Source of the DNA: Nocardioides sp.
GTDB lineage: Bacteria; Actinomycetota; Actinomycetes; Propionibacteriales; Nocardioidaceae
Assembly: GCF_030019515.1 (NCBI RefSeq)
Contig: NZ_JASEEQ010000006.1
Span: 62,001-126,000 of the forward strand
DNA: 64,000 bases
Direction of reading: 5' to 3'
Part shown: positions 1 through 64,000 of the stretch, piece by piece
Numbering within the stretch: position 1 is the first letter of the stretch
How the letters are laid out: every line of letters begins with the position of its first letter
The notes under the pieces: model-generated
What the model was told of the DNA's origin: nothing
Seen by the model: only the letters and a program-made list of their open reading frames with translations
The model's database searches: none
Translations under genes and position numbers: made by a program

Positions 1-8
1 AGGCACTC

Positions 9-521
9 ATGGCTGACCAGCAGGCCGTTCTCAAGACCAACCGGGGTGACATCACCCTGAACCTGTTCCCCGACCACGCGCCGGAGACGGTCGCCAACTT
101 CACCGGCCTCGCCGAGGGCACCAAGGCGTACGACGCGGGCAACGGCAGGACCGGTCCGTTCTACGACGGCCTCGGCTTCCACCGGGTCATCGAGGGCTTC
201 ATGATCCAGGGCGGCTGCCCGCTCGGCACCGGCACCGGCGGCCCCGGCTACACCTTCAAGGACGAGCCGCACCCCGAGCTGACCTTCGACAAGCCGTACC
301 TGCTCGCGATGGCCAACGCCGGCCCGGGCACGAACGGGTCGCAGTTCTTCATCACCGTCGGCGCGACCACGTGGCTGAACTTCAAGCACACGATCTTCGG
401 CGAGGTCGCCGACCAGGCCTCCCGCGACGTCGTCGACGCGATCGCGACCACGGCCACCGGCCCGGGCGACCGCCCGGTCGAGCCGGTCGTGTTCGAGAGC
501 GTCGAGATCGTCCGCGGCTGA
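9..521 (+). CDS. ppiA: peptidyl-prolyl cis-trans isomerase, cyclophilin type
   Basis: A 170-aa single-domain cyclophilin that catalyses cis-trans isomerisation of Xaa-Pro bonds. No signal peptide or membrane segment is visible, so it is expected in the cytosol. The active-site set is intact: FHRV around residues 57-60 with catalytic Arg59, FMIQ at 64-67, NGSQFF at 109-114, Trp122 and His127. Only 8 nt precede the ATG, so its promoter lies outside the window. It is the first gene of the ppiA-rhomboid-crgA block that sits close to the replication origin in many actinobacteria. Family assignment is certain; the symbol follows M. tuberculosis usage. Confidence 0.95.
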   Translation: MADQQAVLKTNRGDITLNLFPDHAPETVANFTGLAEGTKAYDAGNGRTGPFYDGLGFHRVIEGFMIQGGCPLGTGTGGPGYTFKDEPHPELTFDKPYLLAMANAGPGTNGSQFFITVGATTWLNFKHTIFGEVADQASRDVVDAIATTATGPGDRPVEPVVFESVEIVRG

Positions 522-537
522 CCCAGGGCGACCGAGC

Positions 538-1458
538 GTGTCCGAGGACACCACGCCTCCGGGCGGGGTGCCGACCTGTTACCGGCACCCCGGCCGCGAG
601 GCCCACATCCGCTGCCAGCGTTGCGACCGGCCGATCTGCCCGGACTGCATGCGCGACGCGGCCGTCGGCTTCCAGTGCCCCGAGTGCGTGGCGGAGGGCC
701 GGAAGAACACCCGCGCCGGCCGCACCGCGTTCGGCGGGCTCCGGCCGACCAACGCCGCGACGACGTCGTTCGTCCTGATCGGCCTCAACGCCTTCGTCTG
801 GCTGATGATCGTGGCCAGCGGCGGCAGCGCCAGCCGGGTCCTCGCGTGGCTCGAGCTGCGGCCGAACGGGCTGTGCCTCAACGCCGCCGGCGGCTTCGAC
901 ACCACCCGGGCGGTCTGCTCGGGCCGCGGCGAGTGGCTGCCCGGTGTGTACGACGGCGCCTACTGGCAGCTGCTCACCAGCACGTTCACGCACGTGCAGC
1001 CCCTGCACATCGCGTTCAACATGTTCGCGCTGTACGTCCTCGGCCCCCAGCTGGAGCTGGCCATCGGCCGGATCCGCTTCCTGGCGCTCTACCTGCTCTC
1101 CGGGCTCACCGGGTCCGCGCTGGTGTACTGGGCGTCCCCGGAGTTCCAGGCCACCGTCGGCGCCTCGGGCGCGATCTTCGGCCTGATGGGCGCGCTGCTC
1201 GTGGTGGCCTACAAGATGCGGGCGAACACCCAGCAGATCCTGATGTGGATCGGCATCAACTTCGTGTTCACCGTGATGGTCAGCAACATCTCCTGGCAGG
1301 GCCACCTGGGCGGGTTCCTCGGCGGCCTGGTGATCGCCGCGATCCTGGTCTACTCCCCGCGCGGCCCGCGACGAGCCTGGTTCCAGGTCTCCGGCCTGGT
1401 GCTCGTCGCCGCGATCACCGCCGTCGCGGTCGTCCTCCGCACCGCCGCCCTCGGCTGA
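538..1458 (+). CDS. rhomboid intramembrane serine protease with N-terminal zinc-binding domain
   Basis: A 306-aa polytopic membrane protease. Residues 14-50 hold a B-box-like cluster (Cys14, His17, His23, Cys26, Cys29, Cys34, Cys37, Cys47, Cys50) that should bind zinc. From about residue 75 there are six or seven hydrophobic segments with the rhomboid signatures: HIAFN at 157-161, GASG with catalytic Ser210, and GHLGG with catalytic His256. It starts with GTG 16 nt after ppiA and is probably co-transcribed with it. Rhomboids cleave substrates inside the bilayer; the substrate is unknown. The zinc-finger/rhomboid fusion is usual in actinobacteria. The protein looks intact. Confidence 0.93.
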   Translation: MSEDTTPPGGVPTCYRHPGREAHIRCQRCDRPICPDCMRDAAVGFQCPECVAEGRKNTRAGRTAFGGLRPTNAATTSFVLIGLNAFVWLMIVASGGSASRVLAWLELRPNGLCLNAAGGFDTTRAVCSGRGEWLPGVYDGAYWQLLTSTFTHVQPLHIAFNMFALYVLGPQLELAIGRIRFLALYLLSGLTGSALVYWASPEFQATVGASGAIFGLMGALLVVAYKMRANTQQILMWIGINFVFTVMVSNISWQGHLGGFLGGLVIAAILVYSPRGPRRAWFQVSGLVLVAAITAVAVVLRTAALG

Positions 1459-1609
1459 TCTCGTCCGGCGTCCGGCTCGCCGCGCCCCGCTGACGTCGTG
1501 CGGAGGGGGTCACCCTGTGGCTCCGTCCGGATGACGTCCGGGGCGGGTGGGCGCGGTGCGGGTGGGCGCGGCCCGCGGGGCGGACGGTCATGCACAGGTG
1601 TGGATTGAC

Positions 1610-1643
1610 CTGTGGAGAACTACACCCGTGTAGTTCTCCACAG
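1610..1643. repeat. 34-bp perfect inverted repeat with TGTGGA/TCCACA words
   Basis: Two 16-bp arms (CTGTGGAGAACTACAC and its exact complement) are separated by CC. Flanking it at 1599-1607 and 1657-1665 are further TGTGGA words, giving four in about 70 bp. They resemble the actinobacterial DnaA box TTGTCCACA with one or more mismatches each. The element could be a terminator for the convergent genes or a protein-binding site; the sequence alone does not decide. Confidence 0.75.
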
Positions 1644-1771
1644 CACTGTCCCCAGGTGTGGACGAAGCACACCGCCGGCCCGGAGGGACCGGCGGTGGCA
1701 GAGAGGGCGTGGCAGAGGTGGTGGCTGCGGTGTTGCTGATCGTGGTGGCTGAGGTGGTGGGCAGGTCACCG

Positions 1772-1826
1772 GGTCTCGACCCGGCCGTCGCGACCTCCTT
1801 CGTCGGTCGCGGGCCTTGCTCGACCT
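1772..1826 (-). repeat. 55-bp REP-like palindromic repeat, copy 1
   Basis: The reverse complement matches 30345-30399 at 48 of 55 positions without gaps: 24 identical bases, 6 mostly different in the loop, 15 identical, 1 different, 9 identical. The unit folds as GGCC-GT-CGCGACC pairing with GGTCGCG-GGCC. Both copies lie just downstream of genes, as expected of REP-type repeats or terminator-like hairpins. Confidence 0.85.
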
Positions 1827-1871
1827 TCGCGGGCGACGCTGTCACCTCGTTCCTCGGTGACAGCTGCCCGC

Positions 1872-2330
1872 TCACTCCCAGCGGGTCGCGAAGGTGAAGC
1901 CCACGGCCATCAGGGCGATGCCCACGAAGAGGTTCTTCTGGCCCAGGTCGTTGAAGACCGGGATGCTGGACATGTCGTTGCTGAAGACGTAGTAGGTGCA
2001 GATCCACAGCAGGCCGATCAGGAAGCAGCTCAGCATGCCCACCACGACGCCGCGGCCGCGGCCGAGCGGGGTGGAGGGGTGGGCGGAGATGACCAGGCCG
2101 AGCATGATCAGGCCGAAGCCGATGAGGTAGTTCCAGTTGCCGAGGTCGTCCATGAACGCCGGCGAGCCCGGGTCGGGCTTCGGGAACGCGGTCGGGTCGA
2201 CGCGGACCACGATGTAGAAGTAGGCCATCCACGCGATGCCGAGCACGATCAGCACCAGCGCGATCACCGAGCGCACGGACAGCAGCGGGCCCCGGGCGGG
2301 GGCGAGAGGATCAAGCTTGGCCTTGGCCAC
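1872..2330 (-). CDS. crgA: CrgA-family cell division protein, tandem-duplicated form
   Basis: A 152-aa membrane protein with four predicted helices at about 21-42, 67-84, 96-116 and 131-148. CrgA proteins are normally about 85-95 aa with two helices; they bind FtsZ, FtsQ, FtsI and PBPs at the septum. Here the canonical unit is residues about 95-152 (WICTYY, then NLFVG and the end TRWE), and residues about 18-85 look like a second copy (WMAYFY, then NWNYLIGFGLIMLG). A GTG start at 2330 is preceded by AGGAG at good spacing. Its position next to the pkn/pbp operon supports the family call. The internal duplication is my inference from the helix pattern. Confidence 0.85.
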   Translation of the reverse strand: MAKAKLDPLAPARGPLLSVRSVIALVLIVLGIAWMAYFYIVVRVDPTAFPKPDPGSPAFMDDLGNWNYLIGFGLIMLGLVISAHPSTPLGRGRGVVVGMLSCFLIGLLWICTYYVFSNDMSSIPVFNDLGQKNLFVGIALMAVGFTFATRWE

Positions 2331-2367
2331 GGGTGCTCCTGGATCGATCGTGAGACGGGCTGCGCGC

Positions 2368-2373
2368 TACCTT
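2368..2373 (+). promoter_or_regulatory. -10 hexamer of a leaderless promoter (DUF881 gene)
   Basis: TACCTT is followed by 7 nt and then the ATG at 2381, so transcription should begin at or next to the start codon. No Shine-Dalgarno is present. This spacing recurs at many genes in the window. Confidence 0.6.
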
Positions 2374-2380
2374 AGTCGCC

Positions 2381-3202
2381 ATGCGCGGTCGAACCCATGC
2401 GCGGCCCCCGGAGTCGCCCGGTCCGGGCTGGCTTCGGGCCCGCCTGGGACGGCCGCCTGCCGACCGCAGGCGCAGCCTGTGGCGGGCCGGCACCCCCGTG
2501 GTCGTGCTGCTGTGCGGCGCCCTGTTCGTGGTGAGCGCCGCCAACAGCGGCGGCACCGACCTGCGCCCCGGCCGCTACACCGACCTCGCGTCGCTGGTGA
2601 AGGACGAGGCGGACCAGTACGCCGAGCTCCAGCAGCGGCGCACCGAGCTCAACGACCAGGTCGCGTCGCTGTCGGCTGCGGTGAGCGATCGCGACGTGAA
2701 CCGCTACCAGCGCCGGGTGGCGGAGCTGAAGGACCCGACCGGCCTGGTGCCGCGCTCGGGCGCCGGCATCTCGATCACCCTGTCCGACGCACCCGAGGAC
2801 GTCATCAACTCCACGACCGGCGACATCAACGAGCTGCTCGTGCACCAGCAGGACATCCAGGCCGTCGTCAACGCCCTGTGGAAGGGCGGCGCGACCGCGG
2901 TCACCATCGCCGGGCAGCGGATCGTCTCCACCACCGGCATCAAGTGCGAGGGCAACGCGGTCCAGCTCCAGGGCGTGCCCTACCCCCAGCCCTACGTCAT
3001 CCAGGCGGTCGGCGACCAGGGCGCGCTGCTGACCGCGATCGAGGGCGACACCTACGTCGGGGCCTACCGCGAGGACGCGGCCGACCCCGACATCTCCGTC
3101 GGGTGGGGCCTCGAGCTCGAGGACCGGCTCACCGCGCCGGCGTACGACGGCCTGCTCGACCTCAACTACGCCGAGCCGCTGGTCCCCGTCTCCGGGAGCT
3201 GA
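2381..3202 (+). CDS. DUF881 family membrane-anchored protein
   Basis: A 273-aa protein with a basic N-terminus, one membrane helix at about 37-54 and a probable coiled coil at about 60-115, followed by a DUF881 domain of unknown function that should lie outside the membrane. It corresponds in position to Rv0012 of the M. tuberculosis dnaA-pknB region, where it also sits next to crgA. It diverges from crgA across a 50-bp promoter region and ends 41 bp inside the 3' end of convergent pknB. Its stop codon lies in a 15-bp tandem duplication (3188-3217). DUF881 assignment is confident; the biochemical role is not known. Confidence 0.85.
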   Translation: MRGRTHARPPESPGPGWLRARLGRPPADRRRSLWRAGTPVVVLLCGALFVVSAANSGGTDLRPGRYTDLASLVKDEADQYAELQQRRTELNDQVASLSAAVSDRDVNRYQRRVAELKDPTGLVPRSGAGISITLSDAPEDVINSTTGDINELLVHQQDIQAVVNALWKGGATAVTIAGQRIVSTTGIKCEGNAVQLQGVPYPQPYVIQAVGDQGALLTAIEGDTYVGAYREDAADPDISVGWGLELEDRLTAPAYDGLLDLNYAEPLVPVSGS

Positions 3203-4972
3203 GTCTCCGGGAGCTGGCCGAGCGCGGCGGCACCGCGCTCCGCTCGAGCACCGGCGGCGGGGTGTCCGTCGGGGTGCTGCTCGGCGACTCGGTCGGTGTC
3301 GGCTCCTCGGTCGGCTCCTGGTAGTTCGAGACGAGGATGGTCACCGTCGAGCCCTGCGACGGCGTCTCGCCGGGCTCCGGGCTCTGGTCGGTCACGGTGC
3401 CGGCCGGCTCGGTCGAGTCCGGGTCGGCGATCACCCGCGGCTCGAACCCGGCGGCCCGGATCTTGTGCTTCGCCTGCGGCTGCATCAGGCCGCGGACGTC
3501 GGGCACCTCCTCGGGACCGTCGGAGTAGAGCACCAGGACGGTGCTGCCCTGCTCGACCGAGGTGTTGGCCGGCGGGTCGGTCTCGATCACCTCGCCGGCG
3601 GGCTCGTCGGACTCCTTCTCCTCCATCCGCACCACGAAGTCGGCGGCCTCGAGCTGGGACCGGGCGGCCTCCTTGTCCAGGCCGATCACCGGCGGCACGT
3701 CCACCTCGGGGACCCCGAGCGAGATGACGAAGTCGACGGCGGTGTCGGGGTCGACGTACCGGTCCGGCTCCGGGTTCTGCCGGATCACGTTCCCCGCCTT
3801 GACCGTGTCGCTGTTCTCGCGGTCGATGCTGCCGACGGCGAGCTCGGCCTCGCCGATCAGCCGGCGCGCCTGGGTCTCGGTCTTCCCGACGACGTTCGGC
3901 ACCGCCACCTGCTCCGGCGCCTGCTCGAAGAGCCGCGGCCACACGAAGTACGCGCCGGCCAGGATCAGCGCCACCAGCAGCGCCCCGATCAGGACCAGCA
4001 GGCCGGTACGGCTGCGCGGCAGGTCGTTCTCGGCGGGCGGCACCGCGCCGACCACGGCGGTCCGCTCGGTGGCCGACGCGGGTGGCACCGCCGACACCGG
4101 CGCCGGGATCGGCGCCTGCACCGGGCGGCCGGCGAGGTAGCGCTCGATGTCGCTGCGCATCGCGGCGGCCGACTGGTAGCGGTCCTCGACCCGCTTGGCC
4201 AGTGCCTTCATGACGATCGCGTCGATCTCCGGCGGCAGCTCGGTGTCGTGGTCCGAGGGGGGTACGGCGGGCTCGCGGACGTGCTGGTAGGCGACGGCGA
4301 CCGGGCTGTCGCCGACGAACGGCGGGCGGCCGGTGAGCAGCTCGTAGAGGAGGCACCCGGCGGAGTAGACGTCCGAGCGCGAGTCGACGGTCTCGCCGCG
4401 CGCCTGCTCCGGGGAGAGGTACTGCGCGGTGCCCACCACCGCCGCGGTCTGGGTCATCGTCGAGGACGCGTCGCTGATCGCCCGGGCGATGCCGAAGTCC
4501 ATCACCTTCACGTCGCCGCTCGGGGTGAGCATCACGTTGCCGGGCTTGATGTCGCGGTGGATGATCCCCGCGCGGTGGCTGTAGTCGAGGGCGGCGAGCA
4601 CGCCGCTGGTGATCTCCAGCGCGCGCTCGGGGAGGATCTTGCGGCCCTCGCGCAGGATGTCGCGCAGCGTCCTGCCGGCGACGAACTCCATCACGATGTA
4701 GGGCTGGGAGATGCCGGAACCGTCCGCGGCCGGCTCCTCACCGGTGTCGTAGACGGCGACGATCGCTGGGTGGTTGAGCGACGCGGCCGACTGCGCCTCG
4801 CGCCGGAACCGGGCCTGGAAGGTCGCGTCGCTGGCCAGGTCGGTGCGCAGCCGCTTGACCGCCACGACCCGGCCGAGCCGGGTGTCGGTGCCCTTGCGGA
4901 CCTCGGCCATCCCGCCGCGGCCGAGCAGCTCGCCGAGCTCGTAGCGGCCACCGACGGTGGGCTGGTGGTTGC

Positions 4973-4976
<4 letters not shown>
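3162..4976 (-). CDS. pknB: serine/threonine protein kinase PknB with PASTA repeats
   Basis: A 604-aa receptor-type kinase. Kinase domain at about 12-275: Gly-rich GRGGMAEV, Lys41, HRD with Asp142, DFG at Asp160, and activation-loop Thr173/Thr175, which match the two autophosphorylated threonines of mycobacterial PknB. One membrane helix at about 325-345 leads to three extracellular PASTA repeats (about 357-555; M. tuberculosis has four) that should sense peptidoglycan or lipid II, then a Pro/Thr/Ser tail. The ATG at 4976 overlaps the pknA stop (ATGA), so translation is coupled; a longer in-frame reading to 5741 lies inside pknA and is not real. The last 25 codons, Arg/Ser-rich, overlap the DUF881 gene and may not be conserved. 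Confidence 0.95.
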
Positions 4977-6384
<1,408 letters not shown>

Positions 6385-6388
<4 letters not shown>

Positions 6389-7857
6389 TTGATCACCGCC
6401 TCCATCACGGCCTTGGCGATCGGGCCGCCGTAGGTGCCGCCCGCGATCTCGCCGCGGGGGATGTCGGCGGCCTGGATCATCACCGCGACCGCGACCTGCG
6501 GGTTCTCGGCCGGGGCGAACGAGACGAACCAGGCGTACGGCGGCTTGTCCGGCTGGCCGCTCTGCGCGGTACCGGTCTTGCCGGCGACCTGGAACCCCTC
6601 CATCGCGGCCGGGCTCGCCGTACCCTCGTTCACCGTCGCGACCATCAGCTTGGTGACCTCGCTGGCCGCCGAGGACGAGATCGCCTGGGACAGCTCCTGC
6701 GGCTCGGTCTTCTCGATCACGTCGAGGTCGGCGGACTGCTCCTCGTCGACCAGGTAGGGCCGCATCACGGTGCCGCCGTTGGCGATCCCGGCGGTGACCA
6801 TCGCCATCTGCAGCGGCGTGGCGGCGACGTCGAACTGGCCGATGCCGGACTGGCCGACCTCCGGCTCGCTCGCGTCGGTCGGGAAGACCGACTCCGCCTG
6901 CGGGGTGAGGTCGTCGAAGTAGTGGCTGTTGAAGCCGAACCCCTCGGCGGTCTTGGCCATGTCCTCCGCGCCGACCTCGATCGCGATCTGGGCGAAGGAG
7001 GTGTTGCAGGACTGCGCGAGCGCCTGGGTGAAGGGGATCCGCGCGTTGTTGGCCCCGCAGGAGCGGCCCTCGTTGTCGATCTCGCCGGTGGGCCCGCTGG
7101 TCTGCGGCAGCTGGAAGGTGACGCCGCCGGGCACCGGGTCGTCCGCCTTGTAGAGGCCGTTGTCGATGGCCGCGGCCGCGGTGAGGATCTTGAACGTCGA
7201 GCCGGGCGGCAGCCGGGTCTGGATGGCCCGGTTGAGCAGCGGCTGGGTCGGGTCGGCGTTGAGCCGGTCGAAGGTGTCCTGCACCGAGCCGAGGTCGTGG
7301 GAGGCGAGCTTGTTCGGGTCGTACGTGGGCAGCGAGACCATCGCCAGGACCTTGCCCGTGCTGGGCTGGAGCGCGACGACCGAGCCCTGAACGTTGGGGC
7401 CGAGGGCCTTGAGCCCGTTGTACGCCGCGTCCTGGGCCTTCGGGTCGATGGTCAGCGCGACGTTGCCGCCCTGGGTCGGGTCGTTGCTCAGCAGGTCGAC
7501 GAGCTTGGTCACGAACAGCCGGGAGTCGTCGCCGGAGAGGATGGCGTTGCGGCTCTGCTCGATGCCGGTCGCGCTGTAGTAGCTGAACCAGCCGGTCAGC
7601 GGCGCGTACTCGAGGGGCGTGGGGTAGGTGCGCTGGAACTTGTACTGGTCGTCGGACTCGACGCTCTCGGCGACCGGCTTGTTGCCGACCAGGATCGCGC
7701 CGCGCTCGCGGGAGTACGCCTCCACGAGCACGCGCCGGTTCTGCGGGTCGTCGTTGAGCTTGCCGGCCTTCCAGTACTGCAGGTAGGTCGCGTTCAGCAT
7801 CAGCGCCACGAACAGCAGCAGGCAGAAGATCGAGATCGTCCGGATCGGCTTGTTCAC
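6385..7857 (-). CDS. pbpA: class B penicillin-binding protein, transpeptidase (PbpA type)
   Basis: A 490-aa class B PBP with an N-terminal anchor helix (about 6-26), a dimerisation region and a transpeptidase domain. The three active-site motifs are present: SxxK as GSTFK near residue 219, SxN as SCN near 281, and KTG near 426. It cross-links peptidoglycan outside the membrane, partnered by the SEDS protein encoded immediately upstream. The GTG start at 7857 overlaps the stop of that gene (GTGA), fixing the start; the much longer reading in this frame runs through the neighbour and is a shadow. A second, larger class B PBP lies at 43025. Confidence 0.95.
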
Positions 7858-9260
7858 CCGAGCTTCACCACCTGGGTGGCGTCGTCGCCGATCGCGGTCG
7901 TGTCGTCGGAGAGCTGCGGCGCCGGGCGGCGGGCCTGGTCGGAGACCCGCAGCAGGATCGCGACGATCACCCAGTTCGCCACCAGCGAGGACCCGCCGTA
8001 CGAGAGGAACGGCGTGGTGAGACCGGTCAGCGGGATCAGGCTGGTCACGCCGCCGACGACCACGAACACCTGGAGCGCGAACACGCTGCCCAGGCCGGTC
8101 GACAGCAGCTTGCCGAACCCGTCGCGGCAGATCAGCGCGGTGCGCAGCGCCCGCTCGACGATCAGGCCGTAGAGGAGGACCACCGCGATGACCGCGGTCA
8201 GGCCGAGCTCCTCGCCGATCGCGGCGACGATGAAGTCCGACTCCGCGAACGGCACGCGGTTGGGGTCGCCGTCGCCGAACCCGCGGCCGATCAGGCCGCC
8301 CCAGCCCATGCCGAACTGCGCCTCGACCGGCTGGAACGCCTGGTCGCCGTTCTTGTTGTAGTAGTCGAACGGGTGCAGCCAGATGTCGAAGCGGTCGGTC
8401 ACGTGGGGGAACAGGTAGTACGCCGCGGTCGCGCCGCCGGCGAACATCAGGGCGCCCACCACGAGCCACCCGGGGCGCTCGGTGGCGACGTAGAGCATCA
8501 CCAGGAACAGGCCGAAGAACAGCAGGCTCGAGCCGAGGTCGCGCTGGAAGACCAGGATGCCGAGGCTGACCAGCCACATCGCGAGGATCGGGCCGAGGTC
8601 GCGCCCGCGCGGCAGGTCGACGAACACCACCCGGCGGCCGGCGAGGGCGAGCGCGTCGCGGTGGAGCACCAGGTAGCCGGCGAAGGTCATCACCAGCAGC
8701 ACCTTGGCGACCTCGCCCGGCTGGAAGTTGAACGGGCCGAGGTGGATCCAGATCCGCGCGCCGTACACGGACTTGCCGATGCCCGGCAGCATCGGCAACA
8801 GGAGCAGCACGATCGCGGCGAGGCCGCTGGTGTAGGTGAACCGCTGGAGGTTGCGGTGGTCGCGCAGCACCAGCAGGGTGGCGACGAACAGGATGACGCC
8901 GAGGGTCATCCACACCAGCTGCTGCTGGGCGTAGTCGTGCTTGGTGCCGGCCGCCTCCTTGGCGAGGTCGAGCCGGTGGATCACCGCCAGGCCGAGGCCG
9001 TTGAGGGCGGCGACGACCGGCAGCAGCACCGGGTCGGCGTACGGCGCGACCACGCGGATCACCACGTGGGCGACGATGACCAGCGCGGCGAGCCAGCCGC
9101 CGTACCCGAACAGGTCGGCCGGGATCTTCTCCTGCACGCCGATGCCGACGGCGGCGTACGCGCCGATGCCGACCGCTAGCGCGAGCACCAGCAGGAACAG
9201 CTCGGCACCCCGGCGGCGGCGGTGCACGAACCCCATCAGGCTGGAGGACGTCTGGGACAT
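7854..9260 (-). CDS. rodA: SEDS peptidoglycan glycosyltransferase, FtsW/RodA family
   Basis: A 468-aa polytopic protein with about ten to twelve membrane helices and SEDS signatures, including a GDPNRVPFAESDFI region followed by IGEELG, and PFLSYGGSSL near the C-terminus. SEDS proteins polymerise lipid II into glycan strands with a class B PBP. ATG at 9260 shares one base with the pstP stop (TGATG). The M. tuberculosis gene in this position is called rodA, although FtsW and RodA cannot be told apart with certainty from sequence; the elongasome copy at 45163 is a separate paralogue. Confidence 0.92.
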   Translation of the reverse strand: MSQTSSSLMGFVHRRRRGAELFLLVLALAVGIGAYAAVGIGVQEKIPADLFGYGGWLAALVIVAHVVIRVVAPYADPVLLPVVAALNGLGLAVIHRLDLAKEAAGTKHDYAQQQLVWMTLGVILFVATLLVLRDHRNLQRFTYTSGLAAIVLLLLPMLPGIGKSVYGARIWIHLGPFNFQPGEVAKVLLVMTFAGYLVLHRDALALAGRRVVFVDLPRGRDLGPILAMWLVSLGILVFQRDLGSSLLFFGLFLVMLYVATERPGWLVVGALMFAGGATAAYYLFPHVTDRFDIWLHPFDYYNKNGDQAFQPVEAQFGMGWGGLIGRGFGDGDPNRVPFAESDFIVAAIGEELGLTAVIAVVLLYGLIVERALRTALICRDGFGKLLSTGLGSVFALQVFVVVGGVTSLIPLTGLTTPFLSYGGSSLVANWVIVAILLRVSDQARRPAPQLSDDTTAIGDDATQVVKLG

Positions 9261-10588
9261 CAGCCCCCCGAGCTCTCGGTGATGGGGGTCTGACGGGCGG
9301 CCAGATCGCGGACCTTCTGCTCGGCGTCCTCGAGGTTGTCGTAGGCGATGCCCTCGCGGACCCGGTCGGCCTCGATCTCACCGAGCCGGTCCAGCTCGAC
9401 GTCCGAGTGCTCGTAGGGCTCGGAGAGCGAGAGGCCGGCCAGCTCGGTGTTGACGCCGCGGAAGATCACGACCGCGCCGTCCTCCTCGCCGACGTAGTAC
9501 TGGCCCTGGGTCCACGACCACGCCGCGGCGAGGCCGACCCAGACCAGCCCGACCAGGAGCACCAGCGTCAGCAGCCGCTTGAGCCACACGAAGCGGCGCG
9601 GCGGGCGGGGCGCGTAGCGGGCCTCCTCGGGGTCGATCGGGTCGGCGGTGATCGCGTGGGGCAGGTCGTCGGGGATCTCGGCCTGCACCGGCTCGAGCTC
9701 GCCGGTGTCGCCGGAGCGGTGGCCGCGGAACAGGCTGCCCATGCCGCCGCCGCGCTGGCGGTGCAGGCGCCGCTCGGCAGCGGCGCCGACCAGCACCGGC
9801 TCGCCCGCCTCGCCGGGACCGGGCGGCTCGTCGGCCGCGACGGCATCGGCCACCAGGCAGGTCACGTTGTCGGAGCTGCCGGCCTCGAGGCTGGCGCGCA
9901 CCAGCTCGACCGACGCGAACTCCGGGCTTCCGGTCGCGAGGATGTCGGCCAGCCGGTCGTCGTCGAGCACCCCGCTGGTGCCGTCGCTGCACAGCAGCAG
10001 CCGGTCCTTGGGCGCCAGCTCGATCATGAAGAGGTCGGGCTCGACCTCGCCGGGACCGCCCAGGGCGTTGAGGATCAGGTTGCGGTGCGGGTGGACCCGG
10101 GCCTCCGCCTCGGTGATCCGGCCCTCGTCGATGAGCGTCTGCACGAAGGTGTGGTCGGAGGTGAGGCGGGTGATCTCGCCCTGGCGGAACAGGTAGGCAC
10201 GGCTGTCGCCGACGTGGCCGATCGCGATCCGTGCGCCGTCGAAGAGCGCGACCGTCGCGGTGGTGCTGGTGCCGTCGAGCGCGGGGTCCTCCGCGGCGAG
10301 CTCGTTGATCCGGTCGTGCGCGCGGTGCAGCGCGCCGGCGACCTTGGTGAGCAGGTCGTCCGGGGACTCGCCCTTCGGCGGTACGTCGAGCCGCCGCAAC
10401 TGGCCGATCGCGGTGCTGGAGGCGATGTCGCCGCGGGCCGCGCCGCCGACGCCGTCGCAGACCGCGACCAGCCACGGCCCGACGTATCCGGAGTCCTGGT
10501 TGTCCTTGCGGACCCGCCCGACGTCGGAGATCGCGGCGAACCGCAGGCGCAGGCCGGTCGGCGGCGCCGCTGCTGGCGTGTCGGTCAT
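9260..10588 (-). CDS. pstP: PP2C-family Ser/Thr protein phosphatase PstP
   Basis: A 442-aa metal-dependent phosphatase that reverses PknA/PknB phosphorylation. The PP2C core (about 14-240) shows the metal ligands in CDGVGG, GHVGDS and CSDG. An acidic/Arg linker leads to one membrane helix near residues 335-355, and a roughly 85-residue extracellular tail follows. It lies between fhaB (4 nt upstream) and rodA (1-bp overlap), the standard actinobacterial order. The whole fhaA-to-pknB run is one operon by spacing. Confidence 0.95.
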   Translation of the reverse strand: MTDTPAAAPPTGLRLRFAAISDVGRVRKDNQDSGYVGPWLVAVCDGVGGAARGDIASSTAIGQLRRLDVPPKGESPDDLLTKVAGALHRAHDRINELAAEDPALDGTSTTATVALFDGARIAIGHVGDSRAYLFRQGEITRLTSDHTFVQTLIDEGRITEAEARVHPHRNLILNALGGPGEVEPDLFMIELAPKDRLLLCSDGTSGVLDDDRLADILATGSPEFASVELVRASLEAGSSDNVTCLVADAVAADEPPGPGEAGEPVLVGAAAERRLHRQRGGGMGSLFRGHRSGDTGELEPVQAEIPDDLPHAITADPIDPEEARYAPRPPRRFVWLKRLLTLVLLVGLVWVGLAAAWSWTQGQYYVGEEDGAVVIFRGVNTELAGLSLSEPYEHSDVELDRLGEIEADRVREGIAYDNLEDAEQKVRDLAARQTPITESSGG

Positions 10589-10592
10589 CGCG

Positions 10593-11069
10593 CTACTTCC
10601 TGAGCTCCAGGATCGTCTTGCCGATCCGGACCTGGGTGCCGAGCGTGATCGTGGTGGGCTGGGTGATGCGGACGGTGCCGACGTACGTGCCGTTGGTCGA
10701 GCCGAGGTCCTCGACGAACCACTGGTCCCCGGAGGCCGCGATCCGCGCGTGCCGGGTCGAGACGTAGTCGTCGTCGAGGCGGATCGCGGCGTCGGCGCCG
10801 CGGCCGATCAGGATCGGCGCGCGGTCGAGGTCGACCCGCTCACCGGCGTTCGAGCCCTCGGTCACCGCCAGGTGGGTGGGCGTGCCGCGCCGCTTGCTGG
10901 GCTGCTTGGCCGGCTTGGGGGCACGGCCGGCACCGCGGCCGCCGCGCGCCGCCTCCGGGACCCGGGCGCCGAACATGTCGGAGCGGATCACCGAGATGGC
11001 CGAGAGCACGAAGATCCAGAGGATCGCCAGGTAGGCGATCCGGATCAGGAACAGCGTCAGCTCGGACAT
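10593..11069 (-). CDS. fhaB: FHA domain protein FhaB (FipA)
   Basis: A 158-aa protein with one N-terminal membrane helix (about 4-25), a basic linker, and a C-terminal FHA domain with GRGADA, STRHARI and GSTNGTYV, the surface that binds phosphothreonine. In mycobacteria this protein bridges FtsZ and FtsQ under PknA control. The ATG at 11069 lies 2 nt after the fhaA stop; readings extending upstream to 11672 lie within fhaA and are shadows. Confidence 0.93.
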   Translation of the reverse strand: MSELTLFLIRIAYLAILWIFVLSAISVIRSDMFGARVPEAARGGRGAGRAPKPAKQPSKRRGTPTHLAVTEGSNAGERVDLDRAPILIGRGADAAIRLDDDYVSTRHARIAASGDQWFVEDLGSTNGTYVGTVRITQPTTITLGTQVRIGKTILELRK

Positions 11070-11071
11070 CC

Positions 11072-11788
11072 TCAGCCCTCCTCGAGGACCCGGACGGTCA
11101 TGGTGGTGTTGCCGATCTTGACCTGGGAGCCGTCGCGCAGGCCGGTGTGGGTGATCCGGTGGCCGTCGACCAGCATGCCGTTGGTCGAGCCCAGGTCGTT
11201 GACCTCGATCGAGAGTCCCGACCCGTCCGGCGACCCGGATCCCGTGACCGTGAACTCGACGTGCCGGCGGCTGACGCCGGGGTCGTTGATGCGCAGGTCG
11301 GCGTCGGTGCCCCGGCCGACCACGAGACCGGGCGGCTGGAGCGGGTGCCGGGTGCCGTTGACCTCGAGCACCGCGCGGGCCCGGCCGACCTGGGTGTGGG
11401 TCGCGCCGCTGGTCACCTTGGCCTGGGCCTGGCTGCGGATCCGGAAGCGTCCCGTGGTGAGGTCGTCGGCGGCCTCGAAGGCGATCGCCACCGGTCCCGG
11501 GAAGACGTAGCTCTGCTGCTCGGCGTGGTCGCGCAGCTGGCTGGTCAGCTCCTCGGCGAGCGCGGTGTCGTACGGCGAGAGCCGGTCCAGGTCGGCCGGT
11601 GAGAGCTCGACGTGGAAGTCGTTGGGGACCAGGCGCCGCTCGCGGGAGAGGATCTGGGCGTTGTTGTCGCACTCGCGCTGGAGGGCCGCCGCGATCTCGA
11701 CCGGCTGGACCGCGGAGCGGAACGCGCGGGCGAAGGCGCCCGAGATCATCTGCTCGAGCCGGTTCTCCAGCTTCTGGAGTCCGCCCAC
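11072..11788 (-). CDS. fhaA: FHA domain protein FhaA (DUF3662-FHA)
   Basis: A 238-aa cytosolic protein: DUF3662 at about 1-125 (AFARAFRSAVQPVEIA, NNAQILSRERRLVPNDF) and an FHA domain at about 145-238 with GRGTDA, SRRHVEF and GSTNGM. FhaA binds phosphorylated partners such as MviN and regulates wall synthesis. The GTG start at 11788 has AAGGAGG seven nt upstream and matches where homologues begin; longer in-frame readings were rejected. It is the first gene of the operon. A candidate minus-strand -10 (TACGAT, 11896-11901) implies a leader of roughly 100 nt. Confidence 0.92.
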   Translation of the reverse strand: MGGLQKLENRLEQMISGAFARAFRSAVQPVEIAAALQRECDNNAQILSRERRLVPNDFHVELSPADLDRLSPYDTALAEELTSQLRDHAEQQSYVFPGPVAIAFEAADDLTTGRFRIRSQAQAKVTSGATHTQVGRARAVLEVNGTRHPLQPPGLVVGRGTDADLRINDPGVSRRHVEFTVTGSGSPDGSGLSIEVNDLGSTNGMLVDGHRITHTGLRDGSQVKIGNTTMTVRVLEEG

Positions 11789-11946
11789 GCTGCCTCCTTC
11801 CGTCCGCATCCCGGTGGTCGTGCCCGCCAGCGTGCTCGCCGAATCCTCGGCCGTGGCAGGCCGGGCACCCCGACCGGTGGGCCGGGCTGCGACCGATCGT
11901 AACGGGGTCGACCGAGCGGTGCGCGCGGCGCGGGCGCGGCGCGCGA

Positions 11947-11996
11947 GGGTCGTGTGCCTCACGCCGCGCCCTGGCGCGTGCTCAGGCACACGACCC
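11947..11996. repeat. 13-bp inverted repeat upstream of fhaA
   Basis: GGGTCGTGTGCCT (11947-11959) and its exact complement (11984-11996) flank a 24-nt loop that can itself pair (CACGCC with GGCGCGTG). It lies between the divergent fhaA operon and tRNA-Leu, about 45 bp upstream of the proposed fhaA -10. It may be an operator or a hairpin; no T-tract follows. Confidence 0.65.
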
Positions 11997-12022
11997 GGGC
12001 CGGGCGGGCCGCCGGTGTCGGT

Positions 12023-12052
12023 TTGGGGCAAGCCTGGGGGCTGGGATAGCCT
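12023..12052 (+). promoter_or_regulatory. candidate promoter of tRNA-Leu
   Basis: TTGGGG (12023-12028), an 18-bp spacer and TAGCCT (12047-12052) end 13 nt before the mature tRNA 5' end, a plausible layout for a tRNA transcript with a very short leader. Confidence 0.5.
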
Positions 12053-12065
12053 TGGCCCGCTTCAC

Positions 12066-12149
12066 GCGCGAGTGGCGGAATAGGCAGACGCGCACGGTTC
12101 AGGTCCGTGTGTCCGAAAGGACGTGGGGGTTCAACTCCCCCCTCGCGCA
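12066..12149 (+). tRNA. tRNA-Leu (CAG)
   Basis: An 84-nt class II tRNA. The acceptor stem pairs GCGCGAG with CTCGCGC, the anticodon arm CACGG-TTCAGGT-CCGTG carries CAG, a long variable arm (TGTCCGAAAGGAC) is present and the T-loop reads GTTCAACTC. No CCA is encoded. A decayed mobile-element strip follows directly. Confidence 0.95.
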
Positions 12150-12196
12150 CGTGGGCCGGTTTAGGTATTACCGGCTCGGCAGTTTAGGTAAAGAAA

Positions 12197-12232
12197 GGGC
12201 CCCTGGCCTGCGGAAACGCGGGCCAGGGGCCC
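12197..12232. terminator. strong hairpin after tRNA-Leu
   Basis: A 12-bp perfect stem (GGGCCCCTGGCC) continues through a wobble and an inner GCG/CGC to a GAAA tetraloop, 16 pairs in all. On the minus strand it is followed by TTTCTTT. It probably stops tRNA transcription, and possibly transcription in both directions. Two copies of GTTTAGGTA (12159-12167, 12182-12190) precede it. Confidence 0.7.
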
Positions 12233-12320
12233 TCGCCGTGTGTATCCGGCAGGTAGTTAAGCCGGCCGCGCCACCGGCGTTGTCGCGCACATCCCTGACC
12301 ACCACCTGGAGACGCACCCG

Positions 12321-12611
12321 ATGAGCGCCGCCCGCCTGGCCATCACCGCTGACGAAGAGCTGCGGCTCGTCCAGGTCATGGGCGACATCCAAGAGGCCGT
12401 TGCTGCCTACTACGCCGAGACCGCCGCCCGCGGCGACATCGGGCGGGACGGCTGGGGCGGCGTCTTCGGCGACCAGGCCGTCGCCGCCGCGATGATCGAC
12501 CGCGTCGTCCACCACGCCGACGTCCTCACCCTGAAGGGCGCCAGCTACCGACTACGCAACCGCGGCATCGACACCCTGCCCAGCATCAGAACCCAAGACA
12601 CGGCAGACTAA
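12321..12611 (+). pseudogene. IstB-like transposase helper remnant (IS21 family)
   Basis: A 96-codon reading frame whose C-terminal half (from about residue 45: WGGVFGD, AAAMIDRVVHHAD, LKGASYRLRN) matches the end of IstB, the AAA+ ATPase that assists IS21 transposases. The AAA+ core with its Walker motifs is missing and residues 1-43 do not resemble IstB, so this is a 3' relic fused to unrelated sequence. A weak GGAG lies 8 nt before the ATG, so a short protein could still be made. No istA is visible nearby. The 24-bp terminal repeats just downstream support the IS21 origin. Confidence 0.8.
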
Positions 12612-12626
12612 GCAGCACGAACCGGT

Positions 12627-12676
12627 GGCCTCGTTTTCGAGCGTCGGAGCGGCCTCATTTTCGAGCGTTGCCGACA
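12627..12676 (+). repeat. IS21-type right-end repeats
   Basis: Two near-identical 18-bp words, GGCCTCGTTTTCGAGCGT at 12627-12644 and GGCCTCATTTTCGAGCGT at 12651-12668, are 24 bp apart, and the stretch ends in CA at 12676. Multiple subterminal repeats and a terminal CA are typical of IS21 ends. No matching left end is found in the window. Confidence 0.65.
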
Positions 12677-12920
12677 GTTTGCGAGGCTCGAGATTCGAAG
12701 ATCAGCTGAGACCGACTTGAGGACAAGAGCTCTCGAGAGCTGTTCGGACAGGACAGCTGATCCGCAGGCTGCAGATGCACCCTCAAGGCCTCTCAGGCGA
12801 GACGTATTCGACCTCTGACCTACGGAAACGAAGATTGGGAGTTCCGAGGGTGAATCGTGGGAGGGCTCTTCGACTCGCCGTCGCGAGCTGCGAAGATCAA
12901 CCGGTCACGTGTGATGACGG

Positions 12921-12956
12921 GCCCCGGGTCTTCGGATCCGGGGCTTCGTCCATTTT
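12921..12956 (+). terminator. TTCG-tetraloop terminator hairpin
   Basis: GCCCCGGGTC-TTCG-GATCCGGGGC forms a 10-bp stem (one G-T pair) closed by the very stable C(UUCG)G loop, followed by TTCGTCCATTTT. It looks like an intrinsic terminator for plus-strand transcription, yet no intact gene precedes it, so the gene it served has probably decayed. Confidence 0.65.
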
Positions 12957-13364
12957 CCGGGCGGCTTCGTGTGGCCGTCGGCTTGGAGTGGCCTCGCGAT
13001 GTTCGATTGCCGCCGTTGCTGCGGCGTGGCCCTTCTTGGATTTGGGTGCTCGTCTTAGTCACCTAAGTCTCAGTGGTGCGGGCGAGCGATCAATCTGCGG
13101 CAACTTTCTGGCGAGAATCTGCAGCCGCTGTGCCCCCCCGGGGTGCACGCCTCCTCGGGCTCGGGCCAGCGGCAAACCCGCTTCGCCGGGGCCCGCTCGC
13201 GAAGGCATGCCCGCGGGCCGCTGGGCGGTCGAAGTACTCCTCGCAGGCGCGATCGGGGTTTGGGACCCCGAAATGCCAAACATATAGTGAACGCTCATCC
13301 CGAGTGCTCACGAAAGGAGCAGGCGTGGGTCGGGGCGTCCACCAGCGCGGGATGGAGCCCGTGT

Positions 13365-15143
13365 TCAGTCCTTGAGCTCGCAGATGACCGCGCCGTTGCC
13401 GACGGTCTGACCGACCACGGCCTCGAGCCCGGTGACCGTGCCGGCCTTGTGCGCCTTGAGCGGCTGCTCCATCTTCATCGCCTCGATGACGACCACGGTG
13501 TCGCCCTCGGCGACCTGCTGGCCCTCCTCGACGACGACCTTGACGATGGTGCCCTGCATCGGGCTGGTGACCGCGTCGCCGCTGGCCGCGGCTCCCGCCT
13601 TCTTGCCGGCCGCGCGCTTCGGCTTCTTGGCGCCGCCGACGGCGCCGGCCCCGGCGCCGAGACCGCCCGGCAGGACGACCTCGAGGCGCTTCCCGCCGAC
13701 CTCGACGACGACCCGCTGCCGCTCCTCTCCCGAAGATCCAAGGGAGCCGTCGCCCTCGGCGGTGTCACCGCTGTACGGCGGGATCTGGTTGTCGAAGTCG
13801 GTCTCGATCCACTGGGTGTAGACGTCGAAGCTGTCGCCGTCTCCGACGAACGCCGGGTCGGAGACGACTGCGCGGTGGAACGGGATGACCGTCGGCATGC
13901 CGTCCACGACGAACTCGTCGAGCGCGCGCCGCGAGCGCTCCAGGGCCTGGGTGCGGTCGCGGCCGGTCACGATCAGCTTCGCGATGAGCGAGTCGAACGA
14001 GCCCGGGATGGTCTCGCCGTTCTCGTAGCCGCCGTCGAGGCGGACGCCCGGACCGCTGGGCGGGCTCCAGGCCGACAGCGTGCCGGGCGCCGGCATGAAG
14101 TTGCGGCCGCCGTCCTCGGCGTTGATGCGGAACTCGATCGAGTGGCCGCGGATCTCGGGGTCGCCGTACCCGAGCTCCTCGCCCGCCGCGATGCGGAACA
14201 TCTCGCGGACCAGGTCGATGCCGGTGACCTCCTCGGACACGCAGTGCTCGACCTGGAGCCGGGTGTTGACCTCGAGGAAGGAGATGGTGCCGTCCTGGGC
14301 GACCAGGAACTCGCAGGTGCCGGCGCCGTAGTAGCCGGCCTCCTTCAGGATGCGCTTGGAGGACTCGTAGAGCTCGGTCAGCTGCTCCTCGGTGAGGTAC
14401 GGCGCGGGCGCCTCCTCGACCAGCTTCTGGTTGCGGCGCTGGAGCGAGCAGTCCCGGGTGGAGACCACGACGACGTTGCCGTGCTGGTCGGCGAGGCACT
14501 GGGTCTCGACGTGGCGCGGCTTGTCGAGGAACTTCTCGACCAGGCACTCGCCGCGGCCGAAGGCGGAGATCGCCTCACGCACCGCGGACTCGTAGGCGTC
14601 GGGGATCTCCTCGAGGGTGCGGGCGACCTTGAGGCCGCGGCCGCCACCGCCGAACACCGCCTTGATCGCGACCGGGAGGCCGTTGGCCTTCGCGAACTCG
14701 ACGACCTCGTCGGCGTCCTGGACGGGGTCCTTGGTGCCCGGGGCCAGTGGCGCGTTCGCCTTGTCGGCGATGTGCTTGGCCCTGGCCTTGTCGCCCAGCG
14801 CCTCGATCGCCGAGGGCGGTGGGCCGATCCAGGTCAGCCCGGCGTCGATGACCGCCTGGGCGAAGTCGGCGTTCTCTGCGAGGAAGCCGTAGCCGGGGTG
14901 CACCGAGTCGGCGCCGGACTGCTCGGCGACCGCGATGATCTTGGTGATGTCGAGGTAGGAGTCCGCCGGGGTCGCCCCACCGAGCGCGTAGGCCTCGTCG
15001 GCGAGGCGGACGAACAGCGCGTCGCGGTCGGGGTCGGCGTAGACCGCCACAGAGCCGATACCGGCGTCCTTGCAGGCGCGGATCACGCGCACCGCGATCT
15101 CTCCGCGGTTGGCGACAAGGACCTTCTGCAGAGACTTGGTCAC
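13365..15143 (-). CDS. accA: acyl-CoA carboxylase alpha subunit (biotin carboxylase + BCCP)
   Basis: A 592-aa biotin-dependent carboxylase alpha chain. The N-terminal biotin carboxylase module opens with [17 protein letters not shown] and has the ATP-grasp core with GGGGRG; the C-terminal carrier domain has the biotinylation motif EAMKME with Lys near residue 558. It uses ATP and bicarbonate to carboxylate biotin for the beta subunit encoded two genes upstream. I chose the GTG at 15143 because AGGAC lies 7 nt before it; an ATG at 15170 would overlap accE and has no ribosome site. Substrate (acetyl- or propionyl-CoA) is set by the beta subunit. AccA3-like. Confidence 0.93.
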
Positions 15144-15159
15144 ATGGCGTCCTGTTCTC

Positions 15160-15380
15160 TCAACGGGCAAGGGTGCTGGCGCGCCAGCCGTCAGGTCCGT
15201 GGGGGTGGGGTGTCCGTAGCTTGTGGTGGTGTGCGAACCAGTGCGGGGCCGGTAGTGGTGGGGGGATTTGGTGGCTGGGTAGGGAGGTGACCACTGCGGT
15301 GAGGGCGGCGATCTCGTCGGGTGTGGGATTACCTCGCACCACGCGTAGCAGGGGTCGTGTGGGGTGGTCGGCCGGGGCGG

Positions 15381-15384
<4 letters not shown>
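15160..15384 (-). CDS. accE: acyl-CoA carboxylase epsilon subunit
   Basis: A 74-aa protein beginning [20 protein letters not shown], followed by [12 protein letters not shown]: the typical epsilon-subunit start (a beta strand, then a helix), ending in a Pro/His-rich tail with a conserved-looking W. Epsilon subunits stabilise actinobacterial alpha-beta carboxylase complexes. The GTG at 15384 overlaps the accD stop (GTGA), and the stop lies 16 nt before the accA start. The His-rich C-terminal half (several HH and PHPHG) is unusual but this end varies in the family. Confidence 0.9.
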
Positions 15385-17015
<1,631 letters not shown>

Positions 17016-17071
17016 CTTCTGGGGGGCTCCTCACTGGCACGTGGTTGGGACCGTGGGCCAATGTAGTGCCC

Positions 17072-17890
17072 GTGACCTCCGACCCGGTGCGACGCACATC
17101 ACTCGACCCCGTCCCGCTCGCGGCCCTCGCCCCCGATCTCCTCGTCGAGGTGCTCGAGACCGCGACCTCGACCAACGCGGTCGCCGCGGAGCGCGCCCGG
17201 GAGGGCGCCGAGGAGGGCCTGGTCGTCGTCGCCGAGCACCAGACCGCCGGCCGGGGCCGCCTGGACCGGTCCTGGGAGACCCCCGCCCGGTCCTCGCTGA
17301 CGTTCTCGCTGCTGCTCCGCCCGTCGGCGCCGGCCGCCGACTGGCCGTGGCTGCCGCTGCTCGCCGGCTACACCGTGACGAAGGCGCTGCGCGCGGAGGG
17401 GTACGACGTCGGGGTGAAGTGGCCCAACGACGTACTGGCCGGCGACCGCAAGCTGGTCGGCATCCTGGTCGAGCGGGTCGAGACGCCCACCGGCCCGGCG
17501 GCGGTGCTCGGGATCGGGCTGAACGTCAGCCTGACCGCGGGCGAGCTGCCGGTCCCGGCCGCGACCTCGCTGGCCCTCGAGTCCGGCGCCGAGCCGGACC
17601 GGACCCATCTGCTCGGCGAGCTGCTCCGCTCGCTGCGCGAGGCCTACGACGTCTGGCAGGCCGGTGGGGCCGAGGCGACCGCCCGGCTGCGCTCGTCGTA
17701 CGCCGCGGCCTGCGTCACGGTCGGCCGCGACGTGCGGGTCGACCTGCCCGGCGGCCGGGTGCTGACCGGCCGGGCGACCGGCATCGACGAGGTCGGGCGG
17801 CTGGTGGTGCGCGGCGCGGACGGCGAGACGGTCGTGGGCGCGGGCGACGTCGTGCACGTGCGCTCCGCCACGTCCGGGCACGATCAGTGA
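17072..17890 (+). CDS. birA: biotin-[acetyl-CoA-carboxylase] ligase
   Basis: A 272-aa enzyme that activates biotin as biotinyl-AMP and attaches it to the carboxylase Lys encoded next door. Motifs: GRGRLDR in the biotin loop, KWPNDV and GIGLNVS, plus a small C-terminal SH3-like domain. There is no N-terminal helix-turn-helix, so it is a class I ligase and not a repressor. The start is uncertain: GTG at 17072 follows an AATGT-type -10 by about 7 nt and fits a leaderless mRNA; a TTG at 17045 is less likely. Divergent from the carboxylase operon it serves. Confidence 0.93.
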   Translation: MTSDPVRRTSLDPVPLAALAPDLLVEVLETATSTNAVAAERAREGAEEGLVVVAEHQTAGRGRLDRSWETPARSSLTFSLLLRPSAPAADWPWLPLLAGYTVTKALRAEGYDVGVKWPNDVLAGDRKLVGILVERVETPTGPAAVLGIGLNVSLTAGELPVPAATSLALESGAEPDRTHLLGELLRSLREAYDVWQAGGAEATARLRSSYAAACVTVGRDVRVDLPGGRVLTGRATGIDEVGRLVVRGADGETVVGAGDVVHVRSATSGHDQ

Positions 17891-17902
17891 CATGATCGGC
17901 GC

Positions 17903-18403
17903 GTGGCCATCTCGCACAAGCTGCTGAACGAGGGTGAGACCGTCGTCGTCGACACCCGCACCCACGTCAAGGCGCTGATCGTCCCGATCCTGGTCCTGGT
18001 CGTCCTGCTGGCGATCGGCACCTTCGTCCAGGTCCAGTGGGACCAGACGCTCGCCTACGTCGTGTGGGCCGTCGTCGCGATCGGCGTGATCTGGTACGTC
18101 CTGCGCCCGGCGATCATCTGGGCCACCGCGTCGTACACGTTCACGAACCGGCGGCTGATCACCCGCAGCGGCGTCCTCGTGCGCCGCGGCCACGACATGC
18201 CGCTCACGCGGATCAGCGACATCGCCTACGAGTTCGGGCTGATCGACCGGATGCTCGGCTGCGGCACGCTGATCATCTCCGACGCCAGCGAGCACGGGCA
18301 GATCCGGCTGCACGACATCCCGCGGGTCGAGGAGACCCAGCGCAGGGTCAACGCCATGCTGCAGAGCCTCAACCACCCCTCGGCAGGACATGACGGGACC
18401 TGA
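17903..18403 (+). CDS. PH (bacterial pleckstrin-like) domain membrane protein
   Basis: A 166-aa protein with two membrane helices (about 24-45 and 50-72) followed by a bPH2 domain containing ASYTFTNRRLITRSGV and the IGL-type ISDIAYEFGLIDRMLG segment. Such proteins are common in actinobacteria and their job is unknown; they may organise membrane or envelope components. The GTG start lies 12 nt after birA, suggesting co-transcription, and the end overlaps the cyclase gene by 14 bp. Confidence 0.85.
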   Translation: MAISHKLLNEGETVVVDTRTHVKALIVPILVLVVLLAIGTFVQVQWDQTLAYVVWAVVAIGVIWYVLRPAIIWATASYTFTNRRLITRSGVLVRRGHDMPLTRISDIAYEFGLIDRMLGCGTLIISDASEHGQIRLHDIPRVEETQRRVNAMLQSLNHPSAGHDGT

Positions 18404-19397
18404 CGACCACCCGACCGGGTCGGACCCGGCGCCGAGCTCGGAGGACCTCGAGCGGGCGATCCTCGGCGAGACGCCCACGTTCAACGCCCAGGAGGTCGCG
18501 GCCCGCACCGGCGTCACCGTCGCGGAGGCGCGCCGGCTGTGGCGTGCGCTCGGGTTCCCCGAGCACGGGCTGGAGACGGCGTTCACCGACGCCGACGCCG
18601 ACGCGCTCTCGACGCTGCTCGGCGTGGTCGCGTCCGGCGCCATCGACTTCGACATGGCCGTCAACCTCACCCGCGCCGTCGGTCAGACGATGGCCCGGCT
18701 CGCCGACTGGGAGGTCGCGACCCTGGTGCACCGGGTCGAGGAGCTCGAGTCCGGTGACGAGGCGACCGGCAGCCGGCAGGGATCGGCGATCCGGCTCATC
18801 GACGAGATCAACCAGCCGTTCGAGGAGCTCCTCGTCTACGTCTGGCGCCGGCACCTGGCCGCAGCGGTCGCGCGGGTCGAGGCGCTGCGCGCCAACGAGG
18901 AGGACCTCAACACCGTGCAGCTCACCGTCGGATTCGCCGACATCGTGAGCTTCACGGCGCTCTCGAACCGGCTGAGCGAGGAGCGGATCGGCGACCTGGT
19001 CGAGCTCTTCGAGTCCCGGTGCTCCGACGTGGTCGCCTCCCAGCGCGGGCGCGTGATCAAGAGCATCGGCGACTCGGTGCTGTTCGTGAACGACGACCCG
19101 GTCCGGGCCTACGACACGGCCGAGGGGATCATCAACGTGGTCGGCCGGGACACCCGGATGCCCGACGTACGCCTGGGGCTGGCGAGCGGCTCGGTCGTGA
19201 TGCGGCTCGGTGACGTCTTCGGCCCGCCGGTCAACCTGGCCGCCCGGCTGACGGCGGTGGCCCGCCGCAACCGGATCATCATCGACTCCGCCACCGCCGG
19301 GCTGCTGCCGGCTGAGGAGTTCGAGACCCGGCGGCTGCCGGCCCGCCCGGTGCGTGGCTTCGGGCTCGTCGAGCCGGTCGCCGTCCGCCGCTCCTGA
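18390..19397 (+). CDS. class III adenylate/guanylate cyclase with N-terminal regulatory domain
   Basis: A 335-aa cytosolic cyclase. Residues 1-170 form an all-helical region with a helix-turn-helix-like segment (AQEVAARTGVTVAEARRLWRA), resembling the regulatory domain of mycobacterial Rv1264-type cyclases, whose N-terminus inhibits the enzyme in response to pH. The catalytic domain (about 175-310) has both metal aspartates (GFADIVSFT and SIGDSVLF) and the transition-state Asn/Arg in VNLAARL. Product is most likely cAMP. It overlaps the PH-domain gene, so translation is probably coupled. Confidence 0.88.
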   Translation: MTGPDDHPTGSDPAPSSEDLERAILGETPTFNAQEVAARTGVTVAEARRLWRALGFPEHGLETAFTDADADALSTLLGVVASGAIDFDMAVNLTRAVGQTMARLADWEVATLVHRVEELESGDEATGSRQGSAIRLIDEINQPFEELLVYVWRRHLAAAVARVEALRANEEDLNTVQLTVGFADIVSFTALSNRLSEERIGDLVELFESRCSDVVASQRGRVIKSIGDSVLFVNDDPVRAYDTAEGIINVVGRDTRMPDVRLGLASGSVVMRLGDVFGPPVNLAARLTAVARRNRIIIDSATAGLLPAEEFETRRLPARPVRGFGLVEPVAVRRS

Positions 19398-19463
19398 CCC
19401 TGCGATCGGCTAGTCCTGGGGATCAATTTCGGCGTTTGCCCTCCGGTGCGGCCGGTGCCTTCC

Positions 19464-19469
19464 TACCGT
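19464..19469 (+). promoter_or_regulatory. -10 hexamer of a leaderless promoter (wHTH regulator)
   Basis: TACCGT is followed by 6 nt and GTG at 19476, with no ribosome-binding site, which fixes the start of the downstream regulator. Confidence 0.55.
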
Positions 19470-19475
19470 GGGAAC

Positions 19476-19787
19476 GTGATCGAGGTGCAGGACATCCGGC
19501 TCGATCCGGTCTCGCGGCGGACCTGGCGTGGAACCGAGGAGATCGTGCTCTCCCGCAAGGAGTTCGACCTGGTCCAGACGCTGATGGAGCGGGCGGGCGA
19601 GGTCGTCACGCGCGACGAGCTGATGCGTGACGTCTGGCACACCACGTTCTGGACCTCGTCGAAGACCATCGACGTGCACCTGGGGTGGGTGCGCCGCAAG
19701 CTCGGTGACGACAGCCGCCATCCGCGCCTGATCACCACGATCCGCGGCGAGGGGCTGCGCTTCGAGACCGAGGACCGCACCCGCTGA
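19476..19787 (+). CDS. stand-alone OmpR/PhoB-type winged-helix regulator
   Basis: A 103-aa protein consisting only of the DNA-binding domain of OmpR-type response regulators: LSRKEFDLVQTLMERAGEVVTRDELMRDVW, then the recognition helix region KTIDVHLGWVRRKLGDD and IRGEGLRF. The phosphoacceptor receiver domain is absent and no histidine kinase gene is near, so it cannot be a classical two-component regulator. The GTG at 19476 follows a -10 by 6 nt (leaderless); an upstream GTG at 19446 would place that promoter inside the gene. Target genes are unknown; purK begins 23 bp after it. Confidence 0.85.
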   Translation: MIEVQDIRLDPVSRRTWRGTEEIVLSRKEFDLVQTLMERAGEVVTRDELMRDVWHTTFWTSSKTIDVHLGWVRRKLGDDSRHPRLITTIRGEGLRFETEDRTR

Positions 19788-19810
19788 GCGACCCCGTCTA
19801 GAGTTCCGGT

Positions 19811-21013
19811 GTGCCCAGCCCCGGTGAGTCCAGCCCCGGTGAGTCCAGCCCCGACCATCGGCTCGCCCCGACGCTCGCCGTGATCGGCGGCGGACAGCTC
19901 GCCCGGATGATGGCCGCGCCGGCCAACGCGCTCGGGCTGCCGCTGCGGCTGCTCGCGGAGGGGGAGGGCGTCTCGGCCGCCCAGGTGATCCCCGACCACC
20001 TGGTCGGCGACTACCGCGACCTGGAGACGCTGCGGAGGGTCACGTCCGGGTGCCCGGTCGTCACCTTCGACCACGAGCACGTCCCCACCGAGCACCTGCA
20101 CGCCCTGGAGGAGGACGGTGTCGCGGTGCGTCCCGGCCCGCACGCGCTGGTGCACGCCCAGGACAAGGCCGTGATGCGGGAGCGGCTCGCGGAGCTCGGC
20201 GTGCCCTGCCCCCGCAACGCCGTGGTCCGGACCGTCGGGGACGTGGAGGCCTTCGGGTTCCCGTGCGTGCTCAAGACCTCGCGGGGCGGCTACGACGGCA
20301 AGGGCGTGTGGTTCGTCCGCTCGGTCGACGACTGCGAGGAGCCGTTCCGGGCCGCGCTCGAGGCCGACGTGCGGCTGGTGGCCGAGGAGCTGGTCGACTT
20401 CCGCCGGGAGCTCTCGGCGCTCGTGGCGCGCTCGCCCAGCGGGCAGGCCGCGGCGTACCCCGTCGTCGCCTCCACGCAGGTGGACGGCATCTGCCGCGAG
20501 GTGATCGCGCCGGCGCCCGACCTCGACCCGGGGCTCGCCGGGCGGGCGCAGGAGATCGCGCTGCACATCGCCGGTGCGCTCGACGTGACCGGCATCCTCG
20601 CGGTCGAGCTCTTCGAGACCCGCGACGGGCGGGTGCTGGTCAACGAGCTCGCGATGCGTCCGCACAACACCGGCCACTGGACCCAGGACGGCGCGATCAC
20701 CTCGCAGTTCGAGAACCACCTGCGCGCGGTCCTGGACCTGCCGCTCGGCTCGCCGGCCCCGCGGGCGCGGTGGACGGTGATGGTGAACATCCTCGGCGGC
20801 GACGACACCGGCGTCGGCAGGCTGTACGACGGCTACCCGCACGCGCTCGCCCGGGACCCGATGCTGCGGGTGCACCTCTACGGCAAGGAACTGCGGCCGG
20901 GCCGCAAGGTCGGGCACGTCAACGCCTACGGTGAGGACCTCGACGACTGCCTCGAGCGCGCGCGGCACGCCGCGGCGTGGTTCCGGGGCGACCTGGGAGA
21001 CGAGAGTGAGTGA
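19811..21013 (+). CDS. purK: 5-(carboxyamino)imidazole ribonucleotide synthase
   Basis: A 400-aa ATP-grasp enzyme that converts aminoimidazole ribonucleotide, ATP and bicarbonate to N5-CAIR in purine synthesis. Motifs: [11 protein letters not shown], the FDHEHVP segment, [11 protein letters not shown] and [14 protein letters not shown]. The GTG at 19811 follows TAGAGT by 6 nt (leaderless). The first 14 residues come from a 15-bp tandem repeat encoding SPGES twice and have no counterpart in the fold. PurE, the next enzyme, follows 19 nt downstream. Confidence 0.95.
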
Positions 21014-21032
21014 ACCCCTGGAAGGACGGGCG

Positions 21033-21545
21033 ATGGGTGCACGAGTCGGCATCGTGATGGGGTCGGACTCCGACTGGCCGGTGATGAAGGCCGCGGCCGA
21101 GGCGCTGGCCGAGTTCGACATCGCCTACGAGGCGGACGTGGTCTCGGCGCACCGGATGCCCGAGGAGATGCTCGCCTACGGACGGGAGGCCGCCGACCGC
21201 GGCCTGTCCGTGATCGTGGCCGGGGCCGGCGGGGCCGCCCACCTGCCGGGCATGCTCGCCGCGGTCACGCCGCTGCCGGTGATCGGCGTACCGGTGCCGC
21301 TGAAGAACCTCGACGGCCTGGACTCGCTGCTCTCGATCGTGCAGATGCCCGCCGGCGTCCCGGTCGCGACGGTCGCGGTCGGCGGCGCCCGGAACGCCGG
21401 CCTGCTCGCCGTGCGGATCCTGGCGGCCACCGACCCGGGGCTGCAGGACCGGATGCGCGCCTTCCAGGCCGAGCTGCGGACCACGGCGCAGCAGAAGGGC
21501 GAGGCCGTCCGCAACGACCGGCCCGGTCGCCGGCTCGGCTTCTAG
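21033..21545 (+). CDS. purE: 5-(carboxyamino)imidazole ribonucleotide mutase
   Basis: A 170-aa class I PurE that rearranges N5-CAIR to CAIR, directly after PurK in the pathway and on the chromosome. Visible: [11 protein letters not shown], the active-site VVSAHRMP and [11 protein letters not shown] loops, and [13 protein letters not shown]. The ATG at 21033 has AAGGAC 7 nt upstream; an in-frame GTG at 21006, inside the purK end, is the alternative and would add nine residues. Confidence 0.95.
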
Positions 21546-21703
21546 GGGCCCTGGCCGTTCACGCCGGCCGCCGGCCTCCGGGAGGTCCTACGGACGGTGT
21601 TACCGCCTACTCCGACCGTATGACGTCCCGAGGAACACCGTCACGGTCCGATCATGCCGCCTCGATCGCTCCCACCGCGCGCCCGGCTGCCAGGATGGGC
21701 GTC

Positions 21704-22192
21704 ATGCGCGTGCACCTCGGCTGCGACCATGCCGGACTCGACCTCAAGGACCACCTCAGCCGCTGGCTCACCGACCACGGCTACGAGCCAGTGGACCACG
21801 GCCCGTTCGCCTACGACGCCCTCGACGACTATCCCGTCTTCTGCCTGCGGGCCGCCGAGGCGGTCGCCGCGGAGCGGGCCGCCGGCGGCGACAGCCTGGG
21901 CGTCGTGATCGGCGGCTCCGGGAACGGCGAGCAGATGGCCGCGAACAAGGTGCGCGGCATCCGGTGCGCGCTGGTCTGGTCGGAGGAGACCGCGGTGCTC
22001 GCCCGGCAGCACAACGACGCGAACGTCGTCTCCGTCGGCGGCCGGATGCACTCCCTGGAGGACATGACCCGCTTCGTCGAGGTCTTCCTCGCGGAGCCGT
22101 TCAGCGGCGAGGAGCGGCACGTGCGCCGGATCGGCCAGCTGACGGCGTACGAGAGCACCGGCGAGCTCCCGGCGCTTCCCGGCGATGCCTGA
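21704..22192 (+). CDS. rpiB: ribose-5-phosphate isomerase B
   Basis: A 162-aa RpiB/LacAB enzyme interconverting ribose-5-phosphate and ribulose-5-phosphate. It shows GCDHAGLDLK at the N-terminus, IGGSGNGEQMAANKVRGIRCA in the phosphate-binding and active-site region, and ARQHNDANVVSVGGR. Actinobacterial RpiB uses a catalytic Glu in place of Cys in the GSGNGE loop, as here. ATG at 21704 lies 7 nt after CAGGAT (leaderless). It overlaps nei by 8 bp. Confidence 0.93.
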   Translation: MRVHLGCDHAGLDLKDHLSRWLTDHGYEPVDHGPFAYDALDDYPVFCLRAAEAVAAERAAGGDSLGVVIGGSGNGEQMAANKVRGIRCALVWSEETAVLARQHNDANVVSVGGRMHSLEDMTRFVEVFLAEPFSGEERHVRRIGQLTAYESTGELPALPGDA

Positions 22193-23033
22193 GGGCCACA
22201 CGCTCCACCGCCTGGCCGACGAGATCACCGCGACCTTCGCCGGCCGGGTGGTGCGCACCGGCAGCCCGCAGGGCCGGTTCGCCGACTCGGCGGCTCTGAT
22301 CGACGGCCAGGTGCTGGTCGGTGCCGAGGCCTGGGGCAAGCACCTGTTCATCGCCTTCCCCGACGAGCGGTTCGTGCACATCCACCTCGGCCTCTACGGC
22401 AGGCTCGACGTCGTGGCCGGCATCGAGGAGGTGCCCGCGGCGGTCGGGCAGGTGCGCCTGCGGATCGTGGCCGCGGACCGGGACTGGCACGCGTACGCCG
22501 ACCTGCGCGGCGCCACCACCTGCGAGCTGGTGACCCGGGAGCAGCGCGACGCGGTCGTCGCCCGCTCCGGCCCGGACCCGTTGCGTGCCGACGCCGATCC
22601 CGGCCGCGCCTGGGCGCGGATCCGGCGCAGCAGGGCGCCGATCGGCGGCCTGCTGATGGACCAGGCGGTGCTCGCCGGCGTGGGGAACGTGTACCGCGCC
22701 GAGCTGCTGTTCCGGCACCGGATCGACCCCCAGCGCCCCGGCAACACGCTGCGCGCCGGGCAGTGGCAGGCGATGTGGGACGACCTCGTGGTGCTGATGC
22801 GCGAGGGCGTTCGGACCGGCCGGATCGACACCGTGCGGCCCGAGCACACGCCCGAGGCCATGGGCCGGCCGCCCCGCCGCGACGACCACGGGGGCGAGGT
22901 CTACGTCTACCGCCGCACCGCGCAGCCGTGCCACGTGTGCGGCTCGACCGTGCGGACCGTCGAGCTCCAGGGAAGAAACCTGTTCTGGTGCCCGCGATGC
23001 CAGCCCAGGTTCCGCTCCCGCGCACTACAGTGA
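22185..23033 (+). CDS. nei: Fpg/Nei family DNA glycosylase (endonuclease VIII type)
   Basis: A 282-aa bifunctional base-excision enzyme that removes oxidised bases and nicks the abasic strand. The N-terminal PEGHT (catalytic Pro2-Glu3) marks the Nei branch (Fpg has PELPE). A helix-two-turn-helix segment (MDQAVLAGVGNVYRAELLF) and a C-terminal zinc finger (PCHVCGSTVRTVELQGRN and WCPRCQ) are intact. ATGCCTGA overlap with rpiB suggests translational coupling. It is close to mycobacterial Nei2. Confidence 0.93.
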   Translation: MPEGHTLHRLADEITATFAGRVVRTGSPQGRFADSAALIDGQVLVGAEAWGKHLFIAFPDERFVHIHLGLYGRLDVVAGIEEVPAAVGQVRLRIVAADRDWHAYADLRGATTCELVTREQRDAVVARSGPDPLRADADPGRAWARIRRSRAPIGGLLMDQAVLAGVGNVYRAELLFRHRIDPQRPGNTLRAGQWQAMWDDLVVLMREGVRTGRIDTVRPEHTPEAMGRPPRRDDHGGEVYVYRRTAQPCHVCGSTVRTVELQGRNLFWCPRCQPRFRSRALQ

Positions 23034-23055
23034 GCACCCCCGAGCACGAGGACCG

Positions 23056-24168
23056 ATGCCGACCATGACCGCTCCCTCCGAGGCGGGCCGGCCCGCCCGG
23101 TCCGCGCGGCGGCGACCCTCCGTCAGCCAGGCCATCGGCCGGGGGATCCGCCCGCACAACCGGATCCTGGTCGCGCTGGTCGCGCTCACCGTGGCCATCA
23201 CCGCCGTGGTGCTGGCCTGGCCGACGATCATCCCGCTGACCGCGCTGATGGTCCCGCTGCTGCTCGGCAGCCTGCTGCTCGGACCCCGACACCTCCCGTG
23301 GTTCGTGGTGTTCCTGATGGTGATGCTGATGCTCACCGTGGGCCGTCAGGAGCACATCCTGCTGCGCACCGTGCTCGCGATCGCGATCGTCTTCCTGCTC
23401 TGCTTCATCGTGCTGGTCACCTCGTTCCGCCGTTCGCGGCTCGGGGTCGCCGGCGTCCTGGGCGAATCGATGCTCGTCGACCTCCGCGACCGCATCCTCA
23501 ACCAGGGCGGCGTCCCGACGCTCTCGGATGAGTGGCTGCTCGAGACCGCCCTGCGCTCGGCGGGCGGCACCCCCTTCGCGGGGGACTTCGTGGTCGCCAC
23601 CCGGCCGCGGCGAAGCAGCCGGGTCGAGCTCGCCGTGGTCGACGTGTCGGGCAAGGGCGAGCAGGCCGGCACCCGCGCCCTGCAGCTCTCCGGTGCGTTC
23701 GGCGGCCTGCTCGGTGCGCTGCCGCCGGGGGAGTTCCTCGAGGCCGCCAACGACTACCTGCTCCGCCAGGACTGGGACGAGGGCTTCGCCACCGCCATCC
23801 ACCTCTCCCTGGACACCGACACCGGCGAGTTCGAGATCCGTACGGCGGGCCACCCGCCGGCCGCCCAGCTGGACGCCGGCTCGGGGAGGTGGACGGTCCA
23901 CGAGGCAGAGGGCCCGGTCCTCGGCCTGATCGAGGACGCCGAGTTCACGATGGTCCGCGGCCTGCTCCGGCCCGGCGACGCGCTGTTGCTCTACACCGAC
24001 GGAATGGTCGAGACCCCGCGCCGCGAGATCGGCATGGGCATCGACCGGATGCTCGGCCAGGCGGAGCGGCTGCTGCGCGGCGGGCTCGAGGGCGGTGCCG
24101 ATCGGCTCGTCGAGGCCCTCGGCTCGGACAACGACGACCGGGCACTGGTGGTCCTGCACCGCCGCTGA
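23056..24168 (+). CDS. membrane-bound PP2C/SpoIIE-type phosphatase
   Basis: A 370-aa protein with about four membrane helices (about 38-125) and a SpoIIE-type PP2C domain (about 165-370): FAGDFVVA, VVDVSGKGEQAG, ATAIHLSLDTDTGEF, AGHPPA, LYTDGMVE and NDDRALVVL. Such RsbU/SpoIIE phosphatases usually dephosphorylate anti-anti-sigma factors in stress networks. No anti-sigma gene is adjacent. Start ATG at 23056; a second ATG at 23065 is possible. Confidence 0.88.
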   Translation: MPTMTAPSEAGRPARSARRRPSVSQAIGRGIRPHNRILVALVALTVAITAVVLAWPTIIPLTALMVPLLLGSLLLGPRHLPWFVVFLMVMLMLTVGRQEHILLRTVLAIAIVFLLCFIVLVTSFRRSRLGVAGVLGESMLVDLRDRILNQGGVPTLSDEWLLETALRSAGGTPFAGDFVVATRPRRSSRVELAVVDVSGKGEQAGTRALQLSGAFGGLLGALPPGEFLEAANDYLLRQDWDEGFATAIHLSLDTDTGEFEIRTAGHPPAAQLDAGSGRWTVHEAEGPVLGLIEDAEFTMVRGLLRPGDALLLYTDGMVETPRREIGMGIDRMLGQAERLLRGGLEGGADRLVEALGSDNDDRALVVLHRR

Positions 24169-24266
24169 CGATCGAGGGGCCGGGCCCGTGCGGCGCCCTC
24201 GGTTGGGGCGGAGCCGCGCAGGTATGGCACGATTCGGGGGTTCGCGGGGGTCCCGCCCCCGGGTGC

Positions 24267-24340
24267 GCGGATGTAGCTCAATGGTAGAGCCCCAGTCTTC
24301 CAAACTGGCTACGCGGGTTCGATTCCCGTCATCCGCTCCA
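24267..24340 (+). tRNA. tRNA-Gly (TCC)
   Basis: GCGGATG pairs with CATCCGC; the anticodon arm CCAGT-CTTCCAA-ACTGG carries TCC; the T-arm is GCGGG-TTCGATT-CCCGT. The 3' CCA is encoded. Confidence 0.95.
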
Positions 24341-24384
24341 AGCAGGGACCGAGCCGCACCCGAGGCGGACCGGAGCCCACTTGG

Positions 24385-24457
24385 CGGGGCGTAGCGTAGT
24401 GGCTAGCGCGCCTGCTTTGGGAGCAGGAGATCGCAGGTTCGAGTCCTGTCGCCCCGA
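24385..24457 (+). tRNA. tRNA-Pro (TGG)
   Basis: CGGGGCG pairs with CGCCCCG; the anticodon arm CCTGC-TTTGGGA-GCAGG carries TGG; the T-arm contains GGTTCGAGTCC. No encoded CCA. It lies 45 bp after tRNA-Gly and 38 bp before tig, so the three may share a transcript. Confidence 0.95.
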
Positions 24458-24495
24458 CGCACCACCCACCTAACAGATGCATGAGGAGAAAGCCT

Positions 24496-25896
24496 GTGAA
24501 GAGCGCCGTCGAGACCTTGAGCCCGACCCGGGCCAAGCTGACCGTCGAGGTGCCCTTCGAGGAGCTCAAGCCGAGCCTCGACGCGGCGTACAAGCAGATC
24601 GCCCAGCAGATCAACGTCCCCGGCTTCCGCCGCGGCAAGGTCCCGCCGGCCGTGATCGACCGCCAGGTCGGCCGCGGTGCCGTGCTCGACCAGGCCATCA
24701 ACGACGTCGTTCCGCAGAAGTACGTCGAGGCGCTGCAGGCCAGCTCCCTCCAGCCGCTCGCGCAGCCGGAGATCGAGGTCACCAAGTTCGAGGACAACCA
24801 GGCCCTGGAGTTCACCGCCGAGGTGGACGTGCGGCCCGAGATCGCGGTGCCCGACTACGACGGCGTCGAGGCGCAGGTCGACGACATCGAGCTCACCGAC
24901 ACCGACGTCGAGGAGCAGGTCGAGGCGCTGCGCGAGCGCTTCGCGACGCTGATCGACGTCGAGCGCCCGGCCGCCGACGGCGACTTCGTGGTCATGGACC
25001 TCGTGGCGACCCGGGACGGCGAGCCGATCGAGGGCGCCGAGGTCTCCGGCATGTCCTACCGGGTGGGTCGCGGCGGCATGCTCGACGGCCTCGACGAGGC
25101 GCTGACCGGCATGGCCGCCGGCGACCAGAAGACCTTCCAGTCCGAGCTGGTCGGCGGCGACCTGGTCGGCCAGGCGGTCGACGTCTCGGTCACCGTGAGC
25201 CAGGTCCAGGAGCAGGAGCTCCCCGAGGTCGACGACGAGTTCGCCCAGATGGCCTCGGAGTTCGACACCGTCGAGGAGCTCACCGCGGACGTCCGCGAGC
25301 GCCTGGGCCGCGGCCGGCGCCTCGAGCAGGCCGCCGCCGCCCGTGACGCCGTCCTCGAGCAGCTGCTCGACCGGGTCGAGGTGCCGCTGCCGGAGGTCGT
25401 CGTGACCGATGAGCTCAACGCCCGCCGCCAGAACCTCGAGCAGCAGCTCGCGTACGCCGGCGTCCCCATGGACAAGTACCTCGAGGACGAGGGCCAGACC
25501 CTGGACGAGTTCGAGGCCGACCTCGAGCGGCGGGTCCGCGATGCGGTCGCCGCGCAGTTCCTGCTCGACGAGATCGCCAAGAAGGAGGAGTTCGGCATCG
25601 ACCAGGCCGAGCTCTCCGAGCACCTCGTGCGGCGCGCCCAGCAGTCCGGCCAGGACCCGCAGGAGTTCGCGAACCACATGTTCGAGCACAACCACATCCC
25701 CGAGCTGGTGCAGGAGATCCTTCGCGGCAAGGCGCTCGCCCGGATCGTGGAGGCCGCGGTCGTCAAGGACGCCTCCGGCAACGTCGTCGAGCTGAAGAAC
25801 CTGCGCCCCGACGGCACCATCGGCGAGCCGGAGGCCGAGGCCGAGCAGTCCGAGGCCGAGGAGCAGCCGGCCGAGGAGTCCGCCACCCAGGCGTGA
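24496..25896 (+). CDS. tig: trigger factor
   Basis: A 466-aa ribosome-bound chaperone and prolyl isomerase. N-terminal ribosome-binding domain with the GFRRGKVP signature (about 43-50), FKBP-type PPIase domain at about 155-240, long C-terminal helical substrate-binding domain, then an acidic Glu/Ala tail. GTG at 24496 has GAGGAGAAA at proper spacing; the in-frame ATG at 24481 lies inside that ribosome site. In most actinobacteria tig is directly followed by clpP1P2; here two other genes intervene. Confidence 0.96.
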   Translation: MKSAVETLSPTRAKLTVEVPFEELKPSLDAAYKQIAQQINVPGFRRGKVPPAVIDRQVGRGAVLDQAINDVVPQKYVEALQASSLQPLAQPEIEVTKFEDNQALEFTAEVDVRPEIAVPDYDGVEAQVDDIELTDTDVEEQVEALRERFATLIDVERPAADGDFVVMDLVATRDGEPIEGAEVSGMSYRVGRGGMLDGLDEALTGMAAGDQKTFQSELVGGDLVGQAVDVSVTVSQVQEQELPEVDDEFAQMASEFDTVEELTADVRERLGRGRRLEQAAAARDAVLEQLLDRVEVPLPEVVVTDELNARRQNLEQQLAYAGVPMDKYLEDEGQTLDEFEADLERRVRDAVAAQFLLDEIAKKEEFGIDQAELSEHLVRRAQQSGQDPQEFANHMFEHNHIPELVQEILRGKALARIVEAAVVKDASGNVVELKNLRPDGTIGEPEAEAEQSEAEEQPAEESATQA

Positions 25897-25904
25897 GCGA
25901 CCCG

Positions 25905-25936
25905 CCGAATGAGTGCACGTCTGTGCACTCATTCGG
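25905..25936. promoter_or_regulatory. 32-bp perfect inverted repeat, probable operator
   Basis: CCGAATGAGTGCAC and its exact complement are separated by GTCT. The repeat abuts the -10 (TACGCT, 25937-25942) of the hydrolase gene, the right place for a repressor. The dyad ATGAGTGC..GCACTCAT resembles TetR-family operators. It could also act as a hairpin ending tig transcription, but no T-run follows. Confidence 0.65.
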
Positions 25937-25949
25937 TACGCTCCCGCGG

Positions 25950-27077
25950 GTGAGCACCCCCTCCGGTCCGACCTACCTCGACGCGCTCTCGCTGCTGTCC
26001 GAGGCCGCCGACGAGCTGGTCGTGCGCAGCGTGCGCGATGCCCACGACGCCTGGGCCGACCGGTTCGGGGGCTACCCCGGCCGCGCCATCGCCGGCGCGG
26101 TGTGCGGCGGCCTCAGTGCCGGGCTGCGCGCCGCCTCGGCCGGGCTCGGCAAGGTCGCCGAGACCGGCGTCGGCCCGCGCCTCGAGGACGGCCCGCGCGG
26201 CCGCTTCGTCAGCTCGGCCGTCAACGGCCTGATCGGCGACCGTCTGGTCGCGGAGCGGCCGCGGCTCGCGATCGCGATGGCGGTCCGGTCCGCGGGCCGC
26301 GACGTGCCGCTCGACGGGCCGGGCCTCGCGGCCGCCTTCCCCGACGCCACCGGTCGCGTCGTGGTGTTCCTGCACGGGCTCTGCGAGAACGAGTCCTACT
26401 GGGAGCGGTGTCGCGAGCGCACCGGCACGACGTACGGCGAGGCGCTGGCCGGCGCGGGCTGGACCCCGGTCTTCCTGCGCGCCAACACCGGGCTGGGTCT
26501 GCGCCAGAACGGCGTCGCGCTCTCCGCGCTGCTCCAGCGGCTGGTCGAGGACTGGCCGGTGCCGGTGCGCCGGATCGCGCTGGTCGGGCACTCGATGGGC
26601 GGGCTGATCCTGCGGGCCGCCGGCGCGGTGGCGCACGGGGTCGAGCGGCCGTGGACCCACCTGGTCTCCGACGTCGTCACGCTCGGGACCCCGCACCTGG
26701 GCGCCCCGGTCGCCCGCGGGATCGGGCACGGCAGCCGCGGGCTGGGGCGGCGGCCCGAGACCGCGACGTTCGGGCGGATCCTCGACCTGCGCTCGGTCGG
26801 CGTGCACGACCTGGTCGCCGGTCTGGCCGAGGACGTCCCGCCCCTGCCGCATGCCCGCTACCGGCTGGTCGCCGCGACCGTGACCGCCAGCCGGCGCCAT
26901 CCCGTGGGGCACGTCGTCGGCGACCTGCTCGTCCGGGTGCCCTCGGCGTACGGCCGCGACCGCCACGGCCGCGAGCTGTTCCCCGGTGCCGACGTGCTGC
27001 ACGTCGGCCGCACCGACCACTTCGGGCTGCTCAACCACCCCGAGGTCCACCGCGCTCTGGGAGACTGGCTCGCATGA
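25950..27077 (+). CDS. alpha/beta hydrolase (lipase/esterase-like)
   Basis: A 375-aa protein. The first about 130 residues are Ala-rich and helical with no family I recognise; the rest is an alpha/beta hydrolase with FLHGLCENESYW (oxyanion hole), GHSMGG nucleophile elbow, GTPHLGAP and a late His in GRTDHFGLL. The layout resembles PGAP1-like or triacylglycerol-lipase-type enzymes; the substrate is unknown. GTG at 25950 lies 7 nt after TACGCT (leaderless). Its stop overlaps the next ATG (ATGA). The perfect palindrome at its promoter suggests specific regulation. Confidence 0.82.
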   Translation: MSTPSGPTYLDALSLLSEAADELVVRSVRDAHDAWADRFGGYPGRAIAGAVCGGLSAGLRAASAGLGKVAETGVGPRLEDGPRGRFVSSAVNGLIGDRLVAERPRLAIAMAVRSAGRDVPLDGPGLAAAFPDATGRVVVFLHGLCENESYWERCRERTGTTYGEALAGAGWTPVFLRANTGLGLRQNGVALSALLQRLVEDWPVPVRRIALVGHSMGGLILRAAGAVAHGVERPWTHLVSDVVTLGTPHLGAPVARGIGHGSRGLGRRPETATFGRILDLRSVGVHDLVAGLAEDVPPLPHARYRLVAATVTASRRHPVGHVVGDLLVRVPSAYGRDRHGRELFPGADVLHVGRTDHFGLLNHPEVHRALGDWLA

Positions 27078-27547
27078 CCGGACCCGCCGATCGCGAGCTG
27101 CGTGCCGAGGCCACCGTCGAGGCGCCGCCGGAGCGGGTCTGGGCGCTGCTGACCGACTTCTCCCGGATGCCGGAGTGGAGCCCCGAGCTGGTCCGGATGG
27201 TCCCGCTGAAGCCCGGTGGCCTCCGGGTCGGGCAGTGGTACCTCGGGCTCAACCGCCGTAGGGCGGCGCTCTGGCCGACCCGCAACGTCGTCTCGGCCCT
27301 CGAGCCGGGCCGCACGGTCGCCTGGGACACCACCTCCAGCGGTGCACGGTGGATCTGGGAGCTGACGCCCGCGGCGGAGGGGACGACCACCCGGGTCGTG
27401 CACCGCCGCCCGGTCCCGCGCGGCATGACAGCGATGAGCAGGGTGTTCGCCCCGCTCGCCCTGGGCGGGAGCGAGGGCCACGCCGACGAGCTCGAGGCGG
27501 GCATGGCCCGGACCGTGGCCCGGCTGAAGGCGGCCGCCGAGGCGTGA
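27074..27547 (+). CDS. SRPBCC family protein (polyketide cyclase-like)
   Basis: A 157-aa START/Bet v 1-fold protein: [25 protein letters not shown] is the classical family start. These proteins bind hydrophobic ligands in a deep cavity. It is translationally coupled to the hydrolase gene, so the two may act on the same lipid-like compound. No catalytic residues can be assigned. Confidence 0.85.
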
Positions 27548-27605
27548 CTTATCTGCTGTCGGCGAACAGCGGGGGATTGGCCGTGGTTCTGTCCGGGCTT
27601 GCGGC

Positions 27606-27611
27606 TAGGGT
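27606..27611 (+). promoter_or_regulatory. -10 hexamer of clpP1 (leaderless)
   Basis: TAGGGT is 7 nt before the GTG at 27619. Upstream, GCTGTCGGCGAACAGC is an inverted repeat that could be a regulator site; its match to published ClgR boxes is poor. Confidence 0.55.
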
Positions 27612-27618
27612 CGCTCTC

Positions 27619-28248
27619 GTGACCCAGAACTCCAGCCCACAGCTCAACGGCGGCGCGGGCATGAACGTGCTCGACGACCACATCTACCAGCGGCTGCTGC
27701 GCGAGCGGATCGTCTTCCTCGGCTCCGAGGTGCGCGACCAGAACGCGAACGCGATCTGCGCCCAGCTGCTGCTGCTCTCGGCGGAGGACCCCGAAGCGGA
27801 CATCTTCCTCCACATCAACTCGCCCGGTGGCTCGGTCGACGCGGGCATGGCGATCTACGACACCATGAACTACATCCCCAACGACGTGGCCACGGTCGGG
27901 ATGGGCCTGGCCGCCTCGATGGGCCAGTTCCTGCTCTGCGCCGGCACCAAGGGCAAGCGCTACGCCCTGCCGCACGCGCGGATCATGATGCACCAGCCCT
28001 CCTCCGGGATGGGCGGCTCGGCCTCGGACATCAAGATCCAGGCCCAGCAGTCGCTGCACATCAAGAAGGTCCTGCTCGAGCTGATCGCCGAGCACACCGG
28101 CCAGACGGTCGAGCAGATCGAGATGGACGCCGACCGCGACCGGTGGTTCACCGCCGACCAGGCCAAGGAGTACGGCCTGGTCGACCAGGTCATCAAGAGC
28201 GCTCGCGAGGCCGCCGACGACGGCCGCCCGGCCCGGCAGAAGGACTGA
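27619..28248 (+). CDS. clpP1: ATP-dependent Clp protease proteolytic subunit 1
   Basis: A 209-aa ClpP with catalytic Ser100 (GLAASMGQF), His125 (MMHQPSS) and Asp near 174 (DADRDRWF). In actinobacteria ClpP1 and ClpP2 form a mixed 14-mer that works with ClpX or ClpC1. GTG at 27619 is placed by the -10 seven nt upstream. ClpP2 follows after 5 nt. Confidence 0.95.
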
Positions 28249-28253
28249 CCCGA

Positions 28254-28874
28254 ATGTCTGAGATGAACTACTACATCCCGCAGTGGGAAGAGCGCACGTC
28301 GTACGGCTTCCGGCGCATCGACCCCTACGCCAAGCTGTTCGAGGACCGCATCATCTACCTCGGCACGCCGATCTCCGACGACGTCGCGAACGCCGTGATC
28401 GCCCAGCTGCTCTGCCTGCAGTCGATGAACCCCGACCAGGACATCAGCATCTACATCAACAGTCCCGGCGGGTCGTTCACCGCGCTCACCGCGATCTACG
28501 ACACGATGAAGTTCATCAAGCCCGATGTGCAGACCGTGTGCATCGGGCAGGCGGCCTCCGCGGCAGCGATCCTGCTGGCGGCCGGCACCCCCGGCAAGCG
28601 CCTGGCGCTGCCGAACAGCCGGATCCTCATCCACCAGCCCTACACCGAGGGCACCTTCGGCCAGACCTCCGACATCGAGATCCAGGCCAACGAGATCCTG
28701 CGGATGCGCGAGCTGCTCGAGAAGATGATCAGCGACCACAGCGGCCGCTCCATCGAGGAGGTCAGCCACGACATCGAGCGGGACAAGATCCTCACCGCCG
28801 AGGGCGCGGTCGAGTACGGCCTGATCGACGCCGTGCTCCAGTCGCTCAAGGGCACCCCCGCGGTGGCCGGCTGA
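28254..28874 (+). CDS. clpP2: ATP-dependent Clp protease proteolytic subunit 2
   Basis: A 206-aa ClpP paralogue with catalytic Ser102 (QAASAAAIL) and His127 (LIHQPYTEG), and a start MSEMNYYIPQWEERTSYGF typical of ClpP2, the ring that docks ClpX. It is co-transcribed with clpP1. An upstream in-frame ATG (28143) lies inside clpP1 and is rejected. Confidence 0.95.
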   Translation: MSEMNYYIPQWEERTSYGFRRIDPYAKLFEDRIIYLGTPISDDVANAVIAQLLCLQSMNPDQDISIYINSPGGSFTALTAIYDTMKFIKPDVQTVCIGQAASAAAILLAAGTPGKRLALPNSRILIHQPYTEGTFGQTSDIEIQANEILRMRELLEKMISDHSGRSIEEVSHDIERDKILTAEGAVEYGLIDAVLQSLKGTPAVAG

Positions 28875-29030
28875 CCCGTCCGGTGTGTTCCTCGTGTCCG
28901 GCCCCCGACCGGGGGCGGCAGGAGGTACCTTCGGAGAGGGTCTCGCCCCGCACCATCGGCTCGCACCATCGGGCCCAGCTCGACCGCACAGCACGAAGGA
29001 CAGCTCGACAGGACCGGAGGATGACCGCCC
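28875..29030 (+). promoter_or_regulatory. clpP2-clpX intergenic with hairpin and candidate promoter
   Basis: A short GC hairpin (GCCCCC-GACC-GGGGGC, 28901-28916) is followed by a TACCTT hexamer at 28926-28931. clpX may therefore have its own promoter and a leader of about 95 nt besides readthrough from clpP1P2. Confidence 0.4.
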
Positions 29031-30311
29031 GTGGCACGTATCGGTGACGGAGGCGACCTGCTCAAGTGCTCGTTCTGCGGGAAGAGCCAGAAGCAGGTCA
29101 AGAAGCTGATCGCGGGTCCCGGGGTCTACATCTGCGACGAGTGCATCGACCTGTGCAACGAGATCATCGAGGAGGAGCTCAGCGAGGGTGCCGAGGTCAG
29201 CCTCGACGAGCTGCCCAAGCCGAAGGAGATCTTCGAGTTCCTCAACTCCTACGTCATCGGCCAGGAGCAGGCGAAGAAGTCCCTCGCGGTCGCGGTCTAC
29301 AACCACTACAAGCGGGTCCAGGCCGGCCTCCAGCCCCTGTCGGGCAAGCACAGCAAGGAGGAGGTCGTCGAGGTCGCCAAGTCGAACATCCTCGTGATCG
29401 GCCCCACCGGCTGCGGCAAGACGTATCTCGCCCAGACGCTGGCCCGGATGCTCAACGTGCCGTTCGCGATCGCCGACGCCACCGCGCTCACCGAGGCGGG
29501 CTACGTCGGCGAGGACGTCGAGAACATCCTGCTCAAGCTGATCCAGGCCGCCGACTACGACGTCAAGAAGGCCGAGACCGGCATCATCTACATCGACGAG
29601 ATCGACAAGGTGGCCCGCAAGGCCGAGAACCCCTCGATCACCCGCGACGTCTCCGGTGAGGGAGTCCAGCAGGCGCTGCTGAAGATCATCGAGGGCACGA
29701 CCGCCTCGGTCCCTCCGCAGGGCGGCCGCAAGCACCCGCACCAGGAGTTCATCCAGATCGACACCACGAACATCCTGTTCGTGGTCGGCGGCGCGTTCGC
29801 CGGGCTGGAGCACATCGTCGAGCAGCGGGTCGGCAAGAAGACCCTCGGCTTCACCGCCGAGGTCCGCGGCAAGGCCGAGCGCGAGGCCGAGGACCTGCTC
29901 GCCCAGGTGCGGCCCGAGGACCTCACGAAGTTCGGCCTGATCCCCGAGTTCATCGGGCGGTTGCCGTTGATCGCGAGCGTGAGCAAGCTCGACCAGCACG
30001 CCCTGGTCCAGATCCTCACCGAGCCGCGCAACGCGCTGGTCAAGCAGTACCAGAAGCTCTTCGAGCTCGACGGCGTCGAGCTGGAGTTCACCGCCGACGC
30101 GATCGAGGCGATCGCCGACAACGCGCTCGAGCGCGGCACCGGTGCCCGCGGCCTGCGCGCGATCATCGAGGAGGTGCTCCTCCACGTGATGTACGACGTG
30201 CCCTCGCGCGGCGACATCGCCAAGGTGATCGTGACCCGTGAGGTCGTGATGGACGGTGTCTCGCCGACCCTGATCCCGCGGGAGACGGAGAAGAAGAAGA
30301 AGTCCGCCTGA
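29031..30311 (+). CDS. clpX: ATP-dependent Clp protease ATP-binding subunit ClpX
   Basis: A 426-aa AAA+ unfoldase. N-terminal C4 zinc domain (Cys13, Cys16, Cys35, Cys38), Walker A GPTGCGKT from about residue 124, Walker [10 protein letters not shown], pore loop GYVGEDVE, and the ClpP-docking IGF-type loop read as LGF. GTG start preceded by GGAGG. It delivers tagged substrates to ClpP1P2, encoded just upstream. Confidence 0.97.
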
Positions 30312-30344
30312 TCGGCGCGGCTCCGCCGCGACGATCGAAGGCGG

Positions 30345-30399
30345 AGGTCGAGCAAGGCCCGCGACCGAGGGACGAGGTCGCGACGGCCGTGTCGAGACC
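30345..30399 (+). repeat. 55-bp REP-like palindromic repeat, copy 2
   Basis: Matches the reverse complement of 1772-1826 (see that entry); here GGCC-CGCGACC pairs with GGTCGCG-ACGGCC. It begins 33 bp after the clpX stop. Confidence 0.85.
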
Positions 30400-30487
30400 G
30401 GAGTCGCGGAGCGAACCGGCGTAGTCGAGGTGGCGGCCCGCACCCAACCACCTGGGCTCGAGTCGACACCGCCTCCTGGCCCCACCT

Positions 30488-30504
30488 GACTAGTCGGACT
30501 AGTC
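30488..30504. promoter_or_regulatory. double GACTAGTC palindrome, candidate operator
   Basis: Two copies of the 8-bp palindrome GACTAGTC separated by one G, about 75 bp upstream of the His-rich gene. The arrangement is unlikely by chance in GC-rich DNA and suggests a dimeric or tetrameric repressor site. Confidence 0.5.
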
Positions 30505-30579
30505 CATTCGGGTCATATCCGTCCCGGAGTGCCCCGGAGGCTTGGAGCCGCGCCGCGGATACCGGGAGACTCAGTCCCG

Positions 30580-31263
30580 ATGAATGCCCGACGCAGGCCG
30601 CGCCTCTTCCTCGACCACAAGCCGCCCCTGGTGGCGTTCACGGTCGTCGCGATCGCGTGCGCCCTGATGATGGTGCACATGGCCCGCAGCGAGGCGACCC
30701 CGGGCTGGCTGCGCGCGGGCCTCGACGGGATCGTCGGCCAGCGGGTGCTCGAGGCCACCGTGCTCGAGCACGACCCCGCGCACGAGTCGACCATCGTCGC
30801 CGCCGGCCCGCTGCCGGTCGGCGCGGCTTCCGGCACCTCGGCGCCGCTCGCCGCCGCGCCCGCCCAGGGGGAGCCGGCGCCCGCGGAGCACTCGTCCGCG
30901 ACACACGGCCACCACGCGGTCGTCGGCGCGGTCGTCGGTGACGTGCACGACGCCTCCGACCCGGTGGTGGACACCGACGACGCCACGGATCAGGACGACT
31001 CCGCGAGCCGCGGCAACGGCCACGGTCAGGGCCGGAGCGAGCACCCGGCGCCGAACGTCACCACCCCGAACACCGGCCCGGCCCCCCAGGCCCGCGACCA
31101 CCACGACTGGGTCGGCGACCGCGGTCGGGGTCACGGCCAGGGCCACGAGCACGGCGACGGCCACGAGCACGGCGACGGGCACGGCCACGACGGCGACCGC
31201 GGTCACCGGGGCGAGGGCCCCGGTCACGGCCATCACGACGGCGGCCGCGGGCACCACCACTAG
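30580..31263 (+). CDS. membrane-anchored His/Gly-rich protein, unknown function
   Basis: A 227-aa protein I do not recognise. Residues 1-18 are basic, about 16-34 form one membrane helix, 60-110 are Ala/Pro-rich, and the C-terminal 75 residues are low complexity with dozens of His in HGH, HEHGDG and GHDGD patterns, ending in three His. Such tails bind Ni, Co, Zn or Cu in metal chaperones and sensors; that is inference only. If the N-terminus is an anchor the His tail should face outward. ATG at 30580 chosen because the helix follows it directly; upstream ATG at 30529 has no support. Codon position 3 remains G/C, so it fits the genome. Confidence 0.6.
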   Translation: MNARRRPRLFLDHKPPLVAFTVVAIACALMMVHMARSEATPGWLRAGLDGIVGQRVLEATVLEHDPAHESTIVAAGPLPVGAASGTSAPLAAAPAQGEPAPAEHSSATHGHHAVVGAVVGDVHDASDPVVDTDDATDQDDSASRGNGHGQGRSEHPAPNVTTPNTGPAPQARDHHDWVGDRGRGHGQGHEHGDGHEHGDGHGHDGDRGHRGEGPGHGHHDGGRGHHH

Positions 31264-31317
31264 CTCGGCACCAGCTCGGGCACCAGCTCGGGCACCAGCT
31301 CCGGCACTAGCTCGGGT
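31264..31317. repeat. 12-bp tandem repeat at the 3' end of valS
   Basis: About four copies of CTCGGGCACCAG run between the His-rich gene and valS; the valS stop (TAG on the minus strand, 31307-31309) lies in the last, diverged copy. Slipped-strand expansion is the likely origin. Confidence 0.7.
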
Positions 31318-33928
31318 CGGGGGCGCTCAGCTCCGCGGCCACGCTCAGCTCGGTGGCGCCGTCATCGACGGTGAAGACCAGCTCGCCGGTGACCTTGCCG
31401 GTCTTGCGCAGGTCGTCGGCGGCCTGCTCGGCGGCCCGGACGAGCGCCTGCGGCCCGCGGATCTCGACCCGGGAGAGCTCGGCGCGCATCGAGACCTTGG
31501 CGTTCGACTTCGCACCCCGGATGCCGATCAGCGCGGCCGAGACCGCGTCGAGGGTGGCGGCGTCGGTGGCGGCGGCGGAGCCGAGCTCGACGACGGTCGG
31601 CCACGAGGCGTGGTGGATCGAGCCCTGCTGCCACCAGGACCAGACCTCCTCGGTCACGTACGGCAGGAACGGCGCGAGCAGCCGGAGCTGGGCGTGCAGG
31701 GCCAGGGCGAGCGCGGCCTTGGCCGACGCCGTGGCGGCGCCCCCCGCTTCGTCGTACGCACGCTCCTTGACCAGCTCGAGGTAGTCGTCGCAGAACTCCC
31801 AGAAGAACTTCTCGGTGGTCTCGAGCGCGGTCGTGTAGTCGTAGGCCTCGAACGCGTCGGTGGCCCTCGTGATCACCTCGGCGAGGCGGCCCAGCAGGGC
31901 GCAGTCGACGGGCTCGGAGACCTCGAACGGCGTCACTGCGGTGGCACCGACGCCGCCGAGCACGAACCTCGAGGCGTTGAGGACCTTCATCGCGAGCCGG
32001 CGGCCGACCTTCATCTGGGTCTCGTCGAACGGCGAGTCCAGTCCCGGCCGCGCCATCGCGGCGCGCCAGCGCACTGCGTCCGCGCCGAACTTGTCGAGGA
32101 TGTCGGTCGGGACCACGACGTTGCCCTTGGACTTCGACATCTTCTTGCGGTCCGGGTCGAGGATGAACCCGGAGACCAGGGCGTGCGACCACGGCGCCGC
32201 GTGGTTCTCGAAGTGGGCCCGGACGACCCGGGAGAACAGCCAGGTGCGGATGATGTCGTGCGCCTGGGTGCACAGGTCCATCGGGAACACCCGCTGCCAC
32301 AGGTCGGGGTCGGACTCCCAGCCGCCGGCGATCTGCGGGGTCAGCGAGGAGGTCGCCCAGGTGTCCATCACGTCCGGGTCGCCGAGGAAGCCGCCGGGCC
32401 TGCCCCGCTGGTCCTCGGTGTAGCCGTTCGGGGCGGCCGTCGACGGGTCGATGGGCAGCTCGTCCTCGCGGGGGAGCAGTGGGTGGTCGTAGTCCGGCTC
32501 GCCCTCGGCGTCGAGCGGGTACCACACGGGGAACGGGATGCCGAAGAACCGCTGCCGCGAGATCAGCCAGTCGCCGTTGAGGCCGCCGACCCAGTTGTCG
32601 TAGCGGTGCTTCATGTGCCCCGGGAGCCACTCGATCTCGGCGCCGCGGGCGAGCATCTCTCCGCGGATCTCCGTGTCGCGACCGCCGTTGCGGATGTACC
32701 ACTGCCGGGTGGCGACGATCTCGAGCGGCTTGTCGCCCTTCTCGTAGAAGTTCGTCATCCGCTGGGTCGGCTTCGGCTCGCCGTCCAGGTCGCCGGTCTT
32801 GCGCAGCTTCGCGACGACGGCCTCACGGGCGGAGAAGGCGGTCTTGCCCTTGAGGTCCTCGTACGCCGCGGCCGCGGGCTCGTGCGCCAGCCAGTCGGGC
32901 GTCTCGCGGGACATCCGCCCGTCGCGGCCGATCAGGGTGCGGACCGGCAGGTCGAGCTCGCGCCACCACTGGACGTCGGTCAGGTCGCCGAACGTGCAGC
33001 ACATGGCGATGCCGGCGCCCTTGTCCATCTCGGCGAGCGGGTGCGCGAGCACCGGGACCTCGACGCCGAACACCGGGCTGGTGACGGTCGACCCGAACAG
33101 CGGCTGGTAGCGCTCGTCGTCGGGGTGCGCGATCAGCGCGACCACCGAGGGGATCAGCTCGGGCCGCGTGGTCTCGATGAACACCGGTTCCCCGGACGGC
33201 TTGTGGAACGCGACCCGGTGGTAGGCGCCGGCGTACTCCCGCGCCTCGAGCTCGGCCTGGGCGACCGCGGTCTGGAACGTGACGTCCCAGAGCGTGGGCG
33301 CCTCCTGCAGGTAGGCCTCGCCGCGGGCGAAGTTGCGCAGGAACGCGCGCTGGCTCACGGTCTGCGACTTGGCACCGATCGTCGTGTAGTGCTGCTTCCA
33401 GTCGACCGAGAGGCCGAGGGTGCGCCACAGCTGCTCGAAGACCTGCTCGTCCTCCTGGACCAGCTGCTCGCACAGCGCGATGAAGTTGGGCCGGCTGATC
33501 GGGATCTGCCGCTTCGGGTCTGCCTTCTCGGGCGGGGTGAAGTCGGGGTCGTAGGGCAGCGACGGGTCGCATCGGACGCCGTAGTAGTTCTGCACCCGAC
33601 GCTCGGTCGGGAGCCCGTTGTCGTCCCAGCCCATCGGGTAGAACACGGACTTGCCGCGCATCCGCTGGAAGCGGGCGATCAGGTCGGTGTGGGTGTAGGA
33701 GAACACGTGCCCCACGTGCAGGCTCCCGCTCACGGTCGGCGGCGGGGTGTCGATGGAGTAGACGTTCTCGCGCGGCTGGGTGCGGTCGAAGGCGTAGGTG
33801 TCCTGGGCGCGCCAGCGCTCGCTCCAGGTCGCCTCGAGGCCCTCGAGTGCAGGCTTGTCAGGTACGGCTACGGCGACCTGCGGTGCGGTCGTCGTCTCCG
33901 GTGCCTGGCCAGCCTGCGTGTCGGTCAT
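31307..33928 (-). CDS. valS: valyl-tRNA synthetase
   Basis: An 873-aa class I synthetase charging tRNA-Val. HIGH motif as GSLHVGHV, editing (CP1) domain with [30 protein letters not shown] near residue 596, and an anticodon-binding domain. There is no long C-terminal coiled coil; with [11 protein letters not shown]-like features this suggests the shorter ValRS subclass seen in archaea and some actinobacteria, a call that needs alignment. The ATG at 33928 is 7 nt after TAGGAT on the minus strand (leaderless); the in-frame extension to 34108 overlaps the divergent acetyltransferase gene and is rejected. Confidence 0.95.
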
Positions 33929-34007
33929 GGAGGAAATCCTAGGGTCAGGCCGCGGCACCGGAGAAACCGGTTGTGAGCACGGGCACTCCGGTGGCTGACT
34001 TTCACCC

Positions 34008-34925
34008 ATGTCCCCGTCGGTCCCGTACCACCTCGAGCTGACCGAGGAGCCCGCCGCGTTCCTCGCCGCGGCGGGGTCCCACCTGGCCGCCGACCCCGTG
34101 CTGACCACGGTGATCGCGACGGTGACCGAGCGGATCGCCGCCGCGGACGAGCGCGGGGTCGCGCGGGGCCAGCACCCCTGCTGGTGGGCGGTCGTCCGCG
34201 ACGAGGCGGGTGCGGTGGTCGGCGTGGCGATGCGGACCGCGCCGTTCGAGCCGTATCCGCTCTACGTGCTGCCGATGCCCGACGAGGCGGCAGTGACGCT
34301 GGCCCGGCTCGTGCACGAGCGCGGCGAGCCGCTGCACGGCGTGAACGGCGCGCTGCCGGCGGCCCGCCGGGTCGCGGAGGAGGCCGCCCGGCTGGCCGGC
34401 GGCGAGGTGCGCGTGCACGAGCACCTGCGGCTCTTCGAGCTCGGCGAGCTCGCGGTGCCGCCGAGCCCGCCCGGTCGGCTGCGGCTCGCGACCGCGAACG
34501 ACCTCGACCGGGCGCTCGCGTGGTTCCGGGCGTTCGGGCTCGCCGCCGCCGAGCAGGCCGGCCGCGACGAGCCCCATGCCATGCCGGACCTCACGGCGGA
34601 CGACATGCTGCTGCGTCTCGAGCAGGAGGTGGTCTGGCTCTGGGAGGACGAGCGCGGCGAGCCGGTGCACCTGACGGCTGCGAACCCGCCGGCGAACGGC
34701 GTGACCCGGATCGGCCCGGTCTACACGCCGGTGCGGCACCGGGGCCGGGGCTTCGCCAGCGCCGCGGTCGCCGACGTCTCCCGGCAGTACGTCGAGAGGG
34801 GCGTGCGCTGCTGCCTGTTCACCGACCAGGCGAACCCGACGTCGAACCGGATCTATCAGGCGCTCGGCTACGAGGCGGTCGTCGACATGGCCAACCTGGT
34901 CCTCACCACACCAGGACCGGCTTGA
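34008..34925 (+). CDS. GNAT family N-acetyltransferase, two-domain
   Basis: A 305-aa protein: a degenerate N-terminal half and a C-terminal GNAT domain with [28 protein letters not shown], the acetyl-CoA pyrophosphate loop (RGRGFA), and [14 protein letters not shown]. The substrate is unknown. It diverges from valS and its end overlaps the convergent alcohol dehydrogenase gene by 23 bp. Confidence 0.87.
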
Positions 34926-36006
34926 CCACCCTCCCGGCGAGCACGTCGGCGATCGCGCTGTTGATCTCGCCGAAGGGGTAGGTCGTGACCAGGTCGTCGA
35001 GCGGCAGCCTGCCCTCGGCGTTCATCCGCAGCATCCTCGGGACCATCTCCTGCGGGTCGGAGTCGCCCTCGACCGAGCCTCGCACGACCTTGCCGTTCTG
35101 GAGCAGGTCGATCGCGTCGACCGGGAACTCCGGGCGGCTCATGTCCAGGCCGAGGACGACCAGCGTGCCCTGCACCCCCAATGACTGGGCGGCCTCCTTG
35201 AGGACGGAGGGCACCGCGGTCGTCTCGATGCCGTACGTCGCGCCGCCACCGGTCAGCTCCTTGACCCGCTCCACCACGGTCGTCTCGCCCAGGCCGGCCG
35301 GGTCGACGCCGATCGCGCCGAGTCGCTCGGCCGCCTCGAGCCGGCGGGCCTGGAGGTCCACGGCCACGACGGTCCCCACCCCGCTGGCGCGTGCGGCGGC
35401 GACGGCGGCCAGCCCGACCGCGCCCACGCCGTACACCGCCACGGAGTCGCCCGGCCCAGGCTGCGCGACGTTGAGCACGGCTCCGGAGCCGGCCATGAAG
35501 CCGCAGCCGTACGGCGCGATCCGGGTCAGGTCGAGCGAGGGGTCGACCACGACGACGCTGCTGGCGAGCGCGACGGCGTGCCGGGCGAAGGACGACTGCC
35601 CGAAGAAGTGGCCGTAGACGGGCCCGCCCTCCCGGGAGTACGACGTCGAGCCGTCCGTGCGGAAGCCCATGTAGTTGAGCATCAGCGTCTGCTCGCAGTA
35701 GCCCGCCTGCCCGGCCTGGCACTTCGCGCAGCCGCGGCACGAGGCGAGGCTGAGCACCACGTGGTCGCCGACCGCGATGCCGGTCACGTCGGCGCCGACC
35801 TCCTCGACGACGCCGGCACCCTCGTGGCCGAAGACCCTCGGGAACATCTCCGCGGGCAGGGTGTCGCGCAGCGAGAGGTCGGTGTGGCACAGGCCGGTCG
35901 CGACGATGCGCACCAGCACCTCGTCGGCGCGCGGGCCGTCGACCTCCACCGCCTCGAGCACGAACTCCGCTCCGGGACCGTTGACGACCGCGACCGTGGT
36001 TCTCAT
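34903..36006 (-). CDS. zinc-dependent alcohol dehydrogenase (MDR family)
   Basis: A 367-aa medium-chain dehydrogenase. Catalytic zinc ligands in GLCHTDLS and GHEGAGVVEEVG; structural zinc cysteines in CRGCAKCQAGQAGYC; NAD-binding GVGAVGLAAVAAA. It oxidises a primary or aryl alcohol with NAD(P), class III/benzyl-alcohol-dehydrogenase-like. ATG at 36006 is 7 nt after TAGGTT, and CTGACA lies 17 bp further upstream, a full promoter. A KstR-type motif overlaps that -10, suggesting the gene belongs to a sterol or fatty-acid regulon. Divergent from folC. Confidence 0.9.
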   Translation of the reverse strand: MRTTVAVVNGPGAEFVLEAVEVDGPRADEVLVRIVATGLCHTDLSLRDTLPAEMFPRVFGHEGAGVVEEVGADVTGIAVGDHVVLSLASCRGCAKCQAGQAGYCEQTLMLNYMGFRTDGSTSYSREGGPVYGHFFGQSSFARHAVALASSVVVVDPSLDLTRIAPYGCGFMAGSGAVLNVAQPGPGDSVAVYGVGAVGLAAVAAARASGVGTVVAVDLQARRLEAAERLGAIGVDPAGLGETTVVERVKELTGGGATYGIETTAVPSVLKEAAQSLGVQGTLVVLGLDMSRPEFPVDAIDLLQNGKVVRGSVEGDSDPQEMVPRMLRMNAEGRLPLDDLVTTYPFGEINSAIADVLAGRVVKPVLVW

Positions 36007-36017
36007 GAGGAGCAACC

Positions 36018-36031
36018 TAGAACCTGTTCCA
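36018..36031. promoter_or_regulatory. KstR-type operator at the alcohol dehydrogenase promoter
   Basis: TAGAACCTGTTCCA fits the published KstR consensus TnnAACnnGTTnnA at every fixed position. It overlaps the minus-strand -10 (36014-36019) by two bases and fills most of its 17-bp spacer. KstR is the TetR-family repressor of sterol catabolism in mycobacteria and rhodococci, so repression of this gene in the absence of ligand is the inference. Confidence 0.6.
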
Positions 36032-36072
36032 CTTTCTGTCAGCGGCTCGCCGCTCCCTAGACTCGACGCACC

Positions 36073-37491
36073 ATGAGCGACACCCCTGGCAACACCCCCG
36101 GCAACACCCCCGACGCGCCCCGGCTCGCCGCGACCTTCGAGGAGGTCGAGGACGCCCTGCTGTCCCGCTGGCCGGAGACGAGGCTGGAGCCCTCCCTCGA
36201 CCGGATCCGCGCGTTCACCGAGGTGCTCGGCGACCCGCAGTCCGGGTACCCGGTCATCCACCTGACCGGCACCAACGGCAAGACCTCGACCTCGCGGATG
36301 ATCGACACGCTGCTGCGCGCGCTGGACCTGCGCACCGGCCGGTTCACCAGCCCGCACGTGGAGCGGATGACCGAGCGGATCTCGGTGGACGGCGAGCCGC
36401 TGAGCGACGAGGCGTTCGTGCGCGCGTTCAACGACGTGGCGCCGTACACCCACCTCGTCGACACGAGCGAGGACCACCCGCTGTCGTTCTTCGAGACCGT
36501 GGTCGGGATGGCGTACGCCGCGTTCGCGGACGCGCCCGTCGACGTCGCCGTGGTCGAGGTGGGGATGGGTGGCTCGTGGGACGCGACCAACGTCGCGGAC
36601 GCCACCGTGGCGGTGGTGCTCCCGGTGGCGGTGGACCACGCGGCGTACCTCGGCGGGACGCCGGCCCAGATCGCCGTCGAGAAGGCCGGCATCATCAAGC
36701 CGGGCTCCGTCGCGGTGCTCGCCCAGCAGACGCCGGAGGTCACCCGGGTGCTCCTCGACCGGGCCGCCGAGGTCGGCGCCGGCGTGGTCCGGGAGGGCCT
36801 GGAGTTCGGCGTCATCTCGCAGGTGCCCGCCGTCGGCGGCCAGGTGCTCGCCCTCCAGGGCCTGCGCGCCCGGTACGACGACGTGTTCCTCCCGCTGCAC
36901 GGCGCCCACCAGGCGCAGAACGCCGTGGTCGCCCTCGCCGCGGTCGAGGCGTTCCTGGGTGCCGACGAGCACGGCCAGCCCCTCGACGAGGACCTCGTTC
37001 GCGCCGCGTTCGCGGAGGCGACCTCGCCCGGCCGGCTGGAGATCGTCCGGCGCAGCCCGACGATCGTGCTCGACGCGGCGCACAACCCCCACGGCGCCGA
37101 GGCGATCGCCGCCGCCATCGAGGACTCGTTCACGTTCTCCCCGCTCATCGGCGTGGTCGGGGTGATGGGGGACAAGGACCACGAGGGACTGCTGGCCGCG
37201 CTCGAGCCGGTCCTCGCTCACGTCGTGTGCACCCAGAACTCCACCGCGCGAGCGCTGCCGGCCGAGCGGCTCGCGGCGGTCGCCCGCGAGGTCTTCGGGC
37301 CCGACCGGGTGTCGGTCGCGCCCACCGTGGCGGTCGCCCTCGAGGAGGCGGCGACGCTGGCCGAGGCCGGCGAGACCTTCGGCGCCCCCCTCGGCTCCGG
37401 CGCCGTCCTGGTCACCGGGTCCGTGGTGACCGTCGGCGAGGCCCGCTCCCTCCTGGTCCGTCCCGAACGGAACCGAGGAGCGGCCCGGTGA
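36073..37491 (+). CDS. folC: bifunctional folylpolyglutamate/dihydrofolate synthase
   Basis: A 472-aa Mur-ligase-fold enzyme adding glutamate to dihydropteroate and folates. P-loop GTNGKTST (about 69-76), FTSPHVERMTERISVDG, VEVGMGGSWDATN and DAAHNPHG are all visible. The first 12 residues include a TPGNTPGN repeat. A TAGACT hexamer ends 9 nt before the ATG. Its stop overlaps the next start (GTGA). valS-folC linkage, here loosened by two inserted genes, is common in actinobacteria. Confidence 0.95.
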   Translation: MSDTPGNTPGNTPDAPRLAATFEEVEDALLSRWPETRLEPSLDRIRAFTEVLGDPQSGYPVIHLTGTNGKTSTSRMIDTLLRALDLRTGRFTSPHVERMTERISVDGEPLSDEAFVRAFNDVAPYTHLVDTSEDHPLSFFETVVGMAYAAFADAPVDVAVVEVGMGGSWDATNVADATVAVVLPVAVDHAAYLGGTPAQIAVEKAGIIKPGSVAVLAQQTPEVTRVLLDRAAEVGAGVVREGLEFGVISQVPAVGGQVLALQGLRARYDDVFLPLHGAHQAQNAVVALAAVEAFLGADEHGQPLDEDLVRAAFAEATSPGRLEIVRRSPTIVLDAAHNPHGAEAIAAAIEDSFTFSPLIGVVGVMGDKDHEGLLAALEPVLAHVVCTQNSTARALPAERLAAVAREVFGPDRVSVAPTVAVALEEAATLAEAGETFGAPLGSGAVLVTGSVVTVGEARSLLVRPERNRGAAR

Positions 37492-37874
37492 GCGGCCCGG
37501 AGCGGTCGCCGCGCCGGGGGATGTGCGCGGCGGTCCTGGCCCTGGAGGCCGTCACCCTCGGCCTGACCACGCCGGTGATGATCGCGGTCGCCGACGTCGA
37601 CGTCGCCACCGCGCTCTGGGTCGGACTCGGTCTCACCGTGGCGTGCCTGCTGCTCGCCGGGATGCTGCGCGGCGAGTGGGCCTACAGCCTCGGCTGGCTG
37701 GTGCAGGGCGCCGCGATCGGCCTGGGCTTCGTGATCCCGCTGATGTTCTTCCTCGGCGCGATCTTCGCGCTGCTGTGGGGCGCCGCGTACTTCCTCGGCG
37801 TCCGGATCGAGCGCGAGCGGGCGGCGGCCTACGCCGCGGCCGCCGACGCGGGCCCGGCGGGCTCAGAGGGCTGA
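37488..37874 (+). CDS. DUF4233 membrane protein
   Basis: A 128-aa protein with four membrane helices from about residue 12 to 105 and the DUF4233 pattern RGMCAAVLALEAVTLGL. This family sits between folC and ndk in many actinobacteria; its role is unknown. The GTG at 37488 overlaps the folC stop, so the two are translationally coupled. Its 3' end overlaps the convergent regulator gene by 12 bp. Confidence 0.85.
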   Translation: MSGPERSPRRGMCAAVLALEAVTLGLTTPVMIAVADVDVATALWVGLGLTVACLLLAGMLRGEWAYSLGWLVQGAAIGLGFVIPLMFFLGAIFALLWGAAYFLGVRIERERAAAYAAAADAGPAGSEG

Positions 37875-39188
37875 GACCAGCGCGGCGAGCGCCCGGTCCA
37901 GCTCCTCGTCGGTGACCCCGCCGAACCCGACGACCAGGCCGGTGAGCGTCGCCGAGCGGCAGTAGTCCGCGAGCAGGTTCACCTCGAAGCCCGCCCGGCG
38001 TGCGGCGTCCCGGGCCCGCTCGGCGTCCGCCGCCGGCAGCAGCCAGGTCGAGTACATGCCCGCGAGCGGGCCGGCCAGCTCGGCGTACGGCGCGAGCGCG
38101 GCCGCGACCCGCGGCGCCCGCTCGGCGTAGACCCGCCGGGCGGTGCGGACGACCTGGTCGACGTACCCGTCGCGGAGCAGGGCGAGGCAGGCGCGCTGGA
38201 CCGGCCACGGCACGCCCTCGTGGGTGACGGTGCGGCGGGCCTGCACCCGCTCGCCGAGCTCCGGCGGCGCGACCAGCCAGCCCAGCCGCAGCGACGGAGC
38301 CACGGACTTCGCCGCAGTCCCGAGGTAGGCGACCCGGGTCCGGTCCAGGCTGGCCAGGGCCGGCACCGGGGCCACGTCGTAGCGGAACTCGGAGTCGTAG
38401 TCGTCCTCGACCACCAGCGCCCCGGCCGCACGCGCCGCGGCCAGCAGCGAGACCCGCTCGGGCCCCGGGAGCACCCGGCCCAGCGGGTGCTGGTGCGCGG
38501 GCGTGACGTAGGCCGCGGCGACCCCGGTCAGGTCGGTCACCGGGGCCAGGGCCGGCAGGTCGCGCACCTCGCGCCCCAGCCCCCGCACCGTCTCGACCGC
38601 CGCCCGGTAGCCCGGGTCCTCCAGGGCCACCGGTCCGGGTGGCAGCGCGGTCAGCAGGTGGCGCAGCCCGTCGGTGGTGCCGTTGACCACGGCCACCTCG
38701 TCGGGGTGCATGGCCAGCCCACGGGTCCGGGCCAGCCGGTCGGCCAGCGCGGCCCGCAGCTCGGGCAGCCCGCGCGGGTCGTCGTACCCCCGTGGCGGTC
38801 GGGCGGTCGACACCTCCCGCCACGCGCGCCGCCACCCGGCGGCGTGCCGGGGGTCGATCCACGGGGTGCCGGCGTCGAGGCGGACCAGGTCCGTGGGCGG
38901 GCGCAGCGGTCGACGGGACGGTGCGTCGGCCCGCGCGGCCCCGCCGGCGGCGACGAAGGTGCCCGAGCCGCGACGCGCGGTCAGCCAGCCCTCGGCCAGC
39001 AGCTGCTCGTAGGCCTGCTCGGTCACCGCGCGGCTGACCCCGAGCTCGACGGCCAGCGCGCGGGTGCTCGGCAGCCGGTCGCCCCGGGTCAGCGTGCCGG
39101 CCAGGACCAGGTCCCGGATCCGGCCGGAGAGCTGCACGCCGAGCGGGCCCGGGGCGTCGCGGTCCAGCCGCACTGGCAGGGTGGCCAT
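37863..39188 (-). CDS. MocR/GntR-type regulator with aminotransferase domain
   Basis: A 441-aa fusion of an N-terminal GntR winged helix (about 15-80: LTRGDRLPSTRALAVELGVSRAVTEQAYEQLLAEGWL) and a class I aminotransferase domain with the PLP lysine in TAAKSVAPSLRLGW. MocR proteins sense pyridoxal phosphate or amino compounds. It is divergent from a pyridoxamine-oxidase-family gene 70 bp away; CGGATTG occurs twice, 24 bp apart, between them. PdxR-like control of vitamin B6 metabolism is possible but unproven. Confidence 0.9.
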   Translation of the reverse strand: MATLPVRLDRDAPGPLGVQLSGRIRDLVLAGTLTRGDRLPSTRALAVELGVSRAVTEQAYEQLLAEGWLTARRGSGTFVAAGGAARADAPSRRPLRPPTDLVRLDAGTPWIDPRHAAGWRRAWREVSTARPPRGYDDPRGLPELRAALADRLARTRGLAMHPDEVAVVNGTTDGLRHLLTALPPGPVALEDPGYRAAVETVRGLGREVRDLPALAPVTDLTGVAAAYVTPAHQHPLGRVLPGPERVSLLAAARAAGALVVEDDYDSEFRYDVAPVPALASLDRTRVAYLGTAAKSVAPSLRLGWLVAPPELGERVQARRTVTHEGVPWPVQRACLALLRDGYVDQVVRTARRVYAERAPRVAAALAPYAELAGPLAGMYSTWLLPAADAERARDAARRAGFEVNLLADYCRSATLTGLVVGFGGVTDEELDRALAALVSAL

Positions 39189-39258
39189 CGGATTGTCCTG
39201 TCGAAGTCGTGACGGATTGGCCCGTGTGCGCAGGCCACTTCTCGGCGATCCTAGTGCC
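39189..39258. promoter_or_regulatory. divergent control region of MocR gene and oxidase gene
   Basis: A 70-bp region carrying CGGATTG direct repeats at 39189-39195 and 39213-39219. MocR regulators typically bind direct repeats in such divergent promoters. Confidence 0.45.
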
Positions 39259-39939
39259 GTGACCACGCTCGACCCGACCCTCTCGCCCACCGCCCGCACC
39301 ACCGTCGGCCGGGGCCGCAACCGCGCGGTCGATGACCGGGCCGAGCTGCACCGCCTGCTCGACGACGCCCTGGTCGCCCACCTCGGGGTGGTCGTCGGCG
39401 ACCACCCGCTGGTGCTCCCGGTCGCGTTCGGCGTCGACCCCGCCGGGCCGGACCGCGACGGCACCCTCTACGTGCACGGCTCGGTCGCGGCGGGCTGGGC
39501 CGGCGCGGCGGCCGGTGCGACGGTCTGCGTCACGCTGACCGAGCTCGACGGGCTGGTGCTCGGCCGCTCGGCCTTCCACCACTCGATGAACTACCGCTGC
39601 GCGGTCGTGATCGGGCCGGCCCGGCTGGTCGAGGACCCGGCCGAGCGGGACCGGGCGCTGACCCTGATCGTCGACCACATGGTCCCGGGCCGTACGGCGA
39701 CCCTGCGGCCCTCGACGCGCAAGGAGCTGGCCGCCACCGCGGTGCTCGCCGTACCTCTCCACGAGGCGTCGATGAAGGCCCGCGCCGGGGGACCCGGCGA
39801 CGAGGCCGAGGACGTCGAGGCGGGCGCCTGGGGCGGGCACGTCCCGATCCGCCGGGTGGCGGGTGCGCCGGTGCCCGACTCCGACGCGGTCGGCCCGGTG
39901 CCCGACGAGGTGGGGCGGCGGGCCCGGTCCCTGGGATGA
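39259..39939 (+). CDS. pyridoxamine 5'-phosphate oxidase-family protein
   Basis: A 226-aa split-barrel flavin/B6-binding-fold protein: LLDDALVAHLGVVVGDHPLVLPVAFG, LYVHGSVAAGW, and HHSMNYRCAVVIGPARLVEDPAER. It resembles the NimA/FMN-binding branch and not the canonical PdxH, so substrate and cofactor (FMN, F420 or haem) are open. GTG at 39259. Pairing with the divergent MocR gene suggests that the regulator controls it. Confidence 0.85.
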   Translation: MTTLDPTLSPTARTTVGRGRNRAVDDRAELHRLLDDALVAHLGVVVGDHPLVLPVAFGVDPAGPDRDGTLYVHGSVAAGWAGAAAGATVCVTLTELDGLVLGRSAFHHSMNYRCAVVIGPARLVEDPAERDRALTLIVDHMVPGRTATLRPSTRKELAATAVLAVPLHEASMKARAGGPGDEAEDVEAGAWGGHVPIRRVAGAPVPDSDAVGPVPDEVGRRARSLG

Positions 39940-40001
39940 GCGGCCCAAAGACCCGCCGTCGAGCGTCGAAGGGCCCTCGCGGCGGACCCCTCCCCGCTCG
40001 C

Positions 40002-40007
40002 TAGGGT
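40002..40007 (+). promoter_or_regulatory. -10 hexamer of ndk (leaderless)
   Basis: TAGGGT followed by 7 nt and the ndk ATG, with no Shine-Dalgarno; identical in sequence and spacing to the clpP1 promoter. Confidence 0.55.
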
Positions 40008-40014
40008 TCGGGCC

Positions 40015-40422
40015 ATGAGTCTGCGCACCCTCGTCCTCCTCAAGCCCGACGCCGTCCGCCGCGGGCTGGTCGGAGCGATCCTGTCGCGCTACGAGGCGAA
40101 GGGGCTGACCATCGTCGCGATGGAGCAGCGCACCATCGACGCCTCGGTCGCCGACGAGCACTACGCCGAGCACGTCGAGAAGGAGTTCTACCCGCCGCTG
40201 CGCGACTTCGTGACCAGCGGGCCGCTGGTGGCCCTGGTGCTCGAGGGCGAGAACTCGGTCGAGGTGGTGCGGGCGCTCAACGGCGCCACCGACGGCCGCA
40301 AGGCCGCCCCCGGCACCGTCCGCGGCGACCTCTCGCTGTCCAACCGGGAGAACCTGGTGCACGGCTCGGACTCCGCGGAGTCGGCCGAGCGCGAGATCGG
40401 GATCTGGTTCCCGGGTCTCTGA
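40015..40422 (+). CDS. ndk: nucleoside diphosphate kinase
   Basis: A 135-aa enzyme that equilibrates NTP pools through a phospho-His intermediate. LLKPDAVRRGL at the start, FYPPLRDFVTSGP in the middle, active-site His116 in NLVHGSDS, and the C-terminal EREIGIWFPG. Normal family length. Confidence 0.96.
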   Translation: MSLRTLVLLKPDAVRRGLVGAILSRYEAKGLTIVAMEQRTIDASVADEHYAEHVEKEFYPPLRDFVTSGPLVALVLEGENSVEVVRALNGATDGRKAAPGTVRGDLSLSNRENLVHGSDSAESAEREIGIWFPGL

Positions 40423-40553
40423 CCTGGGGGAATTGCCCGGGCGGGCCGCGTGTCCTCCCCGGCGGCAGCACCCTGCCTTCGTAGCCTGTTGTCACACCTT
40501 CCCCATCTGCACCACCGTCCCCAGGCGGTGGAGCTTCAGCGACAGGGCGACGC

Positions 40554-41585
40554 ATGGCGAACAGCTTCATCGGCCGCGACATGGCCGTGGACCTCGGGAC
40601 CGCCAACACCCTGGTCTACGTGCGCGGCAAGGGTGTGCTGGTGGACGAGCCCAGCGTGGTCGCCCTCAACGACACGACCGGCGAGATCCTCGCCGTCGGG
40701 CACGAGGCGAAGCGGATGATCGGGCGCACGCCCGACAACATCACCGCGATCCGCCCGCTCAAGGACGGCGTGATCGCCGACTTCGAGGCCACCGAGCAGA
40801 TGCTCCGGTTCTTCATCCAGCAGGTGCATCGGCGCCGCTACTTCGCCAAGCCGCGGATGGTGATCTGCGTCCCGAGCGGCATCACGGCGGTCGAGCAGCG
40901 GGCCGTGAAGGAGGCCGGCTACCAGGCCGGCGCGCGCCGGGTCTACATCGTCGAGGAGCCGATGGCAGCCGCCATCGGCGCCGGGCTGCCGGTCCACCAG
41001 GCCACCGGGAACATGGTCGTCGACGTCGGCGGCGGCACCACCGAGGTCGCGGTGATCTCCCTGGGCGGCATCGTCACCAGCCTGTCGATCCGCACCGCGG
41101 GCGACGACCTCGACCAGGCGATCGTCGCCTGGATGAAGAAGGAGCACTCGCTGATGCTGGGCGAGCGCACCGCCGAGGAGGTCAAGACCACCCTGGGCTC
41201 GGCGTTCCCGATGTCGGAGGAGCCCGAGGCGGACATCCGCGGCCGCGACCTGGTCTCCGGGCTGCCGCGCACCGTGGCCGTGTCCAGCGCCGAGGTCCGC
41301 CAGGCCCTCGAGGAGCCGCTGCACGCGATCGTCGACGCCGTACGCACCACCCTCGACCAGACCCCGCCCGAGCTGGCCGGCGACATCATGGACCGCGGCA
41401 TCGTGCTCACCGGCGGCGGTGCGCTGCTGCGCGGGCTCGACGAGCGGCTGCGCCACGAGACCGGGATGCCCGTGCACGTCGCCGAGGACCCGCTTAGCTC
41501 GGTCGCGCTCGGCGCCGGCAAGTGCGTCGAGGAGTTCGAGGCCCTCCAGCAGGTGCTGGTCGGCGACCAGAGGCGCCGCCGATGA
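40554..41585 (+). CDS. mreB: rod shape-determining protein MreB
   Basis: A 343-aa actin-fold protein that scaffolds wall elongation. Phosphate-1 loop VDLGTANTLVY, phosphate-2 DVGGGTTEVAVIS, adenosine motif TGGGALLRGLD. First gene of mreB-mreC-mreD-mrdA-rodA; a TAGCCT hexamer at 40482-40487 implies a leader of about 60 nt. MreB in Nocardioidaceae may act in vegetative growth or only in spore-like stages depending on species. Stop overlaps mreC (ATGA). Confidence 0.95.
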   Translation: MANSFIGRDMAVDLGTANTLVYVRGKGVLVDEPSVVALNDTTGEILAVGHEAKRMIGRTPDNITAIRPLKDGVIADFEATEQMLRFFIQQVHRRRYFAKPRMVICVPSGITAVEQRAVKEAGYQAGARRVYIVEEPMAAAIGAGLPVHQATGNMVVDVGGGTTEVAVISLGGIVTSLSIRTAGDDLDQAIVAWMKKEHSLMLGERTAEEVKTTLGSAFPMSEEPEADIRGRDLVSGLPRTVAVSSAEVRQALEEPLHAIVDAVRTTLDQTPPELAGDIMDRGIVLTGGGALLRGLDERLRHETGMPVHVAEDPLSSVALGAGKCVEEFEALQQVLVGDQRRRR

Positions 41586-42508
41586 TCCGTGACCGGCCGG
41601 CGACCCGCGAGCGCCGGTGGCGCAGCCCGGGGGAGCGGCCGCCCTCGTCGCCGGCGCTGCTCGTCGCGCTGGTGCTGGCCTGCCTCAGTCTGATGACGCT
41701 CGACCAGGCCGGCGACGGCTCGCCGCTCGAGCCGGCCCGGCGGGTCGCGGGCGAGGTCCTCGGGCCGGTCGAGGTGGCGACCGCGACCGTGGTCCGGCCG
41801 TTCACCGCCGTCCCCGACTGGTTCCGCTCGCGGGGCTCGATGCACGACGACCTGATCGCGCTCCAGGCCGAGAACTCCCGGCTCAGGTCGGACCTCGCGA
41901 CCCAGGGCTACGACCGCAACCGGCTCGAGGAGTACGACGGCCTCACCGCGGCCGCTCGCAGCCTCGGGTACTCCCTGGTCCCCGCCCGGGTGGTCGGGCT
42001 CGGGTCCTCGCAGTCGTTCTCCAGCACGGTGACCATCGACGCCGGCACGGACGCCGGGCTGCAGCCCGACCTCACCGTGATCAACAACGACGGCCTGGTC
42101 GGCCGCGTGCTGCGGGTCACCCGCAGCACCGCGACCGTGCTGCTGATCGTCGACGCCGACTCCGTGGTCGGCGGCCGGGTCGGGGAGAGCATGGAGGTCG
42201 GCTTCCTCCACGGCCGCGGCGTGATCGGCGACCAGGGCCGGCTCGACCTGGAGCTGGTCGACCAGAGGGCCGTTCCCGCCAAGCACGACGCGGTCGTGAC
42301 CTGGGGCAGCGAGGCCGGTGGTCCCTACGTGTCCGGCATCCCGGTCGGTCGGGTCACCACGGTGTACAGCAGCCTGCGGGAGACCTCGCAGCGCGCCGTG
42401 ATCGACCCGTTCGTGGACTTCGGCGCCCTCGACCTGGTCGGCGTCGTGGTGCCGTCGGGCACCGCGAGCGACCGCGCGGTCATCGAGTCCGACGGGAGCC
42501 TGCGGTGA
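41582..42508 (+). CDS. mreC: rod shape-determining protein MreC
   Basis: A 308-aa bitopic protein: cytosolic Arg-rich N-terminus, one membrane helix at about 26-42, a coiled coil around 88-110 (ALQAENSRLRSDL), and an extracytosolic beta-barrel domain. MreC links MreB to PBP2. ATG at 41582 overlaps the mreB stop; a longer frame from 41522 is inside mreB. Confidence 0.93.
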   Translation: MIRDRPATRERRWRSPGERPPSSPALLVALVLACLSLMTLDQAGDGSPLEPARRVAGEVLGPVEVATATVVRPFTAVPDWFRSRGSMHDDLIALQAENSRLRSDLATQGYDRNRLEEYDGLTAAARSLGYSLVPARVVGLGSSQSFSSTVTIDAGTDAGLQPDLTVINNDGLVGRVLRVTRSTATVLLIVDADSVVGGRVGESMEVGFLHGRGVIGDQGRLDLELVDQRAVPAKHDAVVTWGSEAGGPYVSGIPVGRVTTVYSSLRETSQRAVIDPFVDFGALDLVGVVVPSGTASDRAVIESDGSLR

Positions 42509-43017
42509 ACGCCCTGAGGGCGGCGGTGGCCGCCGCCGCGGTGGCGGTCGCGCTGGTGCTCCAGGTCTCGGTCTTCCCGCACCTCGCGTGGGACGGCATC
42601 GTCCCGAACCTGTGCCTGCTCGTCGTCGTCGGCGCCGCCCTCACCCAGGGGACCTCCTTCGCGATGGTGCTCGGCTTCGGTGCCGGCGTCGCCCTCGACC
42701 TCGCACCCCCGGCCGACCACGTCGCCGGGCGCTGGGCCCTGGCCCTGGTGCTCGTCGCGTACGTCGCCGGCCGGGTGCGCCAGGGGGCCCGCCCCTCGGT
42801 CGGTGCGGTGGTCGCGACGGTCGCGGCGTCGTCGTTCGTCGGCACCTCGGTCTTCGCGCTCAGCGGCCTGGTCCTCGACGACCCCGCGCTCGGCATCCCC
42901 GAGCTGCTCGAGGTGATCGGGGTCGCGCTCCTGTGGGACCTGCTGCTCACCCCGCTCGTGCTGCCCGCCGTGATGGCGGTGTTCCGGCGGATCGAGCCCG
43001 ATCGCGCGATCGCCTAG
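42505..43017 (+). CDS. mreD: rod shape-determining protein MreD
   Basis: A 170-aa membrane protein with about five helices, starting VNALRAAVAAAAVAVALVLQ and containing a LCLLVVVGAALTQG segment and a DLAPPADH loop typical of MreD. The GTG at 42505 overlaps the mreC stop. Missing from simple size-filtered views only because of its low complexity; context makes it certain. Confidence 0.92.
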   Translation: MNALRAAVAAAAVAVALVLQVSVFPHLAWDGIVPNLCLLVVVGAALTQGTSFAMVLGFGAGVALDLAPPADHVAGRWALALVLVAYVAGRVRQGARPSVGAVVATVAASSFVGTSVFALSGLVLDDPALGIPELLEVIGVALLWDLLLTPLVLPAVMAVFRRIEPDRAIA

Positions 43018-43024
43018 GGCCGGG

Positions 43025-45160
43025 GTGTCTTCGATGTCCGCGCGCTCCGGCCGGCTGCGCCTGGTGGTGATCCAGGTCCTGGTGTTCTCGCTCTTCGCCA
43101 CCCTGTTCGCGCGCCTGTACTACCTCCAGGTCGTCGGCGGCGACGAGTACCACGCCCAGGCGGCCTCCCAGTCGGTGCGCGAGATCGTCGTGCAGCCTCA
43201 GCGCGGCCTGATCGTCGACGACCAGGGCCGCCCGCTGGTGGCCAACCGCACGTCGTGGGTCGTGTCGATCGACCGGACCATGCTCGGCAGGATGACCGAC
43301 CACCAGCAGGAGGTGCTGGTGGGCCGGGTCGCCGATGTCGTCGACGTCCCGGCCCGGACGATCCGCCACCAGCTGATCACCTGCGGCGAGGCGGGCAGCG
43401 TCCCCGGCACCTGCTGGAACGGCTCGCCGTACCAGCCGGTGCCCGTCGCCATGGACGTCAAGCAGGCGGTCGCGCTGCGGATCCTGGAGCAGCCCGAGGA
43501 CTACCCGGGCGTGCTCGCCGAGCAGCAGAGCGTGCGCGCCTACCCCCGGCCGTACGGCGTGAACCTCGCGCACGTGCTGGGCTACCTGAGCCCGATCACG
43601 GAGGACGAGCTCGACCGTGCCGAGCAGCACGGCGACCGGTCGGTCAACGGCGCCTCGTCGGTCGGACGGGCCGGTGTCGAGAAGCAGTACGACCGCTGGC
43701 TGCGCGGCATGCCCGGCTACAAGAGCGTGGCCGTGGACTCGATGGGCCGGGTGCTCGGTGACGACGGCGAGGTCGCCGGGCAGCCCGGCGACACCCTGGT
43801 CACCTCGATCGACGCGAAGGTGCAGGGCGTGGTCGAGCGGCAGCTCGCCGAGACGATCCGGACCGCGCGGCAGACCTACGACGAGGTCACCCACCGCAAC
43901 TACCGCGCCGACTCCGGTGCGGTGGTGGTGATGGAGGCGCGGACCGGCCGGATCGTGGCGATGGCCAGCCAGCCGACCTACGACCCGGGCGTGTGGGTGG
44001 GCGGCATCACCAAGCGGCAGCTGGCGCGGCTCTACTCCGACGCGGCCGGCAACCCGCTGCTCGGCCGGGCGACCCAGGGCCAGTTCGCCCCCGGCTCGAC
44101 CTGGAAGCCGATCATGGCGGTCGGTGCCCTGAACAACGGCTTCTCGACCGGCACCCGCCTGGACTGCTCGTCCGGCCTCCAGGTCGGCAACCGCTGGTTC
44201 AAGAACTACGAGTCCGCGTCGTACGGGATGATCGGCTTCGACCAGGCGCTGCAGCTGTCCTGCGACACGTTCTTCTACCGCGTCGGCCTGCACTTCTGGC
44301 AGAAGTACGGCTCCGACCCGACGAACGTCGACGCGTTGGACCCGCTGGTCCAGGAGGCCAAGAACTTCGGCTTCGGGAGCGAGACCGGCGTCGACCTGCC
44401 GGGCGAGGCGAGCGGTCGGATCGCCGACCGGCACTGGAAGCTCGCCTACTGGAAGGCGATGAAGGGCTACTACTGCAAGGTCGACCGCGAGGGCAGCGCG
44501 AAGAGCGACTTCCTGCGCGTCTTCGCCCACGAGTTCTGCCTCGAGGGCAGCTACTACCGCGCCGGCGACGCGGTGAACTACTCGATCGGGCAAGGCGACA
44601 CGATGGTCACCCCGCTCCAGCTCGCCCGCGCCTACGCCGCCCTCTCCAACGGCGGCACGCTCTACGCCCCGCGGGTAGCCAAGGCGGTCGTCAGCCCCGA
44701 GGGCACCGTGCTCAAGCGGTTCGACCCGGTCGTCGAGGGCAAGGTGGACGCCAGCGCCGAGAGCCTGCGCTACGTCGACCAGGCGCTGCAGGGCACCCCG
44801 CGGGTCGGCACCCTGGCCTGGCGGTTCGGCGACTTCCCGCTCGACCGGGTCCACATCCGCGGCAAGACCGGCTCCGCCGAGGTCTACGGCAAGCAGTCGA
44901 CGTCGTGGGTCGCGTCGTACGACGAGAACTACGTCGTGGTGATGATGGTCAGCCAGGCCGGGACCGGCTCGGGCACCTCGGGCCCCGCGGTCCGCAAGGT
45001 CTGGGAGGCGCTGTACGGCGTCGACGGGATGAGCGTCGACCCGTCGCGGGCCGCGATCCCCGGCACCACCCCGCCGAAGGCGCTGCCGACGTTCATGAAG
45101 GACGGCACGATCCTGCCGCCGGCCGAGCAGGGCTCCGAGCGCCAGGACGAGGAGGACTGA
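43025..45160 (+). CDS. mrdA: penicillin-binding protein 2, elongation transpeptidase
   Basis: A 711-aa class B PBP with an N-terminal helix (about 12-34), a pedestal domain and a transpeptidase domain: SxxK as GSTWK with Ser358, SCD at 412-414 (the SxD form found in the PBP2 elongation class, where division PBPs have SxN), and KTG at 614-616. It cross-links side-wall peptidoglycan with RodA. GTG at 43025 and ATG at 43034 are both possible starts. It lies 7 nt after mreD. Confidence 0.94.
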   Translation: MSSMSARSGRLRLVVIQVLVFSLFATLFARLYYLQVVGGDEYHAQAASQSVREIVVQPQRGLIVDDQGRPLVANRTSWVVSIDRTMLGRMTDHQQEVLVGRVADVVDVPARTIRHQLITCGEAGSVPGTCWNGSPYQPVPVAMDVKQAVALRILEQPEDYPGVLAEQQSVRAYPRPYGVNLAHVLGYLSPITEDELDRAEQHGDRSVNGASSVGRAGVEKQYDRWLRGMPGYKSVAVDSMGRVLGDDGEVAGQPGDTLVTSIDAKVQGVVERQLAETIRTARQTYDEVTHRNYRADSGAVVVMEARTGRIVAMASQPTYDPGVWVGGITKRQLARLYSDAAGNPLLGRATQGQFAPGSTWKPIMAVGALNNGFSTGTRLDCSSGLQVGNRWFKNYESASYGMIGFDQALQLSCDTFFYRVGLHFWQKYGSDPTNVDALDPLVQEAKNFGFGSETGVDLPGEASGRIADRHWKLAYWKAMKGYYCKVDREGSAKSDFLRVFAHEFCLEGSYYRAGDAVNYSIGQGDTMVTPLQLARAYAALSNGGTLYAPRVAKAVVSPEGTVLKRFDPVVEGKVDASAESLRYVDQALQGTPRVGTLAWRFGDFPLDRVHIRGKTGSAEVYGKQSTSWVASYDENYVVVMMVSQAGTGSGTSGPAVRKVWEALYGVDGMSVDPSRAAIPGTTPPKALPTFMKDGTILPPAEQGSERQDEED

Positions 45161-45162
45161 CC

Positions 45163-46383
45163 GTGGCGACCACGCGATCCGTACGCCCGCCCCTCAACAC
45201 GTCCGGGCTCAAGGCCCCCGGTCTCGACTGGGTGCTGATGCTCGCCGTGCTCGGCCTGGTCACGCTCGGCAGCCTGCTGGTGTGGTCGGCGACCTCGCAC
45301 CGCGAGGACCTCACGGGCGGCGACCCCACGGCGTACCTGAAGAAGCAGGTCGTCAACGTCCTGATCGGGCTCGTGCTGATGGTCGTCGTGCTCGCGACCG
45401 ACCACCGGTGGCTCCGGATCGTCGCGCCGCTGGCGTACGTCGCCTCGCTCGGCGGGCTCGCGCTGGTGCTGACGATGGGCACCACTATCAACGGCTCCCG
45501 GTCCTGGCTGCAGCTCGGCGGGATGTCCATCCAGCCCTCGGAGTTCGCCAAGCTCGCCGTCGTCATCGGCATGGCGCTGTGGGTCGCGGAGCGCGCCGAC
45601 GCCCGCAGGGGCCGCCTCGGGGGCAGTCTGGGCGACGTCCTCGGCATGCTCGCCATCGCCGGCCTCCCGGCCGCCCTGATCATGCTCCAGCCCGACCTCG
45701 GCACGATGCTCGTGCTCTCCGCGACCGTCTTCGGCGTGCTCGCCGTCTCCGGTGCGCCGCGGCGCTGGCTCGGCCTGCTGGCTGCCGGCGGCCTCACCGC
45801 GGCCGCGGCGGCGGTCGCGGCCGGGCTCCTGAAGCAGTACCAGGTCGACCGATTCCTCGCGTTCACCAACCCCGACCTCGACCCGCGGGGCGCGGGCTAC
45901 AACGTCGAGCAGGCGCGGATCGCGGTCGGCAACGGCGGGCTGTTCGGCCAGGGCCTCTTCGACGGCTCGCAGACCCGCGCCGGCTTCGTGCCCGAGCAGC
46001 ACACCGACTTCGTGTTCACGGTCGCGGGGGAGGAGCTGGGCCTGGTCGGCGCCGGCGTCGTCATCGCGCTGCTCGGCCTCGTGATCTGGCGGGCGCTGGC
46101 GATCTCGGCACGCACCGACGACCCGTTCGGCCGGCTGGCCGCCGCCGGGATCGCCTGCTGGTTCGGCTTCCAGGCGTTCCAGAACGTCGGCATGTGCCTG
46201 GGGATCATGCCGGTCACCGGCGTGCCCCTGCCGTTCGTGTCGTACGGCGGCAGCTCGATGTTCGCCGGCATGCTCGCGATCGGGCTGCTCCAGAACATCC
46301 ACCTGCGCTCGACGGCGACGCTGCCGCTGCGGCACGCGATGCCCCTGCGCGCGGTTCGCCCCGGGCTCAGTGTCCGGGCCTGA
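45163..46383 (+). CDS. rodA: rod shape-determining SEDS glycosyltransferase RodA
   Basis: A 406-aa SEDS protein with about ten membrane helices: GSRSWLQLGGMSIQPSEFAKL, QPDLGTMLVL, and the C-terminal PVTGVPLPFVSYGGSSM. It polymerises glycan in the elongasome with the PBP2 encoded upstream. GTG at 45163 has GAGGAGG just before it, inside the mrdA end. It is a paralogue of the SEDS gene at 7854-9260. Confidence 0.95.
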   Translation: MATTRSVRPPLNTSGLKAPGLDWVLMLAVLGLVTLGSLLVWSATSHREDLTGGDPTAYLKKQVVNVLIGLVLMVVVLATDHRWLRIVAPLAYVASLGGLALVLTMGTTINGSRSWLQLGGMSIQPSEFAKLAVVIGMALWVAERADARRGRLGGSLGDVLGMLAIAGLPAALIMLQPDLGTMLVLSATVFGVLAVSGAPRRWLGLLAAGGLTAAAAAVAAGLLKQYQVDRFLAFTNPDLDPRGAGYNVEQARIAVGNGGLFGQGLFDGSQTRAGFVPEQHTDFVFTVAGEELGLVGAGVVIALLGLVIWRALAISARTDDPFGRLAAAGIACWFGFQAFQNVGMCLGIMPVTGVPLPFVSYGGSSMFAGMLAIGLLQNIHLRSTATLPLRHAMPLRAVRPGLSVRA

Positions 46384-46464
46384 CCTGCAGGGGCACGAGG
46401 ACGGCCGGGCCGCCCGGGCGCGCTCCGGCCGATCCGGTCGGCTGACTCGTGTTTGGATGAGGTC

Positions 46465-46623
46465 ATGACCGACCGCGACATCGAGCCGGAGATCGCCGAG
46501 GCCGTCCGCAGCGTGGCCAACCGATATGGAGCCCGCGGGCTCGAGGACCTCATCGTCCTCGCCGAGGAGCAGCTCGTGGTGGCGCGCCGCGCGCTCCAGG
46601 AGCTCGCCCCGGACACCGACTGA
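46465..46623 (+). CDS. small conserved-looking hypothetical protein
   Basis: A 52-aa acidic, helical protein, starting MTDRDIEPEIAEAVRSVANR and ending LQELAPDTD, with no cysteine, signal peptide or membrane helix. A TTGGAT hexamer ends 6-7 nt before the ATG, matching the leaderless pattern of its neighbours, and third codon positions are almost all G/C, so it is probably a real gene. It precedes the TIGR03960 gene by 87 bp. Function unknown. Confidence 0.65.
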   Translation: MTDRDIEPEIAEAVRSVANRYGARGLEDLIVLAEEQLVVARRALQELAPDTD

Positions 46624-46710
46624 GCATCGCGCGACAGTTCGCGGCGACGCGGAGCGCGACGTACCCTGGGGACCTTCCCGACCGTCGACGCAGTTCTGCG
46701 AGGTACTTCC

Positions 46711-48702
<1,992 letters not shown>

Positions 48703-48713
48703 TCCGCACGCCC

Positions 48714-48760
48714 CTGACGTATCGGTCGCCCGGACTCCGGGTGGGCGACCGATACGTCAG
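48714..48760. terminator. bidirectional terminator-like 18-bp inverted repeat
   Basis: CTGACGTATCGGTCGCCC and its exact complement enclose 11 nt (GGACTCCGGGT). It sits exactly between two convergent genes and includes the stop codon of the transporter gene. The perfect symmetry suits a two-way terminator, though no T-tract is present. Confidence 0.7.
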
Positions 48761-49959
48761 GTGCGCGGCGAGCTCGCGCGCAGCTGGTCCTCGACGTACC
48801 TCGGCCGGGACATGTAGGTCGCCAGCGCGAACAGCGGCAGTGCGAGCAGCAGCAGGATCAGCAGCGGCAGGTTCCAGCCGCCGGACGCGTCGTGCACGAC
48901 GCCGATCAGGAACGGGCCGATCGCGGCGACCAGGTAGCCGGTGGACTGCGTGAACGCCGAGAGCGCCGCCGTGCCCTCCGGGGTGCGCGCCCGCAGCCCG
49001 ATCAGGGTCAGGATCAGGGGGAAGGTCGCCGCGGCGACGCCGAGGACCACGGCCCACACCGGTGCCAGGGCGTACGGCGCCACCATCAGCCCGAGGTAGC
49101 CGACGGGGTAGGCCGCGATCACCGTGAGCATCAGCCGCCGGGGGTCCTCGCTCCGCGCCAGCACGTTCGGCAGCCACAGCGACAGCGGGATGCTCATCCC
49201 GGCGACGACCCCCGCGAGCAGGCCGGCGACGGTCGCGGAGTAGCCGCTGTCGCGCCACAGCTGGGGGAACCAGCCGAAGATGACGTAGGCCTGCAGCGAC
49301 TGCAGCCCGAAGAACAGCGCCATCGCCACGCCGAGCGGCGTGCGCGCGACGTCGACGAACCTGATCGAGCGCGGGGCCGTCTCGAGGTGCCGGTCGTGGG
49401 CGATCAGCGAGAGCCACGGCATGGCGGCCAGGACCGCGAGGATCGCCCACGCGCCCAGCCCGGAGCGCCAGCCGCCGAACGCCGCGGAGATCGGGACGGT
49501 CAGCACCAGCGCGGACGTCAGGCCGATCGACAGCGCGGTCGTGTAGATCGCGGTGACCCGCCCGATCCGGTCGGGGAAGTGCAGCTTCACCAGCGAGGGG
49601 AGCAGCACGTTCGCCATCGCCATCCCCGCGAGCGCGACGAGGGACAGCAGCAGGAACACGCCTTCCTGGTGGGTCAGCACCCGGCCGACGAGTCCCGCGA
49701 TCGCGGCGAGGAGCGCCAGCAGCGTGACCCGGTGGATGCCGATCCGGTGCGCCGCCGCGGGCGCGAGCGCGCCGAACACGGCGAACGCGATCACCGGCAG
49801 CGAGGTGAGCAGGCCGGCCGTCGCGCCCGACATCTCGAAGGCGTCCCGGACCTCCGCGAGCACCGGCCCGACGCTGATCGCGGCGGGCCGGAGGTTGAAG
49901 GACAGCAGGACCAGACCGACCAGGACGAGGGCGGCCGTACGACGCGCGGAGGTGCTCAC
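48757..49959 (-). CDS. MFS transporter, CynX/NimT-like
   Basis: A 400-aa major facilitator with about twelve helices, beginning with a FNLRPAAISVGPVL motif characteristic of the cyanate/2-nitroimidazole transporter (CynX/NimT) subfamily. Substrate cannot be assigned. GTG at 49959; the frame continues open far upstream to 52215 but that stretch lacks helices and overlaps other genes. It points against its neighbours and, with the next gene, interrupts a normally contiguous radical SAM pair. Confidence 0.88.
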   Translation of the reverse strand: MSTSARRTAALVLVGLVLLSFNLRPAAISVGPVLAEVRDAFEMSGATAGLLTSLPVIAFAVFGALAPAAAHRIGIHRVTLLALLAAIAGLVGRVLTHQEGVFLLLSLVALAGMAMANVLLPSLVKLHFPDRIGRVTAIYTTALSIGLTSALVLTVPISAAFGGWRSGLGAWAILAVLAAMPWLSLIAHDRHLETAPRSIRFVDVARTPLGVAMALFFGLQSLQAYVIFGWFPQLWRDSGYSATVAGLLAGVVAGMSIPLSLWLPNVLARSEDPRRLMLTVIAAYPVGYLGLMVAPYALAPVWAVVLGVAAATFPLILTLIGLRARTPEGTAALSAFTQSTGYLVAAIGPFLIGVVHDASGGWNLPLLILLLLALPLFALATYMSRPRYVEDQLRASSPRT

Positions 49960-50022
49960 CCGGGCGATGCTCTCACCCGGCCCGCCAGCCCGCTGGGGGC
50001 GGGCGGCGGCAGGATGGGGCTC

Positions 50023-51213
50023 ATGCGAGAGGTCAGCGCCGCCGAGCGTCGGTCCCGACTGGCGCGCCGTCACGCCCTCGCGCCCGGTCACCGGGCCACC
50101 GGCCCCGAGGCGGCGACGTACGCCATGACCGTGCTGCACGCCACCGAGGCACCCACGGTCTACCTCTCGCTGTGGGCGCGCGTCGACGAGATCACGGTGG
50201 CCGACGTCGACCGGGCGCTGTACGCCGACCGCACGCTGGTCAAGCAGCTCGCGATGCGGCGCACGCTGTTCGTCTTCCCGCTCGACCTGCTGCCGGCCGC
50301 CTGGGGGAGCGCGTCGGCCCGGGTGGCCCGGGCCCACCGGGCCCGCCTGGCCAAGGACGTCGAGGCCGGGGGCCTGGCGGTCGACGGCGCCGGCTGGGTC
50401 GCGGCCGCCGAGACCGCCACCCTGGCCCGGCTCGCCGACGGCTCGGAGCTGTCGGCCGCCCAGCTGCGCGAGCAGGTGCCCGAGCTCGAGGGTCGCCTGC
50501 ACATGTCGCCCGGCAAGTCCTACGGCGGGCACGTCCCGATCGCGCCCCGGCTGCTCACCCAGCTCGGGCTGGAGGGCAGCATCGTCCGCGGCCGCAACGC
50601 CGGCCACTGGCGCACCGCCCGGCCGCAGTGGACGCTGACCCGGACCTGGCTGGGCGAGGTGCCCGGGCCCGCCAAGGAGCGGGAGGGGTACGCCGAGCTT
50701 GTCGGCCGCTGGCTGCGCAGCTTCGGACCCGGCACCGAGGCCGACCTGGTGTGGTGGCTGGGCGCCACGAAGGGCGCGGTCCGCGCCGCGCTGGCCGATG
50801 TCGCCGCGGTCCAGGTGGGCCTCGCGGGCGGCGGCACCGGGTGGCTGCTGCCCGAGGACCCGCTGCTCGCGGACGCCGAGCCGGCGGTCGAGCCGTGGGC
50901 GGCGCTGCTCCCGGTGCTCGACCCGACCGTCATGGGCTGGAAGGAGCGGTCCTTCTTCCTCGGGCCGCACGCGCCGGCGCTGTTCGACACCAACGGCAAC
51001 GCCGGCACCACCGCCTGGTGGGACGGCCGGGTGGTCGGCTGCTGGGTGCAGGACCCCGACGGCGTGGTCGTGCTCAACCTCCTCGAGGACGTGGGCGCCG
51101 ACGGCCGGGCGGCGCTGGGGGCCGAGGCGGCCCGGCTGACCGCCTGGCTCGGAGGCGACCGGGTCAGCACGGTCTACCCGTCCGCGGCGATGAGGCAGGC
51201 GGCCACTCCCTGA
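50023..51213 (+). CDS. winged-helix DNA-binding protein, HTH_42 family (AlkZ/YcaQ-like)
   Basis: A 396-aa protein of the HTH_42 family, which includes the DNA glycosylases AlkZ and YcaQ acting on crosslinked or alkylated DNA. It shows several winged-helix modules (ATYAMTVLHATEAPTVYLSLWAR, GHVPIAPRLLTQLGLEG, GRWLRSFGPGTEADLVWWLGATKGAVRAAL) and a C-terminal LLPVLDPTVMGWKER. I cannot place the QxD/QxQ catalytic motif, so activity is uncertain. ATG at 50023 lies 7 nt after CAGGAT (leaderless). Divergent from the MFS gene. Confidence 0.8.
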   Translation: MREVSAAERRSRLARRHALAPGHRATGPEAATYAMTVLHATEAPTVYLSLWARVDEITVADVDRALYADRTLVKQLAMRRTLFVFPLDLLPAAWGSASARVARAHRARLAKDVEAGGLAVDGAGWVAAAETATLARLADGSELSAAQLREQVPELEGRLHMSPGKSYGGHVPIAPRLLTQLGLEGSIVRGRNAGHWRTARPQWTLTRTWLGEVPGPAKEREGYAELVGRWLRSFGPGTEADLVWWLGATKGAVRAALADVAAVQVGLAGGGTGWLLPEDPLLADAEPAVEPWAALLPVLDPTVMGWKERSFFLGPHAPALFDTNGNAGTTAWWDGRVVGCWVQDPDGVVVLNLLEDVGADGRAALGAEAARLTAWLGGDRVSTVYPSAAMRQAATP

Positions 51214-51246
51214 GCCCGGTGCGCGCTGAACCCGTAGCCTTGCCCG

Positions 51247-51957
51247 GTGCGCGACCAGCCCGAGCAGCAAGCCCCGCCCGTCCAGCGGCTGCGGATCCGC
51301 TACGCCAAGCGCGGCCGACTCCGGTTCACCAGCCACCGTGACTTCAGCCGGGCCTTCGAGCGCGCGATCTTCCGGGCCCGGGTGCCGATGGCCTACTCCT
51401 CGGGGTTCAACCCGCACCCGCGGATCTCGTACGCCGGCGCCGCGCCGACCGGGTCCGCGAGCGAGGCCGAGTACCTCGAGATCGGCCTGGCCGAGACCCG
51501 GGACCCCGCGTCCGTGCGCGCCGCCCTGGAGGAGGCGCTGCCCGACGGTCTCGACGTCGTCGAGGTCGTGGAGGCCGCCGGCGGGTCGCTCGCCGACCTG
51601 CTGGAGGCCAGCCACTGGCTGCTCGACCTCGAGGTCGACCCGCAGGTCGCCGAACCCGCGGTCGCGGCCTTCCTCGCTGCCGACGCCGCGCCGGTGCAGC
51701 GGATGACCAAGAAGGGGCTGCGCGAGTTCGACTGCCGCGCCGCCGTGGTCGCCCTCGCCGCGGTGCCGCACGGGGCCGGGACCCGTCTCGACCTCGTGCT
51801 GCGGCACGCCGTGCCGTCGGTGCGCCCCGACGACGTGCTGGCCGGTCTGGCGTCGGTCGCGAGCCTCGAGATCCCCGGCGCCCCGCTCCTCACCCGCCTC
51901 GCCCAGGGCCCCCTCGACCCGGTGACCGGGCAGATCGGCGACCCGCTGCGCGGCTGA
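51247..51957 (+). CDS. TIGR03936 family radical SAM-associated protein (DUF2344)
   Basis: A 236-aa protein: RLRIRYAKRGRLRFTSHRDFSRAFERAIFRARVPMAYSSGFNPHPRISYA is the family signature. It is the usual partner of TIGR03960 and in some bacteria is fused to it. GTG at 51247 is 6 nt after TAGCCT (leaderless). rne follows with a 348-bp gap. Confidence 0.92.
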   Translation: MRDQPEQQAPPVQRLRIRYAKRGRLRFTSHRDFSRAFERAIFRARVPMAYSSGFNPHPRISYAGAAPTGSASEAEYLEIGLAETRDPASVRAALEEALPDGLDVVEVVEAAGGSLADLLEASHWLLDLEVDPQVAEPAVAAFLAADAAPVQRMTKKGLREFDCRAAVVALAAVPHGAGTRLDLVLRHAVPSVRPDDVLAGLASVASLEIPGAPLLTRLAQGPLDPVTGQIGDPLRG

Positions 51958-52305
51958 CGGTGCGGGGCATCGCCGCGACGTGTGCGATACTCGCAGAGAT
52001 CGGCCCGGGCAACCTGCCCGGAACGGTACGACGACGTTCTCGCCGGCCCACCCAGGGTCGGCACGCTGGCTGGATGTCGTCTCACCAGACCGCGACGCGG
52101 CCCGGTAGGTCGGTGACAGCGACCCACCATGAGTTCTTGGGGACTCGGCCAGACGACCGCGGCAGGCGAGGCGACGTGCACCGGTGACGCACCGCGGAGG
52201 GTGTCGCCGCCACACGACAGGCTTTGCGTCGCCGGCTCTGAATGCCCGGGCGGGCGACGTCGGACTCGCCCGAGCGCACGGCGCGCGGGCCTAGGAGCAC
52301 ACACG
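51958..52305 (+). promoter_or_regulatory. long 5' leader of rne, no gene
   Basis: No credible ORF lies in these 348 bp. A GATACT hexamer (51986-51991) preceded by TGTGC is the best promoter, giving a leader of about 300 nt that ends in TAGGAG 8 nt before the rne ATG. It has several GC-rich self-complementary stretches. Long rne leaders that mediate autoregulation are known in E. coli and mycobacteria. Confidence 0.55.
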
Positions 52306-55300
52306 ATGCCCGACGACCTCCAGGCCGGAGCAGAACTCACCACGGACGCGCCCCAGCAGGCTCCGGACACGGACCAGGCGCCCCCCGCCGAGAAGCCGGC
52401 GAAGAAGGCGGCCGCCAAGAAGGCCACCGCCCGCAAGACCGCCGCCAAGACGACCGCCAAGAAGGCCGCGGCCGCGGAGCCGGCGGACACCCTCGTCGAC
52501 CCGCCCGTCCTCGACGCGCCGGCCGAGGCTCCCGCGAAGAAGACGGCCGCGAAGCGGACCGCCGCGAAGAAGGCACCCGCGAAGAAGGCCGCGACCAAGC
52601 GGACGGCGGCCAGGAGCACCGCGAGCACGGTCGAGCCGAAGCCCGCCGAGGACGCCCCCACCCCGCCCCACGGCGACCCGCTGGTCCAGCCGTCCGAGCC
52701 CCCGACCGGTGAGGCCGGTGAGGCCGGCGCGAGCGCCCCCGCGGTGCTGTTCCAGGCGCCCGAGGCGACCGCGAAGCCCGCGAAGAAGGCCGCCAAGAAG
52801 ACCGCGGCCAAGAAGACGACCGCCAAGAAGTCAGCAGCGGAGCCTGCCGAGGACGCGACGGAGCCGGAGCAGCCGGCCAAGCCGGCGAAGAAGGCCGCTG
52901 CCAAGAAGGCCACCGCCAAGAAGGGCGGCGGCCGGAAGGCCGACGGCTCCACCGACCGGCCCGAGACCACCGCCGAGGGCCAGGACGCCGGGACGACCCA
53001 GGCCGAGGAGGCCGAGGGTGCCGAGACAGGTGCCGAGGGCACCGGCGAGGGCACCGCGCGTCGTCGCCGCCGCCGGGGCGGCCGCCGCCGCCGCAAGGCC
53101 GGGGACGGCAACGGCTCGGGGGACGGCGCCGACGACCACGCCGACGACCGCGCCGACGACCACGCAGCCACGGGCGACGACGCGGACGAGGACGGCTCGG
53201 ACCGCTCCGATGCCGCGGCCGCCGAGGACACCGGCGGCGAGTCGGGCGGCGAGAGCAGCTCGCGCCGGCGCCGCCGGCGCCGCCGCTCGGGCGAGGACGG
53301 CGGCGCGTCCGCCGAGGACCCCGAGGGCACCGTCACCCGGGTCCGCAGCCGCCGGGCCGCTGAGGACGAGATCACCGCGGTCTCCGGCTCGACCCGCCTC
53401 GAGGCCAAGAAGCAGCGCCGCCGCGAGGGCCGCGAGGCCGGCCGCCGGCGCGCCCCGATCGTCAGCGAGGCGGAGTTCCTCGCCCGCCGCGAGTCGGTCG
53501 ACCGGGTCATGGTCATCCGCCAGCGCGAGGAGCTCACCCAGATCGGCGTGCTCGAGGACCGGGTGCTCGTCGAGCACTACGTCGCCCGCGAGTCGCAGAC
53601 CTCGCTGATCGGCAACGTCTACCTCGGTCGCGTGCAGAACGTGCTGCCCTCCATGGAGGCCGCGTTCATCGACATCGGCAAGGGCCGCAACGCGGTCCTC
53701 TACGCCGGCGAGGTGAACTGGTCGGCGCTGGGCCACAAGGACGGCCAGCAGCGCAAGATCGAGTCGGTGCTCTCGTCGGGCCAGTCGGTGCTGGTGCAGG
53801 TCACCAAGGACCCGATCGGCCACAAGGGCGCCCGCCTGACCAGCCAGATCAGCCTCGCGGGCCGGTTCCTCGTCTACGTCCCCGACGGCACCACCAGTGG
53901 CATCTCGCGCAAGCTGCCCGACACCGAGCGCAACCGGCTCAAGGCGCTGCTCAAGGAGATCGTCCCCGACACCGCCGGCGTCATCGTCCGCACGGCGGCC
54001 GAGGGCGCCAGCGAGGACGAGCTCACCCGGGACGTGGAGCGGCTCAAGGCCCGCTGGGAGGACATCGAGGGCAAGGCCAAGGGCAGCGCCCCGCAGCTGC
54101 TCTACGGCGAGCCGGACCTGACCCTCAAGGTGGTCCGCGACCTGTTCACCGAGGACTTCTCCCGGCTCGTGATCCAGGGCCAGGACGCCTGGGACACCGT
54201 GCAGGGCTACGTCCAGCACGTGGCCCCCGACCTGGAGCCGCGCCTCGAGCGCTACGACCCGGGCCCGGACGGCTCGGGCGGCAAGGCCGACGTGTTCGCG
54301 GAGTACCGGATCGACGAGCAGATCGCCAAGGGCGTGGACCGCAAGGTCTGGCTGCCCTCGGGCGGCTCGCTGATCATCGACCGCACCGAGGCGATGACGG
54401 TCGTCGACGTCAACACCGGGAAGTTCACCGGCTCGGGGGGCAACCTCGAGGAGACCGTCACCAAGAACAACCTGGAGGCGGCCGAGGAGATCGTCCGCCA
54501 GCTCCGGCTGCGCGACATCGGCGGGATCATCGTCGTCGACTTCATCGACATGGTCCTGGAGTCCAACCGCGACCTGGTGCTGCGCCGGCTGGTGGAGTGC
54601 CTCGGACGCGACCGGACCCGTCACCAGGTCGCCGAGGTGACCTCGCTCGGACTGGTGCAGATGACCCGCAAGCGGATCGGCACCGGCCTGCTCGAGGCGT
54701 TCAGCGAGACCTGCGAGCACTGCCAGGGACGCGGCGTGCTCGTGCACGAGGCCCCGGTCGAGCCCAAGCGCGCCGAGGACGACTCCCGACGCGGCGGCGG
54801 CGGGGGCGGCGGGCGCCGCGGGCGCGGCGGCCGAGGCCGTGGGTCCGACCAGGACGCCGGAGCCCCTTCGCAGAAGCCCCCCTCGCCCAAGGACGTCGCC
54901 GCGATGGCGCGACCCGAGAACGCCGACGCAGCGACCGAGGACGCGAGCGAGGTGCCGCCGGTGGCGGCCGAGGAGACCCCCGAGCGACCGACGGACGAGC
55001 CGGTCGAGGCCGCCGCGCCCGTGGCGACGCCCGCGGACCCCGAGACGCCGGCCGAGCCGGAGCCGCCGAAGGTCGTGACCCGGACCCGTCGACGCAGCGC
55101 GAGCCGCCCCGCCGGGACCCCGGCCCCGGCCGTCGAGCCCGTCATGGCCGCCGAACCCGCCCCGGAGCCCACCCCGGAGCCCACGCAGCAGTCCGCGCCG
55201 GAGCCCACGCAGGAGCCCACGCAGGAGCCCGTCGCCGAACCGGTCGCGGACTCGGTGCCCGAGCCGCCCAAGGTCGTCACCCGGACCCGGCGACGGGCCG

Positions 55301-55506
55301 CCAGCCGGCCCGCGGGGCCGCCGGTCACCGAGGCCCCGGCTCCGGTCAGCCCGGTGGCCCAGACACCCCCGCCGGGCGTCATCGGCAGCGTCGGCGAGCC
55401 GCCGGCGAACGGCACCGTCGAGCCGGGCACGGCCGACGCCGAGCCCGGCGAGGCCCCGGTCATCGAGCACGTGCCGATCAAGAAGAAGGGCTCGCGCAAG
55501 CGCTGA
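52306..55506 (+). CDS. rne: ribonuclease E/G
   Basis: A 1066-aa endoribonuclease, the main RNA-decay and rRNA-processing enzyme. Residues 1-430 are low complexity: Lys/Ala-rich AKKAAAKKATAKK repeats like histone H1, acidic stretches and Arg clusters. The catalytic core has an S1 domain (about 435-520), magnesium aspartates near 701 (VDVNTG) and 744 (VVDFIDM), and a zinc-link CEHC near 804. The C-terminal arm has Gly/Arg repeats, Pro/Glu repeats and VVTRTRRR(S/A)ASRPAG twice. ATG at 52306 has TAGGAG upstream. The arms probably recruit partners or RNA. Confidence 0.95.
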   Translation: MPDDLQAGAELTTDAPQQAPDTDQAPPAEKPAKKAAAKKATARKTAAKTTAKKAAAAEPADTLVDPPVLDAPAEAPAKKTAAKRTAAKKAPAKKAATKRTAARSTASTVEPKPAEDAPTPPHGDPLVQPSEPPTGEAGEAGASAPAVLFQAPEATAKPAKKAAKKTAAKKTTAKKSAAEPAEDATEPEQPAKPAKKAAAKKATAKKGGGRKADGSTDRPETTAEGQDAGTTQAEEAEGAETGAEGTGEGTARRRRRRGGRRRRKAGDGNGSGDGADDHADDRADDHAATGDDADEDGSDRSDAAAAEDTGGESGGESSSRRRRRRRRSGEDGGASAEDPEGTVTRVRSRRAAEDEITAVSGSTRLEAKKQRRREGREAGRRRAPIVSEAEFLARRESVDRVMVIRQREELTQIGVLEDRVLVEHYVARESQTSLIGNVYLGRVQNVLPSMEAAFIDIGKGRNAVLYAGEVNWSALGHKDGQQRKIESVLSSGQSVLVQVTKDPIGHKGARLTSQISLAGRFLVYVPDGTTSGISRKLPDTERNRLKALLKEIVPDTAGVIVRTAAEGASEDELTRDVERLKARWEDIEGKAKGSAPQLLYGEPDLTLKVVRDLFTEDFSRLVIQGQDAWDTVQGYVQHVAPDLEPRLERYDPGPDGSGGKADVFAEYRIDEQIAKGVDRKVWLPSGGSLIIDRTEAMTVVDVNTGKFTGSGGNLEETVTKNNLEAAEEIVRQLRLRDIGGIIVVDFIDMVLESNRDLVLRRLVECLGRDRTRHQVAEVTSLGLVQMTRKRIGTGLLEAFSETCEHCQGRGVLVHEAPVEPKRAEDDSRRGGGGGGGRRGRGGRGRGSDQDAGAPSQKPPSPKDVAAMARPENADAATEDASEVPPVAAEETPERPTDEPVEAAAPVATPADPETPAEPEPPKVVTRTRRRSASRPAGTPAPAVEPVMAAEPAPEPTPEPTQQSAPEPTQEPTQEPVAEPVADSVPEPPKVVTRTRRRAASRPAGPPVTEAPAPVSPVAQTPPPGVIGSVGEPPANGTVEPGTADAEPGEAPVIEHVPIKKKGSRKR

Positions 55507-55530
55507 GGCCGTACCGGACCGGTTCCGGTT

Positions 55531-55559
55531 TTGCCGTAGCGGTGCCCGGTCCGTAGTAT
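55531..55559 (+). promoter_or_regulatory. promoter of rplU-rpmA
   Basis: TTGCCG, a 17-bp spacer and TAGTAT make the best consensus-like housekeeping promoter in the window. The predicted transcript has a leader of about 105 nt before rplU. Confidence 0.65.
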
Positions 55560-55632
55560 TGATCCTCGGTGCGTCCAGGCGCGCCTCTTCTGTGCGGCGC
55601 CCGAGCGTGTGTGCCCCAGACCCCGACTCAAC

Positions 55633-55658
55633 GCATCAGACCGACGCATCAGACCGAC
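55633..55658 (+). repeat. 13-bp tandem repeat in the rplU leader
   Basis: GCATCAGACCGAC occurs twice head to tail, ending 6 nt before the rplU ribosome-binding site. Confidence 0.8.
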
Positions 55659-55671
55659 GAAGGAGACCGCG

Positions 55672-55980
55672 GTGTACGCGATCGTGCGCGCAGGCGCCAA
55701 GCAGCAGAAGGTTGCCGTGGGCGACGTCATCGAGATCGACCAGGTCGCCACGGCGACGGGCGAGAAGGTGAAGCTGCCGGTCGTCCTCGTCGTCGACGGC
55801 GAGACCGTCACCTCCGACGCGAAGAAGCTCGACAAGGCGTCGGTGACGGCCGAGGTCCTCGGTGGCACCAAGGGGCCGAAGATCGTGATCCAGAAGTACA
55901 AGAACAAGACCGGCTACAAGAAGCGCCAGGGACACCGTCAGAAGTACACCCAGGTCAAGGTCACCGACATCTCCCTCTGA
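55672..55980 (+). CDS. rplU: 50S ribosomal protein L21
   Basis: A 102-aa protein of standard length: [23 protein letters not shown] at the start, [22 protein letters not shown] at the end, the rRNA-binding signature. GTG at 55672 preceded by GAAGGAG; an in-frame ATG at 55609 lacks homology. Followed after 31 nt by rpmA. Confidence 0.97.
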
Positions 55981-56011
55981 GCACTGCTCGAGCACCCGAG
56001 AAGGACACGAA

Positions 56012-56266
56012 ATGGCACACAAGAAGGGCGCGGCGTCCACCAAGAACGGCCGCGACTCCAACTCGCAGCGACTCGGCGTCAAGCGGTACGGCGGCCAGGT
56101 CGTCAACGCCGGCGAGATCATCGTGCGTCAGCGGGGCACCCACTTCCACCCGGGCAGCGGCGTCGGCCGCGGCGGTGACGACACCCTGTTCGCGCTCGTC
56201 GCGGGTGCCGTCGAGTTCGGCACGCGTCGCGGTCGCCGCGTCGTGAACGTCGTCCCGGGCGAGTGA
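56012..56266 (+). CDS. rpmA: 50S ribosomal protein L27
   Basis: An 84-aa protein with [29 protein letters not shown], whose N-terminus reaches the peptidyl-transferase centre. No N-terminal extension needing cleavage, as usual outside Firmicutes. AAGGAC precedes the ATG. Co-transcribed with rplU. Confidence 0.97.
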
Positions 56267-56296
56267 CCTGACGCTCGCATCCCACGCAACAGCTGC

Positions 56297-56334
56297 GAAC
56301 GGGCGTCCCTGACGGGACGCCCGTTCTGCATTTT
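56297..56334 (+). terminator. intrinsic terminator after rpmA
   Basis: A 13-bp perfect stem (GAACGGGCGTCCC) with TGAC loop, followed by TGCATTTT. It separates rplU-rpmA from obg, which begins 31 bp later, and may allow partial readthrough. Confidence 0.85.
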
Positions 56335-56364
56335 CCGCAGAGTTCTTCCGAGAGAGTAGGCACC

Positions 56365-57915
56365 ATGGCAGTCCCGACCTTCGTCGACCGCGTGACGCTG
56401 CACGTCAGCGCCGGGCGCGGCGGCAACGGCGTCGCCTCGGTGCACCGTGAGAAGTTCAAGCCCCTCGGTGGGCCCGACGGCGGGAACGGCGGGCCCGGCG
56501 GATCGGTGATCCTGCGGGTCGACCCCGACGTGACCACGCTGCTCGACTACCACCACAGCCCCAAGCGACGCGCCGAGCACGGCGGCCACGGTGCGGGCGC
56601 GCACCGCAACGGCGGGCACGGTGCCGACCTGGTGCTGCCGGTGCCCGACGGCACGGTCGTGACCGACCCGGGGGGACACCTGCTGGCCGACCTGGTCGGG
56701 CCCGGCACCGAGCTCGTCGTCGCCCAGGGCGGCCGCGGTGGACTCGGCAACGCCGCGCTGGCCTCGGCCAAGCGCAAGGCGCCCGGGTTCGCGCTGCTCG
56801 GCGAGCCCGGCGACGAGCTGGAGATCGTGCTCGAGCTCAAGGTGGTGGCCGACATCGGGCTGGTCGGGTTCCCGAGCGCCGGCAAGTCCAGCCTGATCGC
56901 GGCGATCTCGCGCGCCCGGCCCAAGATCGCCGACTACCCGTTCACCACGCTGGTGCCGAACCTCGGCGTGGTGTCCGCCGGCGACACGACGTTCACCGTC
57001 GCGGACGTGCCCGGCCTGATCGAGGGTGCCAGCGAGGGCCGTGGCCTCGGCCACGACTTCCTGCGCCACATCGAGCGCTGCGCAGCGATCGTGCACGTCG
57101 TCGACACCGCGAGCATCGAGCCGGGCCGCAACCCGAGCGACGACCTCGACGTGATCGAGAACGAGCTGACCCGGTACGGCGGCCTCGAGGACCGGCCGCG
57201 CCTGGTGGCGCTGAACAAGGTCGACGTCCCCGACGGTCGGGACATCGCCGGCTTCGTGGTCGACGAGCTGCGCCGGCGCGGCCTGCGCGTCTTCGAGGTG
57301 TCCGCGGCCTCCGGCGAGGGGCTGCGGGAGCTGACCTTCGCGATGGCCGGCATCGTCGAGGCGGCCCGGGCCGCCAAGCCGGTCGCCGAGGCCACGCGGA
57401 TCGTGCTGCGCCCACCGTCCGCGGACGGCACCGACGCGTTCAGCGTGACGGCGACCGCCGACGGGTGGCGGGTCCGGGGCGAGAAGCCGGAGCGCTGGGT
57501 CCGGCAGACCGACTTCAGCAACGACGAGGCCGTCGGCTTCCTCGCCGACCGGCTCAACCGGCTCGGCGTCGAGACCCGGCTCGCCGCCATGGGTGCCGAG
57601 GAGGGCGACGCCGTCCTCATCGGCGACCCCGACAACGCCGTCGTGTTCGACTTCAAGCCCGGCATCGACTCGGCCGCCGAGATCCTCAGCCGGCGCGGTG
57701 AGGACCAGCGCTTCGACGAGTCGCGGCCGGCGGCCCACCGCCGCCGGGCCATCGACGAGGCGATGGGGGACCGGGCCGAGGGCGAGACCCGCGCGGACGT
57801 CGCGCGCCGCCTGGACCGGTCCGCCCGCGGGGACGACGCAGCGTTCGGTCCGCGGTCCTACGAGATCGGCGGCAAGGACGATCCCGACTGGGCCGAGGAC
57901 GACGAGGGGAAGTGA
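56365..57915 (+). CDS. obg: GTPase Obg/CgtA
   Basis: A 516-aa ribosome-associated GTPase. Gly-rich Obg fold (1-158), G domain with P-loop GFPSAGKSS from about residue 168, DVPGLIEGA and NKVD, then an OCT domain (about 345-425) and an actinobacterial acidic tail. Acts in 50S assembly and stress response. ATG at 56365 follows GAGAG. Confidence 0.96.
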
Positions 57916-57922
57916 CCCGGAC

Positions 57923-57961
57923 ATGAAGCCGGAGATGAAGCCGGAGATGAGCCGGAGATGA
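57923..57961 (+). repeat. ATGAAGCCGGAG tandem repeat between obg and proB
   Basis: Two exact copies and one copy lacking a base (ATGAGCCGGAG) fill the gap. They form a 12-codon frame, MKPEMKPEMSRR, ending 7 nt before the proB start, and each unit supplies a GGAG. Confidence 0.7.
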
Positions 57962-57968
57962 GGCAGCC

Positions 57969-59084
57969 ATGAGCCTGCGCCCGGAGGTCGCCGGGGCGAA
58001 GCGGGTCGTCGTCAAGGTGGGGTCCTCCTCGCTCACCACGGCCGCCGGTGGCATCGACCCGGGCCGCGTGCGCGACCTGGTCGACGTGCTGGCGAAGCTC
58101 CGTGCCGGGGGTGGCGAGGTGGTCCTGGTCTCCTCGGGCGCGATCGCGGCCGGACTGGCGCCGCTCGGGCTGCGGCGGCGGCCCCGGTCGCTCCCCGCCC
58201 AGCAGGCGGCGGCGTCCGTGGGGCAGGGGCTGCTCGTGCACCGCTACAACGAGGAGCTGGCCCGGCACGGCGTGATCGCCGGCCAGGTGCTGCTCACCGT
58301 CGACGACGTCACCCGCCGCTCGCACTACCGCAACGCCTACCAGACCTTCGCCAAGCTGCTCGAGTTCGGCGTGCTGCCCATCGTCAACGAGAACGACACG
58401 GTCGCGACCAGCGAGATCCGCTTCGGCGACAACGACCGCCTCGCCGCCCTGGTCGCGCACCTGGTGCACGCCGACCTGCTGGTGCTGCTCTCCGACGTCG
58501 ACGGCCTGTACGACGCCGACCCGTCAGCGCCGGGCAGCTCGATGCTGCCCGACGTGATCTCGGTCGACGACCTCGCCGGCGTACGCATCGGGAAGGCCGG
58601 TGCGGCCGGGCTCGGCACCGGCGGCATGCAGACCAAGCTCGACGCGGCCCGGATCGCGACCGGCGCCGGGATCCCGGTCGTGCTCACCTCGGCGGGGCGG
58701 GCCGCGGCGGCGCTGGCCGGAGAACCGGTCGGCACCCTGTTCCACGCCACCGGCCGGCGCCGACCGACCCGGCTGCTGTGGCTGGCCCACGCGACCGAGC
58801 CGATGGGGACGCTGCTGCTCGACGCGGGCGCCGTCCGCGCCGTGGTCGAGCGCCGGGCGTCGTTGCTGGCCGCCGGGATCACCGGAGTCGAGGGGACCTT
58901 CCACGCCGGTGACCCGGTCGACATCGCCGCGCCCGACGGCACCCCGGTCGCACGCGGGCTGGTCAACTTCGACGCCGAGGAGCTCCCGAACCTGCTCGGC
59001 CGCTCCTCCCACGACCTCAAGCGCGAGCTCGGCGCGGGCTACGAGCGCGAGATCGTGCACCGCGACGACCTGGTCCTGCTCTGA
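57969..59084 (+). CDS. proB: glutamate 5-kinase
   Basis: A 371-aa enzyme phosphorylating glutamate, the first step of proline synthesis. Amino-acid-kinase domain (KVGSSSLT, SSGAIAAG, NENDTVATSEIRFGDNDRLAA, GTGGMQTKLDAA) and a C-terminal PUA domain (about 275-371). proA is not adjacent in the window. ATG at 57969 with GAGG 7 nt upstream inside the preceding repeat. Confidence 0.95.
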   Translation: MSLRPEVAGAKRVVVKVGSSSLTTAAGGIDPGRVRDLVDVLAKLRAGGGEVVLVSSGAIAAGLAPLGLRRRPRSLPAQQAAASVGQGLLVHRYNEELARHGVIAGQVLLTVDDVTRRSHYRNAYQTFAKLLEFGVLPIVNENDTVATSEIRFGDNDRLAALVAHLVHADLLVLLSDVDGLYDADPSAPGSSMLPDVISVDDLAGVRIGKAGAAGLGTGGMQTKLDAARIATGAGIPVVLTSAGRAAAALAGEPVGTLFHATGRRRPTRLLWLAHATEPMGTLLLDAGAVRAVVERRASLLAAGITGVEGTFHAGDPVDIAAPDGTPVARGLVNFDAEELPNLLGRSSHDLKRELGAGYEREIVHRDDLVLL

Positions 59085-59127
59085 GCTGCCGCCCGCCGGC
59101 GGCGACGACGACAGATAGGTTCCACCC

Positions 59128-60111
59128 GTGCGGGCACGTGCGGTCGTCTTCTGGGTGGCATCGGCCGTCCTGCTGGTCCCCGCCGCGCTGCTGACGCTCG
59201 CTCGGACCGTCGAGCCGCCGGCCGCGTGGTGGATCCAGCTGGAGGCGTTCACGCCGTTCGGCACCGTGCTGTACGCCGGTGCGCTGCTCGTGGCCGCCGG
59301 CCGGCTGCTGGTGCGGCGCCGGTGGCGTACGCCGGCGTCCGCCGCGCTGGGCCTCGTCTCGGTGGCGGCCGTCGCCGGCCTGGTCCTGCACTGCTGGTGG
59401 CTCGCCCCGCTGGTGACCGGCGTGAACCCGCCGCCCGCCCCGGGCGCGGAGCGGCTCACGGTGATGACGGCGAACATCGCCCAGGGCGACGGCGACCCGT
59501 TCGAGCTGGTGCGCCTCGCCAGCGAGGCGGGGGTGAGGCTCCTGGTCGTCGAGGAGATCACCCCGGCCGATCTGGCCGACATGGAGCGCGCCGGGTTGAG
59601 CGACCTGCTGCCCTACCGGACGGGGGAGCCGCGCAGCGGCGGGCACGGGACCATGGTCTTCGCCGCGACCGAGCTGGGCCGGGCCGAGCGCACCGCCACG
59701 TGGCACGACGGCTGGGTCGTGTCGATGGGGGACCTGGTCGTGGTCGCGACGCACCCGCAGGCGCCGACCGAGCCGGAGCTGTGGCGCTCCGACCACGCGG
59801 CGCTCCTGGACACGGTGCGCCAGCACGACCCGGACCTCGTGCTCGGCGACTTCAACGCCACCGACGACCACGCCCCGATGCGCGCCCTCGCCGACGCCGG
59901 GCTGCGGGACGCAGCCGAGCTGGCCGACGAGGGCTGGCAGCCGACCTGGCCCGCCGGCGGCCGCTGGCGGGTCCTCGGGCTCGTCGTACCGCCGCTCACC
60001 CGGATCGACCACGTGCTCGTCGGGCCGCGGCTCGCGGCGGTCTCGGTGCACACCGCCGTGCTGCCCGGCAGCGACCACCGGGCGGTCATCGCGGTGGTCG
60101 CCCGCAGGTGA
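59128..60111 (+). CDS. endonuclease/exonuclease/phosphatase family membrane protein
   Basis: A 327-aa protein with three N-terminal membrane helices (about 4-24, 42-60, 70-90) and an EEP domain (about 110-325): TANIAQGD, the metal Glu in VVEEITP, LGDFNATDDHAPM and the C-terminal SDHRAV. Such proteins cleave phosphodiester or phosphomonoester bonds outside the membrane; the substrate could be DNA or a phospholipid. GTG at 59128 is 6 nt after TAGGTT (leaderless). Confidence 0.88.
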   Translation: MRARAVVFWVASAVLLVPAALLTLARTVEPPAAWWIQLEAFTPFGTVLYAGALLVAAGRLLVRRRWRTPASAALGLVSVAAVAGLVLHCWWLAPLVTGVNPPPAPGAERLTVMTANIAQGDGDPFELVRLASEAGVRLLVVEEITPADLADMERAGLSDLLPYRTGEPRSGGHGTMVFAATELGRAERTATWHDGWVVSMGDLVVVATHPQAPTEPELWRSDHAALLDTVRQHDPDLVLGDFNATDDHAPMRALADAGLRDAAELADEGWQPTWPAGGRWRVLGLVVPPLTRIDHVLVGPRLAAVSVHTAVLPGSDHRAVIAVVARR

Positions 60112-60129
60112 GGGGTGTGCGCTGCCAGG

Positions 60130-60978
60130 TCAGCCAGCGCCAGTTCCGGGCGACAGCGTGGTGAGTACCGCCGCGACCGATTCGGTCATCGCAGTGCGGG
60201 CCAGCGCGAGGTATCGCCGCGGATCGACCAGGGCGTCGTCGGTCAGGCACTCGCGGACCGCGCCGGTGAAGGCGATGTTGAGGGCGGTTCCGACGTTCAC
60301 CTTGGTGATGCCGGCGGTCACGGCCTGGGCGAGCTGTCCGTAGGGAACGCCGGAGGAGCCGTGGAGGACCAGTGGCACCGGCACGGCCCGAGCCAGCTCC
60401 TCGATCAGCTCCAGGTCGAGGACGGCGTCCTGGTGGACCATCGCATGGCTACTTCCGACCGCGACGGCGAGACCGTCGGCTTCCGTCGCCTCGACGAACG
60501 ACCGGGCCTCGCTGGGATCGGTGCGAACCCCCGGTGCATGAGCGCCGTCCTTGCCGCCCACCTCGCCGAGCTCGGCCTCGAACCAGAGCCCGTGATCGTG
60601 TGCCCACCGGGCTGCCGACCTGGTCGCTGCGACGTTCGCGAGGTAGTCGAGCCGCGACGCGTCGAACATCACCGAGGTGAATCCGGCCGCGGGAGCCTGA
60701 TGGAGGAGCTCCTCGGTCGTGACGTGGTCCAGGTGGAGTCCGAGAGCGGCTCTGGAGGCCTCGCACACCTCGACGCAGGCGCGAGCCAGCGGCGCCAGGC
60801 GGCCGCCGTGGTAGGCAACGGCGTTCTCGCTGACTTGGAGGAGCGCGGGCAGACCGGTCTGCTCGGCGGCGGTCGCGATCGCCTCCGCGTGCTCGAGCGT
60901 GATCACGTTGAACGCGCCTAGAGCGTGTCGGTCGGACCGGGCCCTGTCGACCAGGTCCGCGGTGCTGGTGAGCGGCAT
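60130..60978 (-). CDS. class II (zinc) ketose-bisphosphate aldolase
   Basis: A 282-aa aldolase of the GatY/KbaY/FbaA fold: GAFNVITLEHAEAI, LHLDHVTT (zinc His), the EAELGEVGGKDG loop, HGSSGVPYGQL and ITKVNVGTALNIAF. It cleaves fructose- or tagatose-1,6-bisphosphate, or a related sugar, to triose phosphates. ATG at 60978 lies 11 nt after the SIS gene stop, so both form one operon. The neighbours point to tagatose or amino-sugar breakdown and not to central glycolysis. Confidence 0.88.
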   Translation of the reverse strand: MPLTSTADLVDRARSDRHALGAFNVITLEHAEAIATAAEQTGLPALLQVSENAVAYHGGRLAPLARACVEVCEASRAALGLHLDHVTTEELLHQAPAAGFTSVMFDASRLDYLANVAATRSAARWAHDHGLWFEAELGEVGGKDGAHAPGVRTDPSEARSFVEATEADGLAVAVGSSHAMVHQDAVLDLELIEELARAVPVPLVLHGSSGVPYGQLAQAVTAGITKVNVGTALNIAFTGAVRECLTDDALVDPRRYLALARTAMTESVAAVLTTLSPGTGAG

Positions 60979-60989
60979 CGGTCGGCTCG

Positions 60990-61880
60990 TCAGACCTCGG
61001 TGACGGACCGAGACAGGTTGGTGGGCACGTCGGCGTCGCGGCCTCGGTCGGCGGCCCAGCCGACGGCGAGACGTTGGATTCGCACGAGCTCGGCCATCGG
61101 ATCGAGCCCGCCCTGCTCGAGGGCGGCACCGGTCTCCAGAACCGCCTCGCGCTGGGCATCGGTGAGCGGACTGATCGCCCAGACGAGGGTTCCCGCGTCC
61201 GCCACGGAGATCGGGCCGTGCCGGTACTCGCCGGCTGGATAGGCCTCGACCCAGACCCCGGCGGACTCGCGGCACTTGAGAGCGGCCTCTTGCGCCACGC
61301 TCGCAGCCCACCCCGTGCCCAGTACCACCAGCTGCTTGGCCGGCGGAGCCGGGAGTGCGCTGCGCAGCGCCTGCTCGCCCTGTGCCACCAGCGGGTCGAG
61401 CTCCTCGCCGAGGCTGACCCGCAACGTCGTCAACGCGGTCGTGGCGAACCGGGTCTGGACCACCGAGCTCTCGTCGGCGAACTCGAGATCGACCACGTGG
61501 TCGGCCAGCTTCGCCACCGGGCTGTCGGTGACTCCGACCAGCGCGGTGATGGGCGCCTCGCCGTGCAGCTGCTCACCCGCTTCCACAACCTCCGCAGACG
61601 TGCCTGACCGGCTGATGATCAGCACTCGGTCGTATCGCCGGTGGTGAGCCCCGAGCTCGCCGGCGACACGAGCGTCGGTCTCGCCCTGCCCGGCCTGCTC
61701 GCGCAGGTCTGCGTACGCCTGCGCGATGAAGTAGGAGGTCCCGCAACCCAGGACGAGCACGCGTTCGCCGGGGCGAGGCAGCGCCCCCTTCGCCGCCCCC
61801 GCGACCTGCGCGGTACGACGCCAACAGGTCGGTTGGGTCTGGATCTCCTCGATGGTCCGGGAGCCGAGCGCGGCGGTCAT
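60990..61880 (-). CDS. SIS-domain sugar isomerase/deaminase (AgaS/GlmS-C-like)
   Basis: A 296-aa protein with two SIS folds like the isomerase half of GlmS: TIEEIQTQPTCWRRT, LGCGTSYFIAQAYADL, IISRSGTSAEVVEA, LGTGWAASVAQEAALKCRESAG and AYPAGEYRHGP. Close relatives include AgaS (galactosamine-6-phosphate deaminase) and FrlB (fructosamine deglycase). No glutaminase domain, so not GlmS itself. ATG at 61880. Operon with the aldolase; divergent from the ABC transporter genes. Confidence 0.87.
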   Translation of the reverse strand: MTAALGSRTIEEIQTQPTCWRRTAQVAGAAKGALPRPGERVLVLGCGTSYFIAQAYADLREQAGQGETDARVAGELGAHHRRYDRVLIISRSGTSAEVVEAGEQLHGEAPITALVGVTDSPVAKLADHVVDLEFADESSVVQTRFATTALTTLRVSLGEELDPLVAQGEQALRSALPAPPAKQLVVLGTGWAASVAQEAALKCRESAGVWVEAYPAGEYRHGPISVADAGTLVWAISPLTDAQREAVLETGAALEQGGLDPMAELVRIQRLAVGWAADRGRDADVPTNLSRSVTEV

Positions 61881-62072
61881 GGTGCACGCCCTTCGATAGT
61901 TCGGGCCGACGATGATCGGCCGCTGGTTTGGGTGGATGTGCAGGAATCTAACAGTAACGAACACAAACCTGCAGAATCATTGCACAAGTATGGCGCAAGT
62001 GCCATGCTCCGAGGACAGAGTGACGCGACCCCGGGTGGGGTGTGGTCTCACGGCTTCGTCGAAAGGTCAGCC
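61881..62072. promoter_or_regulatory. divergent control region of the sugar cluster
   Basis: This 192-bp gap is the most A/T-rich non-relic stretch. It holds nested inverted repeats, GGTTTG/CAAACC (61925-61930, 61964-61969) and TGCAGG/CCTGCA (61939-61944, 61968-61973), enclosing TAACAGTAACGAACAC. Repeated GTT-type words on the minus strand resemble DeoR/AgaR-family operators. A second pair, GCACAAGT and GCGCAAGT, lies at 61982-62000. Confidence 0.5.
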
Positions 62073-63479
62073 ATGCAAGCGTTCGGTCCCCGTGCCTCGA
62101 CTCCCGGGCGTCCATTGACGCCGGGCCTCGACCGCCGGCAGCTCCTGCGGGCACTCGGTGTCACCGCCGGGCTCGCCTCGTTCCCCGGCCTGCTCGCCGC
62201 GTGCGGTAGTGATGGCGACGGAGGTGCGAACGCCTCGGGCGACCTGCTGGTCTGGTACTGGGGCGAGCAGGAAGCCGCAGGACTCAAGAAGTTCTTCGAG
62301 GCGCAGGTTCAGGCCTACAACTCGTCGGGGACCGACTCCGCCGGCAAGGTGCAGGCAGTGCTCCAGGAGAGCGACACGCTCTACACCGCGTTCCGGACCG
62401 CGGCGGAGGCCAAGAAGGGGCCGGACGTGCAGTTCTTCTGGGGCGGCACGCAGGCACTCGAGGATGTCTGGATGGGCCACGTCGAGCCGCTGTCCGACCA
62501 TGTCTCCAGCGAGTTCCTGGACCAGCTCGACACCGATGCACGCCGCGAGACGTACTGGGACGGCAAGCAGTGGGGCATGCCCTTCTACCAGATCGGCACG
62601 GCCTGGGCGTACAACAAGCAGATGTTCGCCAAGGCCGGCCTCGACCCGGAGGTCCCGCCCGCGACGTGGGACGAGTTCGTCACCGCACTGACGGCTCTGA
62701 AGAAGTCCGGCGTGGTCCCGCTCGGCGCCGGCTTCAAGGACGCCTACCTGGGCGGGTGGCTGATCAGCTACCTGGGCGGTCAGAACTTCGACAGTATCGA
62801 CGACGCGATCGCCGTGTTCCGCGGTGAGGCCGAGTACTCAGGCACGAAGTACACGGAGTGGCTCGAACGTCTCAAGGAGCTCATCGACCGCGGTCTGTTC
62901 AACGACGACGTCCTCTCGATCGACCTGTACCAGGGACAGCAGATGTTCGAGAGCCAGGAGGCTGCGATCACGAACTCCGTTCAGCCGCAGATCGTCGGCT
63001 TCGAGCGCAAGCTCGGGGCGGACACCGTCGGCGTGATGCGCACTCCGGTCTACGGGACTGGTGCTCTCGCCGACTTCTTCCCGGCCCCGAGCCAAGTGCT
63101 CACCATCACCAGCTTCTCGCCGCGCCAGGACCGTGCCGGGACGTTCCTCGAGTACCTCCACGAGCCCGAGGTGATGAAGGCGATGTACGAGGCCTGCGGC
63201 GCGATCACGCCGGACAAGCGCTTCGACCCCGCGTGGCTGAACACCGAGGCGGACAAGAAGATGGCGGAGTGGAAGTCCAGCCTGCCGAACTTCTGGTACC
63301 AGTACTACTACCCGTTCCCATTCGAGCGTGACGGTGTCACCCCGGGCGTTCAGCAGCTGTTCCAGCCGGGAGGAACGGTGGCCAACGCCGTGAGCACGAT
63401 GCAGGAGGCGATCGACAAGTGGCGGCGCGAGCAGCCGGCACAGGTCAAGGCCTACCAGCAGTGGCAGCTCCTGTCGTGA
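62073..63479 (+). CDS. ABC sugar transporter substrate-binding lipoprotein
   Basis: A 468-aa family 1 extracellular binding protein. The signal peptide has a twin-arginine (DRRQLLRAL, 20-28) and a lipobox LLAAC with Cys44, so it is probably a Tat-exported lipoprotein. The mature part shows VWYWGEQEAAG, FFWGGTQALEDVW, and WAYNKQMFAKAGLDPEVPPATWDEF, the usual oligosaccharide/sugar-binding pattern. ATG at 62073 has GAAAGG 7 nt upstream. Stop overlaps the permease start (GTGA). Confidence 0.92.
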   Translation: MQAFGPRASTPGRPLTPGLDRRQLLRALGVTAGLASFPGLLAACGSDGDGGANASGDLLVWYWGEQEAAGLKKFFEAQVQAYNSSGTDSAGKVQAVLQESDTLYTAFRTAAEAKKGPDVQFFWGGTQALEDVWMGHVEPLSDHVSSEFLDQLDTDARRETYWDGKQWGMPFYQIGTAWAYNKQMFAKAGLDPEVPPATWDEFVTALTALKKSGVVPLGAGFKDAYLGGWLISYLGGQNFDSIDDAIAVFRGEAEYSGTKYTEWLERLKELIDRGLFNDDVLSIDLYQGQQMFESQEAAITNSVQPQIVGFERKLGADTVGVMRTPVYGTGALADFFPAPSQVLTITSFSPRQDRAGTFLEYLHEPEVMKAMYEACGAITPDKRFDPAWLNTEADKKMAEWKSSLPNFWYQYYYPFPFERDGVTPGVQQLFQPGGTVANAVSTMQEAIDKWRREQPAQVKAYQQWQLLS

Positions 63480-64000
63480 CCGCGACCGCCGGCACCCCCC
63501 GTCGGGCGGGTGCCGGCCGGTCGGGCGCGGTGGTGAGGCCCTACCTCTACCTCGCTCCGGCGACGATCGTCCTGGTCGTGGTCTTCGGCTACCCCGTGCT
63601 GCGGCTGCTGGTCGAGAGCGTGACGGTGCCGGGCATCCTCGGGGAGACGGGTCACGGCCTCGACAACTTCCGCTCGGTCATCGACGACCCGATCCTGCGC
63701 CGGGCGCTGCTCAACAACCTGAGGTTGTTCCTGGCCGTGCCGGTGATGACCGTGGTGGCGGTGCTGCTGGCCACCCTGTTGCACGAGCGCATCGCGGGCT
63801 GGCGGTTCTACCAGTCGATCGTCTTCGTTCCCTACGTCCTGGCGATCCCGGTCGTCGGGATCATCTTCTCCTACGTCCTCCAGCGTCACGGGCTTCTCAA
63901 CCAGTCACTCGGCGCACTGGGTCTCGATCCCCTGGTCCACGACTGGCTGGGCAGTAGCCAGCTCGCCATCTGGTCCGTGTGGGTGGTGATCGTGTGGCAG
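63476..64000 (+). CDS. ABC sugar permease, MalF/UgpA type (partial)
   Basis: The first 175 codons of a permease, cut by the window end. It starts VTATAGTPRRAGAGRSG, has a first helix at about residues 22-46 (YLYLAPATIVLVVVFGYPVL), a periplasmic loop (NFRSVIDDP), and further helices. The EAA loop that contacts the ATPase is beyond the edge. GTG at 63476 overlaps the binding-protein stop, so the two are coupled; a second permease gene is expected next. Confidence 0.9.
   Translation, partial: MTATAGTPRRAGAGRSGAVVRPYLYLAPATIVLVVVFGYPVLRLLVESVTVPGILGETGHGLDNFRSVIDDPILRRALLNNLRLFLAVPVMTVVAVLLATLLHERIAGWRFYQSIVFVPYVLAIPVVGIIFSYVLQRHGLLNQSLGALGLDPLVHDWLGSSQLAIWSVWVVIVWQ

Follow-up and report, generated by a model that had tools for sequence, protein, structure and literature searches.

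A zinc-dependent alcohol dehydrogenase (ADH) is encoded beside housekeeping genes in the window, the whole 64-kb stretch of Nocardioides DNA that was analysed, and the locus raises the question of which regulator controls this enzyme and in which pathway it acts. The sequence-only reading had placed a KstR-type operator at its promoter and had predicted that the otherwise anonymous enzyme belongs to a regulon for sterol or related lipid degradation. The features concerned are the following.

34903 to 36006, minus strand: zinc-dependent, probably NAD-dependent medium-chain alcohol dehydrogenase of 367 amino acids (P0001), from domains, structures and conserved residues
36014 to 36019, minus strand: -10-like hexamer TAGGTT, from the sequence and from conserved flanks in orthologue promoters
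36018 to 36031, no strand: predicted KstR operator, the 14-bp palindrome TAGAACCTGTTCCA (TGGAACAGGTTCTA on the ADH strand), from its unique match and its conservation
36037 to 36042, minus strand: -35-like hexamer CTGACA of the ADH promoter, from the sequence; absent from the consensus scan
36073 to 37491, plus strand: folC (folylpolyglutamate synthase, labelled by eye), an ORF; divergent neighbour, considered not to be under the operator's control

The 3' end of the ADH gene overlaps that of a convergent ORF (34008-34925, plus strand; acetyltransferase-like by eye) by 23 bases, at 34903-34925.

The sequence TAGAACCTGTTCCA at 36018-36031 matched TnnAACnnGTTnnA exactly and lies in the 66-bp gap separating the divergent ATG codons of the ADH (36006, minus strand) and folC (36073, plus strand). 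It was the sole TNNAACNNGTTNNA match in the 64 kb. Shuffled versions of the window gave a mean of 0.05 matches (100 shuffles), with at least one match in 5 of the 100. The stricter pattern TRGAACNNGTTCYA, with one mismatch tolerated, again returned 36018-36031 alone in the window (0.04 expected). The consensus match first claimed for this promoter was therefore confirmed as exact and as unique in 64 kb against an expectation of 0.05. A search of the window with a KstR2 pattern found no site. Taken with the comparative data below, the palindrome is very probably a KstR operator on the ADH promoter.

The mycobacterial KstR operator, TAGAAC(N2)GTTCTA or TnnAACnnGTTnnA, is the same 14-bp palindrome and likewise overlaps a -10 element, which there belongs to the kstR promoter; 29-bp probes containing it are bound by KstR (PMC1995591). 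The authors of that study state that they did not formally demonstrate binding to the motif as distinct from its flanks (PMC1995591). The Mycobacterium smegmatis site TCTGGAACAGGTTCTAGTTT (MSMEG_3562) and the ADH strand of the window have the 14-mer TGGAACAGGTTCTA in common (PMC1995591). The mycobacterial operator differs in that it belongs to another genus and another target gene, and the site in the window is a predicted one. One predicted mycobacterial site, GAGAACGTGTTCCA of Rv0223c, was not bound in vitro (PMC1995591), and it can be likened to orthologue sites described below, seven of which start with G and four with A or C.

Read along the ADH strand, CTGACA (36042-36037) is followed by 17 bases, TAGGTT (36019-36014), seven bases and ATG (36006-36004), and the final TA of the operator forms the first two bases of the predicted -10. 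This is the CTGACA-17-TAGGTT arrangement overlapping the operator that had been read from the sequence. Both hexamers are weak, with TAGGTT holding three of the six consensus bases, and a consensus promoter scan of 35900-36150 reported no promoter. The promoter is called because of its conservation across orthologues and not from the consensus scan. In an alignment of 26 orthologue promoters with the site directly before the ADH, the G after the operator's TA was retained in 25 promoters, and the two T of the -10 hexamer in 22 and 21. Between -25 and -5, all but one of the 21 positions have an information content below 0.4 bit in the same promoters. The core AAC..GTTCTA of this alignment was set by the search pattern, so its conservation proves nothing by itself and the flanks alone are informative. 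A TGACA- or GACA-like stretch was seen by eye near the -35 place in many, not all, of the 26. From the geometry of promoter and ATG the ADH transcript is probably leaderless.

A homologue of kstR and further sites were looked for in the genome, as the sequence-only reading had proposed, and both were present. The protein P0002 on contig C11 is KstR (E 6.5e-59 to the solved KstR 5cw8, with a near-identical helix-turn-helix region), and P0003 is KstR2 (E 2.5e-65). The 4.60-Mb genome contained 35 14-mers of the TnnAACnnGTTnnA type compared with nine for a reversed-pattern control, and 15 strict TRGAACNNGTTCYA sites compared with none in the control. The 35 comprise 27 in the regions studied, one in the window and seven (TTCAAC, TCGAAC or TACAAC forms) that were left aside. 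Some lie on steroid genes, namely those for ChsH2, 3-ketosteroid dehydrogenase, CYP125 and thiolase. Nine of the 35 fall at 267-365 kb of contig C11. This stretch encodes CYP125 (E 1.5e-153 to the solved structure), an extradiol dioxygenase (E 6.8e-110 to 2zi8, a chain which we take to be HsaC), a 3-ketosteroid dehydrogenase, ChsH2, a thiolase and acyl-CoA dehydrogenases; mce4 and further hsa genes were labelled there by eye. The CYP125, HsaC, KstD and KshA labels were compared with solved structures and all held. The sequence TGGAACGTGTTCCT, one base off the consensus, lies upstream of this genome's own kstR (L048:9249-9262), and kstR is probably autoregulated through it. A strict site was also present at L059:5077 (C29:289576); the called start 119 bases beyond it belongs to a 2-oxoacid:ferredoxin-oxidoreductase-like gene, an unexpected central-metabolism candidate for the KstR regulon.

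Twenty-five of the 27 sites were tabulated as having a same-strand called start between 400 bases before and 300 bases after the site; the others are in L052 and L061. Gene calls came from a simple script and their starts are approximate, and alignment-based starts were given for L022, where the ADH frame had been mis-called. As a raw count, 7 of the 25 have a called start codon exactly 24 bases past their first base. This set includes ChsH2 and a 3-ketosteroid dehydrogenase, and the corresponding distance for the ADH site in the window is 25. With a spacing like that of other sites in the genome, the ADH promoter resembles in layout the promoters of some core steroid genes. This suggests a recurrent architecture common to the ADH and core steroid genes, in which the operator is fused to the -10 and the start codon follows some 24 bases past the first operator base.

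The site was conserved with the ADH. Among 98 Nocardioides genomes, an even draw from the larger genus, an ADH orthologue (58-100% identity) was found in 39, and 38 of these have the site in front of the ADH or of its operon (26 exact matches, 11 altered in the first base and one placed before the operon). The pattern search found it within 700 bp upstream in 33 of the 39, as 26 exact TnnAACnnGTTnnA sites and seven starting with G in place of T; in G020, G035, G042 and G063 the site differs in the first base alone (C or A). Equally scoring places numbered 17 in 261,755 positions of site-rich DNA from the window's own genome, or about 0.05 per 700 bp. The GTTCTA end was present in all 37 sites within 700 bp, the full GTTCTA not being demanded by the search pattern, and it is in this half that the -10 begins. 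In genome G027 the site TGCAACATGTTCTA is located 93 bases before the called chsE4 start (L119), in the gap that separates chsE4 from the divergent kshA, and could act on both genes. In 11 genomes a DUF4334/GXWXG gene stands between the site and the ADH, immediately before the latter. The sole exception of the 39 was G009, with no site within 700 bp upstream of the ADH. Seventeen of 18 close loci, partly from the same genomes, also had the site; the exception was Nocardioides szechwanensis, apparently the same contig as G009. Three orthologues from beyond the 98 genomes (G237, G247 and G293) had it as well. No site was seen at five loci outside the genus (L128-L132), nor within 6.5 kb around a 47%-identical ADH paralogue in the window's own genome (L123).

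The distribution of the ADH followed that of sterol catabolism. KstR was present in 65 of the 98 genomes (E <=1e-20). At least five strict sites were found in 56, a close CYP125 relative (E <1e-118) in 56 and HsaC (E <1e-150) in 56. These three sets are the identical 56 genomes, all of them within the 65 with KstR. The 33 KstR-negative genomes held two strict sites in total, with none having more than one. The ADH occurred in 39 of the 56 genomes with KstR, CYP125 and HsaC compared with none of the 42 others (Fisher p 3e-14, a value that ignores common descent). The 17 steroid-degrader genomes that lack it show that the enzyme is accessory. In a class-level search of 296 genomes, 50 had an ADH match at E <=1e-75, and identities of at least 58% were restricted to Nocardioides. 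With KstR present, the ADH in 39 of 56 against 0 of 42 genomes and the site at 38 of 39 orthologues, the assignment of this ADH to the sterol regulon is supported.

Two observations concern KstR itself. Nine genomes (G021, G026, G028, G044, G049, G060, G061, G087 and G093) have a KstR homologue (E <=1e-20), zero or one strict site and no CYP125 or HsaC at the thresholds used; their KstR would be orphaned or repurposed. The kstR match of G036 (G036:C1:2159677-2160285) contains one TAG, possibly marking a pseudogene or a sequencing error, and the genome still has nine strict sites.

The enzyme itself, P0001, has ADH_N and ADH_zinc_N domains. Its closest solved relatives, both aligning near full length, are a zinc-binding-domain alcohol dehydrogenase (5tnx, E 9.1e-91) and a benzyl alcohol dehydrogenase (1f8f, E 3.4e-84), for neither of which a steroid or KstR link was seen. 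Residues C40, H61 and C168 and C90, C93, C96 and C104, presumably the catalytic and structural zinc ligands, were conserved in all 30 orthologues checked, of the 39. The same was true of an Asp (30 of 30 checked, of the 39) at the NAD-preference position, a residue that we take to mark, as it usually does, a preference for NAD. Membership of two curated families was rejected on score: NDMA-dependent alcohol dehydrogenase (TIGR03989; 243 bits against a cut-off of 440) and S-(hydroxymethyl)mycothiol dehydrogenase (TIGR03451; 204.1 bits against 512.9). No curated family named a substrate for P0001. The available part of a paper on mycofactocin held nothing bearing on this ADH (PMC6529628).

In G027 the ADH comes after two acyl-CoA dehydrogenase genes and overlaps the end of the second; their products match both chains of 4x28 (E 8.9e-156 and 5.9e-74) and are presumably ChsE4-ChsE5. 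This group stands next to kshA (E 4.8e-154) and a gene read by eye as kshB. In L076 the ADH is followed by another acyl-CoA dehydrogenase gene from this family (E 2.4e-52 to 6wy8), and the start of a similar gene was seen by eye after the ADH in L072 and L079. The ADH had been described as far from any visible catabolic cluster. That is true of the window's own genome, where the steroid genes found are on contig C11, and does not hold for G027, where the ADH stands behind chsE4-chsE5 in a steroid cluster. A second partner is the GXWXG/DUF4334 protein (P0004; L039, complement of 2607-3077), encoded in 14 of the 98 genomes and directly upstream of the ADH in 12. In G052 (L121) a DUF4334 gene immediately precedes a 48%-identical ADH, and the 5.5 kb read there contain no KstR site; in G010 (L122) the gene lies elsewhere. 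This pattern suggests that the pairing of DUF4334 and ADH is older.

Three other explanations of the palindrome were weighed. A TetR-family regulator other than KstR that recognises a similar sequence could bind it. KstR-like places abound (a first look gave 27 to 117 candidates in the 65 genomes with KstR) and the nine genomes above combine a KstR homologue with zero or one strict site, so that motif and homologue are not perfectly tied. However, every one of the 56 motif-rich genomes has KstR, CYP125 and HsaC, no KstR-negative genome exceeds one strict site, the motif also lies on the ChsH2, 3-ketosteroid dehydrogenase and CYP125 genes here, and KstR has been found to bind probes with this palindrome (PMC1995591). 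A different regulator is accordingly improbable. A still smaller probability attaches to the operator controlling folC in place of, or besides, the ADH. The site does lie between both start codons, and many published KstR sites are found between divergent genes (PMC1995591). Against this, the conserved overlap with the -10 faces the ADH, and the site stays with the ADH where folC is not its neighbour (a glycerate-kinase-like locus, the DUF4334-ADH pairs and the chsE4-chsE5 arrangement). Moreover, folC was located in 15 of the 17 ADH-less steroid degraders (G016 and G076 gave no match) and none of the 15 had the site within 1000 bp upstream. The site-free folC regions, together with the site-free paralogue, assign the operator to the ADH, and folC was rejected as its target. 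A chance match is the least credible of the three. The reversed control does yield nine such 14-mers in the genome, but 0.05 were expected in the window and the site recurs at 38 of 39 orthologues, and chance was rejected on both counts.

As an operator of the ADH, the palindrome leaves the substrate of the enzyme to be considered. ChsE4-5 are assigned to the side chain's first step once the C26 acid has been joined to CoA (PMC7807495, Table 3), and the company of chsE4-chsE5 led to the proposal that the ADH is a side-chain alcohol or aldehyde dehydrogenase. There is about an even chance that it uses NAD to oxidise a side-chain alcohol or aldehyde of a sterol, or catalyses the opposite reduction (for example C26-ol/C26-al or C22-al/C22-ol). 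More tentative is the narrower proposal that the KstR-controlled ADH and its DUF4334 partner (12 of 39 genomes) would form an NAD-dependent side-chain step in Nocardioides, acting on a C26 or C22 alcohol or aldehyde next to the ChsE4-ChsE5 reaction. CYP125 is listed for all steps from sterone to C26 acid (PMC7807495, Table 3), and a C26 alcohol dehydrogenase is therefore not strictly needed. In Sterolibacterium extracts NAD-dependent oxidation of a C26 alcohol was hardly detectable, although a dehydrogenase did reduce the aldehyde (PMC7411048). A KstR-regulated ADH could also act on a small by-product alcohol or aldehyde (propanal, a side-chain fragment) or on another lipid, and not on a steroid. 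The nearest solved structures, with their lack of a visible steroid link, and the G052 pair of DUF4334 and 48%-identical ADH without a KstR site fit this reading. The position of the ADH with the side-chain-step acyl-CoA dehydrogenases ChsE4-ChsE5 in G027 and beside the related one in L076 speaks against it. A non-steroid substrate is thus a real possibility, if not a probable one.

Under the preferred reading, a dimer of KstR, the TetR-family repressor of sterol catabolism, would bind 36018-36031. Bound there, it would cover the spacer together with the first part of the -10 and would exclude RNA polymerase. A sterol side-chain intermediate of the 3-oxocholest-4-en-26-oic-acid type, the type of metabolite published as the KstR-releasing ligand, would then free the promoter. 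From the operator and its place we infer that the ADH would be induced in this way and made along with the products of steroid genes located in other parts of the genome.

Related regulons have been described. Nocardioides simplex VKM Ac-2033D, of the same genus name, has KstR and KstR2 regulons, with 71 operons carrying predicted KstR sites (PMC7807495, PMC7593942), of which only 27 rose on phytosterol (PMC7807495), a caution, like the unbound Rv0223c site, for assignments made from predicted sites. Table 3 of that report lists chsE4-5, cyp125, chsH2 and kstD, and it differs from the present case in listing no zinc ADH of this kind (PMC7807495). In Mycobacterium sp. VKM Ac-1817D phytosterol induces alcohol and aldehyde dehydrogenases whose genes have putative KstR sites (PMC6593523). 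One of its alcohol dehydrogenases, G155_00805, is in the predicted KstR regulon and a role in side-chain cleavage was considered possible; it resembles the ADH of the window by description (PMC6593523).

As far as sequence can show, the ADH is a further, new member of the known KstR regulon. An anonymous ADH beside housekeeping genes thereby becomes a testable enzyme of sterol catabolism, and comparative genomics around a single operator is seen to be able to identify a lone regulon member in Nocardioides. The links to chsE4-chsE5 and DUF4334 point to concrete candidate substrates. Side-chain alcohols and aldehydes matter in making steroid drug precursors from sterols.
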